From Erythrobacteraceae bacterium (GTDB lineage: Bacteria; Pseudomonadota; Alphaproteobacteria; Sphingomonadales; Sphingomonadaceae): a stretch of 64,000 bases of DNA. The notes beneath the pieces were generated by a model that made no database searches, had not been told where the DNA came from, and was given only the letters and a program-made list of their open reading frames with translations. This document shows positions 1 through 64,000 of the stretch, piece after piece. The translations under genes and the position numbers were made by a program. The first letter of the stretch is position 1; every line of letters starts with the position of its first letter. Location: the NCBI GenBank assembly GCA_947479055.1, contig CANJYE010000005.1, positions 1 through 64,000 on the forward strand, in the 5' to 3' direction.

Positions 1-596
1 ATTGTAGCGCGGACCACTTGACGCGAAACATGATTATCAGGGAAATTCCTCTTGACGATTTCAAATACATCAGAGCGTTTGACCTCGGTATCGATTTTAA
101 GTTGGCCTATAAAATCATTCAGATCGGTGTTTTTGACATTCTTGCGAGCGACGCCCCGTTCGCTCGCATTACTCGTTGGGCGGAGCACCGGCCGGCTTGT
201 CGATGTGAGAAGTCCCTCAATATCTGCCCTACTCAACAGCAGGTCTGATATCTCGTGATAGGCGCGAGCCGCGTTCCCATAATTGACACTGACATCAAAG
301 TTCCCACGGCTTAATGACTGACGCCTGATAGTGCCAGCTGACGGGCCACCTAGCATTTTGTCCCGAATGAACCTCCAAAATTCGGCTTTAGCGCCATCCT
401 GTATTTGATCTATTTCTTCGGTAGAAATCCAGCGCCCTAAAAAATCGAAACTTGTATTCCAAGATCGGGCTTTCATTTCGACCGCGCCTTCTTCAAGCGC
501 ATGGAAGAGTTCTGAGATGGCTTCTTCCCGTTCCCATGCTTCGGCGAGGAGGTCGATTGCTCTGCTCACAGGAACCCAAGCATTAGCCTTGGTCAT
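1..596 (-). CDS. Unknown accessory protein coupled to the integrase (3' end outside window)
   Basis: An open frame of 198 codons runs without a stop from an ATG at 594-596 to the window edge. Its first 14 bases overlap the end of the integrase gene, so the two are probably translationally coupled. The visible protein begins MTKANAWVPVSRAIDLL and is hydrophilic, with a charged helical N-terminal part and no signal peptide or membrane segment. The last visible part (KRSDVFEIVKRNFPDNHVSR) has the look of a small helical DNA-binding tail, but this is only an impression. Base composition is clearly less GC-rich than in the housekeeping genes. I do not recognise a family. The position inside an integrated element is the only functional hint. 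Confidence 0.6.
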   Translation of the reverse strand, partial: MTKANAWVPVSRAIDLLAEAWEREEAISELFHALEEGAVEMKARSWNTSFDFLGRWISTEEIDQIQDGAKAEFWRFIRDKMLGGPSAGTIRRQSLSRGNFDVSVNYGNAARAYHEISDLLLSRADIEGLLTSTSRPVLRPTSNASERGVARKNVKNTDLNDFIGQLKIDTEVKRSDVFEIVKRNFPDNHVSRQVVRAT

Positions 597-1803
597 GGAC
601 TGCTACTCCGCCTGAATTGAGATATGCGGTCCAATCATCCATCAGAACCTTGCGCTTGGCTAGGAGGTCTCCGCGCCGATAGGCAGCTTCCACTTTGTTC
701 GCCACCGTATGCGCTAGCGCCATTTCCACCACCTCAGGAGAATGATTCGTGTTCTCGGCCGCCCAGTCTCGGAAGGTCGACCTGAAGCCGTGAACAGTAA
801 ACTGCCCTAATCCCATCCTCTTGAGGACGGCTGCCAGGGTCATGTCCGAAAGCGGCTGCTTGAAAGATCCCGGGAACACCAAATCACACCCCTTGATCCG
901 TGGCAGGCGTTGCAAGACCGTTAGAGCCGCAGCAGACAGTGGTACCCTATGCTCACGGCCAGCTTTCATTCTCTCGCTTGGGATGATCCAAACACCATCC
1001 GCGAGGTCGATTTCGGACCAAGTGGCACCGCGCACTTCGCCGGAACGTGATGCGGTAAGAATGGTGAACTGAAGGGCGCGTGGGCTGATGCCGTCCCTAT
1101 TCGCCAAATCGATCCAAAAGCCTGACACATCCTGCCAAGGCATCGCGGGGTGATGCCGTACCCGCTTTACCTTCGAGATCCGGGGCAACGCTACTTCCAG
1201 ACCACCACGCCAAATTGCAGGGTTCTCGCCACTGCGCCAACCTTTGAGCTTGGCGCTATTCAGCACAGCCTCGATGCGCATCCGAACGCGGCTGGCAGTT
1301 TCGGGCTTCTCGCTCCAAATCGGTCGCAGCACCTTGATGATGTGCTCGGCCGTAATGTCACCAACTGGCAGGTCGCCGATCGTCGGGTAAGCGTAGGTCT
1401 TCAGGGTGTTCGACCACTGCTGACGGTGCTTTGCATTTCTCCAGCCAGCTTCCTGATCGGCAATGTATTCTGCAGCTGCCACCTTGAAGGTTGCCGCACG
1501 GCGGGTTCGTGCTTGAGCTTCTGCAAGCCTAATCTCCGATTGCGCAGCGATAGCTTCTCGCCGACCCTCAATAGGGTTGATGCCTTGCGCGATCATGACT
1601 TTGAGCCTGGCAGCTTCCGCACGGGCATCTGCTAGTGAAAGGACGCTTACGGCCCCCAGGCCCATTTCGCGACGTTTGTGGCTCATCTGGAAGCGCAAGA
1701 TCCAACTCTTGCTCCCGCTTGGCTTCACGCAAAGATAGAGCCCGTTTCCATCGGCGTGCATGCCCGGCACGGCATTTCGAACCTGCAAACTCGTAAGTCC
1801 CAT
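583..1803 (-). CDS. Tyrosine-type site-specific recombinase (P4-like integrase)
   Basis: Integrates and excises a mobile element at the neighbouring tRNA gene. The 406-residue protein has an N-terminal arm-DNA-binding domain of DUF4102 type (residues 1-85, with ADGNGLYL), a central SAM-like domain (about 105-200) and a C-terminal catalytic domain. Visible catalytic residues are R253 (SRSGEV), H338 and R341 (HGFR), H365 and the nucleophile Y375 (EAAYRRGD). The frame stays open to an ATG at 1887, but the family starts at MGLTSLQ, so I chose the ATG at 1801-1803, which has AAGG a few bases upstream. The gene reads away from the 3' end of tRNA-Ser, the classical layout of an island integrase. The rest of the element lies to the left, outside the window. 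Confidence 0.92.
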   Translation of the reverse strand: MGLTSLQVRNAVPGMHADGNGLYLCVKPSGSKSWILRFQMSHKRREMGLGAVSVLSLADARAEAARLKVMIAQGINPIEGRREAIAAQSEIRLAEAQARTRRAATFKVAAAEYIADQEAGWRNAKHRQQWSNTLKTYAYPTIGDLPVGDITAEHIIKVLRPIWSEKPETASRVRMRIEAVLNSAKLKGWRSGENPAIWRGGLEVALPRISKVKRVRHHPAMPWQDVSGFWIDLANRDGISPRALQFTILTASRSGEVRGATWSEIDLADGVWIIPSERMKAGREHRVPLSAAALTVLQRLPRIKGCDLVFPGSFKQPLSDMTLAAVLKRMGLGQFTVHGFRSTFRDWAAENTNHSPEVVEMALAHTVANKVEAAYRRGDLLAKRKVLMDDWTAYLNSGGVAVHDQG

Positions 1804-1894
1804 CACCTTATCCCACCATATCTCCCACCACATCGAGCCGATTTCCGGGAATGATGGGCGGCTAGCCAAAGCCAATGGTGGAATCATACTCCTA

Positions 1895-1910
1895 GAAAAC
1901 CAAGGTTTTC
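1895..1910. repeat. Perfect 16-bp inverted repeat between integrase and tRNA-Ser
   Basis: The bases GAAAACC-AA-GGTTTTC form a perfect palindrome with 7-bp arms in the 66-bp gap between the integrase and the tRNA gene. Its right half continues into GGTTTTCAAG (1904-1913), ten bases that occur again in the anticodon arm of the tRNA gene (2002-2011). It could be a recombinase or excisionase site, or part of an attachment core; nothing here proves either. Confidence 0.45.
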
Positions 1911-1953
1911 AAGGGCATTGACGGACGTACGAAGCCATCAATGGAGGAGAAAT

Positions 1954-2043
1954 TGGCGGACAGGGTGGGATTCGAACCCACGGTGAGCTTGCACCCACGG
2001 CGGTTTTCAAGACCGCTGCCTTAAACCACTCGGCCACCTGTCC
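1954..2043 (-). tRNA. tRNA-Ser (anticodon UGA)
   Basis: A 90-nt class II tRNA on the minus strand. The acceptor stem pairs GGACAGG with CCTGTCC, the 3' CCA is encoded (TGG at 1954-1956 on the plus strand), and the T arm has the GGTTCGAATCC sequence. The anticodon loop CTTGAAA gives UGA, and a long variable arm is present as expected for serine. The 3' end faces the integrase, so this gene is the likely attachment site of the element to its left, and the intact tRNA was probably restored on integration. Confidence 0.95.
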
Positions 2044-2200
2044 TTCGGGCGCCTCCGCTAGCGCGGGACGGAGGGATTGTCACCTCCCCTTGCGGCGTCG
2101 CGCCAGATCGAGCGCGGGGCGGGGCGGGCTGTCCCCGGATTGATCCCCGGACCTGCTTGCGGCAATTCACTTGTTGCGCGGACTGTGACATGATCGCGCG

Positions 2201-3229
2201 ATGCAATTCCTCAAGCGAATCCTTGCCTTCCTCGCCCTGCTGGGCCTCGGAGCGCCGATTCCCGCCGCCTCGGGGGAGGAAACCGGCCTCGGGTTCGATG
2301 CCTATCTGCAATTGCTGGCCGCCAGGGCCCGGGCCGAAGGGGTAAGTGAGCCGACAATCCAGAGCATGACAGCGGGATTGACTCCCAATCCGCGCGTGGT
2401 CGCGCTCGATCGCAACCAGCCCGGGCAGGCCACGAACACGGGCTTTCCGGCGATGGCGCCCTATATCGCTCGCCATGTCGGAGCCGGGATTGCCCGCAAT
2501 GGGCGGGATCTGCGGGCCTCGCTCGGGCCGCTCGGCAGCGATATCGAGGCGCGCTATGGCGTGCCCTTGCCGGTGATGATCGCCATTTTCGGGCATGAGA
2601 CCAATTACGGCAGCTATACCGGCGATTTCGATCTTGCCCGTTCGCTCGCCACGCTGGCGTGGGAAGGGCGGCGGCGCGAGATGTTCGCGGATGAATTCGT
2701 TGCCCTGCTCAAGATCGCCGATCAGGGCGTGCCGCGCAGCAGGCTGGCGGGCAGCTGGGCCGGGGCGTTCGGCTATCCGCAATTCATGCCAAGCGTCTAC
2801 CTGCGGCTTGCCGCCGACGGCGATGGCGATGGCGATCGAGACATCTGGGCGAGCCGGGCCGACGCGCTGGCATCGATCGCCAACTACTTCCGCGATGCGG
2901 GCTGGCGGCGCGGCCAGCCATGGGGCGTGGCCGCGTTTGTCCCCGCCGGGTTCGACCGTGCGGCGATTCAGGGCGAACTGGCCCCCCCGGTCTGCCCGCG
3001 CGTGCATGTGCGATTCAGCCAGTGGAAAACGGTGCGCGAATGGCGCGCGTTGGGCGTGCAGCCGCAGGGCTGGCTGGCCGACGATGTGCTGGCTTCGCTG
3101 TTCGAACCGGACGGTCCGGGAACAAACGCCTACCTCTTAACCGGGAATTATAGGGTTATCCTCGAATATAACTGCTCGAACTACTACGCGCTTTCCGTGG
3201 GGTTGCTTGCAGATGAGATTGGTAAATGA
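2201..3229 (+). CDS. Lytic murein transglycosylase, MltB family
   Basis: Cleaves the glycan strands of peptidoglycan in the periplasm, leaving 1,6-anhydro-muramyl ends. The 342-residue protein has a hydrophobic signal segment (residues 5-24), then the MltB/Slt35-type catalytic domain. The catalytic glutamate is E133 in FGHETNYG, followed by the family block WAGAFGYPQFMPS. No lipobox is visible, so it is probably a soluble periplasmic form. Its end overlaps the start of the next cell-wall gene, and a D,D-carboxypeptidase follows, so the three may form a peptidoglycan-remodelling cluster. A C-terminal peptidoglycan-binding domain, common in related proteins, is not evident. Confidence 0.9.
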   Translation: MQFLKRILAFLALLGLGAPIPAASGEETGLGFDAYLQLLAARARAEGVSEPTIQSMTAGLTPNPRVVALDRNQPGQATNTGFPAMAPYIARHVGAGIARNGRDLRASLGPLGSDIEARYGVPLPVMIAIFGHETNYGSYTGDFDLARSLATLAWEGRRREMFADEFVALLKIADQGVPRSRLAGSWAGAFGYPQFMPSVYLRLAADGDGDGDRDIWASRADALASIANYFRDAGWRRGQPWGVAAFVPAGFDRAAIQGELAPPVCPRVHVRFSQWKTVREWRALGVQPQGWLADDVLASLFEPDGPGTNAYLLTGNYRVILEYNCSNYYALSVGLLADEIGK

Positions 3230-4181
3230 ACGCCTGTTGCCGCTGGTCCTGCCGCTGGGGCTGATCTTCGCGCTTTCGGCTTGCGGGGTTGTCGGTGGTG
3301 GCGACAGTCATCCACAACGCGCCGCAGCGCCGGTGCAGCAAGGCCCTGCTGCCGATTATCCGGTCGTTCTGGGTGAGCCCTACACCATTGATGGCACGCT
3401 CTATTCGCCCGTCGATACTCTGAACTACGACGAGGTTGGCCTGGCCGCGCTGGACAGCGAAGGCGGCGACGCCATCAGCGCCGCGCTGCGCACGCTGCCG
3501 GTGCCGAGCTATGTCGAGGTCACTTCGCTGGAAACGGGCCGCACCATCCTCGTCCGCGCAGAGCGACGCGGGCCGATGAGTGGATCGCGCTTTGTCGCGC
3601 TTTCGCCGGGGGCGATGGTCCAGCTGGGTGGCAGCGACGGCACTCCGGTGCGGGTGCGCCGGGTCAATCCGCCGGAACAGGAACGCGCCATGCTGCGCCG
3701 GGGCGAGCAGGTCCCGGCCCGGATGGATACGCCGCAGTCGCTGGTCAATGTGCTGAAGCGCAAACTTCCGGCTGGAACTCTCGTATCGGCACCTCTCGCT
3801 GCGACGCCAACGCCCACGGTACCTGCCGCCATGCCGGCGGTGCCAAAGCCGCTAGCAGCCGCAGCCATACCGCCCTCGAAGCATCCGGTCGCAACCTTGC
3901 CGTCTGCGCCTACACCGCCACCGGCCCAGGCGGCACCGGATGCCGTCGCACCTGCGCCTGCGGTTCCAGCCAGGGGCGGTTTCATCGTCCAGGCCGGTGC
4001 CTTCGCCAGGAAGGAAAACGCCGATCGCGCCGCTGCCGAGCTCAGCGGCAAGGTCGACAAGGCGGGCACGCTCTATCGTGTCCGGACCGGACCTTTTTCC
4101 ACCCACAAGGAGGCTGAGGCCTCGCTCGCCAAGGTGACGCACGCGGGCTATAGCGGGGCACGAATCTACAGCGTCGAATAA
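3213..4181 (+). CDS. SPOR-domain lipoprotein, RlpA-like
   Basis: A lipoprotein with LSAC and acylated C24 after a short hydrophobic leader. A region resembling the RlpA double-psi beta-barrel lies at about 50-155, followed by an Ala/Pro-rich linker and a C-terminal SPOR domain from about 245 (GGFIVQAGAFARKENA). SPOR domains bind denuded glycan at the division septum. RlpA proteins are lytic transglycosylases in some bacteria, but the usual catalytic surroundings are poorly kept here, so enzymatic activity is uncertain. The ATG at 3213 was preferred to the TTG at 3207. It lies inside the end of the upstream transglycosylase gene, so coupling is likely. Confidence 0.78.
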   Translation: MRLVNERLLPLVLPLGLIFALSACGVVGGGDSHPQRAAAPVQQGPAADYPVVLGEPYTIDGTLYSPVDTLNYDEVGLAALDSEGGDAISAALRTLPVPSYVEVTSLETGRTILVRAERRGPMSGSRFVALSPGAMVQLGGSDGTPVRVRRVNPPEQERAMLRRGEQVPARMDTPQSLVNVLKRKLPAGTLVSAPLAATPTPTVPAAMPAVPKPLAAAAIPPSKHPVATLPSAPTPPPAQAAPDAVAPAPAVPARGGFIVQAGAFARKENADRAAAELSGKVDKAGTLYRVRTGPFSTHKEAEASLAKVTHAGYSGARIYSVE

Positions 4182-4217
4182 GGCCCGCGCAAGGATCGCG
4201 GGCCGCGGGGAGCCCGT

Positions 4218-5378
4218 TTGATCCGCCACCTTGTTGCCTGCCTGATTGCTCTTGCGCTTGGTACAGCCACCGGGCCGGCTGGCGCGCGCGAAGTTCTGCC
4301 GGCCATTCCCACCCCGCAGGAGGCTCCGATCGCGCTGCTGGTCGATGCCAGCTCCGGCCAGGTGCTCTACACGCGCGAAGCGGCGCGGCGGTTCGTCCCG
4401 GCCTCGATCACCAAAGTGATGACCACTTATGTCGCGTTCGAAATGATGCGCGCGGGTCGGCTTTCACCAAGCAAGCAGTTCGCGATGGACGCGGCCGCTT
4501 TCCGTGACTGGCACCGCAAGGGTTCGACCATGTTCCTCGGCCTGAGCGAACCGGTTTCGGTCGATACGCTGCTGCACGGCATCACCACTGTTTCGGCCAA
4601 CGACGGTGCGATCGTGCTGGCTAAGGGCGCGGCCGGTTCGGTCGAGGGCTGGGTCGCGCTGATGAACATCAAGGCGCGGCAATTGGGCATGCGTGACAGC
4701 CATTTCGGCTTGCCCAACGGCTGGATGGACGAAGGTCGGACCTATGTCAGCGCCCGCGACCTGGCCCTGCTTGGCCGCACGCTGGTGACCCGCCATAGCC
4801 AACTCTACCACCGCTACTACGGGCAACGCAGCTACAGCTTCAACGGCATCACCCAGCAGAACCACGATCCGATCACCGGTGTGGTGCCGGGTGCCGACGG
4901 GATCAAGACCGGCTTTACCGAACAGGCCGGCTATGGCTTCCTCGGCACGGCCCAGCGCGGGGGGGAGCGGCTGGTGATGGTGGTGGCCGGGGTCGACGAC
5001 GGCAAGACCCGGCGCAAGGCCGCACAGGAATTCATGGAATGGGGCTTTACCGCCTTCGATCGCCATGTCCTGCTGCCCGAACATGCCCGGCTGGGCGTCG
5101 CCGACGTGCAGGGCGGAGCATCCCGGCAGGTCGGGCTGGTCGCCGCCGACGCGGTCTCAGCGCTTCTGCCGCATGGCACCACTGCCAAGTTCGCGGCGAT
5201 CCTCCATTACGCCGGGCCGATCCGCGCGCCGATCAGGCGGGGCGAGCAGATCGCCCAGCTTGAAGTGCGGATCGATGGCAAACGCTCGCACTGGCTGCCG
5301 GTGCTGGCGGCAGAAGCTGTGCCGCGCGCCAACATCTTCCAGCGACTGGTCAACGGCCTGCTCGGACTGTTCGGCTGA
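4218..5378 (+). CDS. D-alanyl-D-alanine carboxypeptidase (PBP5/6, DacF type)
   Basis: Removes the terminal D-alanine from peptidoglycan pentapeptides. After a signal peptide (residues 1-23) the S11 peptidase domain shows the complete serine-peptidase signature: S63-x-x-K66 (ASITKVM), S126-A-N128 and K230-T-G232. A C-terminal PBP5-type beta domain follows from about 290, ending in a short hydrophobic helix (NGLLGLFG) that may anchor it to the membrane. The start is a TTG with GGGGAG five bases upstream. The stop overlaps the tmk start by one base (TGATG), so cell-wall and nucleotide genes may share a transcript. Confidence 0.93.
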   Translation: MIRHLVACLIALALGTATGPAGAREVLPAIPTPQEAPIALLVDASSGQVLYTREAARRFVPASITKVMTTYVAFEMMRAGRLSPSKQFAMDAAAFRDWHRKGSTMFLGLSEPVSVDTLLHGITTVSANDGAIVLAKGAAGSVEGWVALMNIKARQLGMRDSHFGLPNGWMDEGRTYVSARDLALLGRTLVTRHSQLYHRYYGQRSYSFNGITQQNHDPITGVVPGADGIKTGFTEQAGYGFLGTAQRGGERLVMVVAGVDDGKTRRKAAQEFMEWGFTAFDRHVLLPEHARLGVADVQGGASRQVGLVAADAVSALLPHGTTAKFAAILHYAGPIRAPIRRGEQIAQLEVRIDGKRSHWLPVLAAEAVPRANIFQRLVNGLLGLFG

Positions 5379-6013
5379 TGGCCGGGCGCTTTATCACGCT
5401 GGAAGGTGGGGAAGGGGTCGGCAAATCGACCCAGGCACGATTGCTGGCAGAAGCGCTCGAAGCGCGCGGCATTGCGGTGGAATGCACCCGCGAACCGGGC
5501 GGCACGCCGGGGGCCGAAGCGATCCGCTCGCTCCTGCTTGCTCCGCCTGCCGACGGTTGGGGCCCGCGCGCCGAGGCGCTGCTGTTTGCCGCAGCCCGGG
5601 CCGACCATCTCGAAAAACGCATCCTGCCCGCGCTGGCGCAGGGCAAATGGGTAATCTGCGACCGCTTCCTCGATTCGACCCGCGCCTATCAGGGCGGCGG
5701 CGGCGGGCTGTCGGATGAGGAGCTCATCGCACTCCACAGGATCGGTAGCCAGAGCATATTGCCTGATCTGACCCTGCTGGTGGAAGTACCACCCGAAATC
5801 AGCGCCGGGCGGCTTGCTGGGCGCGATGGCGGGGTCAGCGATGCGATCGGCGGGCGCGACAGTGCCTATCACGCCCGCGTGGCCGCAGCCTTCCGCCGCC
5901 TGGCCGAGGCAGAACCGGCCCGTTTCCGCGGGATCGACGGGACTGGCGCTCCCGCGCAGACCCATGCCCTGATTCTGGCCGCGATCGCGCCATTGCTGGA
6001 ACCGGCAGCGTGA
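5378..6013 (+). CDS. tmk: Thymidylate kinase
   Basis: Phosphorylates dTMP to dTDP. The P-loop GGEGVGKST spans residues 10-18 (K16), the dTMP-binding TREPGG is at 37-42, and the DRx motif is D95-R96-F97, followed by STRAYQGGGGG. The length of 211 residues is normal for the family. It starts at the ATG overlapping the upstream stop, and its own TGA overlaps the GTG of holB, so tmk and holB are coupled. This tmk-holB pair is common in Proteobacteria. Confidence 0.96.
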   Translation: MAGRFITLEGGEGVGKSTQARLLAEALEARGIAVECTREPGGTPGAEAIRSLLLAPPADGWGPRAEALLFAAARADHLEKRILPALAQGKWVICDRFLDSTRAYQGGGGGLSDEELIALHRIGSQSILPDLTLLVEVPPEISAGRLAGRDGGVSDAIGGRDSAYHARVAAAFRRLAEAEPARFRGIDGTGAPAQTHALILAAIAPLLEPAA

Positions 6014-6972
6014 CTCTCGCCGGGCATGGGGATGTCTGGCGGGCATGGCGCAGCGCCATGTCCGGCGCGCGGATGCCCCATGGCTGGATCTTCGCCGGCA
6101 AGAAGGGCCTCGGCAAATCGGCTTTCGCCCAGCAGGCCGCGCGCGAACTGGTGGCGGAGCCCGGCATCTCGCAGCCGCATGGTGCCCATCCCGACATCAT
6201 CGTGCTGACCCATCTCCCGGCCTCGGCCGAGGACATCAAGAAGCGCGACGCAGGCGAGCCCTACCAGCTCAAGCGCAATATCGCGGTCGATCAGATCCGC
6301 GAAATGCAGCAACGGCTGAACACAAGGCCGACACTGGGATCGCGCCGGGCGATCATCATCGATCCGGCCGATGACCTCGAAAAAGGCGCGGCCAATGCTC
6401 TGCTCAAGAGCCTGGAGGAACCACCGGTCGGCTCGTTCTTCCTGCTGGTCGCCCATCGTCCCGGACGCCTGCTGGCAACAATCCGATCGCGTTGCCGCCT
6501 GCTGCGCTTTCCTGCCCTGCCCGATGCTGAGGTGGATACAGTGTTGCGCGAACAGGCACCCCGCGCCGATCCCGCGACCCGCGCCGCCGCCATCACTGCG
6601 GCCGGTGGATCGCCGGGCGCGGCGCTGGAATTCATCGCGCATGATCTTGGCCCGCTGCATGACCTGATGCTGCGGATCAGCGAGGCGGGCGATCCGCAGT
6701 TTGCGCTGCGTGGCGCGCTGGCAGAGGCGATCGGTCTTCGGCCTGATCGGGAGAGAGTGCTGGCCGCGATCGATCTCGCCCGCGCTGTGCTGGCCGAGCG
6801 GATGGCGCAGACCCCGCGCGCCGCGCTGCCGGCGCTCATCGATGCGCATGACGATCTCAACCGCCTTGCCGGGCAGGCCCCGACCTACAATTTCGATCCT
6901 GGTCTGCTGGTGATGGAAATCGGCACCTTGCTCGCTTCGGCCGCTGCCCCTAGGGAACGCGCCAATGGCTGA
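6010..6972 (+). CDS. holB: DNA polymerase III, delta' subunit
   Basis: Part of the clamp-loader complex that places the beta clamp on DNA. The 320-residue protein has a Walker A block GKKGLGKS (residues 30-37), the clamp-loader stretch KSLEEPP, and the SRC arginine-finger motif at 160-162 (TIRSRCRLL). The zinc-finger cysteines found in many delta' proteins are not seen, which is usual in alphaproteobacterial versions. The GTG start overlaps the tmk stop by four bases, and its end overlaps the metG start by eight. Confidence 0.92.
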   Translation: MTLAGHGDVWRAWRSAMSGARMPHGWIFAGKKGLGKSAFAQQAARELVAEPGISQPHGAHPDIIVLTHLPASAEDIKKRDAGEPYQLKRNIAVDQIREMQQRLNTRPTLGSRRAIIIDPADDLEKGAANALLKSLEEPPVGSFFLLVAHRPGRLLATIRSRCRLLRFPALPDAEVDTVLREQAPRADPATRAAAITAAGGSPGAALEFIAHDLGPLHDLMLRISEAGDPQFALRGALAEAIGLRPDRERVLAAIDLARAVLAERMAQTPRAALPALIDAHDDLNRLAGQAPTYNFDPGLLVMEIGTLLASAAAPRERANG

Positions 6973-8530
6973 CTCTTTCTATATCACCACCGCGATCTCC
7001 TATCCCAACGGCAAGCCGCATATCGGTCATGCCTATGAAGCCATCGCGGCTGACGTCATCGCCCGCTTCCAGCGGTTGAAGGGGCGCGATGTCCGCTTCC
7101 AGACCGGGACGGACGAACACGGGCTTAAAATGGCCCAGAAAGCGCGCGAACTGGGAATAACGCCGCGCGCGCTGGCTGACGAGATGTCCACCTATTTCAT
7201 TGCGATGTGCGATGGATTGAATGTAAAGTATGACCGCTTCCTGCGCACCAGCGAAGAGGCCCATCATCGCGCCAGCCAGGCACTGTGGCAAGCGATGGAG
7301 GCCAATGGCGATCTCTATCTCGATCGCTACGAAGGCTGGTATTCTGTTCGCGACGAAGCCTATTACGACGAAAGCGAACTGGTCGAGGGGGAAGAGGGCG
7401 AAAAGCTCTCCCCGCAAGGCACGCCGGTGGAATGGACGGTCGAGGAAAGCTGGTTCTTCCGCCTGTCAGCCTATCAGGACAAATTGCTGGCACTGTTCAG
7501 CGACAATCCGGAATTCCTCCAGCCCGACAGCCGCCGCAACGAGATGGTCGCGTTCGTTTCGGGCGGATTGCGCGATCTTTCGGTCTCGCGCACCAGCTTC
7601 GACTGGGGCGTCAAGGTGCCGGGCAGCGAAGACCATGTAATGTATGTCTGGGTCGATGCGCTGACCAACTATTTGACAGGACTTGGTTATCCTGACCAGA
7701 CGGCCAATTTTGCGCGTTACTGGCCGGCCGACATTCACTTGATCGGCAAGGACATCGTCCGGTTCCATTCGGTCTATTGGCCTGCCTTCCTTATGAGCGC
7801 GGGCTTACCGCTGCCCAGGCAAGTGTTCGGCCATGGCTTCCTGCTCAATCGCGGGCAGAAGGAATCGAAGTCGCTCGGCAATGTGACCGATCCGATGATG
7901 CTGGCCGAAAGCTTCGGGGTGGACGTGCTGCGCTACTTCCTGATGCGCGAAGTCAGCTTTGGACAAGATGGCAGCTATTCGGCAGAAGCTATTGTTACCA
8001 AAACGAATGCGGAACTGGCCAATGGTTTTGGCAATCTGGCGCAGCGCACTCTGTCTATGATCTTCAAGAATCTGGACGGCAAGGTACCCGCTTGGGGCAA
8101 TGCACCGGAGGATACACAGTTGCGATCAGACGTTCGATCTCTCGTGCAGAATGTTATGTGGGGTGAATTCCAACAATTGTCCTTCTCCACCGGCATCGAT
8201 GCTTGGATGAAGGGCGTCTTTGCATGCAATTCATATGTCGATGAAATGGCACCTTGGGCGTTGAGGAAAACCGATCCCGCGCGCATGGCTCAAGTGCTCG
8301 GAACTCTCTATTTCTGCATTGTCGATCTCGCGATTGGAATCATCCCGGTGACGCCGGGCACAGCCAACGCTCTATTGGACGCGATGGGAATTGATCCTGC
8401 CAAGCGAAATTATGATGGCATCGCAAATACCATCATAGGCAATCCGGCTAGCCATATCATCTCAGACCATGTCCTCTCGCAACCAACCCCCATCTTCCCC
8501 CGCCTCGAAATGCCCGAGGAATCAGCCTGA
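6965..8530 (+). CDS. metG: Methionyl-tRNA synthetase
   Basis: Charges tRNA-Met with methionine. The class I signature HIGH is at residues 19-22 and the second ATP-binding motif is KESKS at 299-303. At 521 residues it is the short form, with no C-terminal dimerisation domain and no CxxC zinc knuckle. The start lies inside the end of holB and the stop shares one base with the next start (TGATG). The last third of the gene (about 7960-8480) is much less GC-rich than the surroundings, falling to about 43 percent in places, which suggests local replacement by foreign DNA. Confidence 0.96.
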   Translation: MADSFYITTAISYPNGKPHIGHAYEAIAADVIARFQRLKGRDVRFQTGTDEHGLKMAQKARELGITPRALADEMSTYFIAMCDGLNVKYDRFLRTSEEAHHRASQALWQAMEANGDLYLDRYEGWYSVRDEAYYDESELVEGEEGEKLSPQGTPVEWTVEESWFFRLSAYQDKLLALFSDNPEFLQPDSRRNEMVAFVSGGLRDLSVSRTSFDWGVKVPGSEDHVMYVWVDALTNYLTGLGYPDQTANFARYWPADIHLIGKDIVRFHSVYWPAFLMSAGLPLPRQVFGHGFLLNRGQKESKSLGNVTDPMMLAESFGVDVLRYFLMREVSFGQDGSYSAEAIVTKTNAELANGFGNLAQRTLSMIFKNLDGKVPAWGNAPEDTQLRSDVRSLVQNVMWGEFQQLSFSTGIDAWMKGVFACNSYVDEMAPWALRKTDPARMAQVLGTLYFCIVDLAIGIIPVTPGTANALLDAMGIDPAKRNYDGIANTIIGNPASHIISDHVLSQPTPIFPRLEMPEESA

Positions 8531-9318
8531 TGCTGATCGATTCGCACTGTCACCTTGAATACAAGGGACTGGTCGAGGATCAGCAGGCGGTGCTGGAACG
8601 GGCGAGGGCAGCGGGGGTAGGGGGCTTTCTCAATATCTCCACCCGCCGCAGCGAATGGGATCAGGTCGTGGCCACGGCCGAGCGGGAGAGCGATGTCTGG
8701 GCCAGCGTCGGCATCCATCCGCATGAGGCTGACCAGCACGCCGGGCTCGATGCCGTTGCGCTGCGCGAGGCGACCCGTCACCCGCGCGTGATAGCAATCG
8801 GCGAGACCGGGCTCGATTATTACTACGACAAATCCGACCGCGCGGTGCAGCAGGCGCTTTTCCGCATTCATATTGGCGTGGCGCGGGAAACTGGACTGCC
8901 GGTGATCGTTCATACCCGCGATGCGGAGGAGGATACCGCCGCGATCCTCACCGACGAAATGGCCAAGGGTACCTTTCCGGCATTGATCCATTGCTTCACG
9001 GCGTCGGCAACATTCGCTCGCACCGCGCTGGACCTGGGCCTGACCATTTCGCTGTCGGGCATAGTCACGTTCAAGAATGCAAGAGAACTACAGGAAATTG
9101 CGCGGGAATTGCCCGAGGATCGCCTGCTGGTAGAAACCGATGCCCCATTTCTCGCACCGGTCCCGCATCGCGGCAGGACCTGCGAGCCCGCCTTTGTCGC
9201 CAGTACCGCCGCCTTCGTCGCCCAATTGCGCGGCATCGGGACCGAGGCGTTGTGCGAGGCCACGAGCCGCAATTTCCACGCACTGTTCACGAAGGCCGCA
9301 GGCGGAGCCCCGGCATGA
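8530..9318 (+). CDS. TatD-family metal-dependent hydrolase (DNase)
   Basis: Members of this TIM-barrel metallohydrolase family act as 3'-5' DNA exonucleases. Metal ligands are visible in order: H6 and H8 in MLIDSHCHL, the glutamate in GETGLDYYY, the histidines of VIVHTRDAEED and LIHCF, and the aspartate of VETDAPFLAP. The length of 262 residues is typical. It sits between metG and a metallo-beta-lactamase gene with overlapping ends, an order widespread in bacteria (metG-tatD). Its substrate in this organism is not known. Confidence 0.93.
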   Translation: MLIDSHCHLEYKGLVEDQQAVLERARAAGVGGFLNISTRRSEWDQVVATAERESDVWASVGIHPHEADQHAGLDAVALREATRHPRVIAIGETGLDYYYDKSDRAVQQALFRIHIGVARETGLPVIVHTRDAEEDTAAILTDEMAKGTFPALIHCFTASATFARTALDLGLTISLSGIVTFKNARELQEIARELPEDRLLVETDAPFLAPVPHRGRTCEPAFVASTAAFVAQLRGIGTEALCEATSRNFHALFTKAAGGAPA

Positions 9319-10082
9319 AGCTGATCATGCTCGGCTCGGGTACGTCCAGCGGCGTCCCGCGCGTCGGCAACGACTGGGGCGAATGCGATCCGCTGGAGCC
9401 GCGCAACCGCCGCAGCCGGGTGTCGATCATCGTCGAGAGCAACGATGGGGCGAGGTTGCTGATCGATACTTCGCCGGATCTGCGCAACCAGTTGAACGAC
9501 AACGGAATTGATCGGCTCGATGCAGTGTTCTGGACGCATGACCATGCCGATCACTGCCACGGCATCGATGATCTGCGCGCGCTGCGCTACAGCCGCAGCG
9601 GTCCGCTGCCGGGATTCGCGGCGGATGAGACAGTGCGGCGCCTGCGCCAGCGGTTCGGCTATGCCTTCGCCGGGCAATATGGCTATCCGACCATCATCAG
9701 CCTTGAGTCGCTTGACCGGCTGCGATTGTTCGCCGGATTCGGGATCGCTTCGTGCCAAATGCCGCATGGCCCGGCGGAGAGCACTGCCTATCGCTTCGAT
9801 GCCGATGGAAGGTCCATAGCCTATGCCACTGATTTTAGTGAAGTTACTGGCGAGATGCTGAGGTTCCTGGGCGGTGTCGATATCCTCGTGGTCGATTGCC
9901 TGCGCCGCAAACCGCATCCGACCCATGCTCATCTCGCCATGGCGATCGATCTGGCCGAGCGCTGCGGCGCCGGACGGACCGTGCTGACCCATCTCGACAA
10001 GAGCATGGATTACCAGGCATTGTGCGGCGAGGTTCCGGACTGGATTACCGTTGGGTATGATGGCCTGGTGATCGTTGCATGA
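9315..10082 (+). CDS. Metallo-beta-lactamase fold hydrolase, PhnP-like
   Basis: A 255-residue MBL-fold protein with the metal site HDHADH at residues 75-80 and later ligands in MPHG, YATDFSE and LTHLD. The first lines (MLGSGTSSGVPRVG) resemble the PhnP cyclic phosphodiesterase subgroup, but no phosphonate genes are near, so the substrate stays open. The ATG at 9315 overlaps the tatD stop (ATGA); longer frames upstream only run through tatD. Its stop overlaps the start of a small membrane protein in the same way. Confidence 0.88.
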   Translation: MKLIMLGSGTSSGVPRVGNDWGECDPLEPRNRRSRVSIIVESNDGARLLIDTSPDLRNQLNDNGIDRLDAVFWTHDHADHCHGIDDLRALRYSRSGPLPGFAADETVRRLRQRFGYAFAGQYGYPTIISLESLDRLRLFAGFGIASCQMPHGPAESTAYRFDADGRSIAYATDFSEVTGEMLRFLGGVDILVVDCLRRKPHPTHAHLAMAIDLAERCGAGRTVLTHLDKSMDYQALCGEVPDWITVGYDGLVIVA

Positions 10083-10249
10083 GCGGCGACGTTTGGCCAA
10101 GGATCCTGCTGCTTGCGCTGGCCTTGATCCTGCCATTGGCGGCTTTGCGTCGGCGCGAGCTGACCGGATCGCGCTGGCTGGTCATGAGTGCGATATGGAT
10201 CGGGATATTCCTTACAGTCGCCGCTGTCTTTGCCTGGATCCGGGGGTGA
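10079..10249 (+). CDS. Small membrane protein, 56 residues
   Basis: An ATG overlapping the upstream stop (ATGA) opens a 56-codon frame ending at TGA 10247-10249. The protein (MSGDVWPRILLLALAL...) has two hydrophobic segments, at about 8-22 and 36-53, separated by a basic loop (RRRELTGSR), so it is probably an inner-membrane hairpin. The overlap and the clean two-helix pattern support it as real although it is short. A similar small membrane ORF after the MBL gene is familiar to me from sphingomonads, but no function is known. Confidence 0.7.
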   Translation: MSGDVWPRILLLALALILPLAALRRRELTGSRWLVMSAIWIGIFLTVAAVFAWIRG

Positions 10250-10263
10250 GTGCCATGTTGCAG

Positions 10264-10298
10264 CATTTCATATTTTAACATAATATATATTATCGTCC
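10264..10298. promoter_or_regulatory. AT-rich palindromic segment before mazG
   Basis: In a gene-dense GC-rich region, the short gap before mazG is almost pure A/T and contains the perfect palindrome ATAATATATATTAT (10281-10294), ending a few bases before the mazG start at 10303. It may hold the mazG promoter or an operator. No clear -35 element is recognised. Confidence 0.35.
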
Positions 10299-10302
10299 TA
10301 AT

Positions 10303-11067
10303 ATGTCCGAGCAGCTCAACCGCCTCCTCGCCATCATGGCCCGCCTGCGTGACCCGGAAACGGGTTGCGAATGGGATCGTGCGCAAACCTTTGCCAGCAT
10401 TGCGCCGTACACTATCGAGGAAGCCTACGAGGTGGCCGACGCCATTGCCCGAGCTGATCTGGCTGAATTGCGCGAAGAGCTTGGCGATCTTCTGCTTCAG
10501 GTGGTGTTCCATGCCCGGATGGCGGAAGAAGCCGGACACTTTGCCTTTGCCGATGTCGCAGCGGCAATCAGCGACAAGATGGAAGTGCGCCATCCGCATA
10601 TCTTCGGCACCGCTCCGGCCGAAGACCGCGCAACCTGCTGGGAAGCCATCAAGGCGGCGGAACGCAGCGCCAAAGGCGCCACCAGCGGGCTTGACGGTGT
10701 CGCCCGGGCTCTGCCGGCGCTGCTGCGGGCCGAGAAGCTCCAGAAGCGAGCCGCACGCCATGGCTTCGATTGGCCTGATACCCGAGGTCCTGCCGACAAG
10801 GTGGCTGAGGAAATACAGGAGCTGGAAGAAGCTACTGCGGATACGAAGTTGGAGGAAGCCGGCGACCTGCTGTTCGCCGCCGTCAATCTCGTCCGCGCCC
10901 ATGGCATTGCCGCAGAAGATGCGCTGCGGGCCGCCAACGACAAGTTCGAGCGGCGCTATCGCGCGATGGAAACGCTGGCGAATGGCGATTTCGACCGCCT
11001 GACGCTTGACCAGCAGGAAGCGCTATGGCTGCGGGTGAAAGCTGCCGAGGCTGGTAAAGCGACCTAG
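10303..11067 (+). CDS. mazG: Nucleoside triphosphate pyrophosphohydrolase MazG
   Basis: Hydrolyses nucleoside triphosphates to monophosphates and pyrophosphate, cleaning the nucleotide pool. The two-domain arrangement is visible. The N-terminal MazG domain has the metal-binding EEAYEV and EELGDLLLQVVFH motifs (about 36-72), and the C-terminal copy has EEAGDLLFAAVNLVR near 185. At 254 residues it is normal in length. Its 3' end overlaps that of the convergent hflX gene by 45 bases. The gap before it is unusually AT-rich. Confidence 0.94.
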   Translation: MSEQLNRLLAIMARLRDPETGCEWDRAQTFASIAPYTIEEAYEVADAIARADLAELREELGDLLLQVVFHARMAEEAGHFAFADVAAAISDKMEVRHPHIFGTAPAEDRATCWEAIKAAERSAKGATSGLDGVARALPALLRAEKLQKRAARHGFDWPDTRGPADKVAEEIQELEEATADTKLEEAGDLLFAAVNLVRAHGIAAEDALRAANDKFERRYRAMETLANGDFDRLTLDQQEALWLRVKAAEAGKAT

Positions 11068-12378
11068 CTCGCGCGGAGTCAGCCGCACACTGATCCGCAC
11101 TTGCGGCCCCTCACCTGTCTGGCCTCCATCGTCTTCGGCCAGCACATCGCCATGGGCATGAAGCCAGGCGAGCCGCTCGCCATCGCTGGCCGACAGGGTG
11201 AAACTGTGTACCTGCGCACCACGGGTGAGCAGCCCATCCAGTCGGGCGAGCAGTGGCTCCAGCCCTTCCCCGGTCACGGCCGAGATTGGGATCACATCGG
11301 CGTCGCCCGCCGCAAGCTCGGACAACTGCGCGCGCTGGTCTGGATCGAGCAGGTCCCATTTGTTCCAGGCCTCGATGATCGGAATGACCGGCGCATCACC
11401 CGCATCGCCCCCTTCCCCGCCCAGCACGCCAAGATCGCGAAGGACCCCGAGCACCTGGGTCTTCTGTGCGGCGGTAGCAGGATTGGCGATATCGCGGACG
11501 TGGATGATCACATCGGCCGCCGTCACTTCCTCCAGCGTGGCGCGGAAGGCCGCGACGAGCTGGGTCGGAAGATCCGAGATGAAGCCGACGGTGTCGGACA
11601 GGATCGCCTTGTCGACCCCCGGCAGGCGGATCGCCCGCATGGTGGGATCGAGCGTGGCGAACAGCAGATCCTGCGCCATCACTTCCGCACCAGTCAGGTG
11701 ATTGAAAAGAGTAGATTTTCCGGCATTGGTATAGCCCACCAAGGCGATCACCGGCCAGGGTGCCCTGCCCCGCCGTTCGCGGTGGAGCGTGCGGGTGCGG
11801 CGGACCTGATCGAGTTCGCGGCGCAGGCGGCCCATGCGGGCGCGGATCATCCGCCGGTCAGCCTCGATCTGGGTTTCGCCGGGACCACCAAGAAATCCGA
11901 AGCCGCCGCGCTGGCGCTCAAGGTGAGTCCAGCTGCGGACCAGGCGACTCTGCTGGTAATCGAGATGGGCCAGCTCGACCTGCAACCGCCCCTCCGCCGT
12001 CGCGGCGCGTTCCCCGAAGATTTCGAGGATCAGCCCGGTCCGGTCGATCACCTTGCGCTTCAGCCGCTGCTCGAGATTGCGCTGCTGGATGGCCGACAGC
12101 GCGCCATCTACGATCACAAGTTCCGCCTGCTCCATCTCGCAGTTGGCGGCGATCCGCTCGATCTGACCTTCGCCGAACAGCGTGCCCGGACGGACCGTGC
12201 GGACCGGGAGGGTGAAGGCTTCCGCCACGACAATGCCGATCGCCAGCGCGAGGTTGCAGGCTTCCTCGAGCCGACTTTCGGCGTCATCCGAGCGGCGCTG
12301 TCCGCGGATATCCGGGCAGACGACAAGGGCTCTCGCCCCGCGGGTTACTTCGCCCTCAACCTCTTCTGAGAAGTTCAG
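11023..12378 (-). CDS. hflX: Ribosome-associated GTPase HflX
   Basis: A GTPase that splits or rescues stalled ribosomes. The G1 loop GYTNAGKST is at residues 215-223 of the form given here, with the glycine-rich [15 protein letters not shown] block upstream and the family motif [12 protein letters not shown] after it. The first ATG/GTG/TTG in frame is a GTG at 12228, but it would remove about 50 residues that match the HflX N-terminal domain ([15 protein letters not shown]...). The frame upstream is closed by a TAG overlapping hfq, and the only plausible initiator is a CTG at 12376-12378 that overlaps the hfq stop (CTGA), with GAGG four bases before it. I therefore give the CTG start; the GTG remains the alternative. 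Confidence 0.88.
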
Positions 12379-12944
12379 TCGTCCTCGCTATCTCCATCCC
12401 AGTCGCCGGTAAGGTCGACAGGGGTGGCAGGCTGGATGGTCGAAACGGCGTGCTTGTAGGCCAGCTGGACATAGCCTTCACGCTCCAGCAGCATGCAGAA
12501 CAGGTCAAAGGCGGCGATCCGGCCTTGCAGCATCACGCCATTGACCAGGAACATGGTGACCTGCACCCCGGCATCGCGCACGCTGGTCAGGAACACATCC
12601 TGCAACAGGCGCTGCTTGCGGCTGCCTTCGCCGATTGCGGCGAACTGGTCGGCATCCACGGGCTGGCCCGGCATGATGGTGGAAATGGCGTGCTTGTAGA
12701 CCAGCTGCGAATGGCCATCGCGCCGCAGCAGGATCGAGAAATTGTCGAACCAGGTGACGATGCCCTGGAGCTTGACACCCTTGACGAGGAACATCGTCAC
12801 CGGGGTCTTGTGCTTGCGCAGCAGGTTGAGGAACGCGTCCTGGAGGCTCTGCCCCTTGATCGCCCCGGCAGGCCCGGCCGCGACAGGATCAGGTTCCGGC
12901 TTCGGGGGCCGAGGGCGTGCGGTAAGCGTCTTTCCGGTGGTCAT
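12375..12944 (-). CDS. hfq: RNA chaperone Hfq with two tandem Sm domains
   Basis: Hfq helps small RNAs pair with mRNAs and normally is a ring of six single-domain subunits of 70-100 residues. This chain has 189 residues and two complete Hfq domains, at about 31-96 and 110-176, plus a Pro-rich N-terminus and an acidic tail. Domain 1 keeps the usual RNA-binding residues: R43/K44/K46 on the rim, K58 on the distal face, and Y83-K84-H85 on the proximal face. Domain 2 keeps Y163-K164-H165 but has D124 and G126 on the rim, M138 instead of the distal lysine and L148 instead of Q41. The likely assembly is a trimer forming a six-domain ring with alternating faces (inference). AGGAG precedes the ATG. 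The gene lies between ntrX and hflX. Confidence 0.95.
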
Positions 12945-13046
12945 GTTGCTGACTCCTGTTGTTGGCGACCCCTATTGCGGGTGTCACGTTCTGGCTGCCT
13001 CCTCCTGTCTATCAACGGGATCGCGCAGCCGCTTTCGGTTCAGCGA

Positions 13047-13074
13047 GTTTATGGGTTGTGCGACCAATCGCCAA
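13047..13074 (-). promoter_or_regulatory. Candidate sigma-70-type promoter for hfq
   Basis: On the minus strand TTGGCG (13069-13074) and ATAAAC (13047-13052) are separated by 16 bases in the 160-bp gap between ntrX and hfq, about 100 bases before the hfq ATG. The match is only moderate. The gap suggests that hfq-hflX can be transcribed separately from the ntr genes. Confidence 0.3.
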
Positions 13075-13104
13075 TCACTTTTTTTGCAATGCAGCGTGAA
13101 TTTT

Positions 13105-14481
13105 TCACTCTTCGGGGCCCCGCTCCGACAGGCCCAGCAGTTTGAGTTTCCGGTGGAGCGCGGATCGTTCCATACCGATGAATGCGGCGGTTTTCGAGAT
13201 GTTCCCGGAAAAGCGGCGGATCTGGACGCGCAGATATTCGCGCTCGAAACTCTCGCGCGCCTCGCGCAGCGGCACGCCCATCAGTGTCGCGATGCCGCCG
13301 CCTTCGTCGTCCTTCGGCCCGAAAATCTCCGCCGGAAGCATGTCGGCATCGATCCGGGAAAGCCGGTCGCGCGGGGCGAGAATCACCGTGCGTTCCACCA
13401 CATTGCGCAATTGGCGGGCGTTGCCGGGCCAGTCATGCGCCTGAAGCACGGCCAGCGCCTCGCTCGTCAGCTCGGGTGGCGGGATGCCCTGGTCGGCGGC
13501 GAAGCGAGCGAAGAAATGATCGGCCAGCGCCGGGATGTCCTCGCGCCGATCCGACAGCGAGGGAACGTTCACGGGCACGACATTGAGACGGTAGAACAGA
13601 TCCTCGCGAAACCGCTTCTCGGCAATCTCGCGCTCAAGATCGCGCGAGGAGGAGGACACCACCCGCACATCGACCCCGATCAGGCGATTGCCACCGACCC
13701 GCACGAAACTCTGTTCGGTAAGCACGCGCAGGATCCGGGCCTGAGTACTCTCCGGCATGTCCGCCACTTCATCGAGATAAAGCGTACCGCCATCAGCCAT
13801 TTCAAGCAGCCCCGCCCTCAGCAGCTGGCCGTCAGCCTCCTCGCCAAACAACTCGTGCTCGAACCGCTCGGGCGTGATCCGGGCCGAATTGACGATGACG
13901 AAGGCCTTGTCCGCACGCGGGCTCCAATTATGCAGCAGCCGCGCCGCAACTTCCTTGCCCGCTCCAGCCGGTCCCGTGATCAGCACCCGGCTGCCGGTTC
14001 CGGCGACTCGCTTCAGCGTTGCGCGGACGGAATTGATCGCAGAACTGTTGCCGGTGAATTCATCGATCGTCGCCATGCCCTGACGCAGCTGGGCATTTTC
14101 GCGCCGCAACCGCTCGGTCTCGGTCGCGCGCCCGATCAGCAGGAGCAGACGTTCGGCCTCGAACGGCTTTTCGATGAAATCAACGGCGCCCCGGCTGATC
14201 GCGGCGACGGCGGTGTCGATATTGCCGTGCCCGGAAAAAATGATCACTGGCAGGTCAGGTTCCCGCTTCTTGATTTCCTCGAGCACTTCCAGCCCATCCA
14301 TCGCGCTGCCGTGAAGCCAGACATCAAGCAGGACGAGGCTGGGCCGCCGCGCGTCGATTTCGGCCAAAGCGGCTATGCTGGTGCCCGCAGTTCGGCATTC
14401 ATAGCCTTCGTCGCTGAGGACCCCGGCAACCAGCTCGCGAATGTCGCGCTCGTCGTCGACAATAAGGATTTCGATCGCCAT
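13105..14481 (-). CDS. ntrX: Response regulator NtrX (AAA+ type, no GAFTGA loop)
   Basis: Receiver domain with the phosphoacceptor D53 (LLDVWLHG), then an AAA+ domain with Walker A GPAGAGKE (residues 170-177) and Walker B GGTLYLDEVADMP, and a C-terminal Fis-type helix-turn-helix (NISKTAAFIGMERSALHRKL). The sigma-54-contacting GAFTGA loop is absent: between ELFGEE and GGTLYLDE only ADGQLLRAGLLEMAD is found. It is therefore unlikely to activate sigma-54 promoters in the usual way, as is known for several alphaproteobacterial NtrX proteins. The start MAIEILIVDD at 14481 was preferred to an upstream extension lying inside ntrY. It pairs with NtrY and probably senses respiratory or nitrogen state. 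Confidence 0.93.
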   Translation of the reverse strand: MAIEILIVDDERDIRELVAGVLSDEGYECRTAGTSIAALAEIDARRPSLVLLDVWLHGSAMDGLEVLEEIKKREPDLPVIIFSGHGNIDTAVAAISRGAVDFIEKPFEAERLLLLIGRATETERLRRENAQLRQGMATIDEFTGNSSAINSVRATLKRVAGTGSRVLITGPAGAGKEVAARLLHNWSPRADKAFVIVNSARITPERFEHELFGEEADGQLLRAGLLEMADGGTLYLDEVADMPESTQARILRVLTEQSFVRVGGNRLIGVDVRVVSSSSRDLEREIAEKRFREDLFYRLNVVPVNVPSLSDRREDIPALADHFFARFAADQGIPPPELTSEALAVLQAHDWPGNARQLRNVVERTVILAPRDRLSRIDADMLPAEIFGPKDDEGGGIATLMGVPLREARESFEREYLRVQIRRFSGNISKTAAFIGMERSALHRKLKLLGLSERGPEE

Positions 14482-14509
14482 CAGACGTACTCCTCTGGGT
14501 TTGACCGGA

Positions 14510-16723
14510 TCATGAGGCGGCTTCCCTACGGGCCAGTGGATCACGGGCGAAGCGCAGCGTAACCAACGTTCCGCTCCCTTCGGCCGCTGGAGCAAAGCTC
14601 ATCTCTCCACAATGTTCCTCGATGATCTTGTTGACGATGGCGAGGCCCAGCCCGGTGCCCTTCTCGCGCGTGGTCATGTAGGGCTCGGTAATCCGCTCCC
14701 GCTCCTTGGGAAGGCCGATGCCATTGTCGGTGATTGCGACCGTGAACAGCTCGGGATCGGCCGAGATTTCGACCGCAATCCACCCGCGATAATGCGGCTC
14801 GGCCGTTGCGGCGCGCGCTTCGATCGCCTCGACCGCATTCTTCAGTACATTGGTCATGGTCTGGCCGAACTGGTGGCGATCACAGGCGATGGTCGGTGGA
14901 ACATCGCTCTCGACTGCCACGTTGAAGCGGATATCGGACCGGGCCACCTCCTGCAGGAACACAGCCTGGCGGACAAGATCGACGGCATCCTCGGAACGGA
15001 ACACCGGCTTGGGTAAACGGGCGAAGGACGAGAATTCGTCGACCATCTTCCGCAACTCGCCGACCTGGCGGATGATCGTACTGGTCAGTTCGTCGAACAA
15101 CTCACCATCGGCCAGGATCTGCTTGCGATAGCGCCGGTTCAGCCGCTCCGTAGCCAGCTGGATTGGGGTGAGTGGGTTCTTGATCTCGTGCGCGATCCGC
15201 CGGGCCACGTCCGACCAGGCGGCCTGGCGCTGGTCGAGTAGTTGGCGGGTGATATCCTCGAAGGTGATGACATGGCCCGAAGTGGCCGGCGCGATCTTGA
15301 CCGCGAGAGTCAGCAGATCGCCGTGCTTGTTGTACTGGACCAGCCCGTCCGCCAGATTCGCGTCGACCATCGCCGCCAGCTGCGGAGCAACATCGGCCAG
15401 CAGGGAGCCAACCGGGGGGGGCGAATCCGCATCAAGCAGCAGCGCCTGGGCCGAACTGTTCATCAGCCGGATCGAGCCCCCGGCATCGACCGAAACGATC
15501 CCTGCCGTGATCGATTCGAGCACCGCCTCGATAAAGGTCCGCCGCTCTCCGGCCTGACGGTTGGCGTTGACGAGGGCCGAGGTCTGCTGTTCGATCTGCG
15601 CAGTCATGCGGTTGAAGGCGCGGTTGAGCATGCCGATCTCGTCAGCGCCGGTCCGCCCGGCCACCCGCATCGAAAAATTCCCGCTGCCAACCCGTCGGGC
15701 CGCCGCGACCAGATCGGTCAGCGGCTGCACTTGCCGGTCGGCGAAACGCAGCGCGAACCACACCGCAAAACCGACCAGCGCCAGCGAGACGAAGAACAAC
15801 ATAAGGTGAAAGCGCAATTGCAGCGAACGCGCCCGGCTGGTCAGCACGTCATAGGCCTTGCGCACGCTCTGCGCGCGTTGCCACTGGCTGAGCGCGAGCG
15901 CATCGGAACTGCGCGAAGCGTAGAGATAGACCCCGGCCTTGCGATCGATCGCGGTAAAGGCTTCGATCCGGCTGGCACTGGCACTGACCACCACCGGTTC
16001 CCCGGCATCGATGCGGCGGAGCGATTCCACCGTGATCCGCTGGTGATCCCCGCTCTTGCCCGGGTCGATGATCGCAGCGGTGCGCAGCTTGCCGTCCTTG
16101 CCCTTCTGCAGGATCGAGGAACCGTTCAGCTTGCGGCCGACCACCTGATAGGAATAGCCCTCGGCAAATTCGGGACTGAGAATCGAGCTTTGCGCCAGAT
16201 AGGCACGCAGATCGCCCGCCATGGTGACGGTTTCATTGCCGACATCGCGCAGGTTCTGCTCATAATAGCCGCGGGCCAGCTTGTTGGCATTTTCCAGCAT
16301 CCCGCGCGAATTGTCGGAGAACCAGAACTCGATGCCGGAACGGAACAGCACCGCCGCGAAGATCGCCACCAGCAGGGTGGGCACGGCGGCAATCAGCGTA
16401 AAGAGAAAGACGATCCGCACATGCAGCCTTGCGGTGCTGCCGCCCGCTCGCTTCAGCGCCATACGGCGGCCCGCCAGCACCAGCAAGCCGATGGCCGGGA
16501 TCAACGTGCCGATCAGCAGCGCGGCTGCCCGGCCCGAAGGCATCAGCGCACCCTGATTGGCGGCGGCGGCAATCGCCAGCCAGGACAGCGCCAGCATGAT
16601 CGCCAGCGAAACAACCGCAGCGACTTCAAGGCTCAGGATCAGATTGGCGCGGCGCGATGCCACAACCGTGCGTCGCCACCAGCGTGGCCAACGGCGACCG
16701 GGAAATAGTGACATGTTGGCCAT
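14510..16723 (-). CDS. ntrY: Sensor histidine kinase NtrY
   Basis: Membrane sensor kinase partner of NtrX, 737 residues. Hydrophobic segments at about 28-55, 65-85, 105-128 and 305-327 frame a periplasmic sensor region of about 175 residues. Then come a HAMP domain (RFADRQVQPL...), a PAS domain (about 395-490), the H-box with H512 ([15 protein letters not shown]) and the ATP-binding domain with NVLKNAVEA, DNGIGL and GTGLGLAIV. All kinase motifs are intact. It is preceded by a possible attenuator hairpin after ntrC and followed by ntrX 28 bases later. Confidence 0.95.
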   Translation of the reverse strand: MANMSLFPGRRWPRWWRRTVVASRRANLILSLEVAAVVSLAIMLALSWLAIAAAANQGALMPSGRAAALLIGTLIPAIGLLVLAGRRMALKRAGGSTARLHVRIVFLFTLIAAVPTLLVAIFAAVLFRSGIEFWFSDNSRGMLENANKLARGYYEQNLRDVGNETVTMAGDLRAYLAQSSILSPEFAEGYSYQVVGRKLNGSSILQKGKDGKLRTAAIIDPGKSGDHQRITVESLRRIDAGEPVVVSASASRIEAFTAIDRKAGVYLYASRSSDALALSQWQRAQSVRKAYDVLTSRARSLQLRFHLMLFFVSLALVGFAVWFALRFADRQVQPLTDLVAAARRVGSGNFSMRVAGRTGADEIGMLNRAFNRMTAQIEQQTSALVNANRQAGERRTFIEAVLESITAGIVSVDAGGSIRLMNSSAQALLLDADSPPPVGSLLADVAPQLAAMVDANLADGLVQYNKHGDLLTLAVKIAPATSGHVITFEDITRQLLDQRQAAWSDVARRIAHEIKNPLTPIQLATERLNRRYRKQILADGELFDELTSTIIRQVGELRKMVDEFSSFARLPKPVFRSEDAVDLVRQAVFLQEVARSDIRFNVAVESDVPPTIACDRHQFGQTMTNVLKNAVEAIEARAATAEPHYRGWIAVEISADPELFTVAITDNGIGLPKERERITEPYMTTREKGTGLGLAIVNKIIEEHCGEMSFAPAAEGSGTLVTLRFARDPLARREAAS

Positions 16724-16779
16724 CGTGGTATTCTTACAACGCCACTGTTGCCAAAATGCAAGGCCCTTTGCGGCGGAGC

Positions 16780-16800
16780 GTTAAAGCCTGTGGACAGGCT
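16780..16800 (-). terminator. Possible intra-operon terminator between ntrC and ntrY
   Basis: On the minus strand, AGCCTG-TCCA-CAGGCT (16785-16800) forms a 6-bp hairpin with a four-base loop, followed by TTTAAC. It lies between the ntrC stop and the ntrY start and could reduce read-through from ntrBC into ntrYX. The T tract is short, so this is tentative. Confidence 0.35.
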
Positions 16801-16810
16801 CCCTTTGGGG

Positions 16811-18223
16811 TCAGGCTGGTCGGATGAATTGCTCAGGATCAATCGCCAGTTCGACCAGCCGCTTGCGCAGTGTGTTGCGGTTGATCCCCAGCAATTGAGC
16901 TGCCCGCAACTGGTTTCCGGCGGTTTGCGCCAGCGTATGTTCGAATAGTGGCTTCTCGAACGCGGCCAGCGCGCTGTGATAGAGTGTGCCGCTGGCGGGA
17001 GAAGCCTCGCGCAGCCAATGCGCCAGCGCTGCGGCAAAATCGGCGCTGTCAACTGTCGGTGTACTGGCAAGCTTCTCGCCCAGCATGGAGGAAACGGTCG
17101 CGGCGTCGATAACATCCTCGCGAGCCAGCACGGCGAGGCGATAGACGAAATTGCGCAATTCGCGGACATTGCCGCGCCAGGGCTGGCGGGTCAGCAGGTT
17201 GGCCGCTTGCGGATCGAGCTGCCGACGGGGCAAGCCTTCCTCGGCCGCGAGCACAAGGAAGTGGCGGGCCAGCGCCTCGATATCGTCCACCCGTTCGCGC
17301 AGCGGGGGAAGCTGGATCGGCACGACATTGAGCCGGTAATACAAATCCTCGCGGAAGGACCCGGCCGCGATCATCGGGGCAAGGTCCTTGTTGGTCGCCG
17401 CGATGATCCGCACGTCGATGGTGATCTCTTCGCTGCCGCCAACCCGCCGGATTCGTCCGGACTGGAGCGCGCGCAGCAGCCGGGTCTGCGCCTCGATCGG
17501 CATGTCGCCAATTTCGTCGAGAAACAGCGTGCCGCCATTTGCCTGCTCGAACTTGCCGAAGCTGCGCGCGACCGCGCCGGTAAAGGCACCTCGCTCGTGC
17601 CCGAACAGCTCGCTTTCGATCAGGTCCTTGGGGATAGCGGCGGTGTTGACCGCAACGAACGGGCCGGTACGGCGATGACCGAGCTGATGGATCGCTTCGG
17701 CCACCAGTTCCTTGCCCGTGCCGCTTTCGCCCAGGATCAGCACGGTCAGATCGTTGCGCAGCACCCGGGTGATCATCCGGTAGACGCCCTGCATCGACTG
17801 GCTGCGCCCGACCAGCGGCATGCCGCTTTCGCTCGCCTCGTCCTGGCGCGGCACGGCATCGCGCGCGTCGATCGCCTGGCGCACCGCGCGGACCAGTTCA
17901 TCGAGGTCGAACGGCTTGGGGAAATATTCGAACGCCCCGGTATCGCTGGCGCGTACCGCCGTATCGAGCGTGTTCTGGGCCGAGAGGATGATGATCGGCA
18001 TGTCCGGATGCGCCGCACGCACCTGGCCGAGGCTCTCGATCCCGTCGCCATCTTCCAGCATGACATCGGTCAGCATGGCGTCATAGCGCGAGGTCGACAG
18101 CAATCGGTCGCGCCCGGCGATGCTCTCGCAATGATCGACCGCATAGCTTTCCGCTTCCAGCGCGGTCTTCATGACCAGCGCGATCGCTTCGTCATCCTCG
18201 ACCAGAAGGATATGCTCGCTCAT
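16811..18223 (-). CDS. ntrC: Nitrogen regulation response regulator NtrC
   Basis: Sigma-54-dependent activator of nitrogen-assimilation genes. Receiver domain with D53 ([11 protein letters not shown]), AAA+ domain with Walker A GESGTGKE (165-172), an intact GAFTGA loop (212-217) and Walker [14 protein letters not shown], and a C-terminal Fis-type helix-turn-helix ([20 protein letters not shown]). Length is 470 residues. The ATG overlaps the ntrB stop (ATGA). Together with the upstream dusB and ntrB this is the usual nifR3-ntrBC operon of alphaproteobacteria. Confidence 0.96.
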
Positions 18224-19323
18224 GCCTCTCCCTTGCTGCCCGAAGGCCGGGCCATCGGCAGGTGTATGGTGAAATGGGTCCAGCCCCCGGCCCCGTCCCG
18301 CCCAACCTCGTCCCGTTCCTGGCCGATCCGCCCGTTCATGTCGCGCACCAGCTTCTTGACCAGCGCCAAGCCGAGGCCCTGCCCGTTCTTCTTGCTGCTG
18401 ACGAACGGCTCGAAGATATGCTCGGCCAGCGTCGGATCGACTCCCGGCCCATTGTCGCTAACCCTTATTTCGATTGGCAGCTTGATCGGCCGCCCCAGCC
18501 GCAGGGCGTTCATAACAAAGCCGCTGACGAAGCGGGTGCGCAGGACGATCTTCGGTTCGTTCCCCGTCTTGCAGGCATCGCGCGCGTTGGAAATGAGGTT
18601 GATCAAGACCTGTACCAGACCGTCGGCATTGCCGAGAACCGGGGGCAGCGAGGGATCGAATTCCTCGACCAACTGCACCCCCTCGTCACCCGCGGCCTCA
18701 ACCACGCTGCGGGCGCGGCGGATGATTTCGTGCAGGTTGAGCGGCTCGACCGGCTCGGGCTGTTCGCGGCCCAGCGACTGCATCCGGTCAACCAGCTTGG
18801 CAATCCGGTCTACCTCGTCGGCGATCAGCGTGGTCATCGCCCGTCCCTTGTCCTCGACATTGCGGGCCAGCAATTGCGCCGCGCCGCGAATGGCTGCGAG
18901 CGGGTTCTTGATTTCATGGGCGAGGATTGCCGGTGCCCGCAGCGCGGCCGCATCGGCGTTCTCCAGCCGTTCGACATTACCGCTGATCTGGAGCGACAGC
19001 ACCTGCCATCCGGGCGAGCCGTTGATCGGTGACAGCGTCAGGTCGAACTGGCGGGCGGGCTGACCCGACATGCGGATCGCGACCGAATGCGCGGAAAGCT
19101 GGGAATCGCCTCGCTCCATCCAGTCGAGAATGCGGGCCTCCTCGAAATCGAGGATATCGCTAACCCGCCGCCCGACCATCCGCCGCGCGCTGGCCCCGAT
19201 CAATTGTTCGGAAGCGGGATTGGCACTGTGAATCGCCAGATCCGGTTCGAGCAGCAGGATGCCGAGTGCCAGACTGGCCAGCAGGCGATCGGCATCGGGG
19301 GCCCCGCTGCCGGGATCGCTCAC
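18220..19323 (-). CDS. ntrB: Nitrogen regulation sensor kinase NtrB
   Basis: Cytosolic kinase/phosphatase that controls NtrC according to nitrogen status, usually through PII. It has no membrane segment. A PAS domain occupies about 10-120, H136 lies in [12 protein letters not shown], and the ATP-binding domain shows [15 protein letters not shown] and [12 protein letters not shown]. Length is 367 residues. The GTG start overlaps the dusB stop by four bases (GTGA). Confidence 0.95.
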
Positions 19324-20336
19324 GCCGCGCGCCGGCTCAGGAGCGGTTCGTAAAAGCGAGCCAGTTCGTCCAGCACCACTTGCGGATCATCGATGAAGTT
19401 TACCCGGTTGCGGAATTCGGCCGAACCGTGCAACCCCTTGGTGTACCAGCCCAGATGCTTTCGCGCGACCCGCGTGCCGACATCCTTGCCATAGAGCGCC
19501 AGCATGCCGCGATAATGCTCGCACAGAACGGCGTATTGTTCATCAACGCCGGGATCGGGCAATTGCTGCCCGGTCCGCCACCAATGCATCACCTGTCCCA
19601 GCAGCCACGGCTTGCCATAGGCACCCCGCCCGATCATCACCCCGTCCGCACCGCTCTGTTCCAGCGCACTGGCCGCATCGGCAATCCCGCAGATGTCGCC
19701 ATTGACGATCACCGGCAGCGACACCGCCTGCTTGACCTTGCGCACGAACGACCAGTCGGCCGAACCCTTGTACATCTGGTTGCGCGTGCGGCCGTGAACT
19801 GTGATCAGCTGCGCGCCCAGATCCTGCGCAATCCGCGCCAGTTCCGGGGCGTTGAGCGAGGAATGGTCCCAGCCCATCCGCATCTTGACCGTGACCGGCA
19901 CCGACACCGCCTTGACCGTCGCCTCGATCAGGCTGGCGGCCAGTGGCAGGTCGCGCATCAGGGCGGAACCGGCATCGCCATTGACCACCTTCTTCACCGG
20001 GCAGCCCATGTTGATATCGATGATCGCCGCGCCGCGATCCTCGTTCAGTTTCGCAGCTTCCGCCATTTCGGCAGGATTGCAGCCGGCCAGCTGGACCGAG
20101 ACCGGCTCCTCGATCCCGTCCCACGCAGCCTTCTGCAAGGACTGGCGCGTCTCGCGGATCATCGCCGGGCTGGCGATCATCTCGGTAACATTGAGACCGG
20201 AGCCATAGCGCCGCACCAGCGTGCGGAACGGCATGTCGGTGACGCCGGTCATCGGCGCCAGAATCACCGGGCAATCGACCGTCAGCGGGCCGATCTTGAT
20301 GGCGTGCAGCGCCGGAGGGGTGGGCAGCGGGTTCAT
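19320..20336 (-). CDS. dusB: tRNA-dihydrouridine synthase (DusB/NifR3)
   Basis: Flavin enzyme that reduces uridine to dihydrouridine in tRNA D loops. The TIM barrel shows LAPMTGVTD at the start, the catalytic C112 in [17 protein letters not shown], and the FMN-binding VHGRTR and VNGDI...[11 protein letters not shown] stretches. Length is 338 residues. It is the first gene of the dusB-ntrBC operon. The start ATG at 20336 leaves a short divergent spacer to ispDF. Confidence 0.95.
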
Positions 20337-20414
20337 GGTTCGTCGGGTGCCTAAAAAACAGGCAGGCGCATAGTGGATTGCGGGACCCTCGGCAAGCAGT
20401 TACCGCGCGGGGCG

Positions 20415-21572
20415 ATGACGCAAGGCCCCTCCCCCCACCGCCCGCCTTTCGCTGCGGTGATCGTCGCGGCCGGGAAAGGCCTGCGCGCAGGGCAGCCTGT
20501 CCCCAAGCAGTTCGCCCGCTGGCGGGGTAAGCCGGTGCTGCGCCATTCGGCCGAGACACTGGTAATGGCCGGAGCTTCGCCGCTGGTGGTGGCTATCCCG
20601 CAAGGGGCCGAGGAGATCGCCCACGCGGCGCTGGATGGCATTGCAGGAGTGCGTTTGGTCTCTGGCGGCGCGACCCGGCAGGCCTCGGTGCAGGCGGCGC
20701 TGGAAAGCCTCGAGGCCGACACACCCGCGCTGGTGCTGATCCACGATGCGGCCCGGCCGGACCTGCCGGTTACGGTGATCGACCGCCTGCTGGCGGGGCT
20801 CGCCAGCGTTCCCGGCGCCATCCCGGTCCTGCCGGTGGTGGACAGCCTCGCGCTCGATGCCGGGGGGCACATGGGTGCAACGGCGGATCGCGATGCCCTG
20901 CGCCGGGTACAGACCCCGCAGGGGTTCCATTATCCCGCCATCCTCGCCGCCCATCGGGCCCTTTCGCCGACAACCAATGCCGGTGACGATGCCCAGGTCG
21001 CCCGCGCCGCCGGCCTCGCCGTGGCACTGGTCGAGGGTGACGAGAGATTGCGCAAGCTGACCTTCGCGGAGGATTTCATGGGTGAGACCATTCCGGTCCG
21101 GACCGGCAGCGGCTTCGATGTCCATCGCCTTGTTGATGGCGAGGAATTGTGGCTGTGCGGAGTGAAGATCGAGCACCACCGGGGCCTGTCGGGCCACAGC
21201 GATGCCGATGTCGCGATCCACGCGCTGGTCGATGCACTGCTCGGCGCGGTAGGCCAGGGCGATATCGGCAGCCATTTTCCGCCAAGCGACCCGCAATGGC
21301 GCGGGGCTTCGTCCGACCGCTTCCTCGCCCATGCCGTCGCGCAGGTCGATGCGGCGGGCTACCGGGTGGGCAATGTCGATGTGACGATCATCTGCGAAGC
21401 CCCCAAAATCGGCCCCCATCGCGAGGCGATGCGCGCCCGGCTGGCCGCGATCATGGCGGTTGACATCGGCGCGGTAAGCGTCAAGGCGACCACCACCGAG
21501 CGGCTCGGCCTGACCGGCAGGGGCGAAGGCATCGCCGCACAGGCCGTGGCGACCGTGCTCCTGCGCAATTGA
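20415..21572 (+). CDS. ispDF: Bifunctional IspD/IspF enzyme of the MEP pathway
   Basis: Two steps of isoprenoid precursor synthesis in one chain. The N-terminal half is the cytidylyltransferase (IspD), with AAGKGLRAG near residue 17 and HDAARPDLP. The C-terminal half, from about 225, is the 2-C-methyl-erythritol 2,4-cyclodiphosphate synthase (IspF), with GSGFDVHRL and GLSGHSDADVAIHALVDALLG, the zinc-binding aspartate and histidines. Such fusions are known in alphaproteobacteria. I chose the ATG at 20415 (MTQGPSPH) over a GTG at 20373 because the IspD domain begins just after it. Confidence 0.95.
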   Translation: MTQGPSPHRPPFAAVIVAAGKGLRAGQPVPKQFARWRGKPVLRHSAETLVMAGASPLVVAIPQGAEEIAHAALDGIAGVRLVSGGATRQASVQAALESLEADTPALVLIHDAARPDLPVTVIDRLLAGLASVPGAIPVLPVVDSLALDAGGHMGATADRDALRRVQTPQGFHYPAILAAHRALSPTTNAGDDAQVARAAGLAVALVEGDERLRKLTFAEDFMGETIPVRTGSGFDVHRLVDGEELWLCGVKIEHHRGLSGHSDADVAIHALVDALLGAVGQGDIGSHFPPSDPQWRGASSDRFLAHAVAQVDAAGYRVGNVDVTIICEAPKIGPHREAMRARLAAIMAVDIGAVSVKATTTERLGLTGRGEGIAAQAVATVLLRN

Positions 21573-21607
21573 AATCGCCCGAACCCTTTTTATACAAAGA
21601 TTTTCCT

Positions 21608-22111
21608 GTGACCGATTCCATTCTCCCTGACGATATTGTTGCGCTGGCCCGGCGCGTGATCGAAGAAAATGTCGCCGCCGGGCGCAAGCTGGCGCTCGCG
21701 GAAAGCTGCACTGGCGGCCTCGTCGCTGCCGCGCTGACCGAGATTCCCGGTTCCTCTGCTGTTCTCGACCGGGGGTTCGTGACCTATTCCAACGAAGCGA
21801 AGCAGGAACTGCTGGGCGTCGCATCCGACATCATCGAGACGTTCGGAGCGGTTTCGATCGCCTGCGTCTGGGCGATGGCGCAAGGCGCGCTCAAGCGCAG
21901 CAACGCCGATGTGGCTGTGGCGATCAGCGGCGTCGCCGGTCCCGATGGCGGGACGGAGCAGAAGCCGGTCGGCACCGTCGTGTTCGCGCGGGCCCGTCGT
22001 GGCGAGGACGGGAGCGATCCCGAAGCCGAATTGCGCAATTTCGACGTCACCGGGCGCGGCGACGTGCGCCGTCAGGCGACGCTCGTCGCGCTGGAGCTCC
22101 TGCTGCCGTAA
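21608..22111 (+). CDS. CinA C-terminal domain protein (NMN amidohydrolase-like)
   Basis: A stand-alone CinA C-terminal domain of 167 residues, the family of PncC nicotinamide-nucleotide amidase, which recycles NMN. Typical blocks are LALAESCTGGL, PGSSAVLDRGFVTYSNEAK and AISGVAGPDGGTEQKPVGTV. The GTG at 21608 gives the expected family N-terminus; a TTG at 21569 overlapping the ispDF stop is the alternative. Its 3' end overlaps the convergent Coq10/RatA gene by 40 bases. Confidence 0.88.
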   Translation: MTDSILPDDIVALARRVIEENVAAGRKLALAESCTGGLVAAALTEIPGSSAVLDRGFVTYSNEAKQELLGVASDIIETFGAVSIACVWAMAQGALKRSNADVAVAISGVAGPDGGTEQKPVGTVVFARARRGEDGSDPEAELRNFDVTGRGDVRRQATLVALELLLP

Positions 22112-22533
22112 AGAACGTCGGCGCGCTCCTCGAAGGCGTTGACCATCTTGCGAAAGGCGCGGTCGAAATATTGACCGGCCAGCTTTTCGAACATGGCGTT
22201 GCGGAATGTGAAATCGACACTGAAATCGATCTCGCAGCCGCCGTCCGCCAGCGGCACGAACCGCCAGACATTGTCGAGATCGCGCAATGGCCCATCGACA
22301 TAATGGACCCTGATCTCGCCCGGCCTGACCTTGGCCACGCGCGAGGTGAATTTCTCGCGGATGGCCTTGAAGCCGACCAGCATGTCGGCCACCATCTCGT
22401 GTCCGTCATCAGAACGGATGCGGGTGGCGATCACCCAGGGCAGGAACTCGCTGTAATGGGCGACATCAGCGACCAGATCGAACATCTGCTCGGTACTGTA
22501 GGGCAAGCGCCGGACTTCGCGAATTCCGGGCAT
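22072..22533 (-). CDS. RatA/Coq10-type START-domain protein
   Basis: A 153-residue polyketide-cyclase/START fold protein of the Coq10-RatA family. Coq10 binds ubiquinone and supports respiration. The E. coli relative RatA was reported to block ribosome association, so databases often call it a toxin. Visible family blocks are YSTEQMFDLVADVAHYSEFLPW and VDFTFRNAMFEKLAG. The start shares one base with the lipA stop (TGATG), so it is coupled to lipA. In an alphaproteobacterium, the ubiquinone role is the more likely one (inference). Confidence 0.85.
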   Translation of the reverse strand: MPGIREVRRLPYSTEQMFDLVADVAHYSEFLPWVIATRIRSDDGHEMVADMLVGFKAIREKFTSRVAKVRPGEIRVHYVDGPLRDLDNVWRFVPLADGGCEIDFSVDFTFRNAMFEKLAGQYFDRAFRKMVNAFEERADVLYGSRSSSATSVA

Positions 22534-23459
22534 CAGACGGCCTGCTTGTCCAGCTTTGCCTGCCGCGCCGCGCGCATCGCCTGAAAATCCTCACCGGCGT
22601 GGTAGCTCGAACGGGTCAGCGGACTGGCCGCGACCTGCAGAAAGCCCTTGGCCCGGGCAATCGCGCCATAAGCCCCGAACGCCTGCGGCGTCACGAATTC
22701 TTCGACCCGCGCATGCTTCGGCGTGGGCTGGAGGTACTGGCCCATGGTGAGGAAATCGACCCCGGCACAGCGCATGTCATCCATCACCTGATGAACTTCG
22801 AGCCGCTGTTCGCCCAGCCCCAGCATGATCCCGGACTTGGTGAAGATCAGCGGATCGTGCCGCTTCACTTCCTCCAGCAGTCGCAACGAGGCGTAATAGC
22901 GAGCACCGGGGCGGATGGTGGGATAGAGCCGGGGCACGGTTTCGAGATTGTGGTTGTAGACATCCGGTCCGGCGGCAACGATCGATTCCACTGCTTCGCG
23001 CATCTTGCCACGGAAATCGGGAGTAAGAATCTCGATGGTGGTAGTCGGCGCGGTGCGCCGCAGCGCCTCGATCACCTTGACGAACTGCCCCGCCCCGCCA
23101 TCGGGCAGATCGTCGCGATCGACCGAGGTGATGACGATATGTTCGAGCCCCAGTTGCGCGGCGGCGCTGGCGACATGGTCCGGTTCCAGCGGATCAACCG
23201 CGCGCGGCATCCCGGTCTTGACGTTGCAGAAAGCGCAGGCCCGGGTGCAGACATCGCCCAGGATCATCACCGTGGCGTGCTTCTTGGTCCAGCATTCCCC
23301 GATGTTGGGGCAGGCCGCTTCCTCGCACACGGTGTTCAGCCGCAGGTCGCGCATCAGCTTGCGGGTGTCGTTGTAGCCCTTGCTGACCGGGGCCTTGACC
23401 CGGATCCAGTCCGGCTTGCGCTGGCGAGGGTTCGCGCCTTCGGGTGACAGGTCGTTCAT
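22533..23459 (-). CDS. lipA: Lipoyl synthase
   Basis: Radical-SAM enzyme that inserts two sulfurs into octanoyl groups to make lipoyl cofactor, needed by the pyruvate dehydrogenase encoded further along. The auxiliary cluster cysteines are C45, C50 and C56 ([12 protein letters not shown]) and the radical-SAM cysteines are C71, C75 and C78 (CTRACAFC). The C-terminal RSSYHAG with its conserved serine is present. The ATG at 23459 (MNDLSPEG) was preferred to a GTG three codons upstream. It is divergent from the carbonic anhydrase gene. Confidence 0.97.
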
Positions 23460-23524
23460 GCGGCCCACTTAGGAGCAAAACTGCCCTCTTGCCAGTGACA
23501 ATGGAGCAAGGCATGGAGCGACCC

Positions 23525-24178
23525 ATGACGAGCCCATCCAGCACTGAACTTGACCGCCTGATTGCCGGCTACCAGCGCTTTCGCGACACCGGCTGGACCC
23601 CGAAGCGTGAACGTTGGGCTGCTCTGAATGATGGCCAGAAGCCAGGCACAATGGTGATTGCGTGTTCGGATAGCAGGGTCGATCCTTCCCAGATATTCGA
23701 TGTCGATCCCGGGCAGATATTTGTGGTCCGCAACGTCGCGGCGATGGTTCCTCCGTTCGAGACATCGCCCGGCCACCATGGTGTTTCCGCGGCGCTCGAA
23801 TTTGCCGTCCAGGTGCTGGAGGTTGAGCAGATTCTGGTTATGGGTCACGGGTTTTGTGGCGGCTGCAGGGTTGCTCTCACCCAGGAACTGCACGGCAGCG
23901 AACCCGGAGAAGGCGGCTTCATCGCGGACTGGATTGGGATGCTGGACGAGGTCCGGATGGAAGTGGTCTCACAGCACGGAACGCATGGCCACGCGGCAGA
24001 GCGGGCAATGGAACTGGCTGGCGTGCGCGCCAGCCTTGCCAACCTGAGGACATTTCCCTGCGTCCGCAGGAAGGAGCGTGAGGGCGAACTGACACTGCGC
24101 GGCGCCTTCTTCGCCATATCGGACGGAATTCTCCACATACTTGACGAGGCGACCGGAGAATTTTCGCCGGTGATCTGA
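23525..24178 (+). CDS. Beta-class carbonic anhydrase
   Basis: Interconverts CO2 and bicarbonate. Zinc ligands C47, H108 and C111 and the D49-R51 dyad are visible in ACSDSRVDP and MGHGFCGGC. The protein has 217 residues, with no signal peptide, so it is cytosolic. The ATG at 23525 has GGAG six bases upstream and is preferred to ATGs at 23501 and 23513. A strong bidirectional-looking hairpin follows the gene. Confidence 0.94.
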   Translation: MTSPSSTELDRLIAGYQRFRDTGWTPKRERWAALNDGQKPGTMVIACSDSRVDPSQIFDVDPGQIFVVRNVAAMVPPFETSPGHHGVSAALEFAVQVLEVEQILVMGHGFCGGCRVALTQELHGSEPGEGGFIADWIGMLDEVRMEVVSQHGTHGHAAERAMELAGVRASLANLRTFPCVRRKEREGELTLRGAFFAISDGILHILDEATGEFSPVI

Positions 24179-24218
24179 CTTCGCGCTAGCGGCTGGAGCG
24201 CGAGACGGGTGCAAATGA

Positions 24219-24246
24219 AAAGGGCGGCAGTTACTTGCCGCCCTTT
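24219..24246. terminator. Hairpin between two convergent genes
   Basis: An 11-bp perfect stem, AAAGGGCGGCA (24219-24229) and TGCCGCCCTTT (24236-24246), with a six-base loop, lies between the carbonic anhydrase stop and the end of the opposing gene. The A and T ends of the stem make it usable on both strands. Confidence 0.8.
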
Positions 24247-24269
24247 CCTTGATCCCAGCGTGCCTGCTC

Positions 24270-25589
24270 TCAGCCGGCCGGAGTGGCCGCCGCAGCAGTC
24301 TTCGTGGCGATCAGCGCCTGCCAGAGCTTGGCAACTGTGAGGCGCGGGCCGGTCACCTTTGCAAAGGCGTCGTTGGCCTCCGCATTCTTGCCGAGGCCGT
24401 AGTCGGCGATGCCCAGTCGGGTCTGCGCGACATTCGCGTCGATCCCGCCCTTGGCCAGCGCCAGCTTGTACATTTCTTCGGCCTGGTCGAACATGTCATA
24501 ATTCAACGAAACGTCAGCGGCGAGCAGCGCCGTCTTGCCGTCGGCGGCGCCCCTGGCTTCCTTGACCAGTGCGGGGATCGAGGCCTTGTCCGCCGCAATG
24601 CGCGAAGTGGCGTTGGTGTTGGCGTCGTTGACCCAGGCGTCGGTTGTCTTCAGCTTGCCCTTGGCGGCGGCCCGGCTGATCAGCGAGGCGACTTCGCCCG
24701 GATTCTTGCGGGGGTCCGCGGTCTCGATATACTCCTTGTACTCGCCCTGGACATATTGCGCATCATTGTCGAGCGCGCCGGAGCGGTCCATCAGCCGGAA
24801 CAGGTCGAGCGTGGCCTGCGGATCGAGCCCGGCGAAGGTCCGGATCATCTGGGTAGCAGCCAGCCAGTTGAAATTGCTGGGATGCTCTTCGACCAGCATA
24901 GTGGAGAAGAAGATCGCTTCCGGGGCGAGCTTGGCCTTGTAGGCGACAACCTGGGCACGGCTGATCCAGTCCTCCGGGATGGCGAGACCAGCGGCCTTGC
25001 GCGACGCGATGGTCTGCTTGGCGGCGGTGAGACCTTCCTGCGCCATGTTGGCAGCGCCATAGGCCTGCATCATAAGCGGCAGGAGCTGCTCATGCTGGAA
25101 GCCGAGGTCGGACGACGTCTTGAGCGCCTTGGCGGCGGTCATGTAGTCCTTCGAGGCATAGGCAAAATTGCCGAGGTAAAACTGGAACTGCGGCAGCTGC
25201 GCGGCATCGATCCGGCCGCTGTCGATCATCATCTGCGCGCCGCGCTGGCGGGCGGCCATGTCGCCATTGTAGCCACCCAGCGTCACGAAGAACTGGCCAG
25301 CCAGCAGCATGTCCTGCGGGGTCTTGGCGGCGGCAGCGGCGGCATCGGCCATCGGCATCGCTTCAGTGGCACCGGCGGCGAGCTTGGCCGGATCGGCCTT
25401 CAGCTTCTCGATTTCGTCGACCTTCTTCTGCAACGGCATGGCCGCTGCGACGAATTCCTTGGAATTGGTGCCGCCACTGCTCTTCGCTTCAGCCGGGATC
25501 GCGCTCATTCCGAAACCGGAAATGGCAAGCCCTGCGGCCACGGCCATGGCCAATGCGCTGTTCGACTTGAACCGGAACATACCCCGCAT
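24270..25589 (-). CDS. Exported TPR-like helical repeat protein, unknown role
   Basis: A 439-residue protein with a signal peptide (hydrophobic about 11-28, cleavage near AEA) followed by an Ala-rich, all-helical region with tetratricopeptide-like periodicity (for example FYLGNFAYASKDYMTAAKALK and DMFDQAEEMYKLALAKG). It probably works as a periplasmic scaffold. The ATG at 25589 has a strong AGGAGA site six bases upstream; longer frames have no such site. It is divergent from gyrA. I do not recognise a named family, and TPR identification is by eye. Confidence 0.75.
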   Translation of the reverse strand: MRGMFRFKSNSALAMAVAAGLAISGFGMSAIPAEAKSSGGTNSKEFVAAAMPLQKKVDEIEKLKADPAKLAAGATEAMPMADAAAAAAKTPQDMLLAGQFFVTLGGYNGDMAARQRGAQMMIDSGRIDAAQLPQFQFYLGNFAYASKDYMTAAKALKTSSDLGFQHEQLLPLMMQAYGAANMAQEGLTAAKQTIASRKAAGLAIPEDWISRAQVVAYKAKLAPEAIFFSTMLVEEHPSNFNWLAATQMIRTFAGLDPQATLDLFRLMDRSGALDNDAQYVQGEYKEYIETADPRKNPGEVASLISRAAAKGKLKTTDAWVNDANTNATSRIAADKASIPALVKEARGAADGKTALLAADVSLNYDMFDQAEEMYKLALAKGGIDANVAQTRLGIADYGLGKNAEANDAFAKVTGPRLTVAKLWQALIATKTAAAATPAG

Positions 25590-25865
25590 GCATCTTCTCC
25601 TAAACGGGCCCCTGGGACGGGCCGGATGAGTCCTTTTGCCGGTGCTACTGCATAGAAACAGCCTTCTTGGCAACTGCAAGCTTGCTACAATCCGTCCTGT
25701 GAACCGCGATTGAATGGTCTCGTAGCGCAGCATTCACCCGGATCGTCGAGCCGCACCGTCATATGTGGAAAAAGCGCGCGGGCGAAGCGGGTTTGCTGGC
25801 CTTGCCCACCACTTTGCCCTAACCCCGTCCGACACAAGAAAAAGCATGGAAAGACCCCTCAGGAC

Positions 25866-28601
25866 GTGAACGACGTTACCGGCAGCTTTGATCCCGAAAC
25901 CCCGCCCTCCGGCCCGGAAATCGAACGAATCGACATCGTCGATGAAATGAAGGCGAGCTATCTCGATTACGCAATGAGCGTGATCGTGAGCCGCGCCCTG
26001 CCCGACGTGCGCGACGGATTGAAGCCGGTGCATCGCCGCATTCTGTTCGCCAGCCAGGAAGGCGGCTTCGTTGCCGGTCGGCCCTATCGCAAATCGGCCA
26101 AGATCGTCGGCGACGTGATGGGCAATTATCACCCGCATGGTGACAGCGCGATCTATGACGCACTGGCGCGGATGACGCAGGACTGGTCGATGCGGCTGCC
26201 GCTTATTGACGGTCAGGGCAATTTCGGGTCGATGGACCCCGATCCGCCGGCCTCGATGCGCTACACCGAAGCGCGCCTCGCCAAGGTCGCCAACAGCCTG
26301 CTGGACGATCTCGACAAGGATACGGTCAACTTCCAGGACAATTACGATGGTTCCCGGAAGGAACCGCAGGTCCTGCCTGCCCGATTCCCCAACCTGCTGG
26401 TCAATGGAGCGGGCGGCATCGCGGTCGGCATGGCCACCAACATCCCGCCGCACAATCTGGGCGAAGTGATCGACGGTTGCCTTGCCTTCATGGATAATCC
26501 CGCGATCACCACCGAGGAATTGTTCGGAATCATCCCCGGCCCCGATTTTCCGACCGCGCCGCTGATCCTGGGATCGCACGGGGCCCGTTCGGCCTATCTC
26601 ACCGGGCGCGGTTCGATTCTCCAGCGTTGCCGCCACACAATCGAGGAAGGGCGCGGGGATCGCCGGTCGATCGTGCTGACCTCGATGCCCTATCAGCTTG
26701 GCAAGAACGGCCTGGTTGAAAAGATCGCCGAAGCCGCCAAGGACAAGCGGATCGAAGGCGTTTCCGACATCCGCGACGAATCCAACCGCGAAGGCGTGCG
26801 CGTGGTCATCGACCTCAAGCGCGATGCGACGCCCGAAGTGGTGCTGAACCAGCTGTGGCGCCACACCCCGGCCCAGTCGAGCTTCCCAGCCAACATGCTG
26901 GCGATCCGTGGCGGCCGCCCGGAAACGCTGGCGCTGCGCGACATCATCGCCGCCTTCATCCAGTTCCGCGAGGAAGTGATCACTCGCCGCACCAAGTTCG
27001 AGCTGAACAAGGCGCGCGACCGGGCGCATATCTTGCTCGGGCTGGTGGTGGCAGTGACCAACATGGACACCGTGGTCGCGATCATTCGCGGGGCGTCCAA
27101 TCCGGCCGAGGCCCGCCAGAAACTGCTGGCGCGCGAATGGCCGATTGGGGAGATTGCGCAGTATATCCGGCTGGTCGAAGCGATCGAGCACGAGATCGAT
27201 GGCGGCGAGTCGAGCTACAAGCTGTCCGAAGCGCAAGTGAAGGCGATCCTCGACCTGCGACTGCACCGCCTGACCGCGCTGGGCCGGGACGAGATCGGCG
27301 ACGAACTGAAGGAGCTGTCGATCGCGATCGAGGAACTGCTCGCGATCCTGGCCGACCGGGTCAAGCTCTATGCCGTGATGCGGGCCGAATTGCTCGAAAT
27401 CCGTGCAAATTTTGCCACACCGCGCCTGTCCGAGATCACCGCCGCGTGGGACGGGCTGGAAGACGAAGATCTGATCGAACGGACCGACATGGTCGTCACG
27501 GTCACACTTGATGGCTATATCAAGCGCACCCCGCTTTCCACTTTCCGCGCGCAGAACCGGGGCGGCAAGGGCCGCGCCGGAATGGCCACCAAGGAAGAGG
27601 ATGCCGTCAGCGAGATGTTCGTGACCAGCACTCACAATCCGGTGCTGTTCTTCTCCACCGCCGGCAAGGTCTATCGCCTCAAGGTCTGGCGACTGCCCGA
27701 AGGCGGCCCGGCCACGCGCGGAAGGCCGATCGTCAATCTGTTGCCCGCGCTCGATCAGGGCGAAACCATTGCCGCCGTCCTGCCCCTGCCGGAAGACGAG
27801 GGCACCTGGGGCGCGCTCAACGTGGTTTTCGCCACCGCCATGGGCAATGTCCGTCGCAACAGCATGGATGCATTCGCCAATATCCCGACCAACGGCAAAT
27901 TCGCGATGCGGTTCGAGGAAGGCTCTGACGACCGGCTGATTGGGGTCGCCGTGCTCGATTCGGGCGATGATGTCCTGCTCGCCTCGCGCCAGGGCAAGGC
28001 GATCCGCTTCGCCGCCGACGATGTCCGCGAATTCCAGAGCCGGACATCCACCGGCGTGCGCGGCATGGCGCTGAAGGGCGGCGACGAGGTGATCTCGCTC
28101 TCGATCCTCCACCGCGTTGGCACCAGCCAGGAAGAGCGCGAGCAATACCTCAAATTCGCACCCTGGAAGGGCGAGCGCGAGGGCGAATGCGAACTTGATC
28201 CCACGCGTTACGACGAAATGGCCGCGCGCGAACAGTTTATCCTTACGGTCTGCGCCAATGGCTATGGCAAGCTGTCATCCGCCTATGAATACCGCCGCAC
28301 CGGTCGGGGCGGCCAGGGCATCGTCAATATCGATAATATAGAACGCAACGGCCCGGTCGTGGCCAGCTTCGCAGTGACCCAGGCGGACCAGCTGATGCTG
28401 GTGACCGACCAGGCCAAGCTGATCCGCATCGGGCTGGACAGCCTGCGTGTTATCGGCCGGGGCAGCGCCGGCGTGAAGCTGTTCGATGTGGCCGATGACG
28501 AACATGTCGTCAGCGCGGTGCGGATCGACGAACAGGAAGACGTGGAAGACACGGCGGCAGCGGACGGGACCGATGCCGACGAAACGGGCGGAGAAGGCTG
28601 A
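25866..28601 (+). CDS. gyrA: DNA gyrase subunit A
   Basis: Breakage-reunion subunit of gyrase, which introduces negative supercoils. The N-terminal catalytic part begins with [16 protein letters not shown], the active-site tyrosine is Y133 in MRYTEARL, and the quinolone-resistance region [12 protein letters not shown] keeps the sensitive-type S94 and D98 (E. coli S83 and D87). The C-terminal beta-pinwheel carries the gyrase box QNRGGKG near residue 565. Length is 911 residues. The GTG at 25866 is the only start that fits the family N-terminus; upstream codons in this frame have no similarity. An acidic tail ends the protein. Confidence 0.96.
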
Positions 28602-28652
28602 CACCCTTCGCCCGAGAAGCAAGGTCTGCAAAGGACAGGGCCGCAAAGGCCG

Positions 28653-30983
28653 ATGGAGGGGATGATGACGCGAGCAAGTGAACGCGCGGGTTGGGGTGCG
28701 AAGCTGGCCGGGCTGGTACTCGTCCTGCTGGGTGCAGTGCTGGCCATTGGCGGCGGCTATCTGGCGACCCTGGGCGGCTCGCCCTATTATGTCGTCGCCG
28801 GGGTGGCTACCTTCGTTGTCGGTTACCGTTACCTGAGCGGACGCAGCGGCCTCGGTCTGTTCCTGCTGGTTCTGGCAGGCACGATCGCATGGGCATTGTG
28901 GGAAGTCGGGCTGGATTTCTGGCAACTGATGCCGCGCGTGGCCGGGCCACTGGTGTTGGCCGTGGTGCTCATCCTTCATGACATCGCCCGGCGGCAGGGC
29001 ACGCGCACCGCGCTCGTTCCCTCCGCCATTGCCGTGGTCGCCGCCGTGATTGCGCTGGTCGGCCTGCGCAGCCTGCCCGAGGTAAGTGGTGGCACCGCTC
29101 CGCTGGCCGCTCTGGCCCAGGCCGAAGGCACTGACTGGACCGCCTATGGCCAGAACCCCGGCGGCAGCCGCTTTTCGCCCGCCGCACAACTGACCCCGGC
29201 CAATGTTGGCGGGTTGGAGCTGGCGTGGAGCTATCGCACCGGCGACGGCGTCCGCCCCGGCGAAAAAGTTTCCCCCGCCTTTCAGGCCACTCCGCTCAAG
29301 GTCGGCGACACGGTCTATCTCTGCTCTGGCCGGAACCGGGTGATCGCGCTCGACGCGGAAACCGGCAAGGTCCGCTGGACCCACGATCCGAAGATCGACA
29401 TCACCAAGACCGTGCTGCTCAACTGCCGGGGCGTGTCCTATTTTGAAGCCCCGGTGGGCACGAAGGAATGCCCGCGCCGGATCATAACCGGCACGCTCGA
29501 TGCCCGGCTGATCGCGCTCGACGCCGATACCGGCAAGCCTTGCGCGGGCTTCGGCATCGACGGCACTGTCGATCTCGCCGCCGGGCTCGGAAAGATCATT
29601 CCCGGGCAATATTCGATCACTTCGCCGCCGGTGGTGGCCAATGGCGTCATCGTGGTGAACGGCTTCGTGCTCGACGGGCTGACTGCCGATGCCCCCGGCG
29701 GCGTCATCCGTGCCTTCGATGCGCTCACCGGCGCGCAGCGCTGGGCCTGGGATCCGGGCAAGGAAAACGAGAACGAAGCGCTTGCCAGCGGACAGACCTT
29801 CCGCCGCGACACGCCCAACAGCTGGTCGGTGATGAGCGTCGATCCGGCGCTCGGCATGGTCTATGTGCCGACCGGCAATTCGACCCCCGACTATGTCGGC
29901 ATGCACCGCACCGCCCTGTCGGATCGCTACAACAGTTCGGTCATCGCGCTCGACCTCGCCACCGGGCAGCGGCGCTGGAATTTCCAGACGGTGCATCACG
30001 ACATCTTCGATCTCGACATTCCGGCCCAGCCGGTGCTGTTCGACTGGCCGCTCGCGGACGGTTCCACCGTGCCCGCGCTCGCCCAGCCGACCAAGCAGGG
30101 CTACATCTTCTTCCTCGACCGCCGCACCGGCAAGCCACTGCTGCCGGTGGAGGAACGACCGGTACCGCAGGGCTCGATCAAGGGGGAGCATTATTCGCTC
30201 ACCCAGCCTGCGCAAACGGGCGTGCCCAACCTGATCCCGCCGAAATTCACCGAGGCCAGCATGTGGGGCGCGACCGCGATCGACCAGATGCTGTGCCGGA
30301 TCAAGTTCCGCCAGCTGGACTATCGCGGCCCGTTCACGCCGCCTTCGCTGAAGGGATCGCTGCAATTTCCGGGCAATTTCGGCATCCTCAACTGGGGCAG
30401 CGTGTCAATCGATCCGCAACGGCAGGTCCTCATCGCCAACGCCTCGTTCATGCCGATCACCACCAGGCTGGTCCCCCGGGCGGAAGCGGACAAGCGGATG
30501 AAGATGGAGGGCTTCCACCCCGGCTTCGTGCCGCAGGAAGGGACGCCGTTCGGAGTGGAATCGCCGCCGTTCCTTTCCGCGCTCGGCCTGCCCTGCACCG
30601 CACCGCCGTGGGGGCGGATCGCCGCGATTGACCTCAAGACCCGCAAGTTCCTGTGGAACAAACCCTTGGGCACATCATCCGACCACGCACCGATGGGCAT
30701 CGCGGTACCCGGCGTGTTCAACATCGGCGGCTCGGTCGCCACCGGCGGCGGGGTGACCTTCATCGGCGCGGCGATCGACCGGTATGTGCGGGCGATCGAC
30801 ACGAAGTCGGGCGCGGAGCTGTGGCGCTATCAGGCCCCGACCGCTGGCCTTGCCACCCCGATGACCTATGTCTCGGGCAAGAGCGGGCGCCAGTTCGTGG
30901 TCATATCGGCTGGCGGTTCCGGCCTGCTGCAATCGCCGACCGGGGATTATGTCCTGGCCTTCGCGCTGCCGAAGAAGAAGTAG
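28653..30983 (+). CDS. gcd: Membrane-bound PQQ-dependent glucose dehydrogenase
   Basis: Oxidises glucose or related sugars in the periplasm and passes electrons to ubiquinone, using pyrroloquinoline quinone. The first 150 residues hold about five membrane helices. A signature WxxYGxxxxGxRxSP follows (TDWTAYGQNPGGSRFSP), and then the PQQ beta-propeller with repeated tryptophan-docking motifs and the HHDIFDLDIPAQP block. Length is 776 residues, similar to E. coli Gcd. No PQQ synthesis genes are in the window. Three ATGs are clustered (28653, 28662, 28665) and the exact start is open. It follows gyrA after 51 bases. Confidence 0.92.
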   Translation: MEGMMTRASERAGWGAKLAGLVLVLLGAVLAIGGGYLATLGGSPYYVVAGVATFVVGYRYLSGRSGLGLFLLVLAGTIAWALWEVGLDFWQLMPRVAGPLVLAVVLILHDIARRQGTRTALVPSAIAVVAAVIALVGLRSLPEVSGGTAPLAALAQAEGTDWTAYGQNPGGSRFSPAAQLTPANVGGLELAWSYRTGDGVRPGEKVSPAFQATPLKVGDTVYLCSGRNRVIALDAETGKVRWTHDPKIDITKTVLLNCRGVSYFEAPVGTKECPRRIITGTLDARLIALDADTGKPCAGFGIDGTVDLAAGLGKIIPGQYSITSPPVVANGVIVVNGFVLDGLTADAPGGVIRAFDALTGAQRWAWDPGKENENEALASGQTFRRDTPNSWSVMSVDPALGMVYVPTGNSTPDYVGMHRTALSDRYNSSVIALDLATGQRRWNFQTVHHDIFDLDIPAQPVLFDWPLADGSTVPALAQPTKQGYIFFLDRRTGKPLLPVEERPVPQGSIKGEHYSLTQPAQTGVPNLIPPKFTEASMWGATAIDQMLCRIKFRQLDYRGPFTPPSLKGSLQFPGNFGILNWGSVSIDPQRQVLIANASFMPITTRLVPRAEADKRMKMEGFHPGFVPQEGTPFGVESPPFLSALGLPCTAPPWGRIAAIDLKTRKFLWNKPLGTSSDHAPMGIAVPGVFNIGGSVATGGGVTFIGAAIDRYVRAIDTKSGAELWRYQAPTAGLATPMTYVSGKSGRQFVVISAGGSGLLQSPTGDYVLAFALPKKK

Positions 30984-30995
30984 CCGACCAGACTC

Positions 30996-31655
30996 TCAGG
31001 CCTGATGATCGCGCCTGAGCGTCTGGATCACCCCGGTGCAGATCAGCAACTGGCCTGCATAATAAAGCGGCCAGATGGCGAGGTCGGGAAACGCGCTGCG
31101 TAACAGCGGCCCGTTCCCGGCGATCAGCAGGAGCTTCGCTGTCACCAGCAGCAGCGCGTCGATACCGACCCGGTAGCGCGGAAAGCGGCTGGTCCAGGCA
31201 GCGCCCGCCATCGCACCGAGCGCCAGCGCGTAAAGCGCAACATGGCTGGCATCCGGGCGAATGGCTGCCAGAGTATAGGCAATCGCAGGCGTCATCAGCA
31301 GCAATGCGAGCCCGGCTGCCCGCTGGCTTCCACTCGGCTGATCCCGCCGGTTGTGAAGATAGAGCGCCAGCGCCACCAGATGGCTGGCGAGGAACAGGGC
31401 GTCGGCCCAGATATCGTCCAGCTCGGCCATCACGTCGCCACACGCCGCCAGCGCCAGCGCCACCGTCAGGATTGTCGCGTCGCGCCTCGCGTGGCGCAGC
31501 AGGGCATAGACCGCCAGCATGCCCACCGCCGCGCCCTTGATCCCGATCAGGTAGAGCCCGCCAACCGGCGCATCGCGCAAGGCGTAATAGGCGATGGCCG
31601 CAAGGATGCTCACCAGCAGCCAGGGCCTGCGTTGCACCAGCGCGCGTTTGGGCAT
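30996..31655 (-). CDS. YhhN-family (lysoplasmalogenase-like) membrane protein
   Basis: A 219-residue integral membrane protein with about seven or eight hydrophobic helices. It shows the YhhN/TMEM86 pattern, including [10 protein letters not shown] (aspartate in a membrane helix), [10 protein letters not shown] and [13 protein letters not shown]. Eukaryotic members hydrolyse lysoplasmalogens; the bacterial substrate is usually unknown. The ATG at 31655 has a near-perfect GAGGAGG ribosome site seven bases upstream. The gene converges on gcd with a 12-bp gap and is divergent from trmFO. Confidence 0.82.
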
Positions 31656-31715
31656 GGGTGTTCCTCCTCGCCGCGGTACTTGACCCGATCCCCCCGCCAG
31701 CGCAAGCGCGCAACC

Positions 31716-33083
31716 ATGGCTTACGACATTCACATCATCGGTGGCGGGCTGGCCGGCAGCGAAGCGGCCTGGCAGCTGGCCCGGCGCGGATTTTCGGTGC
31801 GGCTGTCCGAAATGCGCGGTGGCGGCGGCAGCACTGAAGCCCACCAGACGGAAGCGCTGGCCGAACTGGTCTGCTCCAACAGCTTCCGCTCCGACGATGA
31901 TGAACGCAACGCAGTGGGCCTGCTCCATCACGAAATGCGCCGCCTCGATTCACTGGTGATGGCCGCCGCTGCCAAGGCGCAGGTTCCGGCCGGCTCGGCG
32001 CTGGCGGTAGACCGCGACGTGTTCTCCGCCGAAATCGAGCGGCAGCTTGCCTCCCTGCCGAATCTTACCATCGTGCGCGAGCGGATCGACCAGTTGCCCG
32101 ATGCCGGGCTGACCATCGTCGCCACCGGCCCGCTCACCGCCGCCACGCTCGCCGAAAGCATCGGCCGCGCCACGGGTGAGGAAGCACTGGCCTTCTTCGA
32201 TGCGATCGCGCCGATTGTCCATCGCGATTCGATCGACATGGAGATCGCCTGGATGGCCTCTCGCTGGGACAAGGGTTCCGGCCCGGATGGCGACGGCAAG
32301 GATTATATCAACTGCCCGATGAACCGGGACCAATACATCGCCTTCCGCCAGGGTCTGCTCGATGGCGAAAAGGTGTCTTTCAAGCAATGGGAAGCCAACA
32401 CCCCCTATTTCGATGGGTGCATGCCGATCGAGGTGATGGCCCAGCGCGGCGAGGACACCCTGCGATTCGGGCCGATGAAGCCGGTCGGGCTAGACAATCC
32501 GCGCGATTCCTCTCCGGAATTTCCCAAAGGGCGCTGGCCCTATGCGGTGGTGCAGTTGCGGCAGGACAACAAGCTGGGCACGCTGTGGAATATGGTCGGC
32601 TTCCAGACCAAGCTCAAGCATGGCGAACAGACCCGCCTGTTCCGCACCATTCCCGGGCTAGAAAATGCCGAATTCGCGCGGCTGGGCGGGCTGCACCGCA
32701 ACACCTTCCTCAACGCGCCGCTGGTGCTGGATCGCCAGTTGCGGCTGAAGCAGGCTCCGCACATCCGCTTTTCCGGGCAAATCACAGGCTGCGAAGGTTA
32801 TGTCGAAAGCAGCGCGGTAGGGCTGCTGGCCGGTTTGATGGCTGCGGCGGAACTGGGCGGACGGGTATGGGCCTCCCCTCCCCGCACCAGCGCAATGGGC
32901 GCGCTGCTGGCCCATATCACCGGCGATGCCGAGGCCGAGACCTACCAGCCGATGAATGTCAATTTCGGGCTGTTCCCGCCATTGCCCGAAGTGAAGAAGA
33001 AGCAGCGCAAGGAAGCCTATACCGCCCGTGGTAAGGCCGATTTTGGCGCATGGCTGGCGGCAAGCGAGACCGTTTCTGCCTGA
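31716..33083 (+). CDS. trmFO: Folate-dependent tRNA uracil-5-methyltransferase TrmFO
   Basis: Makes ribothymidine at position 54 of tRNA using methylenetetrahydrofolate and FAD. The FAD-binding [10 protein letters not shown] is at residues 9-18, the cysteines known from the family are C53 (LVCSNSF) and C235 (FDGCMPIEV), and [10 protein letters not shown] and [13 protein letters not shown] follow. Length is 455 residues. The ATG at 31716 gives the family start [10 protein letters not shown], although no clear ribosome site precedes it. Its TGA abuts the TGA of the opposing EF-hand gene (palindromic TGATCA). Confidence 0.96.
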
Positions 33084-33539
33084 TCAGCAGCGGCAGGATG
33101 GCTTTGCAGGCGGATTGGGCCGGGTGGTGGCGAATTCCGGCTGGGTCAGTTCGAGATTGCCGTCGCGGTCAGCTGCCTTGAAGCGGTTGGAAGTGGCGAC
33201 CGCCCATTCCTCGAACGTCAGCAGATTGTTGCCGTCGATGTCGAGCTTGCGGAAGGCCTCGGTGCGGCTTGCCAGCATTTCATTGCGGGTGATCCGAAGG
33301 TCGCGGTTGCGGTCATAGCGGAAGAACCGTTGCTGCTCTTCGGTCAGGTCGCTCGCCTCTGGGGGCTCAGGGCCTTCCTGCCCGGCGGTATCGACGGCCG
33401 GAATCTCGGCGGGAAGGACAGCCGGTGCAGGCGCCGGCGGCGGCGCACCCTGTTCGACTTCGGCCCTGCCCTGCCACCAGAACAGGCCGACGCCGACCAG
33501 CACCAGCGCACCAAAAGCCCCGAGCAACAAGCGGTTCAT
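33084..33539 (-). CDS. Membrane-anchored EF-hand calcium-binding protein
   Basis: A 151-residue protein with an N-terminal hydrophobic anchor (MNRLLLGAFGALVLVGVGLFW), a Pro-rich linker and three canonical 12-residue EF-hand loops: DRNRDLRITRNE, DIDGNNLLTFEE and DRDGNLELTQPE. It ends in a Cys-rich tail (SCRC). It is probably anchored in the inner membrane with calcium-binding loops in the periplasm. An ATG four codons upstream (33551) is an alternative start. The partner or signal is unknown. Confidence 0.82.
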   Translation of the reverse strand: MNRLLLGAFGALVLVGVGLFWWQGRAEVEQGAPPPAPAPAVLPAEIPAVDTAGQEGPEPPEASDLTEEQQRFFRYDRNRDLRITRNEMLASRTEAFRKLDIDGNNLLTFEEWAVATSNRFKAADRDGNLELTQPEFATTRPNPPAKPSCRC

Positions 33540-33577
33540 TCCATTCCCCATCCCAACGATCCGACGCCCCAGATAGA

Positions 33578-34273
33578 CTATCGTCCGATCATGCCAAGCC
33601 GTAGCGCGACAAGCGCGCTCATCCGGTCGGCCAGCAGCGGCGCGCCACAGCGGGTCAGGCTGCGCCGGGCCAGGCCATCGAGCACCGTTAGCCAACGCAG
33701 CCTGCGCGGCATGGGGATCCGATCGGCCGCCATTCCAGCTGCTAGTTCGAGCACCGTCTGCCGTTCCTGCCCGTCGGCCAGATGGTTGGCCAGATCCGCC
33801 AGCGCCCAGCGCCGTCCGGCCCGAAGCGCGTGGTCGCCCGCTTCCGGCATCCCCAGCAAGCGGGCGAGTGCGGCGAAAACCCCGGCCCGGCCATCGCCAA
33901 AGCGCGCGAAGTCGGCCATCCCGAGTGGCGCCGCGCCCAGCAGATGCTCCCAGCCCTCCACCATTCCCACCAGCGCCGGTTCCTCGCCCGCCCAGCGCGC
34001 CAGCAGTTCGAGCAGGGGATCGCCCGCTGGCCGCGCTTCGGGGGCCTGCGCGAGTGTTTCCCGCCACCATGCAAGACGCATCTGGGCCAGCATCGGCTCG
34101 CGGGACTGGCGGAGCAGTCGGGCGCAATGCGCATCAAGCGCGAACAGGCCGAGCGCGAGCCGATTCGTGCCCCGGTCGGCATAACCCAGCGCCACCCGCT
34201 GGGCCGAAGGCAGTCCGTCCAGCAAGATTTCCAGCATTTCTGCGGATTCAGCACCGCTGCCGTAACCGGCCAT
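33578..34273 (-). CDS. Squalene/phytoene synthase-like protein
   Basis: A 231-residue helical protein of the trans-isoprenyl synthase superfamily. The stretch LALGLFALDAHCARLLRQ followed by EPMLAQMRLAWWRE matches the squalene/phytoene synthase-like subgroup related to the complex I assembly factor NDUFAF6. The aspartate-rich metal sites of true synthases are not evident, so an assembly or lipid-binding role is at least as likely as catalysis. It precedes the EF-hand gene on the same strand and is divergent from the Tad cluster. Confidence 0.72.
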   Translation of the reverse strand: MAGYGSGAESAEMLEILLDGLPSAQRVALGYADRGTNRLALGLFALDAHCARLLRQSREPMLAQMRLAWWRETLAQAPEARPAGDPLLELLARWAGEEPALVGMVEGWEHLLGAAPLGMADFARFGDGRAGVFAALARLLGMPEAGDHALRAGRRWALADLANHLADGQERQTVLELAAGMAADRIPMPRRLRWLTVLDGLARRSLTRCGAPLLADRMSALVALRLGMIGR

Positions 34274-34331
34274 TAACCTCGACCCTTCAATGTAAGCTTA
34301 CCCACTCGGTTTATTGCCGTGAGGTTTCCAT

Positions 34332-35939
34332 ATGCCATTCGCGGATACGCTCATGTTCGGCCCGTTTCGAAAACTGCTATCACGGCTCTGCTCGCACAAG
34401 AGCGGAAATGCGACGATGATCGTCGCGCTCGGCCTGCCCGCGCTGATCGGCGGGACCGGCTTCGCGGTCGATACCGCCCAGTGGTACATGTGGAAGCGCG
34501 AGATGCAATATGCGGTGGATCAGGCGGCAGTTGCCGGTGCCTGGGCCCGATCCAAGGATGCGACCAAGGATACCTTCGTGGAGCGCGCGCGGCAGGAGTT
34601 CGCCAGCAACATCTCGACCACCGAAGGCTTTTCTACCCGCCCGTATGTGGCCCTCTCCAATTATGCCGCGGGCGCGGACAACAGCGTGATCGTTTCCGCC
34701 TCTGCTACCAAGCAGCTGCCCTTCTCTGGCCTGCTGACCGGCCATGCCACGACCGTTTCGGTCTTCGCGCAGGCCAGCTTCGAGGCAGGCTGGACCTTCA
34801 CCAGCTGCCTGGTCGCGACCGATCCCGACGACGATGGTGCAATCACCATCGGCGGCAGTTCAGTGCTGACCGCCAGCTGCGGTATTGCCGCCCTTTCGGA
34901 TTCCGAAGAGGCGATCATCGTCAACGGCAGTCCTGACATTGACGCAGGCTGGATCCTGGCCGCCGGCGGCATTGACCCATGGCTGGAGGAAAATACCGAC
35001 GATATCGTCATGGCCCATCTCGACGGGCTTTATGATCCGTTCGCGGAATTGAACCCGCCCAATCCCCCTTCGGCCCAGGTCTCCCGTACCTATAGCTGCG
35101 TCAAGGGTGCCAAGACCACCCGCGCCAATGTGGCCGATACGGCTACCACTTCCTACACCTACTGGAAGGGTGCGGATTACGCGACCGCCGTTGCAACCAA
35201 CTATAACAAGGCGATAAACCCGACCACCTCGACAACGTCGCAAACCTACACCATCGTTTCCAACGAAACGATCGACGGGACCGTCTACACCACCACCGTG
35301 GAATGGACGGCAGTCAACGGCAGCGCCAAGAATACGGTCTGGGAAAAGAAGACCACCGTCACCGCAACCACCTATTCCAACACCACCAGCACGACCGCGC
35401 CGGATCAGGCCAATACCTTCCCGGGTACCTACAGCGGGATCGACATTGCCTGCTCGACCGTGTTCGCGCCCGGCATCTATGTCATCAACGGCGGTGTGCT
35501 GAACATCAATGCGCAGTATGTCGTCAGCGGTTCTGGCGTGATGTTCGTGCTCAAGAACGGGGCCGGCATCCGGATCAACGGCGGCGCCAATATCAACCTG
35601 ACCGCGATGACCGCTTCGGAACTGATGGCGCAGGGCGTCAGTTCGACCGTTGCGCAGAAGCTCCAGGGGATGCTGATTTTCGAAGACCGCAATTCCTCGG
35701 GCGATACCCACAACATCATCAACGGCAATGCATCGACCGTGCTCAACGGAACGGTCTATCTGCCCGCCAGCGGGCTGACCTTCTCCGGCACGGCCTCGGT
35801 CACCAGCCAGTGCCTGATGGTTGTGGCGAACACGATCTACATCACCGGCGATGCGAACATGTCGACCTTCTGCCCGGCCGGCTCGACCGAGGATACCACC
35901 GTGGCGACCACCGCATCCAGGGTCAGGCTGGTGTCATGA
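34332..35939 (+). CDS. TadG-like pilus/surface protein
   Basis: A 535-residue protein beginning with a TadG-type anchor: HKSGNATMIVALGLPALIGGTGFAVD, one membrane helix at about 28-46, then WYMWKREMQYAVDQAAVAGA. The exported part has a Thr/Ser/Asn-rich, low-complexity central region (about 250-360) and a beta-rich end with repeated GGxxINGxxxI-like segments, as in extracellular beta-solenoids. GAGG lies seven bases before the ATG. It overlaps the next gene by ATGA and heads a run of TadE-like genes. The core Tad secretion genes are not in the window. Confidence 0.78.
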   Translation: MPFADTLMFGPFRKLLSRLCSHKSGNATMIVALGLPALIGGTGFAVDTAQWYMWKREMQYAVDQAAVAGAWARSKDATKDTFVERARQEFASNISTTEGFSTRPYVALSNYAAGADNSVIVSASATKQLPFSGLLTGHATTVSVFAQASFEAGWTFTSCLVATDPDDDGAITIGGSSVLTASCGIAALSDSEEAIIVNGSPDIDAGWILAAGGIDPWLEENTDDIVMAHLDGLYDPFAELNPPNPPSAQVSRTYSCVKGAKTTRANVADTATTSYTYWKGADYATAVATNYNKAINPTTSTTSQTYTIVSNETIDGTVYTTTVEWTAVNGSAKNTVWEKKTTVTATTYSNTTSTTAPDQANTFPGTYSGIDIACSTVFAPGIYVINGGVLNINAQYVVSGSGVMFVLKNGAGIRINGGANINLTAMTASELMAQGVSSTVAQKLQGMLIFEDRNSSGDTHNIINGNASTVLNGTVYLPASGLTFSGTASVTSQCLMVVANTIYITGDANMSTFCPAGSTEDTTVATTASRVRLVS

Positions 35940-36397
35940 TCAGGCTGCGCAGTGCCCTTGCCGCCATCCGGGCAGACCGGAAAGGGACGATGGTGATCGA
36001 AACCGCCATCGTTGCCCCGGTCCTGATCCTGCTGAGCATTGGCGCGTTCGAGGCGAGCCGCATGGTTGCGCGCCAGAGCGAGTTGCAGAGCGCGGCGGCG
36101 GAGGCCAGCTCGATCGTGCTGGCGGCAATGCCCACCACCGACACCCAGATCAACACGATCGAGGACATCATCGAGGCTTCGAGCGGCCTGCCCGATGCCG
36201 ACGTGACGCTGACCAAGGTCTTCCGTTGCGGTACCGATGCCGATTACGTCCCGACGGCCGATTCCTGCGCCGATGCCACTACCCGGACCAATTATATCCG
36301 GATCCTGATGAGGGACACCATCACGCCACAATGGAGCCATCTCGGCATCGGCGGCCCGGTCCATTACAACGTTGAGCGGACGGTGCAGGTTTCCTGA
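35936..36397 (+). CDS. TadE-family pilus assembly protein (copy 1)
   Basis: A 153-residue TadE-like pseudopilin. An N-terminal basic stretch is followed by KGTMVIETAIVAPVLILLSIG, with the conserved glutamate at the start of the membrane helix typical of Flp/TadE proteins, and a small periplasmic domain. The ATG overlaps the upstream stop (ATGA) and its stop shares a base with the next ATG (TGATG), so the whole run is one translation unit. Confidence 0.82.
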   Translation: MIRLRSALAAIRADRKGTMVIETAIVAPVLILLSIGAFEASRMVARQSELQSAAAEASSIVLAAMPTTDTQINTIEDIIEASSGLPDADVTLTKVFRCGTDADYVPTADSCADATTRTNYIRILMRDTITPQWSHLGIGGPVHYNVERTVQVS

Positions 36398-36837
36398 TGG
36401 GTTTGACCACACTCCTGCGCAGGCTCAGGCGCGACCCGGCGGGATCCGTCGCAGTGGAATTCGCCATGCTCGGCTCAATGTTCATCGCGATGCTGCTGGC
36501 GGTGTTTCAGATCGGCATCGCCTTGCAGGCTTATAATGCAATCCGCAGCGCTTCGGCCGATGTCGCCCGCTATGCTGCCGTGCAATATCAGACCGACAAC
36601 CGGCTGACGAACACCCAGTTGCGCAATTTTGCCATGGCACGAGCCACATCCAACACCTATCTGCTCAGCGCTAACAATCTGAACGTCAGGGTGCAGGACG
36701 AAGCCGACCAGCGCATCGTCGGTGCACGCCAGATCAGGCTGACCCTGGACTACCAGGTGCCGACCGTGCTGGAAACCTTCGGCCTGCACAGCCCGATGCT
36801 GAGCTACACCCGCCCGATCTTCGTCGTCACTAGCTAG
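36397..36837 (+). CDS. TadE-family pilus assembly protein (copy 2)
   Basis: A 146-residue TadE-like protein with PAGSVAVEFAMLGSMFIAMLLAVFQIG near the N-terminus (the conserved glutamate before the membrane helix) and a compact domain ending LSYTRPIFVVTS. The protein appears complete. Directly after its stop lies a remnant of another TadE-like gene in a different frame. Confidence 0.82.
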   Translation: MGLTTLLRRLRRDPAGSVAVEFAMLGSMFIAMLLAVFQIGIALQAYNAIRSASADVARYAAVQYQTDNRLTNTQLRNFAMARATSNTYLLSANNLNVRVQDEADQRIVGARQIRLTLDYQVPTVLETFGLHSPMLSYTRPIFVVTS

Positions 36838-37015
36838 GGTCGGCGGCGCACGCGACGCAGTGCTTTACACGGTGACCGTCCAGTACGACCGCGCTTTCCC
36901 GCTAGCCCGGATGATCGGACTGCCGTCAGTGGTTTCGACCAGCGCGGAAACGGTGCTGCGCAACCAGCCCTATGGTTTGCAGCAATCACTCGCAACCGTG
37001 GGAAATTGCACATGA
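36838..37015 (+). pseudogene. Decayed C-terminal tail of a TadE-like gene
   Basis: The frame beginning near 36839 reads VGGARDAVLYTVTVQYDRAF, then PLARMIGLPSVVSTSAETVL and RNQPYG, to a TGA at 37013-37015. This resembles the C-terminal part of a TadE protein, but the N-terminal membrane helix is missing and the frame cannot be joined to the upstream gene, whose stop lies just before. Its TGA still overlaps the ATG of the next gene (ATGA), as expected if it was once a complete, translationally coupled gene. A recent deletion between similar TadE genes, or a sequencing frameshift, could explain it. Confidence 0.6.
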
Positions 37016-37692
37016 CGAGGCGGCTTGCCTCCGGCCTGTTGGCCCGGTTGCGCGACTGCCGCTCGGGTGTGGCAATGACCGAGTTCGCGCTCTCCGCACC
37101 GTTTTTGTTTGGCGTTGGCCTGGGCGGCATTGAAACCGCCAATCTGGCCATCACCCAGATGCAGGTCAGCCAGACCGCGATCCACATCGCCGACAACGCC
37201 TCGCGGATCGGCGACATTTCAACGCTCGAAAATCGCCGGATCTATGAAAGCGACATCAATGATGTGCTGCTCGGTTCGAACATCCAGGCGGGCCGGGCAA
37301 TCGACCTCTATCACCGTGGCAGAGTGATCGTCAGCAGCCTCGAAGTGGTGCCCGACAGCGGTGACCAGCAATATATCCACTGGCAGCGCTGCATGGGGCT
37401 CAAGCACCATGATTCGTCCTATGGCGCAGAAGGTGACGGGCTGGACGGTAGTCTTGATGGCATGGGGCTTCCGGGCGAAGAGGTCTATGCACTCGAAGGT
37501 GAAGCGGTGATCTTCGTGGAGATATCCTATGACTACAAGCCGCTGATCGGCCAGGTCTTCTCTTACGCCGATACGCTGAACGCCACCGCCGCGTTCAACG
37601 TCCGCGACAATCGCGATCTAACCCAGATCTACCAGCGGGACACCGCCGCTCCGGACGAAATCGCAACCTGCGATCAGTACAACGCGTTCTGA
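37012..37692 (+). CDS. TadE/TadG-family protein (copy 3)
   Basis: A 226-residue protein with SGVAMTEFALSAPFLFGVGLGG near the N-terminus, again with the glutamate at the edge of the membrane helix. A longer periplasmic domain follows, containing an acidic loop (GAEGDGLDGSLDGMGLPGEE) and ending in DQYNAF. The ATG at 37012 overlaps the stop of the pseudogene tail. It is the last gene of the Tad run and converges on pdhB with a six-base gap. Confidence 0.8.
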   Translation: MTRRLASGLLARLRDCRSGVAMTEFALSAPFLFGVGLGGIETANLAITQMQVSQTAIHIADNASRIGDISTLENRRIYESDINDVLLGSNIQAGRAIDLYHRGRVIVSSLEVVPDSGDQQYIHWQRCMGLKHHDSSYGAEGDGLDGSLDGMGLPGEEVYALEGEAVIFVEISYDYKPLIGQVFSYADTLNATAAFNVRDNRDLTQIYQRDTAAPDEIATCDQYNAF

Positions 37693-37698
37693 ACCAGC

Positions 37699-39069
37699 CT
37701 AACGATAGCACACCCTGCGCACCGCCTCGGCTATCCGGGAGGCGTTGATCAGGGCGATCTTTTCGAGATTGGCAGCATAGGGCAACGGCACGTCTTCGTT
37801 GCACACCCGCAGCACCGGGGCATCGAGATAATCGAAGCCGTCCTCCATGCAGATCGCTTGCACCTCGCTGGCGATCGAACACTGCGGCCAGGCCTCTTCC
37901 GCGATTACCAGGCGGTTGGTCCTGGCCAGACTCTGGAGGATCGCTTCCCGGTCAAGTGGGCGCAGCGTGCGCAGATCCAGCACTTCGGCATCGATCCCCT
38001 CGCCCGTCAGCACCTCTGCCGCTTCCAGCGCCATGCCGACACCGATCGAATAGGACACGATCGTCACATCCGAACCGGGTCGCATGATCCGCGCCTTGCC
38101 GATCGGCAGGACATGATCGTCAAGTTCGGGCAGTTCGAAATTGCGGCCATAGACGAGTTCGTTTTCGAGGAAGACCACCGGATCGTCGCAGCGGATCGCG
38201 GCTTTGAGCAGTCCTTTGGCGTCGGAGGCGTCATAGGGAGCGATCACGATCAACCCGGGAACATGGGCATACCACGGTGCATAGTTCTGGCTGTGCTGCG
38301 CGCCAACGCGGGTGGCGGCACCGTTGGGGCCACGGAACACCACCGGACAGCGCATCTGCCCGCCAGACATGTAATTGGTCTTGGCGGCGGAATTGACGAT
38401 ATGGTCGATCGCCTGCATCGCGAAGTTGAAAGTCATGAATTCGACGATCGGGCGCAAGCCGCCCATTGCCGCGCCGGTGCCGATGCCGGCAAAGCCATAT
38501 TCGGTGATCGGCGTGTCGATCACCCGCTTGGGCCCGAATTCCTCCAGCAGCCCCTGCGTGACCTTGTAGGCGCCCTGGTATTCGGCCACTTCCTCGCCCA
38601 TCACGAACACCCGGGGATCGCGCCGCATTTCCTCGGCCATGGCATCGCGCAATGCCTCGCGGACGGTGACCGTGGCCATGTTGGTGCCTGCAGGAATGAC
38701 GGGATCGGCCGCCTTCTCGCGCGGAGCAGGGGCGGGCGCAGGCCTGGCTGCGGGGGGCACTTCAGCCGGCGCCGTCGCGACCGGTCCCGGTGCGGGGGCA
38801 GCCCCCGAAGCGCTCGCTTCCCTTTCATCCTCGCCCGCCAGCGTGGCGATGACCGTGCCGACCTTCACCCCTTCGGTCCCTTCTGGCACGAGAATCCGGC
38901 CGACAGTGCCTTCGTCGATCGCTTCGAATTCCATCGTTGCCTTGTCGGTCTCGATCTCGGCTAAGATATCGCCAGCACTGACGGAATCGCCTTCGCGGAC
39001 CAGCCATCTGGCCAGCGTCCCTTCCTCCATCGTCGGGGAGAGCGCGGGCATCTTCAGTTCGATCGTCAT
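37699..39069 (-). CDS. pdhB: Pyruvate dehydrogenase E1 beta subunit with lipoyl domain
   Basis: Second subunit of the E1 decarboxylase of the pyruvate dehydrogenase complex. Residues 1-80 are a lipoyl domain with the modified lysine K43 in ETDKATMEF. An Ala/Pro linker (about 85-125) leads to the transketolase-like E1 beta domain ([15 protein letters not shown] to the end). A lipoyl domain on E1 beta is a known feature of alphaproteobacteria. Length is 456 residues. It shares one base with the pdhA stop. E2 and E3 genes are not in the window. Confidence 0.96.
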
Positions 39070-40154
39070 CAGTATTCTCCCACCAGGACGTCGGTGTAGA
39101 GTTCCTTCGGATCGGGTTCGGGCGAGCTTTCGGCAAAGTCAGCGGCTTCGGCCACTTTGGCGCGGATGCGCTTGTCGATGTCCTTGAGTGCTTCCTCGCT
39201 CTTGCCCAGCGCCATCAGATCGCCTTTCAGCCGGTCGATCGGATCATTGTGCTCGCGCACGTCCTGCACTTCCTCGCGCGTGCGGTATTTCGCCGGGTCG
39301 GACATGGAGTGGCCGCGATAACGATAGGTGTTGAGTTCCATCAGCACCGGGCCATTGCCGCCACGGACATGGGCAACCGCGATCTCCGCCGCGCCGCGTA
39401 CCGCCAGCACATCCATCCCGTCCACCGCCATGCCGGGAATGCGAAAAGCCGTGCCACGCCGGTGGAAATGCGTTTCTGCCGAGCTGCGACGCACGGCCGT
39501 GCCCATGGCGTACTGGTTGTTCTCCACCACGAACACGATTGGCAGACCCCACAGGCTGGCCATGTTGTAGGTTTCGTAGACCTGCCCCTGGTTGGAGGCA
39601 CCGTCACCGAAATAGGCCACGCAGATGCCGCCATCCTCGCGATATTTATGGGCAAAAGCCAGCCCGGCGCCGAGCGGAACCTGCGCCCCGACGATGCCGT
39701 GCCCGCCGTAGAAGGCGTGGTCGGTCGAGAACATGTGCATCGAACCGCCCTTGCCATGGCTTATGCCGGCCTGCCGCCCGGTCAGTTCGGCCATGATGGT
39801 CTTGGGATCGATCCCGTAGGCGAGCATGTGGCCGTGATCGCGATAGCCGGTGATGACGCTGTCCTTGCCGGCTTGCAGCGCCGATTGCAGCCCGACCGCA
39901 ACCGCTTCCTGACCGATATAGAGATGGCAGAACCCACCGATCAACCCGAGTCCGTAGAGTTGCCCGGCCTTCTCCTCGAACCGGCGAATCAGCAGCATCT
40001 TTTCGTAGAAATCGATCATCTCGGCTTCGCTGGCCGGAAAGCGGCCCGCCGCGACATGGGCATCCTGGAGGCTGCGCAGCGCGAAATTCTCGTCCGCAAC
40101 GGTGGCTACCGGTTCGGCCCTGGACTTGCGGCTGCTGGCGGCGGGCTTGGCCAA
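39069..40154 (-). CDS. pdhA: Pyruvate dehydrogenase E1 alpha subunit
   Basis: Thiamine-diphosphate-binding subunit of pyruvate dehydrogenase E1. The ThDP motif GDGASNQG...N is visible in [19 protein letters not shown], and the phosphorylation-loop-like stretch [15 protein letters not shown] follows. Length is 361 residues. It starts at a TTG with AAGGGAAC upstream. It lies 147 bases after an ftsB-like gene on the same strand, an order seen widely in alphaproteobacteria. Confidence 0.96.
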
Positions 40155-40271
40155 GATTACGTTCCCTTCATGGCGACGGATTCGCGATCCGCCTGACTCG
40201 AAAAACGATAGTGGATCAAGCGTCGCGCAGAGGCAACGCCGGTTAGGATCGTTTGCAGCCTGGATAAAGTT

Positions 40272-40293
40272 TGCGAGAGCGGAGAATCTCGCA
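40272..40293 (-). terminator. Weak hairpin between ftsB-like gene and pdhA
   Basis: A 7-bp stem, TGCGAGA and TCTCGCA, with an eight-base loop, follows the ftsB-like stop on the minus strand and is followed by AACTTTAT. It may separate the two transcripts. There is no real T tract. Confidence 0.3.
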
Positions 40294-40301
40294 GCGACGG
40301 C

Positions 40302-40616
40302 TCAATGGTCGAGGACAATGACCACATCGTCAGGATGGGTGACGTTGAGATTCTTCCGCAGCAGCTCACCGACGAGGTCAGGATCGGCATGATCCGGGTC
40401 CAGCAGGCCAACGCGATTGCGCAGTTCGTCCCGCTGCGCTTCCAGCTTGACGATCTGTGCCCTGCGCTGGTCGAGCTGGGAGAGATTTTCGGCCCAGGCC
40501 ATCACCCCGCTCGGCCCGGCGAGCGCCAGCACGCCCAGCGTCAGCAGGACGCCGATGCTGGCCCGGCGGGTCAGTTTGTCGCGAGTCAGGCGGACGGTAG
40601 GAGTTGGCTCATTCAC
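40302..40616 (-). CDS. FtsB/DivIC-like septum formation protein
   Basis: A 104-residue bitopic protein with one membrane helix (about 20-42) followed by a coiled-coil segment (LSQLDQRRAQIVKLEAQRDEL) and a short C-terminal part (LLRKNLNVTHPDDVVIVL), the pattern of FtsB/DivIC. FtsB joins FtsL and FtsQ in the divisome. The start is a GTG. Placement just upstream of pdhA supports the assignment, as this pair is common in alphaproteobacteria. Confidence 0.82.
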   Translation of the reverse strand: MNEPTPTVRLTRDKLTRRASIGVLLTLGVLALAGPSGVMAWAENLSQLDQRRAQIVKLEAQRDELRNRVGLLDPDHADPDLVGELLRKNLNVTHPDDVVIVLDH

Positions 40617-40706
40617 AGGCGGACAGAATCACATAAGCTTGGGCGATTCAAGCCCATTCGCCATTGCGCGGGCCCGATCATGACAAATTGATGTCAATCC
40701 GCCCTC

Positions 40707-41495
40707 CTAACTCCGATCCGAATGGAACGTGCCCTCTCCGGGCATCTCGTCCTCGCGCGGGGAGCGGGTCAGGTGCATGCCGCCGCTGGTAGGGATATTG
40801 ACCCCGCTGATGTAATGCGGCCCGGCCAGCATCGCCACGATTCGCCCGAAATCGTCCGGCACGCCGACCCGGCGCAACGCAATCTCGCGCTCGAACACTT
40901 CCTCCGTGCCCGGCACCGAGAAGATGTGCGCGGCAAGATCGGTCTTGATCGGGCCGGGCAGGATCGAGTTCACCCGGATCCCGCGCGGCCCGTATTCCAG
41001 CGCGGCATAGCGCACGAGGCAGTCGGTTGCCGCCTTGGCGCAGGCATAGGGGAAGAAATATGGCACTGGCTGCGAGGCGCTGGAAGTGGAGATCAGCACG
41101 ATCGAGCCATCGTCGCGCATGATCGCGCCCATCTCGCGGACGAAGTTGACATGGCCCAGGAAGTTCACGTCGAGCGATTTCTGCACCAGTTCGATCGCGC
41201 AGGTGGCGATATCGCCCATCACCGGGCGGGCAGCGGAATTGACCGCGATGTCGATCCCGCCGAACGCCTGATGTGCAGCTTGCGCCAGCGCGGCGACCTG
41301 CTCCTTCTTGCCCGCATCGCAGGGCACGGCCAGCCCGCCGATCTTGGCCGCCAGTTCCTCCAGCGGTTCGCGCCGGCGCGCGGCAACCACCACTTTTGCC
41401 CCTGCCGCCGCCAGATGTTCGGCCACCGCCCAGCCCGTTCCGCCCGCCGCGGAAGCGCCCAGCACAACCGCTACCTTGCCATCCAGTGTTCCCAT
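40707..41495 (-). CDS. Short-chain dehydrogenase/reductase
   Basis: A 262-residue SDR oxidoreductase. The nucleotide-binding start is the less common form LGASAAGGTGWAVAE, VNSAARP takes the place of NNAG, and the catalytic YxxxK is in PYACAKAA. The substrate is unknown. It lies just downstream of a second, only distantly similar SDR on the same strand, so both may act in one pathway, but no other pathway gene is near. Confidence 0.85.
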   Translation of the reverse strand: MGTLDGKVAVVLGASAAGGTGWAVAEHLAAAGAKVVVAARRREPLEELAAKIGGLAVPCDAGKKEQVAALAQAAHQAFGGIDIAVNSAARPVMGDIATCAIELVQKSLDVNFLGHVNFVREMGAIMRDDGSIVLISTSSASQPVPYFFPYACAKAATDCLVRYAALEYGPRGIRVNSILPGPIKTDLAAHIFSVPGTEEVFEREIALRRVGVPDDFGRIVAMLAGPHYISGVNIPTSGGMHLTRSPREDEMPGEGTFHSDRS

Positions 41496-41523
41496 GTCGC
41501 TCTCCCTTGGTGCCGTTGTGCTT

Positions 41524-42294
41524 CTATTCGAGATGCATCCCGCCGCTCGCCTCGATCACCTGTCCGGTGATCCAGCGGCCTTCGTCGGAGGCAAGGAATG
41601 CGACGACCGGGGCAATGTCGTCCGGCTTGCCGATCCGCTTGAGCGCGGCCTTGTCGCCGTAGAACTTGACCAGGGCTGGTTGTGCCATCAGCGCAGCGAT
41701 GAAATCGGTGTCGGTCGCGCCCGGCGCAACGCCATTGACAGTGATCCCGCGCGGGCCAAGCTCGACCGCGAGAGAAGCGGTGAAGCTGTTCTGCGCAGCC
41801 TTGGTCAAGGCATAGGCAATCGAGCCCGGATAGGCGGCAAGGCCCACCATCGATGTGATATTGATGATCCGCCCGCCATCGGGAATGCGCGAAATCGCCC
41901 GCTGGGTCAGCAGGAACACGCCGCGCACATTGGTGCCGATCAGATTGTCGAGCTTTTCCACGGTGACATCGCCAATCGAACCGCCTCCGCCAATTCCGGC
42001 ATTGTTGACGAGGATATCCAGCGCCTTGAAGCCATTGGCGGCCAGCCCTTCGGCCAGCGCGGCCAGCATCCGCTCGATCCCGTCAATGCTGCGCAAGTCG
42101 CCGCCAAGCACGAAAGCCGCCCCGCCCGCCTCGCGGATCATCCGCGCGGTTTCTTCCGCGCCTTCCAAGCGTTCACCATAATGGACGCCGACCGTGGCCC
42201 CGGCGCGGGCCAGTTCCAGCGCGATCTCCCGCCCGATCCCGCGCGACGCACCGGTCACAAGTGCGGATTTGCCCGCCAATTTGCCCATCATCAT
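41524..42294 (-). CDS. Short-chain dehydrogenase/reductase, classical type
   Basis: A 256-residue classical SDR with TGASRGIGREIA for cofactor binding, NNAGIGG, the catalytic serine in INITSMVG, and YALTKAA for YxxxK. It resembles 3-oxoacyl-ACP reductases in general layout, but the true substrate cannot be read from the sequence. Three possible ATGs start the frame (MMMGKLAGK). It is followed after 28 bases by the other SDR gene and preceded by tRNA-Arg. Confidence 0.88.
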   Translation of the reverse strand: MMMGKLAGKSALVTGASRGIGREIALELARAGATVGVHYGERLEGAEETARMIREAGGAAFVLGGDLRSIDGIERMLAALAEGLAANGFKALDILVNNAGIGGGGSIGDVTVEKLDNLIGTNVRGVFLLTQRAISRIPDGGRIINITSMVGLAAYPGSIAYALTKAAQNSFTASLAVELGPRGITVNGVAPGATDTDFIAALMAQPALVKFYGDKAALKRIGKPDDIAPVVAFLASDEGRWITGQVIEASGGMHLE

Positions 42295-42311
42295 CCCCGA
42301 TCCGCCAATAT

Positions 42312-42388
42312 TGGTGCGCCCGACAGGATTCGAACCTGTGGCCCCCAGATTAGGAATCTGATGCTCTATCCTGCTGAGCTACGGGCGC
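42312..42388 (-). tRNA. tRNA-Arg (anticodon CCU)
   Basis: A 77-nt tRNA on the minus strand with acceptor stem GCGCCCG/CGGGCGC, encoded CCA, T arm with GGTTCGAATCC, and anticodon loop TTCCTAA giving CCU. It decodes AGG, a rare codon in this GC-rich genome. Confidence 0.95.
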
Positions 42389-42390
42389 TT

Positions 42391-42411
42391 ACGGGCCCGT
42401 TTAGGGCCCAT
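42391..42411 (-). terminator. Hairpin downstream of the DUF1178 gene
   Basis: Between the DUF1178 stop and tRNA-Arg on the minus strand, ATGGGCCC and GGGCCCGT can pair around a five-base loop (TAAAC). It is a strong GC stem but has no T tract, so terminator function is tentative. Confidence 0.35.
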
Positions 42412-42426
42412 GGATGGGAAGGGCAA

Positions 42427-42897
42427 TCAGTTGATATCGTCTGGTGGTGCAACCGGAAACAGGACCGGCATCACCGGGATGCCTTCCTCGTGCAGTTCCA
42501 TCGCCTCTTGCGCCGAGGCCTGCCCGTGGATCGGCTTCGCCTCGCTCTCGCCATAGTGCATGGCGCGCGATTCCTCGGCGAATTTGCTGCCGACCCAGTG
42601 CGAGGATTTGAGCGCTTCGGCCTGAATCGTGGCCAGTCTGGCCATCGCTTCCATCACTTCGGGTGGCGGCTTACCACCGGCAACAACCTCGCGCTTGTCC
42701 TCGCGCGCGATCGCGATCGGTAGCTGGTTGCCCTTGCGCGGCACGGCCGGGGCCATCGGCGCCTTGACGATATGCGACGAGCCGCATTGCGGACAATTGA
42801 CCAGACCCCGCTCGCACTGGCTGGCATAGTCCTGCGAGGAGGCAAACCAGCCTTCAAACCGATGTCCGGCCGGGCAGGAGAGGTCGAAAACGATCAT
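42427..42897 (-). CDS. DUF1178 family protein
   Basis: A 156-residue protein of the DUF1178 family, with SCPAGHRFEGWF at the start and a zinc-ribbon-like CPQCG near residue 37, a conserved basic middle and SKFAEESRAMHYGESEAKPIHG. No function is established. It overlaps the upstream nitrilase-family gene by four bases and belongs to the grxC-hydrolase-DUF1178 run typical of alphaproteobacteria. Confidence 0.88.
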   Translation of the reverse strand: MIVFDLSCPAGHRFEGWFASSQDYASQCERGLVNCPQCGSSHIVKAPMAPAVPRKGNQLPIAIAREDKREVVAGGKPPPEVMEAMARLATIQAEALKSSHWVGSKFAEESRAMHYGESEAKPIHGQASAQEAMELHEEGIPVMPVLFPVAPPDDIN

Positions 42898-43721
42898 TGT
42901 CGCGGCGATCTAGGCATTTCGCGGCGATTGGCAAGGCTTGGCAGTTGCGCACGCACTTCGGCAATCCGTTCGCGCGAGAGGTCGGCAAAGCCCACGCCGG
43001 GCACCTCGCCACCCATGTCGAGCAGCACTTCGCCCCAGGGATCTACCACCAGGCTGCGGCCATAAGTGGCGCGGCCATCCTGATGGGTGCCAACCTGCGC
43101 GGCGGCGATGACATAGGCGCTGGCTTCCACCGCGCGGGCCCGCAGCAGGAGGTGCCAATGCGCCTGACCGGTCGGGACGGTGAACGAGGCCGGGACAGCG
43201 ATCGCATCGCAGGCAAGATCACCCAGCGCCCCGAACAGCGCGGGAAAGCGCATGTCATAGCAGATCGTCAGCCCCAGCAGGCCGAGCGGGGTCTCTACCG
43301 CGACCAGCGCCTCGCCCGGGGCATAGGCCGCGGATTCGCGCCATCTCTCACCCGTGGCAAGCTGGACATCGAACATGTGGATCTTGTCATAGCGCGCGGC
43401 GATGTTGCCATCCGGTGCGATCAGCAGCGATCGGTTGGCCCAGCGCCCATCCTCCCGCTCTACCGCCAGCGAACCGAGCGCGATCCAGATGCCCTGCTTC
43501 GCCGCCGCGTCGCGCAGCGTGGCCAGCACCGGGTTCGACGCCTCGGGCACGATATGCGCTGCTGCCCTCGCCCGGTCGCGGTCGAGCAGGCCGGACATTT
43601 CGGGCGTAAACAGCATCTGCGCCCCGCCCGCCTTGGCCTGCCCGGCGGCGGCCAGCAGCGTACGGGCGTTGTCCGCCGGATCGATCCCGGCGGTCATCTG
43701 GCACAGCGCGATACGGGTCAC
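42894..43721 (-). CDS. Nitrilase-family carbon-nitrogen hydrolase
   Basis: A 275-residue member of the nitrilase superfamily with the Glu-Lys-Cys triad visible in FTPEMSGL, DKIHMFDV and LTICYDMRFP. It resembles the Nit1/Nit2 branch, whose members repair deaminated glutathione or act as omega-amidases. Being coupled to glutaredoxin makes a glutathione-linked role attractive (inference). The GTG overlaps the grxC stop (GTGA). Confidence 0.88.
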   Translation of the reverse strand: MTRIALCQMTAGIDPADNARTLLAAAGQAKAGGAQMLFTPEMSGLLDRDRARAAAHIVPEASNPVLATLRDAAAKQGIWIALGSLAVEREDGRWANRSLLIAPDGNIAARYDKIHMFDVQLATGERWRESAAYAPGEALVAVETPLGLLGLTICYDMRFPALFGALGDLACDAIAVPASFTVPTGQAHWHLLLRARAVEASAYVIAAAQVGTHQDGRATYGRSLVVDPWGEVLLDMGGEVPGVGFADLSRERIAEVRAQLPSLANRREMPRSPRQ

Positions 43722-43978
43722 TGAACCCCGAGCAGCGGGTCGAGCCGCCCGGCGCGGTCAAGCGCCATCAGCTCGTCACAGCCGCCGACCGCAGCGCCAT
43801 CGATGAAGATCTGCGGCACGGTATAGGCATCGGGCACTCGCTCACGCATTTCGCGCGCTTTCGGGCCGCCGAGGGTGATGTCATATTCCTCGAAGGCCAC
43901 ACCCTTGCCGGAGAGCAGCTGCTTGGCCCGGTGGCAATAGCCGCAGAGCGCCTTGGTATAAATCTCGACATGCGCCAT
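43718..43978 (-). CDS. grxC: Glutaredoxin 3
   Basis: An 86-residue dithiol glutaredoxin with the redox site C12-G-Y-C15, TVPQIFID (cis-proline loop) and GGCDEL for glutathione binding. It reduces disulfides at the expense of glutathione. It is the first gene of a three-gene run with a nitrilase-family hydrolase and a DUF1178 protein. A comF-like gene often found upstream in relatives is absent; a divergent hsp20 gene lies there instead. Confidence 0.95.
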   Translation of the reverse strand: MAHVEIYTKALCGYCHRAKQLLSGKGVAFEEYDITLGGPKAREMRERVPDAYTVPQIFIDGAAVGGCDELMALDRAGRLDPLLGVQ

Positions 43979-44029
43979 CTTGGCGGAAACTCCTTGAACT
44001 TTATGGTGTTATGAGTGCGCATTGGCCCT

Positions 44030-44058
44030 CTTGAAACACCAGTCGGGAGACATATCTA
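44030..44058 (+). promoter_or_regulatory. Sigma-32-type heat-shock promoter for hsp20
   Basis: CTTGAAA (44030-44036) and CATATCTA (44051-44058) fit the alphaproteobacterial RpoH pattern CTTG, 17 bases, CYTATNT, with one mismatch. The spacing from CTTG to the -10 element is exactly 17. Transcription would begin near 44065, leaving a leader of about 118 bases before the hsp20 ATG. Confidence 0.7.
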
Positions 44059-44064
44059 ATCACT

Positions 44065-44182
44065 GTGCCATGCGCCGCAAGCCTGTCCTGAGCGAAGGTG
44101 GAAAGGCGTGACACACAAACCGCAGGGATGCCGGCCCGCCGGGTCCCGTTTGTCAGATTGCTCAATAGAGGATTTGCGAAAG
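44065..44182 (+). promoter_or_regulatory. ROSE-type RNA thermometer in the hsp20 leader
   Basis: The leader ends in a hairpin that hides the ribosome site. UUGCU (44158-44162) pairs with AGGA (44169-44172) leaving G44160 bulged, the hallmark of ROSE elements. The stem extends outward through C54-G76, A55-U75, G56-U74 and A57-U73 (all 441xx), with the loop CAAUAG. A second GC-rich stem can form at 44131-44142. Leader length and the gene type (small heat-shock protein) also fit. Heating would melt the stem and free the ribosome site. Confidence 0.7.
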
Positions 44183-44653
44183 ATGAACCGTTTTGATTTT
44201 ACCCCCTATCGCCGCAACATGGTTGGCTTCGATCGCCTGTTCGACATGCTCGAAGGCAATGCCCGGCCCAACAGCGGCGACAATTATCCCCCCTTCAATA
44301 TCGAGCGGCGTGGACAGGATGCCTATCGCATCACTCTCGCCATCGCCGGCTTCAAACCCGCCGATCTCGACATTGTCGCCCAGCAGAACCTGCTGGTGAT
44401 CAAGGGCGCGAAGAAGGAAGAAGGGTCCGACGGCGAATTCCTCCATGTCGGCATCGCCAACCGCGGCTTTGAACGCCGCTTCGAACTGGCCGATTTCGTC
44501 CGGGTGGAAAACGCCGACCTGGCCGACGGCCTGCTGGTGATCGATCTGGTGCGCGAAGTGCCCGAAGCGATGAAGCCGAAGAAGATCGCCATCGGCGGGC
44601 AGAAAGTGCTCGAAGTGGTCAAGACCGACGAGGACCAGGCCAACGCGGCCTGA
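44183..44653 (+). CDS. Small heat-shock protein, Hsp20/IbpA type
   Basis: ATP-independent holdase that binds unfolding proteins. The 156-residue protein has an N-terminal arm (MNRFDFTPYRRNMVGFDRLF), an alpha-crystallin domain at about 35-130 (YPPFNIERRGQDAYRITLAIAG to LLVIDLVREVP) and the C-terminal I-A-I contact motif (KKIAIGG). The ATG at 44183 matches IbpA-type starts; an upstream extension to 44108 falls inside the leader. It has a heat-shock promoter, a ROSE-like leader and a strong terminator, so it is a single-gene transcript. Confidence 0.95.
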   Translation: MNRFDFTPYRRNMVGFDRLFDMLEGNARPNSGDNYPPFNIERRGQDAYRITLAIAGFKPADLDIVAQQNLLVIKGAKKEEGSDGEFLHVGIANRGFERRFELADFVRVENADLADGLLVIDLVREVPEAMKPKKIAIGGQKVLEVVKTDEDQANAA

Positions 44654-44681
44654 TCCATCGGGGATTTTCTCTTGATGAACG

Positions 44682-44710
44682 GGGCGGTCCGATCCGGGGC
44701 CGCCCTTTTT
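44682..44710 (+). terminator. Rho-independent terminator of hsp20
   Basis: A 9-bp GC-rich stem (GGGCGGTCC, 44682-44690, with GGCCGCCC-type right arm 44697-44705, one G-U pair) and a six-base loop is followed directly by TTTTT (44706-44710). Confidence 0.85.
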
Positions 44711-44717
44711 GCGCGGA

Positions 44718-46349
44718 TCAGACCAGGCGCGACTGCTGCACCGCTGCGGCGATGAAGCCCTTGAACAGCGGGTGCGGATCGAACGGCTTGCTTTTCAGCT
44801 CCGGGTGAAACTGCACGCCGACGAACCACGGATGGTCCGGCCGCTCGACAATCTCGGGCAGCAGGCCGTCGGGCGACATACCGGAAAAGGCCAGCCCGCC
44901 CTGCTCCAGCCGCTCGCGATAAGCGACGTTTACTTCGTAGCGGTGACGGTGACGCTCGGAAATATGGGTGGTGCCATAGATCGCGGCGACATGACTGTTA
45001 CCGGCCAGCGTCGCGTCATAGGCGCCAAGCCGCATGGTCCCGCCCAGATCGGTGTTGGCATTGCGGATCTGCAAGCCTTCCGGGCTCATCCACTCGGTGA
45101 TGATGCCAACCACCGGCTCGGGTGTTTCACCGAATTCGGTGGAGGAGGCAGCGGCGATTCCAGCGGTGTTGCGAGCCCCTTCGATGCAGGCCATCTGCAT
45201 GCCGAGGCAGATGCCGAAAAACGGCACCTTGCGTTCGCGCGCAAAGCGGACCGAGGCGATCTTGCCTTCCGTCCCGCGCTCGCCAAAGCCGCCGGGGACA
45301 AGGATCGCGTTCATCGGTTCGAGCTGGGCGGCGATCTCGGCATCGTCCTGCTCGAAGATTTCGGCGTCGATCCAGCGAATGTGGACCTTCACCCGGTTGG
45401 CCATGCCGCCGTGGATCAGCGCCTCATTCAGCGATTTATAGGCATCGGGCAGGCCGACATATTTGCCGACCACGCCGATCGTCACTTCGCCTTCGGGGTT
45501 CTGGTAGCGATCGACGATGTCTTCCCACCGGGCCAGTTCCGGCGCGGGCGAATCGAGCCGGAAATGGCGCAGCACTTCGGCGTCCAGACCTTCGGCATGA
45601 TATTGCAGCGGCACCGAATAGATGCTGCTGGCATCCAGTGCGGGAATGACCGCTTCGGCCCGGACGTTGCAGAACAGCGCGATCTTGCGCCGCTCGACCT
45701 CGGGCAGCGGCTTTTCGCAGCGGCACAGCAGCAGGTCGGGCTGGACGCCCAGCGCTGTCAGTTCGCGCACGGAATGCTGGGTCGGCTTGGTCTTCAGCTC
45801 GCCCGCGGCGGCGATATAGGGCACCAGCGTGACATGGACCGAGCAGGTCTGTTCCCGCCCCAGTTCGTTGCGCAGCTGGCGGATCGCCTCGATGAACGGC
45901 AGGCTTTCGATATCGCCCACGGTGCCACCGATCTCGCACAGGATGAAATCGAGATCGTCGGGATCGGCCAGCGCGAATTCCTTGATCGCGTCGGTGACAT
46001 GCGGGATCACCTGCACTGTCGCACCCAGATAATCGCCGCGCCGTTCGCGTGTGATGATGTCGCGATAGATCCGGCCCGAGGTGACATTGTCCGACTGGCG
46101 CGCCGAAACGCCGGTGAAGCGCTCGTAATGGCCAAGGTCGAGATCAGTCTCGGCCCCGTCGTCGGTCACATAGACTTCGCCGTGCTGATAGGGGCTCATC
46201 GTCCCCGGATCGACGTTCAGATAGGGATCAAACTTGCGAATGCGGACCTTGAATCCGCGCGCCTGCAGCAGAGCCGCGAGGCTTGCCGCCATGAGGCCTT
46301 TACCGAGCGAGGAGACCACGCCGCCGGTGATGAAAATGTACCGCGCCAT
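44718..46349 (-). CDS. pyrG: CTP synthase
   Basis: Makes CTP from UTP, ATP and glutamine. The N-terminal synthetase domain begins [19 protein letters not shown] with the P-loop-like site, and the C-terminal class I glutamine amidotransferase has the nucleophile cysteine in [10 protein letters not shown] and the HPE triad part in QFHPELKS. Length is 543 residues, normal. It is the last of a tpiA-secG-pyrG minus-strand run that is conserved in alphaproteobacteria. Confidence 0.97.
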
Positions 46350-46459
46350 GGGAGTCGGGCCTTACGGGCAAGGTTGGATTCGAGGCAAGCGCCAACGCGC
46401 CGCCATCGCGAAATATGCACAGTTGCGAAACGAAAGGTTCCGCCGCCGGTCCTTGCTGC

Positions 46460-46849
46460 TTAGCGGGCCGCGCCCTTGAGCGGGTCTTCTGCCGGTGCCG
46501 GAGCGGCCGGGGCTGCGGGCGCTGCCGGAGCAGCACCGGTCGCGGTGGCCGGAGCCAGCGGATCAGGCTGGGCCGGTGTCACGCTGCGATCGAGCGAGGT
46601 GTCGATTTCCCGCCCGGCCGTGGTGCTCACTGCCAGTGTCGCCAGGGCAATGCTCAGCGCCACGAACAGGCCAGCGAGAATCGCCGTCGCGCGGGTCATG
46701 AAATCGGCTGCGCCGCGTGCCGACATCAGGCCGGTCGGACTGCCGCCCATGCCCAGCCCGCCGCCTTCGGAGCGCTGCATCAGGATCACGCCCACCAGTG
46801 CGGCGGCGACAATCGCCTGAACGACGGTGAGGAAGAGAAAAAGCGACAT
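46460..46849 (-). CDS. secG: Protein translocase subunit SecG
   Basis: Small subunit of the SecYEG export channel. The 129-residue protein has two membrane helices (about 2-22 and 54-74) joined by the conserved loop ILMQRSEGGGLGMGGSPTGLMSARGAADFMTR-type sequence, followed by an Ala/Pro-rich cytoplasmic tail longer than in E. coli. It lies between tpiA and pyrG. Confidence 0.93.
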   Translation of the reverse strand: MSLFLFLTVVQAIVAAALVGVILMQRSEGGGLGMGGSPTGLMSARGAADFMTRATAILAGLFVALSIALATLAVSTTAGREIDTSLDRSVTPAQPDPLAPATATGAAPAAPAAPAAPAPAEDPLKGAAR

Positions 46850-46925
46850 GCCGGATCGGCCCTATGCTGAGATACTGGTTATGCGCGCAGCCTTAGCGCC
46901 GCGCCACGCTGATCGCAAGCCGCGC

Positions 46926-47684
46926 TCAGGTGCTCGCGGCCTCTGCCGCCGCGACGACTATGCCAAGGAAGCTTTCCGCCGTCAGGCTGGCCCCGCCCAC
47001 CAGCGCCCCGCCGACATCCTTTACCGAGAGAATCTCTGCCGCATTGTCGGGCTTGACCGAACCGCCATAGAGGATCCGTACCCCAGCCCCGGCTTCGCCA
47101 TACAGCGCCACCAGCTTGTCGCGGATCGAGCGGTGCATCGCGGCGATATCGTCGATCGAGGGGACCCGGCCGGTGCCGATTGCCCAGACCGGCTCGTAAG
47201 CCACGGTAATCCGTTCGGCCACGCCCTCACCGGCGGGGAGCGAACCTTCCATCTGCGCACCAACCACCGCTTCAGCCTGTCCGGCATCGCGTTCAGCGCC
47301 GGTCTCGCCGACGCAGACGATCACAGTCAGCCCCGCCGCGATGGCGGCAGCGGCCTTGGCGCGGACATCGGTATTGCTTTCGCCATGGTCCTGGCGCCGT
47401 TCGCTGTGGCCGACGATGACGAAATCGGCGCCCGCGTCCCGGATCATCGCTGCCGAAATATCGCCGGTATGCGGGCCGCCTTCGGCCGCATGACAATCCT
47501 GCGCGCCGATGCCGATCAGCCCCGCTTCGCGGCGGGCCGCGTGAATCAGCGTGGTAGGCGGCGCGATCGCGACTTCGGCCTTGAGCAGCCGTTCCGCGCC
47601 ACGGTCAATCGCCCGCGCTTCGGTCAGCATCGCGCGGGTGCCATGCATTTTCCAATTGCCGACAATATAGGGCCGCTGGGACAT
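46926..47684 (-). CDS. tpiA: Triosephosphate isomerase
   Basis: Interconverts dihydroxyacetone phosphate and glyceraldehyde 3-phosphate. Active-site residues appear in VGNWKMHG (lysine), IVGHSERR (histidine), and VAYEPVWAIGTG (glutamate). Length is 252 residues. The ATG at 47684 (MSQRPYIVGNW) fits the family; a longer frame upstream has no similarity. It is divergent from the ppiD gene across about 190 bases. Confidence 0.96.
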   Translation of the reverse strand: MSQRPYIVGNWKMHGTRAMLTEARAIDRGAERLLKAEVAIAPPTTLIHAARREAGLIGIGAQDCHAAEGGPHTGDISAAMIRDAGADFVIVGHSERRQDHGESNTDVRAKAAAAIAAGLTVIVCVGETGAERDAGQAEAVVGAQMEGSLPAGEGVAERITVAYEPVWAIGTGRVPSIDDIAAMHRSIRDKLVALYGEAGAGVRILYGGSVKPDNAAEILSVKDVGGALVGGASLTAESFLGIVVAAAEAAST

Positions 47685-47875
47685 GCGAACTTTCTTTGCT
47701 CCTGGAATTGGCTGCCAACTTGCTGGCGTTCGAGGCCCGCTAGACCGGGCGGCGCGGCTTGTCAAAGTGGAGCGGGCACCATGCGCGGTTGCGGCGAGCG
47801 CACACCGGGGATAAAGCGCGGGTTTCCCGCACCGGCCCTTGCCGGTCCTGCCCCATCCAGCCAGACGGCCCGTCC

Positions 47876-49810
47876 ATGCTCGAATTCTTCCGTAAAGCGC
47901 TCAAATCCAAGATCGGCATCGCCGTAACCCTGGGATTCCTCATCCTCATCGCACTGGCCTTCGCCAGCGCCGATGTCGCGGGAACCGGCAAGTTCGGCGG
48001 GATTGCGGGAGGTGACCGGGTGGCGATGGTCGGCAGCGACCGGATTGGCACTGCCGATCTTGGCCGCTCCGCCAACACCGCGCTGCGCCAACTCAAGGAG
48101 CAGCAGCCGACAGTGACGATGCAGTCATTCCTGGCCGAAGGCGGGCTCGATCGCACGCTCGACCAGATGATCGACCGCTTTGCCATCGCCGCATTCGGCC
48201 GGAAATCGGGTCTGCGCGCTGGGGATCGCCTGATTGACAGCGAAATTGCCCAGATTTCAGCCTTTCGCGGTGCTGACGGGAAATTCAGCGATGCGCTGTT
48301 CCGCCAGCTGATCCAGCAGCAGGGGTTGAGCGAAAAGCAGGTGCGCGAGGACCTCGGCCTCAACCTGCTGGCCCGGCAGGTGCTGCTGCCGGTGACTTTC
48401 GGCGCGAATGTGCCCGATGAACTGGCCATGCGTTACGGCGCGCTGCAACGCGAGGCCCGCAAGGGCGCGCTGGCGGTGCTGCCGAGCGAGGCCTACGCCC
48501 CCGCCGCTGCCGCCACCGATGCGCAGGTTTCGGCCTATTACGCGGCCCATCGCAACGACTATATCCGCCCGGAACGCCGCGCTATCCGCTACGCCACTTT
48601 CGGCCAGGAAGCGCTGCACGACCTGCCGGCGCCGAGCGAGGCCGAGATCGCCGCCCGCTACAAGCGCGATGGGGCGCGCTATGCCGCCAGCGAATCCCGC
48701 AGTTTCCAGCAGCTTGTCGTCCCGACTGCTGCCGCCGCCAATGCGATCCTGGCCGAAGTCAGCGCCGGCAAGTCGCTCCAGGCCGCCGCCTCCGCCAAGG
48801 GGCTGGCCACTGCCTCGATTGCCGCCACCAGCAAGGCCGACCTCGCCGATAACAGCTCCGCCGCCGTTGCCGATGCTGCCTTTGCCGCTGCACCCGGCAA
48901 GGTTTCCGCGCCCGCGCGCGGCAGCCTTGGCTGGTATCTGATGCAGGTCGGAACCGTCACAGCCAAGCCCGGCCGCAGCCTGGCCGATGCGCGCGGCGAA
49001 ATCACCACCGCGCTCAAGGCCGAGAAGCTGCGGGTCGCGGTTGCCGATCTCGGCACAAGGATCGAGGACCAGATCGATGATGGCGCCAGCCTGGAAGAAA
49101 TCGCCAAGGGCCTCGGCCTGACGATTGAGACCAGCAAATCGCTCACAGCCGACGGCAAGGTCTATGGCAGCGCCAGCGAAACCGCCCCGCCGGTGCTGGC
49201 CCGCGTCCTTTCCACTGCATTCGCGATGGAGGAAGGCGAACCGCAACTGGCCGAGATCGATCCCGGCAAGCAGTTCCTCGTCTACGGCGTTTCGGAAATC
49301 AACGCCTCCGCCCCGGCCCCGCTCAAGGACGTCCGCGCCGACGTGGCCCAGGCCTGGCGCCTGACCGAAGGGGCGAAGGCCGCCAAGGCCGCGACCGACC
49401 GGGTCATGGTAAAGATGCGCAAGGGGATGGATCTCGCCGCCGCGCTGGCTGAGGAGAAGAAGCTCCTGCCTCCGCCCGACCGGCTCGACCTCACGCGCGA
49501 AAAGCTCGCCGCGATGGGCGAACGCGTGCCCGCGCCACTGGCGCTGTTCTTCAGCATGGCCAAGGGCACAGTGAAGCAGCTGGAAGCCCCGCGCCATGCC
49601 GGCTGGTTCATTGTCCGGCTGGACGCAATCACCCCCGGTGCGGTGATGAAGAACGATCCGCTGCTCGCCAGCGCCCGGGCCGAACTGGGCAAAGCCACCG
49701 CTGGCGAATATGAAGCGCAATTCGTCGCCGCCGCGCGCGCCGATGTCGGAGTGGAACGCAACAAATCCGCAATTGCCGCCGTCCGCCGCCAGTTGGGCGG
49801 CGAGAACTGA
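47876..49810 (+). CDS. PpiD-like periplasmic folding factor
   Basis: A 644-residue membrane-anchored chaperone/peptidyl-prolyl isomerase. One N-terminal membrane helix (about 12-33), a SurA/PpiD-type N-terminal chaperone domain, and a parvulin-like (PPIC) domain at about 255-355 (RSFQQLVVPTAAAANAILAEV to GSLGWYLMQVG). The catalytic pattern of parvulin is weak, as in many PpiD proteins, so chaperone action may dominate. It lies eight bases before trpE, an order common in sphingomonads. Confidence 0.88.
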   Translation: MLEFFRKALKSKIGIAVTLGFLILIALAFASADVAGTGKFGGIAGGDRVAMVGSDRIGTADLGRSANTALRQLKEQQPTVTMQSFLAEGGLDRTLDQMIDRFAIAAFGRKSGLRAGDRLIDSEIAQISAFRGADGKFSDALFRQLIQQQGLSEKQVREDLGLNLLARQVLLPVTFGANVPDELAMRYGALQREARKGALAVLPSEAYAPAAAATDAQVSAYYAAHRNDYIRPERRAIRYATFGQEALHDLPAPSEAEIAARYKRDGARYAASESRSFQQLVVPTAAAANAILAEVSAGKSLQAAASAKGLATASIAATSKADLADNSSAAVADAAFAAAPGKVSAPARGSLGWYLMQVGTVTAKPGRSLADARGEITTALKAEKLRVAVADLGTRIEDQIDDGASLEEIAKGLGLTIETSKSLTADGKVYGSASETAPPVLARVLSTAFAMEEGEPQLAEIDPGKQFLVYGVSEINASAPAPLKDVRADVAQAWRLTEGAKAAKAATDRVMVKMRKGMDLAAALAEEKKLLPPPDRLDLTREKLAAMGERVPAPLALFFSMAKGTVKQLEAPRHAGWFIVRLDAITPGAVMKNDPLLASARAELGKATAGEYEAQFVAAARADVGVERNKSAIAAVRRQLGGEN

Positions 49811-49818
49811 GGCCCGGC

Positions 49819-51351
49819 TTGTCCAGTTCCCTGCCCGAGAACGCCGCCGCTGCCCGCGATGCCCTAGCTGCCGGTCGCCCCGCGCTGGTGTGGCAGCGAA
49901 TCGTCGCCGATACCGAAACGCCGGTTGGCGCCGCGCTCAAGCTGATCGAGCCGGAGCGGGGCGATTTCCTGCTCGAATCGGTCGAAGGCGGCGAAACGCG
50001 CGGGCGCTACAGCCTGCTCGGACTCGACCCGGACCTGGTTTTCCGCGCCACCGCGACCCATTGCGAGGTCAATCGCCGCTGGCAGCACGATCGCGCCGCA
50101 TTCGAGCCGCTGGCACGCGACAGCCTGACCGAACTGCGCGCGCTGGCCGCAAGCTGCCTGATCACGGATATTCCAGCGGAACTGCCCCCGGCCCTCGCCT
50201 GCCTGGTCGGATATTTCGGCTATGAAACCATCGGCCTGGTCGAAAAGCTCCCGCGCGCGCCGCAAAGCGCGCTGGAACTGCCCGACATGCTGTTCGTTCG
50301 CCCGACTTTGGTGCTGGTGTTCGACCGGCTGAAGGACCAGCTGTTCTGCATCGCTCCGCTGTGGGCCGATGGCAGCGATCCCGCCACCCAGATCGCCCGC
50401 GCAGGCGAGCGGATCGAGGAAGCCCTGCGCCGCCTCACCGCCGCCGTGCCCGCTGCGGTGCGCGCCACGGACCTGCCCGAAATGGTGCTCAGCCCGGTGA
50501 TGCCCGCCGCCGATTACAAGGCGATGGTGCTGAAGGCGAAGGATTATATCGAGGCCGGGGACATCTTCCAGGTGGTGCTGGCGCAGCGCTTCACCTGCCC
50601 CTTCCCGCTGCCGCCGGTCCAGCTCTACCGCGCGCTGCGGCGGGTCAATCCCTCGCCTTTCCTCTATTTCCTCGATCTGCCCGGCTTCGCGGTGATCGGC
50701 TCCAGCCCGGAAATCCTCGTCCGCGTCCGCCCTGATACGAATGGAGAAGCCGAAGTGACGATCCGCCCGATCGCCGGCACGCGTCCTCGCGGGAGCACGC
50801 CGGAAGAGGACAAGGCCAACGAGATCGCGCTGCTGGCCGACCCGAAGGAACGGGCCGAACACCTGATGCTGCTCGACCTCGGCCGCAACGATGTCGGCCG
50901 GGTTGCCGCCCGCAATTCGGTGAGAGTGACCGACAGCTACACGATCGAACGCTACAGCCATGTGATGCACATCGTCAGCAACGTGGTGGGCCATCTCGAC
51001 CCTTCGCATGATGCCCTCGACGCGCTGTTTGCCGGTTTTCCGGCCGGCACCGTCAGCGGCGCACCCAAGATCCGCGCCTGCCAGATCATCGCCGGGCTGG
51101 AGCCGGAAACGCGCGGCGCCTATGCCGGCGGCGTCGGCTATTTCGCGCCCGACGGCTCGGTCGATAGCTGCATCGTGCTGCGCACCGCCGTGGTCAAGGA
51201 CGGGGTGATGAATGTCCAGGCCGGGGCTGGCATTGTCGCCGACTCGGTCCCCGAATACGAACAGCGTGAATGCGAAGCCAAGGCGGGCGCGCTGATCGCC
51301 GCCGCGCGAGAGGCTGCAAGGGTGGCGCAGGAACCGGGCTTCGGGCAATGA
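49819..51351 (+). CDS. trpE: Anthranilate synthase component I
   Basis: First enzyme of tryptophan synthesis, converting chorismate to anthranilate. The N-terminal domain has the feedback-site LLES (FLLESVEGGETRGRYSLLG) and the C-terminal chorismate-binding domain has PSPFLYFLDL, IAGTRPRG, LLDLGRNDVGR and AGTVSGAPKIRA. Length is 510 residues. The TTG start has GAGG six bases upstream. No leader peptide or attenuator fits in the eight-base gap after ppiD, so control probably lies further upstream. Confidence 0.96.
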   Translation: MSSSLPENAAAARDALAAGRPALVWQRIVADTETPVGAALKLIEPERGDFLLESVEGGETRGRYSLLGLDPDLVFRATATHCEVNRRWQHDRAAFEPLARDSLTELRALAASCLITDIPAELPPALACLVGYFGYETIGLVEKLPRAPQSALELPDMLFVRPTLVLVFDRLKDQLFCIAPLWADGSDPATQIARAGERIEEALRRLTAAVPAAVRATDLPEMVLSPVMPAADYKAMVLKAKDYIEAGDIFQVVLAQRFTCPFPLPPVQLYRALRRVNPSPFLYFLDLPGFAVIGSSPEILVRVRPDTNGEAEVTIRPIAGTRPRGSTPEEDKANEIALLADPKERAEHLMLLDLGRNDVGRVAARNSVRVTDSYTIERYSHVMHIVSNVVGHLDPSHDALDALFAGFPAGTVSGAPKIRACQIIAGLEPETRGAYAGGVGYFAPDGSVDSCIVLRTAVVKDGVMNVQAGAGIVADSVPEYEQRECEAKAGALIAAAREAARVAQEPGFGQ

Positions 51352-51361
51352 GGCTGGTGCA

Positions 51362-51946
51362 ATGATCCTCGTCATCGACAATTACGACAGCTTCACTTTC
51401 AACCTGGTCCATTATCTGATGGAGCTGGGCGCGAAGGTTGAGGTCGTGCGCAACGATGCGCTCAGCGCGGCGCAGGCCGTGGCGAGCGGGGCCAGCGGGT
51501 TCCTGATTTCACCCGGCCCCTGCACCCCGACCGAGGCCGGGATCAGCCTCGATCTGGTCGGGGCCTGCGCCGATGCGCAGCTGCCCCTGCTCGGCGTGTG
51601 CCTTGGCCACCAGTCGATCGGCCAGTATTTCGGCGGCAGCGTGGTGCGAGGCGGGATGATGCATGGCAAGACCTCGCCGGTCAGCCACGATGGCACCGGC
51701 GTGTTCAAGGGCTTGCCCTCGCCGTTCCGGGCCACCCGCTATCACAGTCTCGTGGTTGAGAATATTCCTGAAGAACTGCTGGTAAATGCCACTTCGGATG
51801 ATACTTTCGTGATGGGCTTCCGCCACGCCAGCCTGCCCATCCACGGCGTCCAGTTCCATCCCGAGAGCATCGCTACCGAGCATGGCCATGATCTGCTCGC
51901 CAATTTCCTCGCGATCTGCGGGATGGACGCCCGGCGGGACGCATGA
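51362..51946 (+). CDS. trpG: Anthranilate synthase component II (glutamine amidotransferase)
   Basis: Supplies ammonia from glutamine to TrpE. Class I amidotransferase with the nucleophile cysteine in LLGVCLGHQSIGQ and the His-Glu pair in GVQFHPESIATEHG. Length is 194 residues. It starts ten bases after trpE and overlaps trpD (ATGA). The same subunit could also serve para-aminobenzoate synthesis (inference). Confidence 0.95.
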   Translation: MILVIDNYDSFTFNLVHYLMELGAKVEVVRNDALSAAQAVASGASGFLISPGPCTPTEAGISLDLVGACADAQLPLLGVCLGHQSIGQYFGGSVVRGGMMHGKTSPVSHDGTGVFKGLPSPFRATRYHSLVVENIPEELLVNATSDDTFVMGFRHASLPIHGVQFHPESIATEHGHDLLANFLAICGMDARRDA

Positions 51947-52908
51947 GCCTGACTTTGGCCCAGGCCGAGGCGTTGTTCGGGCGGATGCTCGATGGCGGGA
52001 TGAGCGAGGCGGAGATCGCCGAATTGCTCGTCACTCTCGCCGAGCGCGGTGAAGGTGCGGAAGAAGTGGCCGGTGCGGCGCTGGCGATGCGCGCGCGGAT
52101 GAAGCGGATTGCCGCCCCCGAAAACGCCATCGACGTCTGCGGCACCGGCGGCGACGGGCAGCACAGCCTCAACATCTCCACCGCCGTGGCGCTGGTCGTC
52201 GCGGCATGCGGCGTGCCGGTGGCCAAGCACGGCAACCGCGCCGCTTCGAGCAAGGCGGGTGCGGCCGACACGCTGGAAGCGCTCGGCCTCGACCTCGCCC
52301 GCGCCGGGGAAATGGCCGAACAGACGCTGGGCGATCTCGGCATCGCCTTCCTGTTCGCGCAGGCCCACCACCCGGCCCTCGCCCGGATCGCGCCGATCCG
52401 CAAATGCCTGGGCCGCCGGACGATTTTCAACCTGCTCGGGCCGCTGGCCAACCCGGCCGGGGTGCGCCGCCAGCTGATCGGCCTTGCCCATCCCGCGCTG
52501 ATCGCAGTCTATCGCGATGCGATGGCCTTGCTTGGCACCGAGCGGGCGATGATCGTGTCGGGCGAGGAAGGGCTGGACGAGCTGTCGATCGCCGGGCCGA
52601 GCCGGATCGCCACGATCGGGATCGGGCGGATTACCCATGAAGTGGTGCCCGCCGCCGCCTCGCTGCCATCCCACCCGCTGGACGCGCTGCGCGGTGGTGA
52701 TGCCGCTTTCAATGCCGCCGCGCTGCGCCGCCTGCTGGATGGCGAGCCAGGGGCCTACCGCGACGCAGTGCTGCTCAACGCCGCCGGGGCGCTGATCGTT
52801 GCCGGAGAAGCCGCCAACTGGCAGGAGGGCGCCGAGGAGGCCGCCGAGGCCATCGACAAGGGGCTGGCCAAGGCGCTGCTGGATTGCTGGATCGAGACTT
52901 GCAAATAA
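51943..52908 (+). CDS. trpD: Anthranilate phosphoribosyltransferase
   Basis: Attaches phosphoribose to anthranilate. The PRPP-binding block [15 protein letters not shown] and the [20 protein letters not shown] stretch, with the later [10 protein letters not shown], are all intact. Length is 321 residues, slightly short but normal. Both ends overlap neighbours (ATGA with trpG, TAATG with trpC). Confidence 0.96.
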
Positions 52909-53693
52909 TGGATAAATTACAGGAAATCTGCGCCACCAAGCGCGAGGAAGTGGCCGCCCGCAAAGCGCTGGCATCGCTGGCTGAACTCGATGCGCGCGCG
53001 GCCGCGCAGTCCGCCCCGCGAGGGTTTGAGCGGGCCTTGCGCCAGCGGGCCGCCAGCGGCTTCGCCCTGATTGCCGAAATCAAGAAGGCCAGCCCGTCCA
53101 AGGGACTGATCCGGCCCGATTTCCACCCGGCCAGCCACGCCCGCGCCTATGAGCTGGGCGGCGCGGCCTGCTTGTCGGTGCTGACCGACGCGCCCTATTT
53201 CCAGGGGCACGAGAATTTCCTGATCGAAGCCCGGGCCGCCTGCGCGTTGCCGGTGCTGCGCAAGGATTTCATGGTCGATTCCTGGCAAGTGGCCGAAGCG
53301 CGCGCGATCGGGGCCGATGCGATCCTGATCATCGTCGCCGCGCTGGACGATGGGCAGATGGCCGAAATCGAAAGCGCCGCAATCGAACGCGGGATGGATG
53401 TGCTGGTCGAAATTCACAACGAGCAGGAGATGGCCCGCGCCGCACTGCTCCGCTCGCGCCTGATCGGGGTCAACAACCGCGATCTCAAGCGTTTCGTCAC
53501 GGATCTGGCCGTTACGGAACGGCTTGCCCCGCTCGCCCCCGCTGGCACGCTGCTGGTCGGCGAAAGCGGGATCAACAGCCATGCCGACCTGCTGCGGCTG
53601 GAAAAATCGGGCGTGCGGACCTTCCTGGTGGGTGAAAGCCTGATGCGGCAGGATGATGTGGAGCAGGCAACGCGCGAACTACTGGGCCGGTGA
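52908..53693 (+). CDS. trpC: Indole-3-glycerol-phosphate synthase
   Basis: Closes the indole ring in tryptophan synthesis. TIM barrel with [11 protein letters not shown] (catalytic lysine), VLRKDFMVD, and [10 protein letters not shown], ending in the GESGI phosphate-binding loop. Length is 261 residues. The ATG shares one base with the trpD stop (TAATG). TrpF, TrpB and TrpA genes are not in the window. Confidence 0.96.
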
Positions 53694-53814
53694 GCCATGC
53701 CCCCTGTCCTACACGCCCGCGCTCTGGCATGAAGGCCGCATGATCGCGCTTCGCACCCTGCCTGCCACCCCTTCGTTCGAGCCGCTCAGGCCGGGGCGGA
53801 ATTTCTTTCCCTGG

Positions 53815-53834
53815 ACTGTGTCAACTGTGTCAAC
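53815..53834. repeat. Tandem 9-bp repeat before moaC
   Basis: Two head-to-tail copies of TGTGTCAAC lie in the 165-bp gap between trpC and moaC, about 25 bases before the moaC start. They could form an operator for moaC-moeA, but no known site is recognised. Confidence 0.4.
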
Positions 53835-53858
53835 CTTGGCAGCAGGAGCGGCTTTGGG

Positions 53859-54338
<480 letters not shown>

Positions 54339-54342
54339 CCCG

Positions 54343-55542
54343 GTGAAGCCGCCGATCCCGCTGGCCGAAGCCCAGGCGCAGCTGCTCGCGCTGGCCTTGC
54401 CACTGGCGATTGAAGAAGTGGCGGTAATCGACGCGCTCGGCCGCTACCTCGCCGAACCGCTCGTTGCCGCCCGCACCCAGCCCGCCGCCGCGCTTTCCGC
54501 GATGGATGGCTATGCCCTCGCCGGGCCGGACCTTGCCGGGCCGTGGCGCGTGATCGGCGAAAGCGCGGCCGGCCATCCCTTCGCCGGATCGGTCGGCGCA
54601 GGCGAAGCGGTTCGCATCTCAACCGGCGCGCTGATGCCCGCCGGTACCGACACGGTGCTGCTACAGGAAGATGCCGCGCGCGACCGCGACAGGTTGACGC
54701 TCACCGGGGAGCCACTCCGCTCCGGTCGCCATGTCCGGCATGCCGGTTTCGACTTCCGCCAGGGCGCGATGCTGCTGGAAGCTGGAACGCGGGTCACGCC
54801 CGCTGTCGTGGCGCTGGCCTTCGCTTCGGGCCATGCACGAATCAGCGTCCGTCGCAAAGTTCGCCTCGCCATCCTCGACAGTGGCGACGAGCTGGCGAGC
54901 GATCCCTCACGCTGCGCGCCACACCAGATCCCGGCCAGCAATGGCGTCATGCTGGCAGCCATGGCCGCGGGTATCCCCTGCTCAATCGACAGGATCGGGC
55001 CGGTGGCAGACGATCACGCCGCACTGGCCGCCGCACTAGCCGCAGCCGAGGGGGCGGACATCATTGTCACCAGCGGCGGGGCGTCGGTTGGCGACCATGA
55101 CCTCATTCGCCCCGCTCTTGAGCAATGGGGCGCGGAAATTGCCTTCTGGCGAGTGGCATTGAAGCCGGGCAAGCCGCTCCTCGTCGCCCGGCGCGGCGGC
55201 CAGCTGATTCTCGGCCTGCCGGGCAATCCGGTCTCCAGCTATGTCACCGCCTTCCTGTTCATGCTGCCGCTGATGCGCGCGCTGGCGGGTGCCGGGCAGC
55301 CCCTGCCTCGCGAGATGATTGCGCCGCTCGCCACTGCCCTGCCGCCGGTCGGCAAGCGGCTTGAGCTGCTCCGCGCGCGCTGGGATGGCGCAAGCATCGC
55401 CCCGATCGACGAACAGGACAGCAGTGCCCTGCGTGCGCTGTCGGCCAGCGATGCGCTGATCATCCGCCCGATCGATGGCGCCGCGATCGAAGCGGGAACA
55501 GCTGTTCCGTTCTATTGTCTCGAAAATGGCGGAATCGCTTGA
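54343..55542 (+). CDS. moeA: Molybdopterin molybdenumtransferase
   Basis: Inserts molybdenum into adenylated molybdopterin. Typical blocks are ALSAMDGYAL, VRISTGALMPAGTDTVLLQED, VTSGGASVGDHD and LGLPGNPVSSYVTAFLF. Length is 399 residues, with a GTG start right after moaC. LexA follows about 100 bases later with its own operator, so the moa/moe genes end the trp-linked run. Confidence 0.95.
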   Translation: MKPPIPLAEAQAQLLALALPLAIEEVAVIDALGRYLAEPLVAARTQPAAALSAMDGYALAGPDLAGPWRVIGESAAGHPFAGSVGAGEAVRISTGALMPAGTDTVLLQEDAARDRDRLTLTGEPLRSGRHVRHAGFDFRQGAMLLEAGTRVTPAVVALAFASGHARISVRRKVRLAILDSGDELASDPSRCAPHQIPASNGVMLAAMAAGIPCSIDRIGPVADDHAALAAALAAAEGADIIVTSGGASVGDHDLIRPALEQWGAEIAFWRVALKPGKPLLVARRGGQLILGLPGNPVSSYVTAFLFMLPLMRALAGAGQPLPREMIAPLATALPPVGKRLELLRARWDGASIAPIDEQDSSALRALSASDALIIRPIDGAAIEAGTAVPFYCLENGGIA

Positions 55543-55566
55543 CTTGGCTAATATGGTTTCCTAATT

Positions 55567-55581
55567 GTTCCTCATTCGTTC
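55567..55581. promoter_or_regulatory. SOS operator (LexA box) of lexA
   Basis: GTTC-CTCATTC-GTTC is an exact match to the alphaproteobacterial LexA site GTTC-N7-GTTC and lies 58 bases before the lexA ATG. It shows that lexA is self-repressed and placed under SOS control. No second copy was noticed elsewhere in the window. Confidence 0.85.
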
Positions 55582-55638
55582 GCGCGGTGATTCATCGGGG
55601 GAGCGAAACCCGTGGACCAATCGAAGGAGGGCGCGTCG

Positions 55639-56328
55639 ATGCTGACCGCCAAGCAGCACGAACTTATTCGTTTCATCCAGATCCGGCTTGAAGAAACCGG
55701 CATCTCCCCCTCGTTCGAGGAAATGAAGGAAGCGTTGGACCTCAAGTCGAAATCGGGCGTCCACCGCCTGATTTCCGCACTGGAGGAACGTGGCTTCATC
55801 CGCCGCCTGGCCAACCGCGCCCGCGCGCTGGAAGTGCTGAAACAGCCGGAAGATGTGACCACCGCCGCGCCGCGCCAGAAGCCCGCCAACGATCCGGTCG
55901 GCCGAACCATGGCCCCGCCGCCGCGCGTCGCCTCTCCAGCCAACGACGTGATCGAAATTCCGATGCATGGCCGGATCGCCGCCGGTGTCCCGATCGAAGC
56001 GCTGGAAGGCCAGGCCATGCTGCCGGTGCCCGCCGCACTGCTCGGTTCGGGCGAACATTACGCGCTGGAGGTGTCGGGCGATTCGATGATCGAAGCCGGC
56101 ATTCTCGATGGCGATTTCGCGCTGGTGAAGCGCACCAACACCGCCCGCGACGGGGAAATAGTCGTCGCCCTGATCCGCAACGAGGAAGCGACGCTCAAAT
56201 ATCTGCGGCGTGAAGGTGGCAAGATCCGGCTCGACCCGGCCAATGGCGCCTACGAACCGCAGATCTACGAGCCGGGCGAAGTTGAGGTTCAGGGCAAGCT
56301 GGCCGGGCTGCTGCGCCGCTACCACTGA
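55639..56328 (+). CDS. lexA: SOS repressor LexA
   Basis: Repressor that cuts itself when RecA filaments form. N-terminal winged helix ([20 protein letters not shown] to [17 protein letters not shown]), cleavage site A115-G116 (RIAAG), and the S149-K164 dyad (GDSMIEAG and LVKRTN). Length is 229 residues. The ATG at 55639 has AAGGAGG eight bases upstream, better than an upstream GTG at 55612. An SOS box precedes it. It converges with comEC. Confidence 0.96.
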
Positions 56329-56355
56329 TCTCGAACAGGGGCGCGGTCTTGCTCG

Positions 56356-58554
56356 TCAGGGCGTGCCGCGCCACCAGCCATGGCGACCTTGCCCCTCGGC
56401 CACCGTGCGGATGCGCCGGTCGGCCAGAGTGATTGCCAACCCGCCACTGTCCTCCAGCATGCGCCGGTCGGCCTTGAGCCAACGCGGGTGGCAGCTGCGC
56501 GGTAGCCAGCGGTCGGCGATGACGATGTCGGCCCGTTCGCAGGCGGCGGCCAATGCGCGTTCCTCGGTGCGGTCGCGGCTGCGGGCAATCAGCAAGTGCC
56601 ACACATGCCCCTCTCGGGTAAGCGTGACGGCGCAGAAGTCGCTCGAACAGCGCGCGCCCGGCCATTGCGCAAATGCCAGCGGTTCGCCCCCCATGCCCGA
56701 CAGTTCCAGCATGTTGTCGCGAGTGAAACTGCTGCGGCTGTCCTTCAACATCAGCAACCGCTCCCCCTCCCCGCTGATCGCAACCTGGCTGCCATCGCCC
56801 GAGACCAGCAGATCAGGCGCAGGCGTAGCCGCTGTCAGCAGCGCCGCAAGTCCAACCGGAACGAAGCCAAGCAGCCTGACCCGCCCGCGCCACAGCGCCA
56901 GCCACAACCCACCGGCAATGAACAGCGCGAAGGTCCAGTTGTCCATCATCGGCAGCCGCTGGACCGCGCCCGGCTGCCCGGCCGTCCAGTGCGCCAGCGC
57001 CAGCAGCAGGTCGAGCGACTTGCCCACCATCCACCACGCTGGGCTGCCCATGCCGCCCAGATCGAGGAGAAGTGCGAGGCCGATCAGCGGCATAGACACG
57101 AACGTCACCAGCGGAATGGCAATGACATTGGCCAGCGCGCCATAAATCCCGGCCCGGTGAAAATGGAACATGCCGATCGGCATCAGCGCCAGTTCGATCA
57201 CCACGCCGGTCAGCAGCAGCATGAGGATGTGCCGGGCCAGCCAGTCGAACCAGCCCCGCTCGCTCGGCGCAAGAAAGGCCCGGGCATGGGCGCTGCCATG
57301 GAGCGCGACAATCGCCAGCACGGCAGCGAAGCTCATCTGGAAGCTCGGACCCACCACAGCTTCCGGCCATAGCAGCAGCACCAGGAAGGCCGCCGCCCCG
57401 ACCATCCGCAGCGATAATGGCTCGCGCCCCAGTTCCATCGCGATCAGAACCAGCAGCGCGCCGATGCAGCTTCTGACAGTCGGTACCTCGGCCCCCGTCA
57501 GCAGGGTATAGCCGACCCCCGCCGCCGCCCCAATCGACGAGGCGACCAGCGGCAGGCGCACCCGCAGGGCCAGCCACGGCCACAGTGCCAGCAGCCTGAT
57601 CGCCAGCACAAAGGCAGCGGCGATCACCGCGCTGACATGCAGACCGCTGATCGACAGCAAATGCGTAAGCCCGGCATCGCGCATCGCATCGTCATCGCCG
57701 GGTGCGATTGCCCCGCGATCACCGCTGGCGAAGGCGGCGGCGATCGCTCCGGCGGAACCACCCAGCTGCGCGCGGACATGGGCAGAGAGCCGTCGCTGGA
57801 CCGAGGCGAGCAGCGCCGTCTCCTGCGCAGGCACGAGTACCCGGACATCGCCCTGCACCGATCCGGTGGCCGCCAGCCCGTCGAACCAGGCTGTGCGGGC
57901 GAAGTCATAGGCCCCCGGCAGCATCGGCGGGGACGGCGGCATCAGCCGGGCCTGCAGGCGGATGACCGCCCCTTCGGCGATGCCTGAGCGATCCGCGGTG
58001 CGAGGCAGGTTGACCCTGACCTTGATCGGCCGACCGCTCCCCGGCTCGCGCGTGGCCAGCACCAGCCTGACCCGCTGTTCCGAGGGCTGCTCAATCCGCT
58101 CCAGCACCCGCGCGTCGAGCGCAGCCAGCAACGGGCGTTCAATCGCGGGCGATCCGACCATGTCCGAGCGGGCCCAGATGATCGCGGTACCCATCGCCAC
58201 CACCAGCGCCATGGCAACGATCGCCTGGCGCAGGCGGGTGCGTTCCTCGTGATCGCGCCAGCTTAGCAATGCCAGTGCCGCCATCGCCAGCCCCAGCGCA
58301 ATCACGCCCGCCCAGGCACGCCAGTCCGACAGGACAAACCACAGCCCTATCCCTGCGATGAATCCGACCACCAGCCAGGGGCCGCGCTCGAACCCGGCAT
58401 CGCCGAGGAATCGCTCCGCCCTGTCGGCCGCGCTGGACAAGTGCTTGCGCATTCGCCAAGGGCGCTGCAATGCAACATTTCCCGGCCCATCAACCGGCCG
58501 GTCAATGTCGGGATCGCCGTCTACGGGCACATGCGGAGCGGCGTTGCTGGCCAT
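56356..58554 (-). CDS. ComEC/Rec2-family DNA-uptake channel protein
   Basis: Inner-membrane channel of natural transformation in competent bacteria. The 732-residue protein has an N-terminal membrane pair and DUF4131 region (about 45-270), the competence domain with LLSISGLHVSAVIAA and LTGAEVPTVRSCIGA, many membrane helices, and a short C-terminal metallo-hydrolase-like remnant without a clear metal site. ATG at 58554 fits; it is divergent from gltX. Whether this organism is transformable is unknown. Confidence 0.9.
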   Translation of the reverse strand: MASNAAPHVPVDGDPDIDRPVDGPGNVALQRPWRMRKHLSSAADRAERFLGDAGFERGPWLVVGFIAGIGLWFVLSDWRAWAGVIALGLAMAALALLSWRDHEERTRLRQAIVAMALVVAMGTAIIWARSDMVGSPAIERPLLAALDARVLERIEQPSEQRVRLVLATREPGSGRPIKVRVNLPRTADRSGIAEGAVIRLQARLMPPSPPMLPGAYDFARTAWFDGLAATGSVQGDVRVLVPAQETALLASVQRRLSAHVRAQLGGSAGAIAAAFASGDRGAIAPGDDDAMRDAGLTHLLSISGLHVSAVIAAAFVLAIRLLALWPWLALRVRLPLVASSIGAAAGVGYTLLTGAEVPTVRSCIGALLVLIAMELGREPLSLRMVGAAAFLVLLLWPEAVVGPSFQMSFAAVLAIVALHGSAHARAFLAPSERGWFDWLARHILMLLLTGVVIELALMPIGMFHFHRAGIYGALANVIAIPLVTFVSMPLIGLALLLDLGGMGSPAWWMVGKSLDLLLALAHWTAGQPGAVQRLPMMDNWTFALFIAGGLWLALWRGRVRLLGFVPVGLAALLTAATPAPDLLVSGDGSQVAISGEGERLLMLKDSRSSFTRDNMLELSGMGGEPLAFAQWPGARCSSDFCAVTLTREGHVWHLLIARSRDRTEERALAAACERADIVIADRWLPRSCHPRWLKADRRMLEDSGGLAITLADRRIRTVAEGQGRHGWWRGTP

Positions 58555-58582
58555 CGGACGATAGGAACGGAAAGAACGGGTT

Positions 58583-60019
58583 ATGGCAAGCTTAGACGGC
58601 AAGCAGGTTGTGACCCGTTTCGCTCCCTCGCCGACCGGATTCCTCCATATTGGAGGTGCCCGGACCGCCCTGTTCAACTGGCTGTTCTCCCGCCACCATG
58701 GCGGCAAGGCACTGTTGCGGATCGAGGATACCGACCGCGCACGCTCTACCCAGGCAGCGATCGACGCCATCATCGATGGGCTCGGCTGGCTTGGCCTCGA
58801 CTATGACGAAGACCCGGTGTTCCAGTCGGAACGCGGATCGCGCCACGTCGAAGTGGCCGAACAATTGCTGGCCGCCGGCCAGGCCTATCGCTGCTATGCC
58901 ACCAGCGAGGAGCTGGAAGAAATGCGCGCGGCCCAGCGCGCTGCAAAGCAGCCGCTGCGCTACGATGGCCGCTGGCGCCATCGCGATCCGTCGGAAGCCC
59001 CTGCCGGCACGCCGTTCGTGGTGCGGATCAAGGCGCCGGACGAAGGCGAAACGGTGATCGAGGACGCGGTCCAAGGCCGCGTGACGGTGCAGAACGCCGA
59101 ACTCGACGATTATGTCATCCTGCGCAGCGACGGCACCCCGACCTATATGCTGGCGGTGGTGGTGGACGACCATGACATGTCCGTGACTCACGTCATCCGC
59201 GGCGACGACCACCTTAACAACGCCTTCCGCCAATTGCCGATCTTCCGCGCGATGAATGCGATCGAGGGCGGCTGGGAAGACCCGGTCTATGCCCATATTC
59301 CACTGATCCATGGTTCGGACGGAGCCAAGCTGTCGAAGCGGCACGGCGCGCTCGGGGTCGATGCCTATCGCGACGAGATGGGCATCCTGCCCGAGGCGCT
59401 GTGCAACTATCTGCTCCGGCTGGGCTGGGGCTTTGGCGATCGCGAAGTGATCACGCGGCATGAAGCAATCGAGCTGTTCGACATCGCCGGGGTCGGCAAG
59501 AGCCCGTCGCGCTTCGACCTCAAGAAGGTACAGAACCTCAACGGCCATTACATTCGCGAAGCCGACGATGCCCGCCTCGCCGCCCTGATTGCCCCCCGGA
59601 TCGGTCCGCAGGCAGATCCCGCGCTGCTAGAGCGGGCCATGCCGGTCCTCAAGACCCGGGCAGCAGACCTCAATGAACTTGCCGATGGCGCAGCGTTTCT
59701 GTTCAGCCGGCGTCCGCTCGAACTGACCGCAAAAGCAGCCGAATTGCTGACTGACGAGGCAAGAGCGCTGCTGGCACAGATTTCCGACCGGTTTGGTCGG
59801 GAAAAGGACTGGACAACCGAAGGGTTGGAGGCCAGTCTCAAGGCAATGGCAGGGGAGCTTGAGCTTGGCTTGGGCAAACTGGCGCAGCCGCTTCGTGCAG
59901 CGCTGACCGGGCAAACCACCTCGCCGGGAATTTTCGATGTTCTGGTTCTGCTCGGGAGAGGAGAGAGCCTTGCGCGGATTGACGCGCAGGCCGCCATTCC
60001 GGCGAACCGAAAAGCATGA
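58583..60019 (+). CDS. gltX: Glutamyl-tRNA synthetase
   Basis: Charges tRNA-Glu (and possibly tRNA-Gln). The class I motifs are HIGG at residues 22-25 and KLSKR at 249-253, with the anticodon-binding helical domain in the C-terminal third. Length is 478 residues. It is followed 15 bases later by gltA, an order widespread in alphaproteobacteria. Confidence 0.96.
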
Positions 60020-60034
60020 CTAAGGAGACGAGAT

Positions 60035-61321
60035 TTGGCTGAAGATCCGGCGAAGCTGACTGCCCATGGCAAGGACTTTGATTTTCCCGTACTGAAGGGC
60101 TCCGTCGGGCCGGATGTCATCGACATCCGCAAGCTCTATGCCCAGACGGACATGTTCACGTTCGATCCGGGCTTCACCTCGACTGCCAGCTGCGAAAGCG
60201 CGCTGACCTATATTGACGGTGACGAGGGCGTCCTGCTGCATCGCGGCTATCCGATCGGCCAGCTGGCGGAAAGCTCGAACTTCATGGAAGTCAGCTATCT
60301 GCTGCTGAACGGCGAACTTCCCAGCGCCAAGGAACTGGCCGCCTTCTCCTCCACGATCAGCCGGCACACCATGCTGCACGAACAGCTGATGAGCTTCTAC
60401 AAGGGCTTCCGCCGCGATGCCCACCCGATGGCGATCATGTGCGGCGTGGTTGGTGCGCTTTCCGCGTTCTACCATGATTCGACCGACATCTCGGACCCGG
60501 TCCATCGCCGGATCAGCTCGCATCGGCTGATTGCCAAGATGCCGACGATCGCTGCTGCCGCCTACAAATATTCGGTCGGCCAGCCTTTCATGTATCCGGA
60601 CAACCGCCTGTCCTACACCGGTAATTTCCTGCGCATGACCTTTGGTGTTCCGGCCGAGGAATATGACCTGCACCCGGCGGTGGAAAAGGCGATGGACCGG
60701 ATTTTCATCCTCCATGCCGACCATGAACAGAACGCCTCGACCTCGACCGTGCGGCTGGCCGGTTCGTCCGGCGCCAACCCCTTCGCCTGCATTGCGGCCG
60801 GCATCGCCTGCCTTTGGGGGCCGGCGCATGGTGGCGCCAACGAGGCGGCGCTCAACATGCTGCGCGAAATCGGCACTCCCGACAAGATTCCCCATTATAT
60901 CGAGAGGGCCAAGGACAAGAACGATCCGTTCCGCCTGATGGGTTTCGGCCATCGTGTCTACAAGAACTACGATCCGCGCGCGACCGTGATGCAGAAAACC
61001 GTGCGCGAGGTGTTCGAAGCGCTGAACGTGTCCGACCCGGTGTTCGAAACCGCCCTCAGGCTCGAGGAACTGGCGCTGAACGACGATTACTTCATCGAGA
61101 AGAAGTTGTTCCCCAATGTAGACTTCTACTCGGGTGTGATCCTCTCGGCGATCGGATTCCCGACCACCATGTTCACCGTGCTGTTCGCTCTTGCCCGCAC
61201 TGTCGGCTGGGTAGCGCAGTGGAACGAGATGATTTCCGACCCCGGCCAGAAGATCGGTCGTCCGCGCCAGCTCTACACCGGGCCGACGCAGCGCGATTAC
61301 GTGCCGGTCGAAACCCGCTAA
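60035..61321 (+). CDS. gltA: Citrate synthase
   Basis: Condenses acetyl-CoA and oxaloacetate in the TCA cycle. Type II hexameric form of 428 residues with the active-site histidines in [13 protein letters not shown] and [13 protein letters not shown] and the aspartate in NVDFYSG. The start is TTG with AGGAG seven bases upstream. A small membrane-protein gene follows after 18 bases. Confidence 0.96.
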
Positions 61322-61339
61322 CCACAAGGATCAAGCGCG

Positions 61340-61528
61340 ATGCCGAAGATACTGCTCCAGGTTTTCGGCGTTGCGCTCGTTCTCGCCGGCGGGTTGTGGA
61401 CCTTGCAGGGCCTCGGCCTGGTGATGTGGCCGAAAGAGAGCTTCATGCTCGATCAGCGAATCTGGGCGATCTACGGCATCGCCGCCATGGCTATCGGGGC
61501 ATTCCTGCTGAAACGCAGCAGGCGCTGA
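61340..61528 (+). CDS. Small two-helix membrane protein
   Basis: A 62-residue protein with hydrophobic segments at about 5-25 and 41-57 and a basic C-terminus (KRSRR), so probably a membrane hairpin. The middle segment (MWPKESFMLDQRIW) is amphipathic. It directly follows gltA and converges on the kinase-like gene with a four-base gap. The family is not recognised beyond small inner-membrane proteins. Confidence 0.72.
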   Translation: MPKILLQVFGVALVLAGGLWTLQGLGLVMWPKESFMLDQRIWAIYGIAAMAIGAFLLKRSRR

Positions 61529-61532
61529 ACCG

Positions 61533-62900
61533 CTACTCGGCCGCCGGCAGGTCGAGAATGAACCTTGCGCCCTGCCCCATGGCGCTTTCCACCGACAATT
61601 CTCCGCCCATTGCCCGGGCAAGACGGCGCGAAATATAAAGGCCGAGACCCGAACCGCCGTCGCCGCTGCGGCCAAGCCGCTCGAACTTCGTGAAGACTCT
61701 GGCCTGATCGTCGTCGGACAAGCCCTGTCCCTGGTCGGCAACGATGATCCGTGCCCGGTCGTCCAGCCTTTCAAGTCGAAGCCAGACCTGCGACCCCTCG
61801 GGCGTGTAGCGGATTGCGTTGCCAACCAGATTGAGCAGCACCTGCAACACCCGCCGGAACTCGCCGGTGGCGGGCAGGCTCTCGCTGGCCTGCGGGGCGA
61901 CAAGGACGATGCCGCGCTCTTTTGCGCGCATGCCGAGAATCCCGGCCGCGCGGCGGGCGACATCGGCGAGGTCGATCCGGTCGGGCGCAGTGATGAAATC
62001 GTCCGCTTCCACCACTTCCAGATCGGCCAGGTCCTCGATCAGCGAGAGCAGATGTTGCCCTGCAGAGGCGATATCGGCAGCGTAGGCGCTGTATTCCTCG
62101 GCCAGCGGCCCGGCCAGGCGTGTGCGGATGGTTTCGGCGTTGGCGATGATCCGGGCAATCGGCTGGCGCAGCACCGGGGCAATTTCACGTCCGATCGGGG
62201 TTGTACGCTTGCGCCGGTTGCGGCGCGGCTTTGGCGCGGGTGGCTCCTCCGCCACGAGATACAGCTCGAAACCGGCACTGCCCGGCTCGGGCGCGCCAAG
62301 CGGAACGAGGCTGGCCGTCCAGTTGCGAGCCGAGCCCGGCAATGTGACTCGCGCGCCGTCAAGCAGACGCCAGTGCAGCGGTTGCTCGTGACTGCTGCCC
62401 TTGACCTCGACAAAGTCGGTCCATGGGCGCCCTGACCCGCCACGCATCGCGCTGATCGCTTCGACCACATCCTCGCCCTCACCCGCGCATTCCACCGCGA
62501 GCAGGCCCTGCTGGGGATCTAGCCGGGCATTGATTTCAGCCAGCTGACGATCGATGGCAATCCGGCGTTCGGCATTTTCGACCAGGTCTTCAGGCGGGAT
62601 CGGCGCGAGGCGCCAACTGGCCACCGCGATATTGCAACCGCCCTCCTCGCCGCCACGCGGGGCGACTTCGATCCAGGCGGTGACGGTATCGTCGCCGTCA
62701 TGGGCACTGATCGGCTGGGCCAGGCGCAGGTTCGTGCGGTGCGCGCGGCGCACCAGCTCAAGCAGCGAGGGAATGGCGATCTTGCCCGGCAGTTCGCCGC
62801 CGCAGCGCAGCTGCAGCCCGGCAAGCGGCTCGTCGGCGCTGAGCAGCCGATCCTCGGCGTCGCTCGTCGCACGGGCCAGAATGGCGCCCTGCATGTTCAT
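61533..62900 (-). CDS. Histidine-kinase-like protein without phosphoacceptor histidine
   Basis: A 455-residue cytosolic protein with a PAS-like N-terminal region (about 20-220), a basic linker (PKPRRNRRKR), a helical pair in the HisKA position (235-300) and a complete HATPase domain: NLVGNAIRY (N box, 357-363), DQGQGL (G1, 389-394) and GGSGLGLYIS (G2). Where HisKA domains carry HELRTP, this protein reads PVLRQP (242-247), so the phosphate-accepting histidine is a proline. It may be a regulator or ATP-driven switch rather than a true kinase (inference). No response regulator is adjacent. It follows an unknown helical gene four bases upstream. Confidence 0.82.
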   Translation of the reverse strand: MNMQGAILARATSDAEDRLLSADEPLAGLQLRCGGELPGKIAIPSLLELVRRAHRTNLRLAQPISAHDGDDTVTAWIEVAPRGGEEGGCNIAVASWRLAPIPPEDLVENAERRIAIDRQLAEINARLDPQQGLLAVECAGEGEDVVEAISAMRGGSGRPWTDFVEVKGSSHEQPLHWRLLDGARVTLPGSARNWTASLVPLGAPEPGSAGFELYLVAEEPPAPKPRRNRRKRTTPIGREIAPVLRQPIARIIANAETIRTRLAGPLAEEYSAYAADIASAGQHLLSLIEDLADLEVVEADDFITAPDRIDLADVARRAAGILGMRAKERGIVLVAPQASESLPATGEFRRVLQVLLNLVGNAIRYTPEGSQVWLRLERLDDRARIIVADQGQGLSDDDQARVFTKFERLGRSGDGGSGLGLYISRRLARAMGGELSVESAMGQGARFILDLPAAE

Positions 62901-62904
62901 CCGG

Positions 62905-63879
62905 TCAGCCGTTCAACGCCGGAGCGGACATGGCGAGAATGGCCGCCGCCCGATCCGCGCGGAGCTGCTCGAAGCCTTCAGGCAGACAGATGTCCGGGTG
63001 GAACAGAGCGAATTGCTCTTCCACCGCGATCGACTTCAACCCCGCCGCACGCAGCGAAAGGGCGAGTCGACCCAACTGCCGCTCGTTGGTGGCCATGGCT
63101 GCCATCCCGCGCGACTGGCCTGAAGCCAGACCCAGCGCAGTGAGGAAGATCGCAACGCCGGCATGCGCCACCGACAGCGCGGCCACCGCGCCCCCGCCCA
63201 TGGTGGTCACGAGGCGTGAGGCGAGGCCGAGCCGGCTGCGGCTTTCGTCAAACGTCCCCCGCAGGCTGGCTTCGGCAGCTTCGGCGACGCCCTGCTCCTC
63301 TTCGACCGCACAGCTGCGCATGGTCAGCAAGGCGACATGGAACAGGTCGCCAGGCAGTTCGCACAGCGGCAATTCCATCCTGCGCACCTGCTGAATGAAG
63401 CGCGCCTGTGCTGCCAGCATGGCCATCGCGACAGCGGCGACCGCGCCATCTGGCGACGCGATCAACGCCTGGAGCAGCGGGGACAGTACTGTGTCGATCG
63501 CCGCCCGGCCCTGCAGACGCTCTGTCAGTTGCCACTCCAGCGCCAGCACATGGAGATGAGCCAGCAGCGCTGGGTGGTCGATCAGTTGCGCGGACAGAAC
63601 TTCGCGCCGATCGCCGAGGAACGTCTCGATATCCTCGCTACCGGCGGACTGTGCCTGAACCAGCAGCATCTGGTCGGCCAGATGGCCAACCATGCCGCGC
63701 ACGCGCGCAACCACTTCGTCGCCGAACAGCGAATGGTCGTCATTGGCCAGCAGGTGGCGCAGGATGGGCGCTGCGGAATCGATGATCGCATCCCCGCGCG
63801 TCAACTCATCGCGCAGGATGCCCTCCACTCCGAAGTCGCGATATTGGGTCATGCCGGATTGCGTCATGGAAACCGCCAT
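62905..63879 (-). CDS. Unknown helical protein linked to the kinase-like gene
   Basis: A 324-residue, Ala/Leu-rich, almost entirely helical protein with no signal peptide. The first 190 residues look like stacked helical repeats; a glycine-rich, more hydrophobic stretch (TTMGGGAVAALSVAHAGVAIFL, about 228-250) could touch or enter the membrane. It is four bases upstream of the histidine-kinase-like gene and almost certainly cotranscribed. I do not recognise a family; a role as partner of that protein is inference. Confidence 0.7.
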   Translation of the reverse strand: MAVSMTQSGMTQYRDFGVEGILRDELTRGDAIIDSAAPILRHLLANDDHSLFGDEVVARVRGMVGHLADQMLLVQAQSAGSEDIETFLGDRREVLSAQLIDHPALLAHLHVLALEWQLTERLQGRAAIDTVLSPLLQALIASPDGAVAAVAMAMLAAQARFIQQVRRMELPLCELPGDLFHVALLTMRSCAVEEEQGVAEAAEASLRGTFDESRSRLGLASRLVTTMGGGAVAALSVAHAGVAIFLTALGLASGQSRGMAAMATNERQLGRLALSLRAAGLKSIAVEEQFALFHPDICLPEGFEQLRADRAAAILAMSAPALNG

Positions 63880-63891
63880 AGCGCAGCTTGG

Positions 63892-64000
63892 TTAAGCTGG
63901 GGTTAGCCGATCCTGCCTTCGCGCGGCAAAGAGACTGACTGCCAGCAAAAGCAAGGCGATAAGTTGCAGTACGGCAGGCAGTTGCCCGGATGCCGCCGCA
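63892..64000 (-). CDS. C-terminal end of a membrane protein (5' part outside window)
   Basis: The last 35 codons of a frame ending in TAA at 63892-63894 enter from the right edge. They encode a hydrophobic helix (LPAVLQLIALLLLAVSLFAA) followed by a basic tail (RRQDRLTPA), the usual end of an inner-membrane protein. The stop lies 12 bases before the next gene on the same strand, which supports it being real. Function cannot be read from this fragment. Confidence 0.45.
   Translation of the reverse strand, partial: AAASGQLPAVLQLIALLLLAVSLFAARRQDRLTPA

Follow-up and report, generated by a model that had tools for sequence, protein, structure and literature searches.

A predicted ROSE-type RNA thermometer in the hsp20 leader of an Erythrobacteraceae bacterium

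Gene context and promoter of hsp20

The stretch of DNA analyzed (64,000 nucleotides, here called the window) encodes a 156-amino-acid Hsp20/alpha-crystallin protein (Table 1), the sole Hsp20 found in the 3.03-Mb assembly to which the window belongs. Its closest relatives were in records of Sphingomonadales, Altererythrobacter, Croceicoccus, and Novosphingobium. A divergent glutaredoxin gene lies upstream and a CTP synthase gene lies downstream on the opposite strand; thus, hsp20 needs a promoter of its own. A GTG at position 44108, which would open a 181-amino-acid reading frame, was rejected as the start codon, as the ATG following the Shine-Dalgarno (SD) sequence is kept in homologues and the stretch preceding it evolves as RNA helices.

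Alphaproteobacterial RpoH (sigma-32) promoters fit the pattern CTTGAAA-15-CATATCT, and both boxes are present upstream of hsp20, separated by 15 bases when counted from the end of CTTGAA. Across 81 homologous upstream regions, the pattern scored at least 11 of 14 in 78, compared with 3.2% of shuffles, and 69 of those regions shared the 15-base spacer. A sigma-70 promoter scan found nothing. A preliminary description of this DNA had proposed an RpoH-like promoter 35 bases upstream of the leader; CTTGAAA does begin 35 bases before position 44065, and the pattern is conserved. The sequence of this promoter suggests RpoH as its sigma factor, with a predicted transcript start at approximately 44064.

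Table 1. Features of the hsp20 locus in the window
Feature	Coordinates	Strand	Evidence or description
Predicted RpoH (sigma-32)-type promoter	44030..44057	+	CTTGAAA 44030-44036, CATATCT 44051-44057
Hairpin 1, where the transcript is predicted to start	44064..44116	+	UGUG-CCA-UGCGCC 44064-44076 with GGCGUG-A-CACA 44105-44115
Approximately 24 extra bases in the hairpin 1 loop	44080..44104	+	Missing from 28 of 29 leaders in the alignment
Hairpin 2, GGGAU-G-CCG / CGGGUCCC, with invariant bulged G44130	44125..44147	+	Compensatory changes
Hairpin 3, putative thermosensing ROSE hairpin sequestering the ribosome site	44154..44176	+	Fold, conservation, held-out model (50.9 bits)
UUGCU anti-Shine-Dalgarno motif, G44160 bulged	44158..44162	+	U(U/C)GCU in 56 of 56 aligned leaders
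Shine-Dalgarno sequence GAGGA, 10 bases before the ATG	44168..44172	+	Invariant in 56 leaders
hsp20	44183..44653	+	PF00011, E value, 6.5e−17

Conserved hairpins of the leader

The hairpin closest to the gene, hairpin 3, was predicted to fold as 44154 CAGAUU-G-CUC-AAUA-GAG-GAUUUG 44176, in which UUGCU pairs with AGGA (44169 to 44172) around the bulged G44160. This pairing and the extended outer stem had both been described beforehand, and the fold reproduced each at the same positions. The core of hairpin 3 was nearly invariant across 56 aligned leaders, with GAGGAU and, within the motif, GCUC fully so, and because it hardly varies, covariation within it was slight. In hairpin 2, both sides had changed at seven of the nine pairs while 95% of cells remained paired in the same 56 leaders; the bulged G44130 was present in every one of them, and the ROSE_3 consensus of Rfam leaves the same G unpaired. 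Hairpin 1 formed in the fold when the pair span was limited to 60 nt. An equivalent stem could be aligned in 29 leaders, with a poorly conserved middle, and 77.7% of its cells were paired, a proportion that no shuffle out of 500 equaled; the value was obtained by counting the named structure, as the RNAalifold consensus of this alignment was poor. The promoter and hairpin 3 of the preliminary description stood, but hairpins 1 and 2 and a loop insertion (see below) had been overlooked.

Taken as a whole, the structure had 96.1% standard pair cells in the 56 leaders versus 87.5% in shuffles, not one of which (out of 500) attained the native value, and controls in which the structure was slid along the alignment reached at most ∼60%. 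The alignments were drawn from the 80 top-scoring relatives of a single protein and therefore sample one clade densely. Conserved inverted repeats near a promoter could also be DNA sites for a regulator, with no RNA element involved, and ROSE itself was originally taken for a protein site (PMC4166951). For this leader such an explanation is extremely improbable, as conservation tracks RNA pairing, with G-U pairs, bulges, and the SD all part of the pattern and loop length free, and the core element is fixed relative to the start codon whereas its distance from the promoter varies.

Folding energy and computed melting

The stability of the fold was not unusual, with z-scores of −0.9 for 44115 to 44190 and 0.05 for the full leader. 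Thermodynamics alone therefore does not reveal the element; conservation does. When hairpins 2 and 3 of the window were folded alone, the computed SD exposure climbed from 0.06 at 25°C through 0.17 at 42°C to 0.37 at 60°C. The median exposure of the homologues rose only from 0.11 at 25°C to 0.21 at 42°C. Exposure at 25°C was below 0.1 in 47.5% of native leaders versus 8.75% of controls whose upstream part had been shuffled. Among the 81 minimum folds predicted, only 52 contained the canonical core pair, perhaps because nearest-neighbor parameters miss the nonstandard pairs of ROSE elements.

Computed melting was gradual and model-dependent, as might be expected of a simple hairpin over the ribosome site that reduces translation without sensing temperature in the physiological range. 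This reading is very unlikely given that different families of the class retain the ROSE core exactly, down to the bulged G and the weak pairs, and almost always in front of heat-shock genes, and that a matching core senses heat in Bradyrhizobium as well as in Pseudomonas (PMC9450479, PMC3669281).

An enlarged loop in hairpin 1

Measured between the −10 box and the ATG, the window leader was the longest of 81, at 125 bases (median, 99). Its additional bases in the loop of hairpin 1 contain CCTGTCCTGAGCGAAGG (44082 to 44098), which resembles CCTGAGCYTGTCGAAGG, a dispersed repeat of the same genome for which 17 pattern matches were found versus 2 for the reversed pattern. The leaders of three other genomes (L030, L038, and L049) carried related extra bases at this site with hairpins 2 and 3 intact, and the loop may be a tolerated landing site for such sequences.

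In the ViennaRNA minimum fold of the full leader, the insert pairs with hairpin 3, and this predicted pairing flattens the computed temperature response: SD exposure was ∼0.34 to 0.39 over 25 to 50°C, hardly changing. The element could thus be ROSE by descent with a switch that the repeat-like insertion has weakened or broken, leaving it leaky or flat. The rival fold was favored by ∼2.8 kcal/mol at 30°C over the short-range-limited fold, and the exposure of 0.34 at 25°C compares with the homologue median of 0.11, so in this model the insert could blunt the switch in its own genome. A weakened or lost switch is nevertheless unlikely, as hairpin 1 can still be the first to close while the RNA is being transcribed and retains its outer pairs (UGUG/CACA and UGCGCC/GGCGUG), and the three homologues with similar loop extras keep hairpins 2 and 3. 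The 60-nt pair limit, a crude stand-in for cotranscriptional folding, restored all three hairpins. It is quite doubtful that the loop repeat, by competing for the thermosensing hairpin, has produced a retuned thermometer that alternates between two folds rather than simply melting.

Covariance model searches

The Rfam ROSE covariance models, whose use had been proposed as a check on the preliminary description, gave matches to the window leader below the gathering score: 15.7 bits against a cutoff of 43 for ROSE_3 (RF02523) and 14.0 bits against 45 for ROSE (RF00435). No ROSE match at the gathering score was found in the window or in 14 homologous loci. The E values of 0.54 and 8.6 were computed for all 4,227 Rfam families at once; for a few ROSE models named in advance, chance matches of this kind would be much less likely than these values state. 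The gathering cutoff is moreover a curator's threshold and no biological feature. Among 99 genomes of the family, RF00435 scored above its cutoff in 8 and RF02523 in none.

A covariance model built from 32 homologous leaders, with the window excluded, matched 44109 to 44184 at 50.9 bits (E value, 6.1e−12), and the second-best match in the 64-kb window reached 9.1 bits (E value, 0.74). On this sequence evidence, the held-out match and the near-invariant core place the leader element beyond chance. A second local model, R1, which includes the window leader, gave a single strong match in the genome of origin (55.3 bits; second best, 14.2 bits) and found matches in 57 of the 99 family genomes. At 69 of the 77 loci read outside the genome of origin, the gene directly after the R1 match was hsp20; within the family this held for 46 of 50 loci, and elsewhere in the class for 23 of 27. 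Graded subthreshold RF00435 matches coincided with many R1 sites (e.g., in genomes G013, G045, G061, and G060). That RF00435 passes its cutoff in some family genomes and gives weaker matches to many R1 sites argues for the window element being a diverged member of the ROSE family.

Elements at other loci

According to PMC4166951, ROSE elements invariably accompany small heat-shock genes. Two elements above the RF00435 cutoff lay before non-Hsp20 reading frames: L149 (∼586 to 669, plus strand; 49.8 bits) and L151 (minus strand, G017:C1:2560595-2560678; 53.4 bits). The downstream reading frame opens with a short basic stretch (MRTIVRDLIRGRRR...), continues into a signal-like sequence, and encodes a secreted-looking protein rich in W and H; no Pfam match was found for it. 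At L109 (1501 to 1585), from another family of the class, a canonical-looking hairpin 2 and ROSE hairpin (GCGGGATGCCG...CGGGTCCCGC ... TGTTGCTCCACGGAGGACG) are directly 5′ of a 62-amino-acid non-Hsp20 reading frame. In the genome of origin, AATTGCTTAAAGGAGGATT (L087, 1501 to 1519; C8:78740-78758) lies just before the ATG of a 498-amino-acid reading frame that has a signal-like start and resembles a TonB-dependent receptor; this match, at 14.2 bits, is perhaps due to chance.

Proposed mechanism and comparison with known ROSE elements

The identity of the Hsp20 gene, the core with its bulged G, the conserved helices, with covariation in hairpins 1 and 2, and the conserved RpoH-type promoter agree with the ROSE element of the preliminary description, and the hsp20 5′ leader very probably contains a ROSE-type RNA thermometer. 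Transcription would be initiated by RpoH near 44064. As long as the cell is at growth temperature, UUGCU in hairpin 3 would pair with AGGA through few and partly nonstandard pairs and keep ribosomes off. Upon heating, hairpin 3 would melt gradually; hairpins 1 and 2, which are stable and may assist its correct folding, would remain folded, and the ribosome site would then open and Hsp20 would be made. Control is likely exerted at two levels, as the preliminary description proposed, with RpoH acting on transcription and the ROSE element on translation. Such a temperature response would be textbook in its mechanism, and the element would count as one more ROSE family member. The Sphingomonadaceae (in the broad sense), where public models find few such elements, gain a well-supported one, from which an improved family model and the invariant bulged G of hairpin 2 follow.

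In a literature search, no paper linking ROSE or an RNA thermometer to Novosphingobium, Sphingomonadales, or Erythrobacter was found, and in a paper on Hsp17 of Sphingomonas melonis (PMC10434288) these terms occur only within the reference list. A 2005 prediction cited in PMC3669281 had listed over 40 ROSE candidates from alpha- and gammaproteobacteria, and a relative may already be among them.

Of the features that define ROSE elements (PMC3669281, PMC9450479), the window element has a position within a small heat-shock gene's 5′ leader, with the PF00011 gene directly downstream; pairing of U(U/C)GCU with the SD around a bulged G in the 3′-most hairpin; and, where one to three stable hairpins are described upstream, hairpins 1 and 2, both backed by shuffle controls. 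Its score stays below the Rfam gathering threshold. Two further features of ROSE elements are RpoH-dependent transcription, to which the conserved promoter sequence may correspond, and an SD that is released, with a rise in translation, at heat-shock temperature; here the computed exposure went from 0.06 to 0.17 between 25 and 42°C for hairpins 2 and 3 and stayed flat at ∼0.34 to 0.38 for the full leader. The Bradyrhizobium hspA-type element (RF00435) shares with it the U(U/C)GCU-SD pairing, the bulged G, several upstream hairpins, and an hsp20 target, and hairpin 3 aligns to model positions 62 to 84; unlike RF00435, the window element has a first hairpin enlarged by insertion and scores far below the model's cutoff. 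ROSE_3 aligned over its full length (1 to 69), and hairpin 2 is nearly identical between the two (GGGAUGCCG...CGGGUCCC), including the unpaired G, although the score again falls well short of that required. The ROSE-like element of Pseudomonas ibpA (PMC3669281) likewise consists of a stable GC-rich hairpin followed by one with U(U/C)GCU, the latter being thermosensing in Pseudomonas. That element is RpoH dependent, while a role for RpoH at the window is suggested by the promoter sequence, and the Pseudomonas leaders are ∼62 nt long with two hairpins, compared with ∼119 nt and three hairpins in the window.
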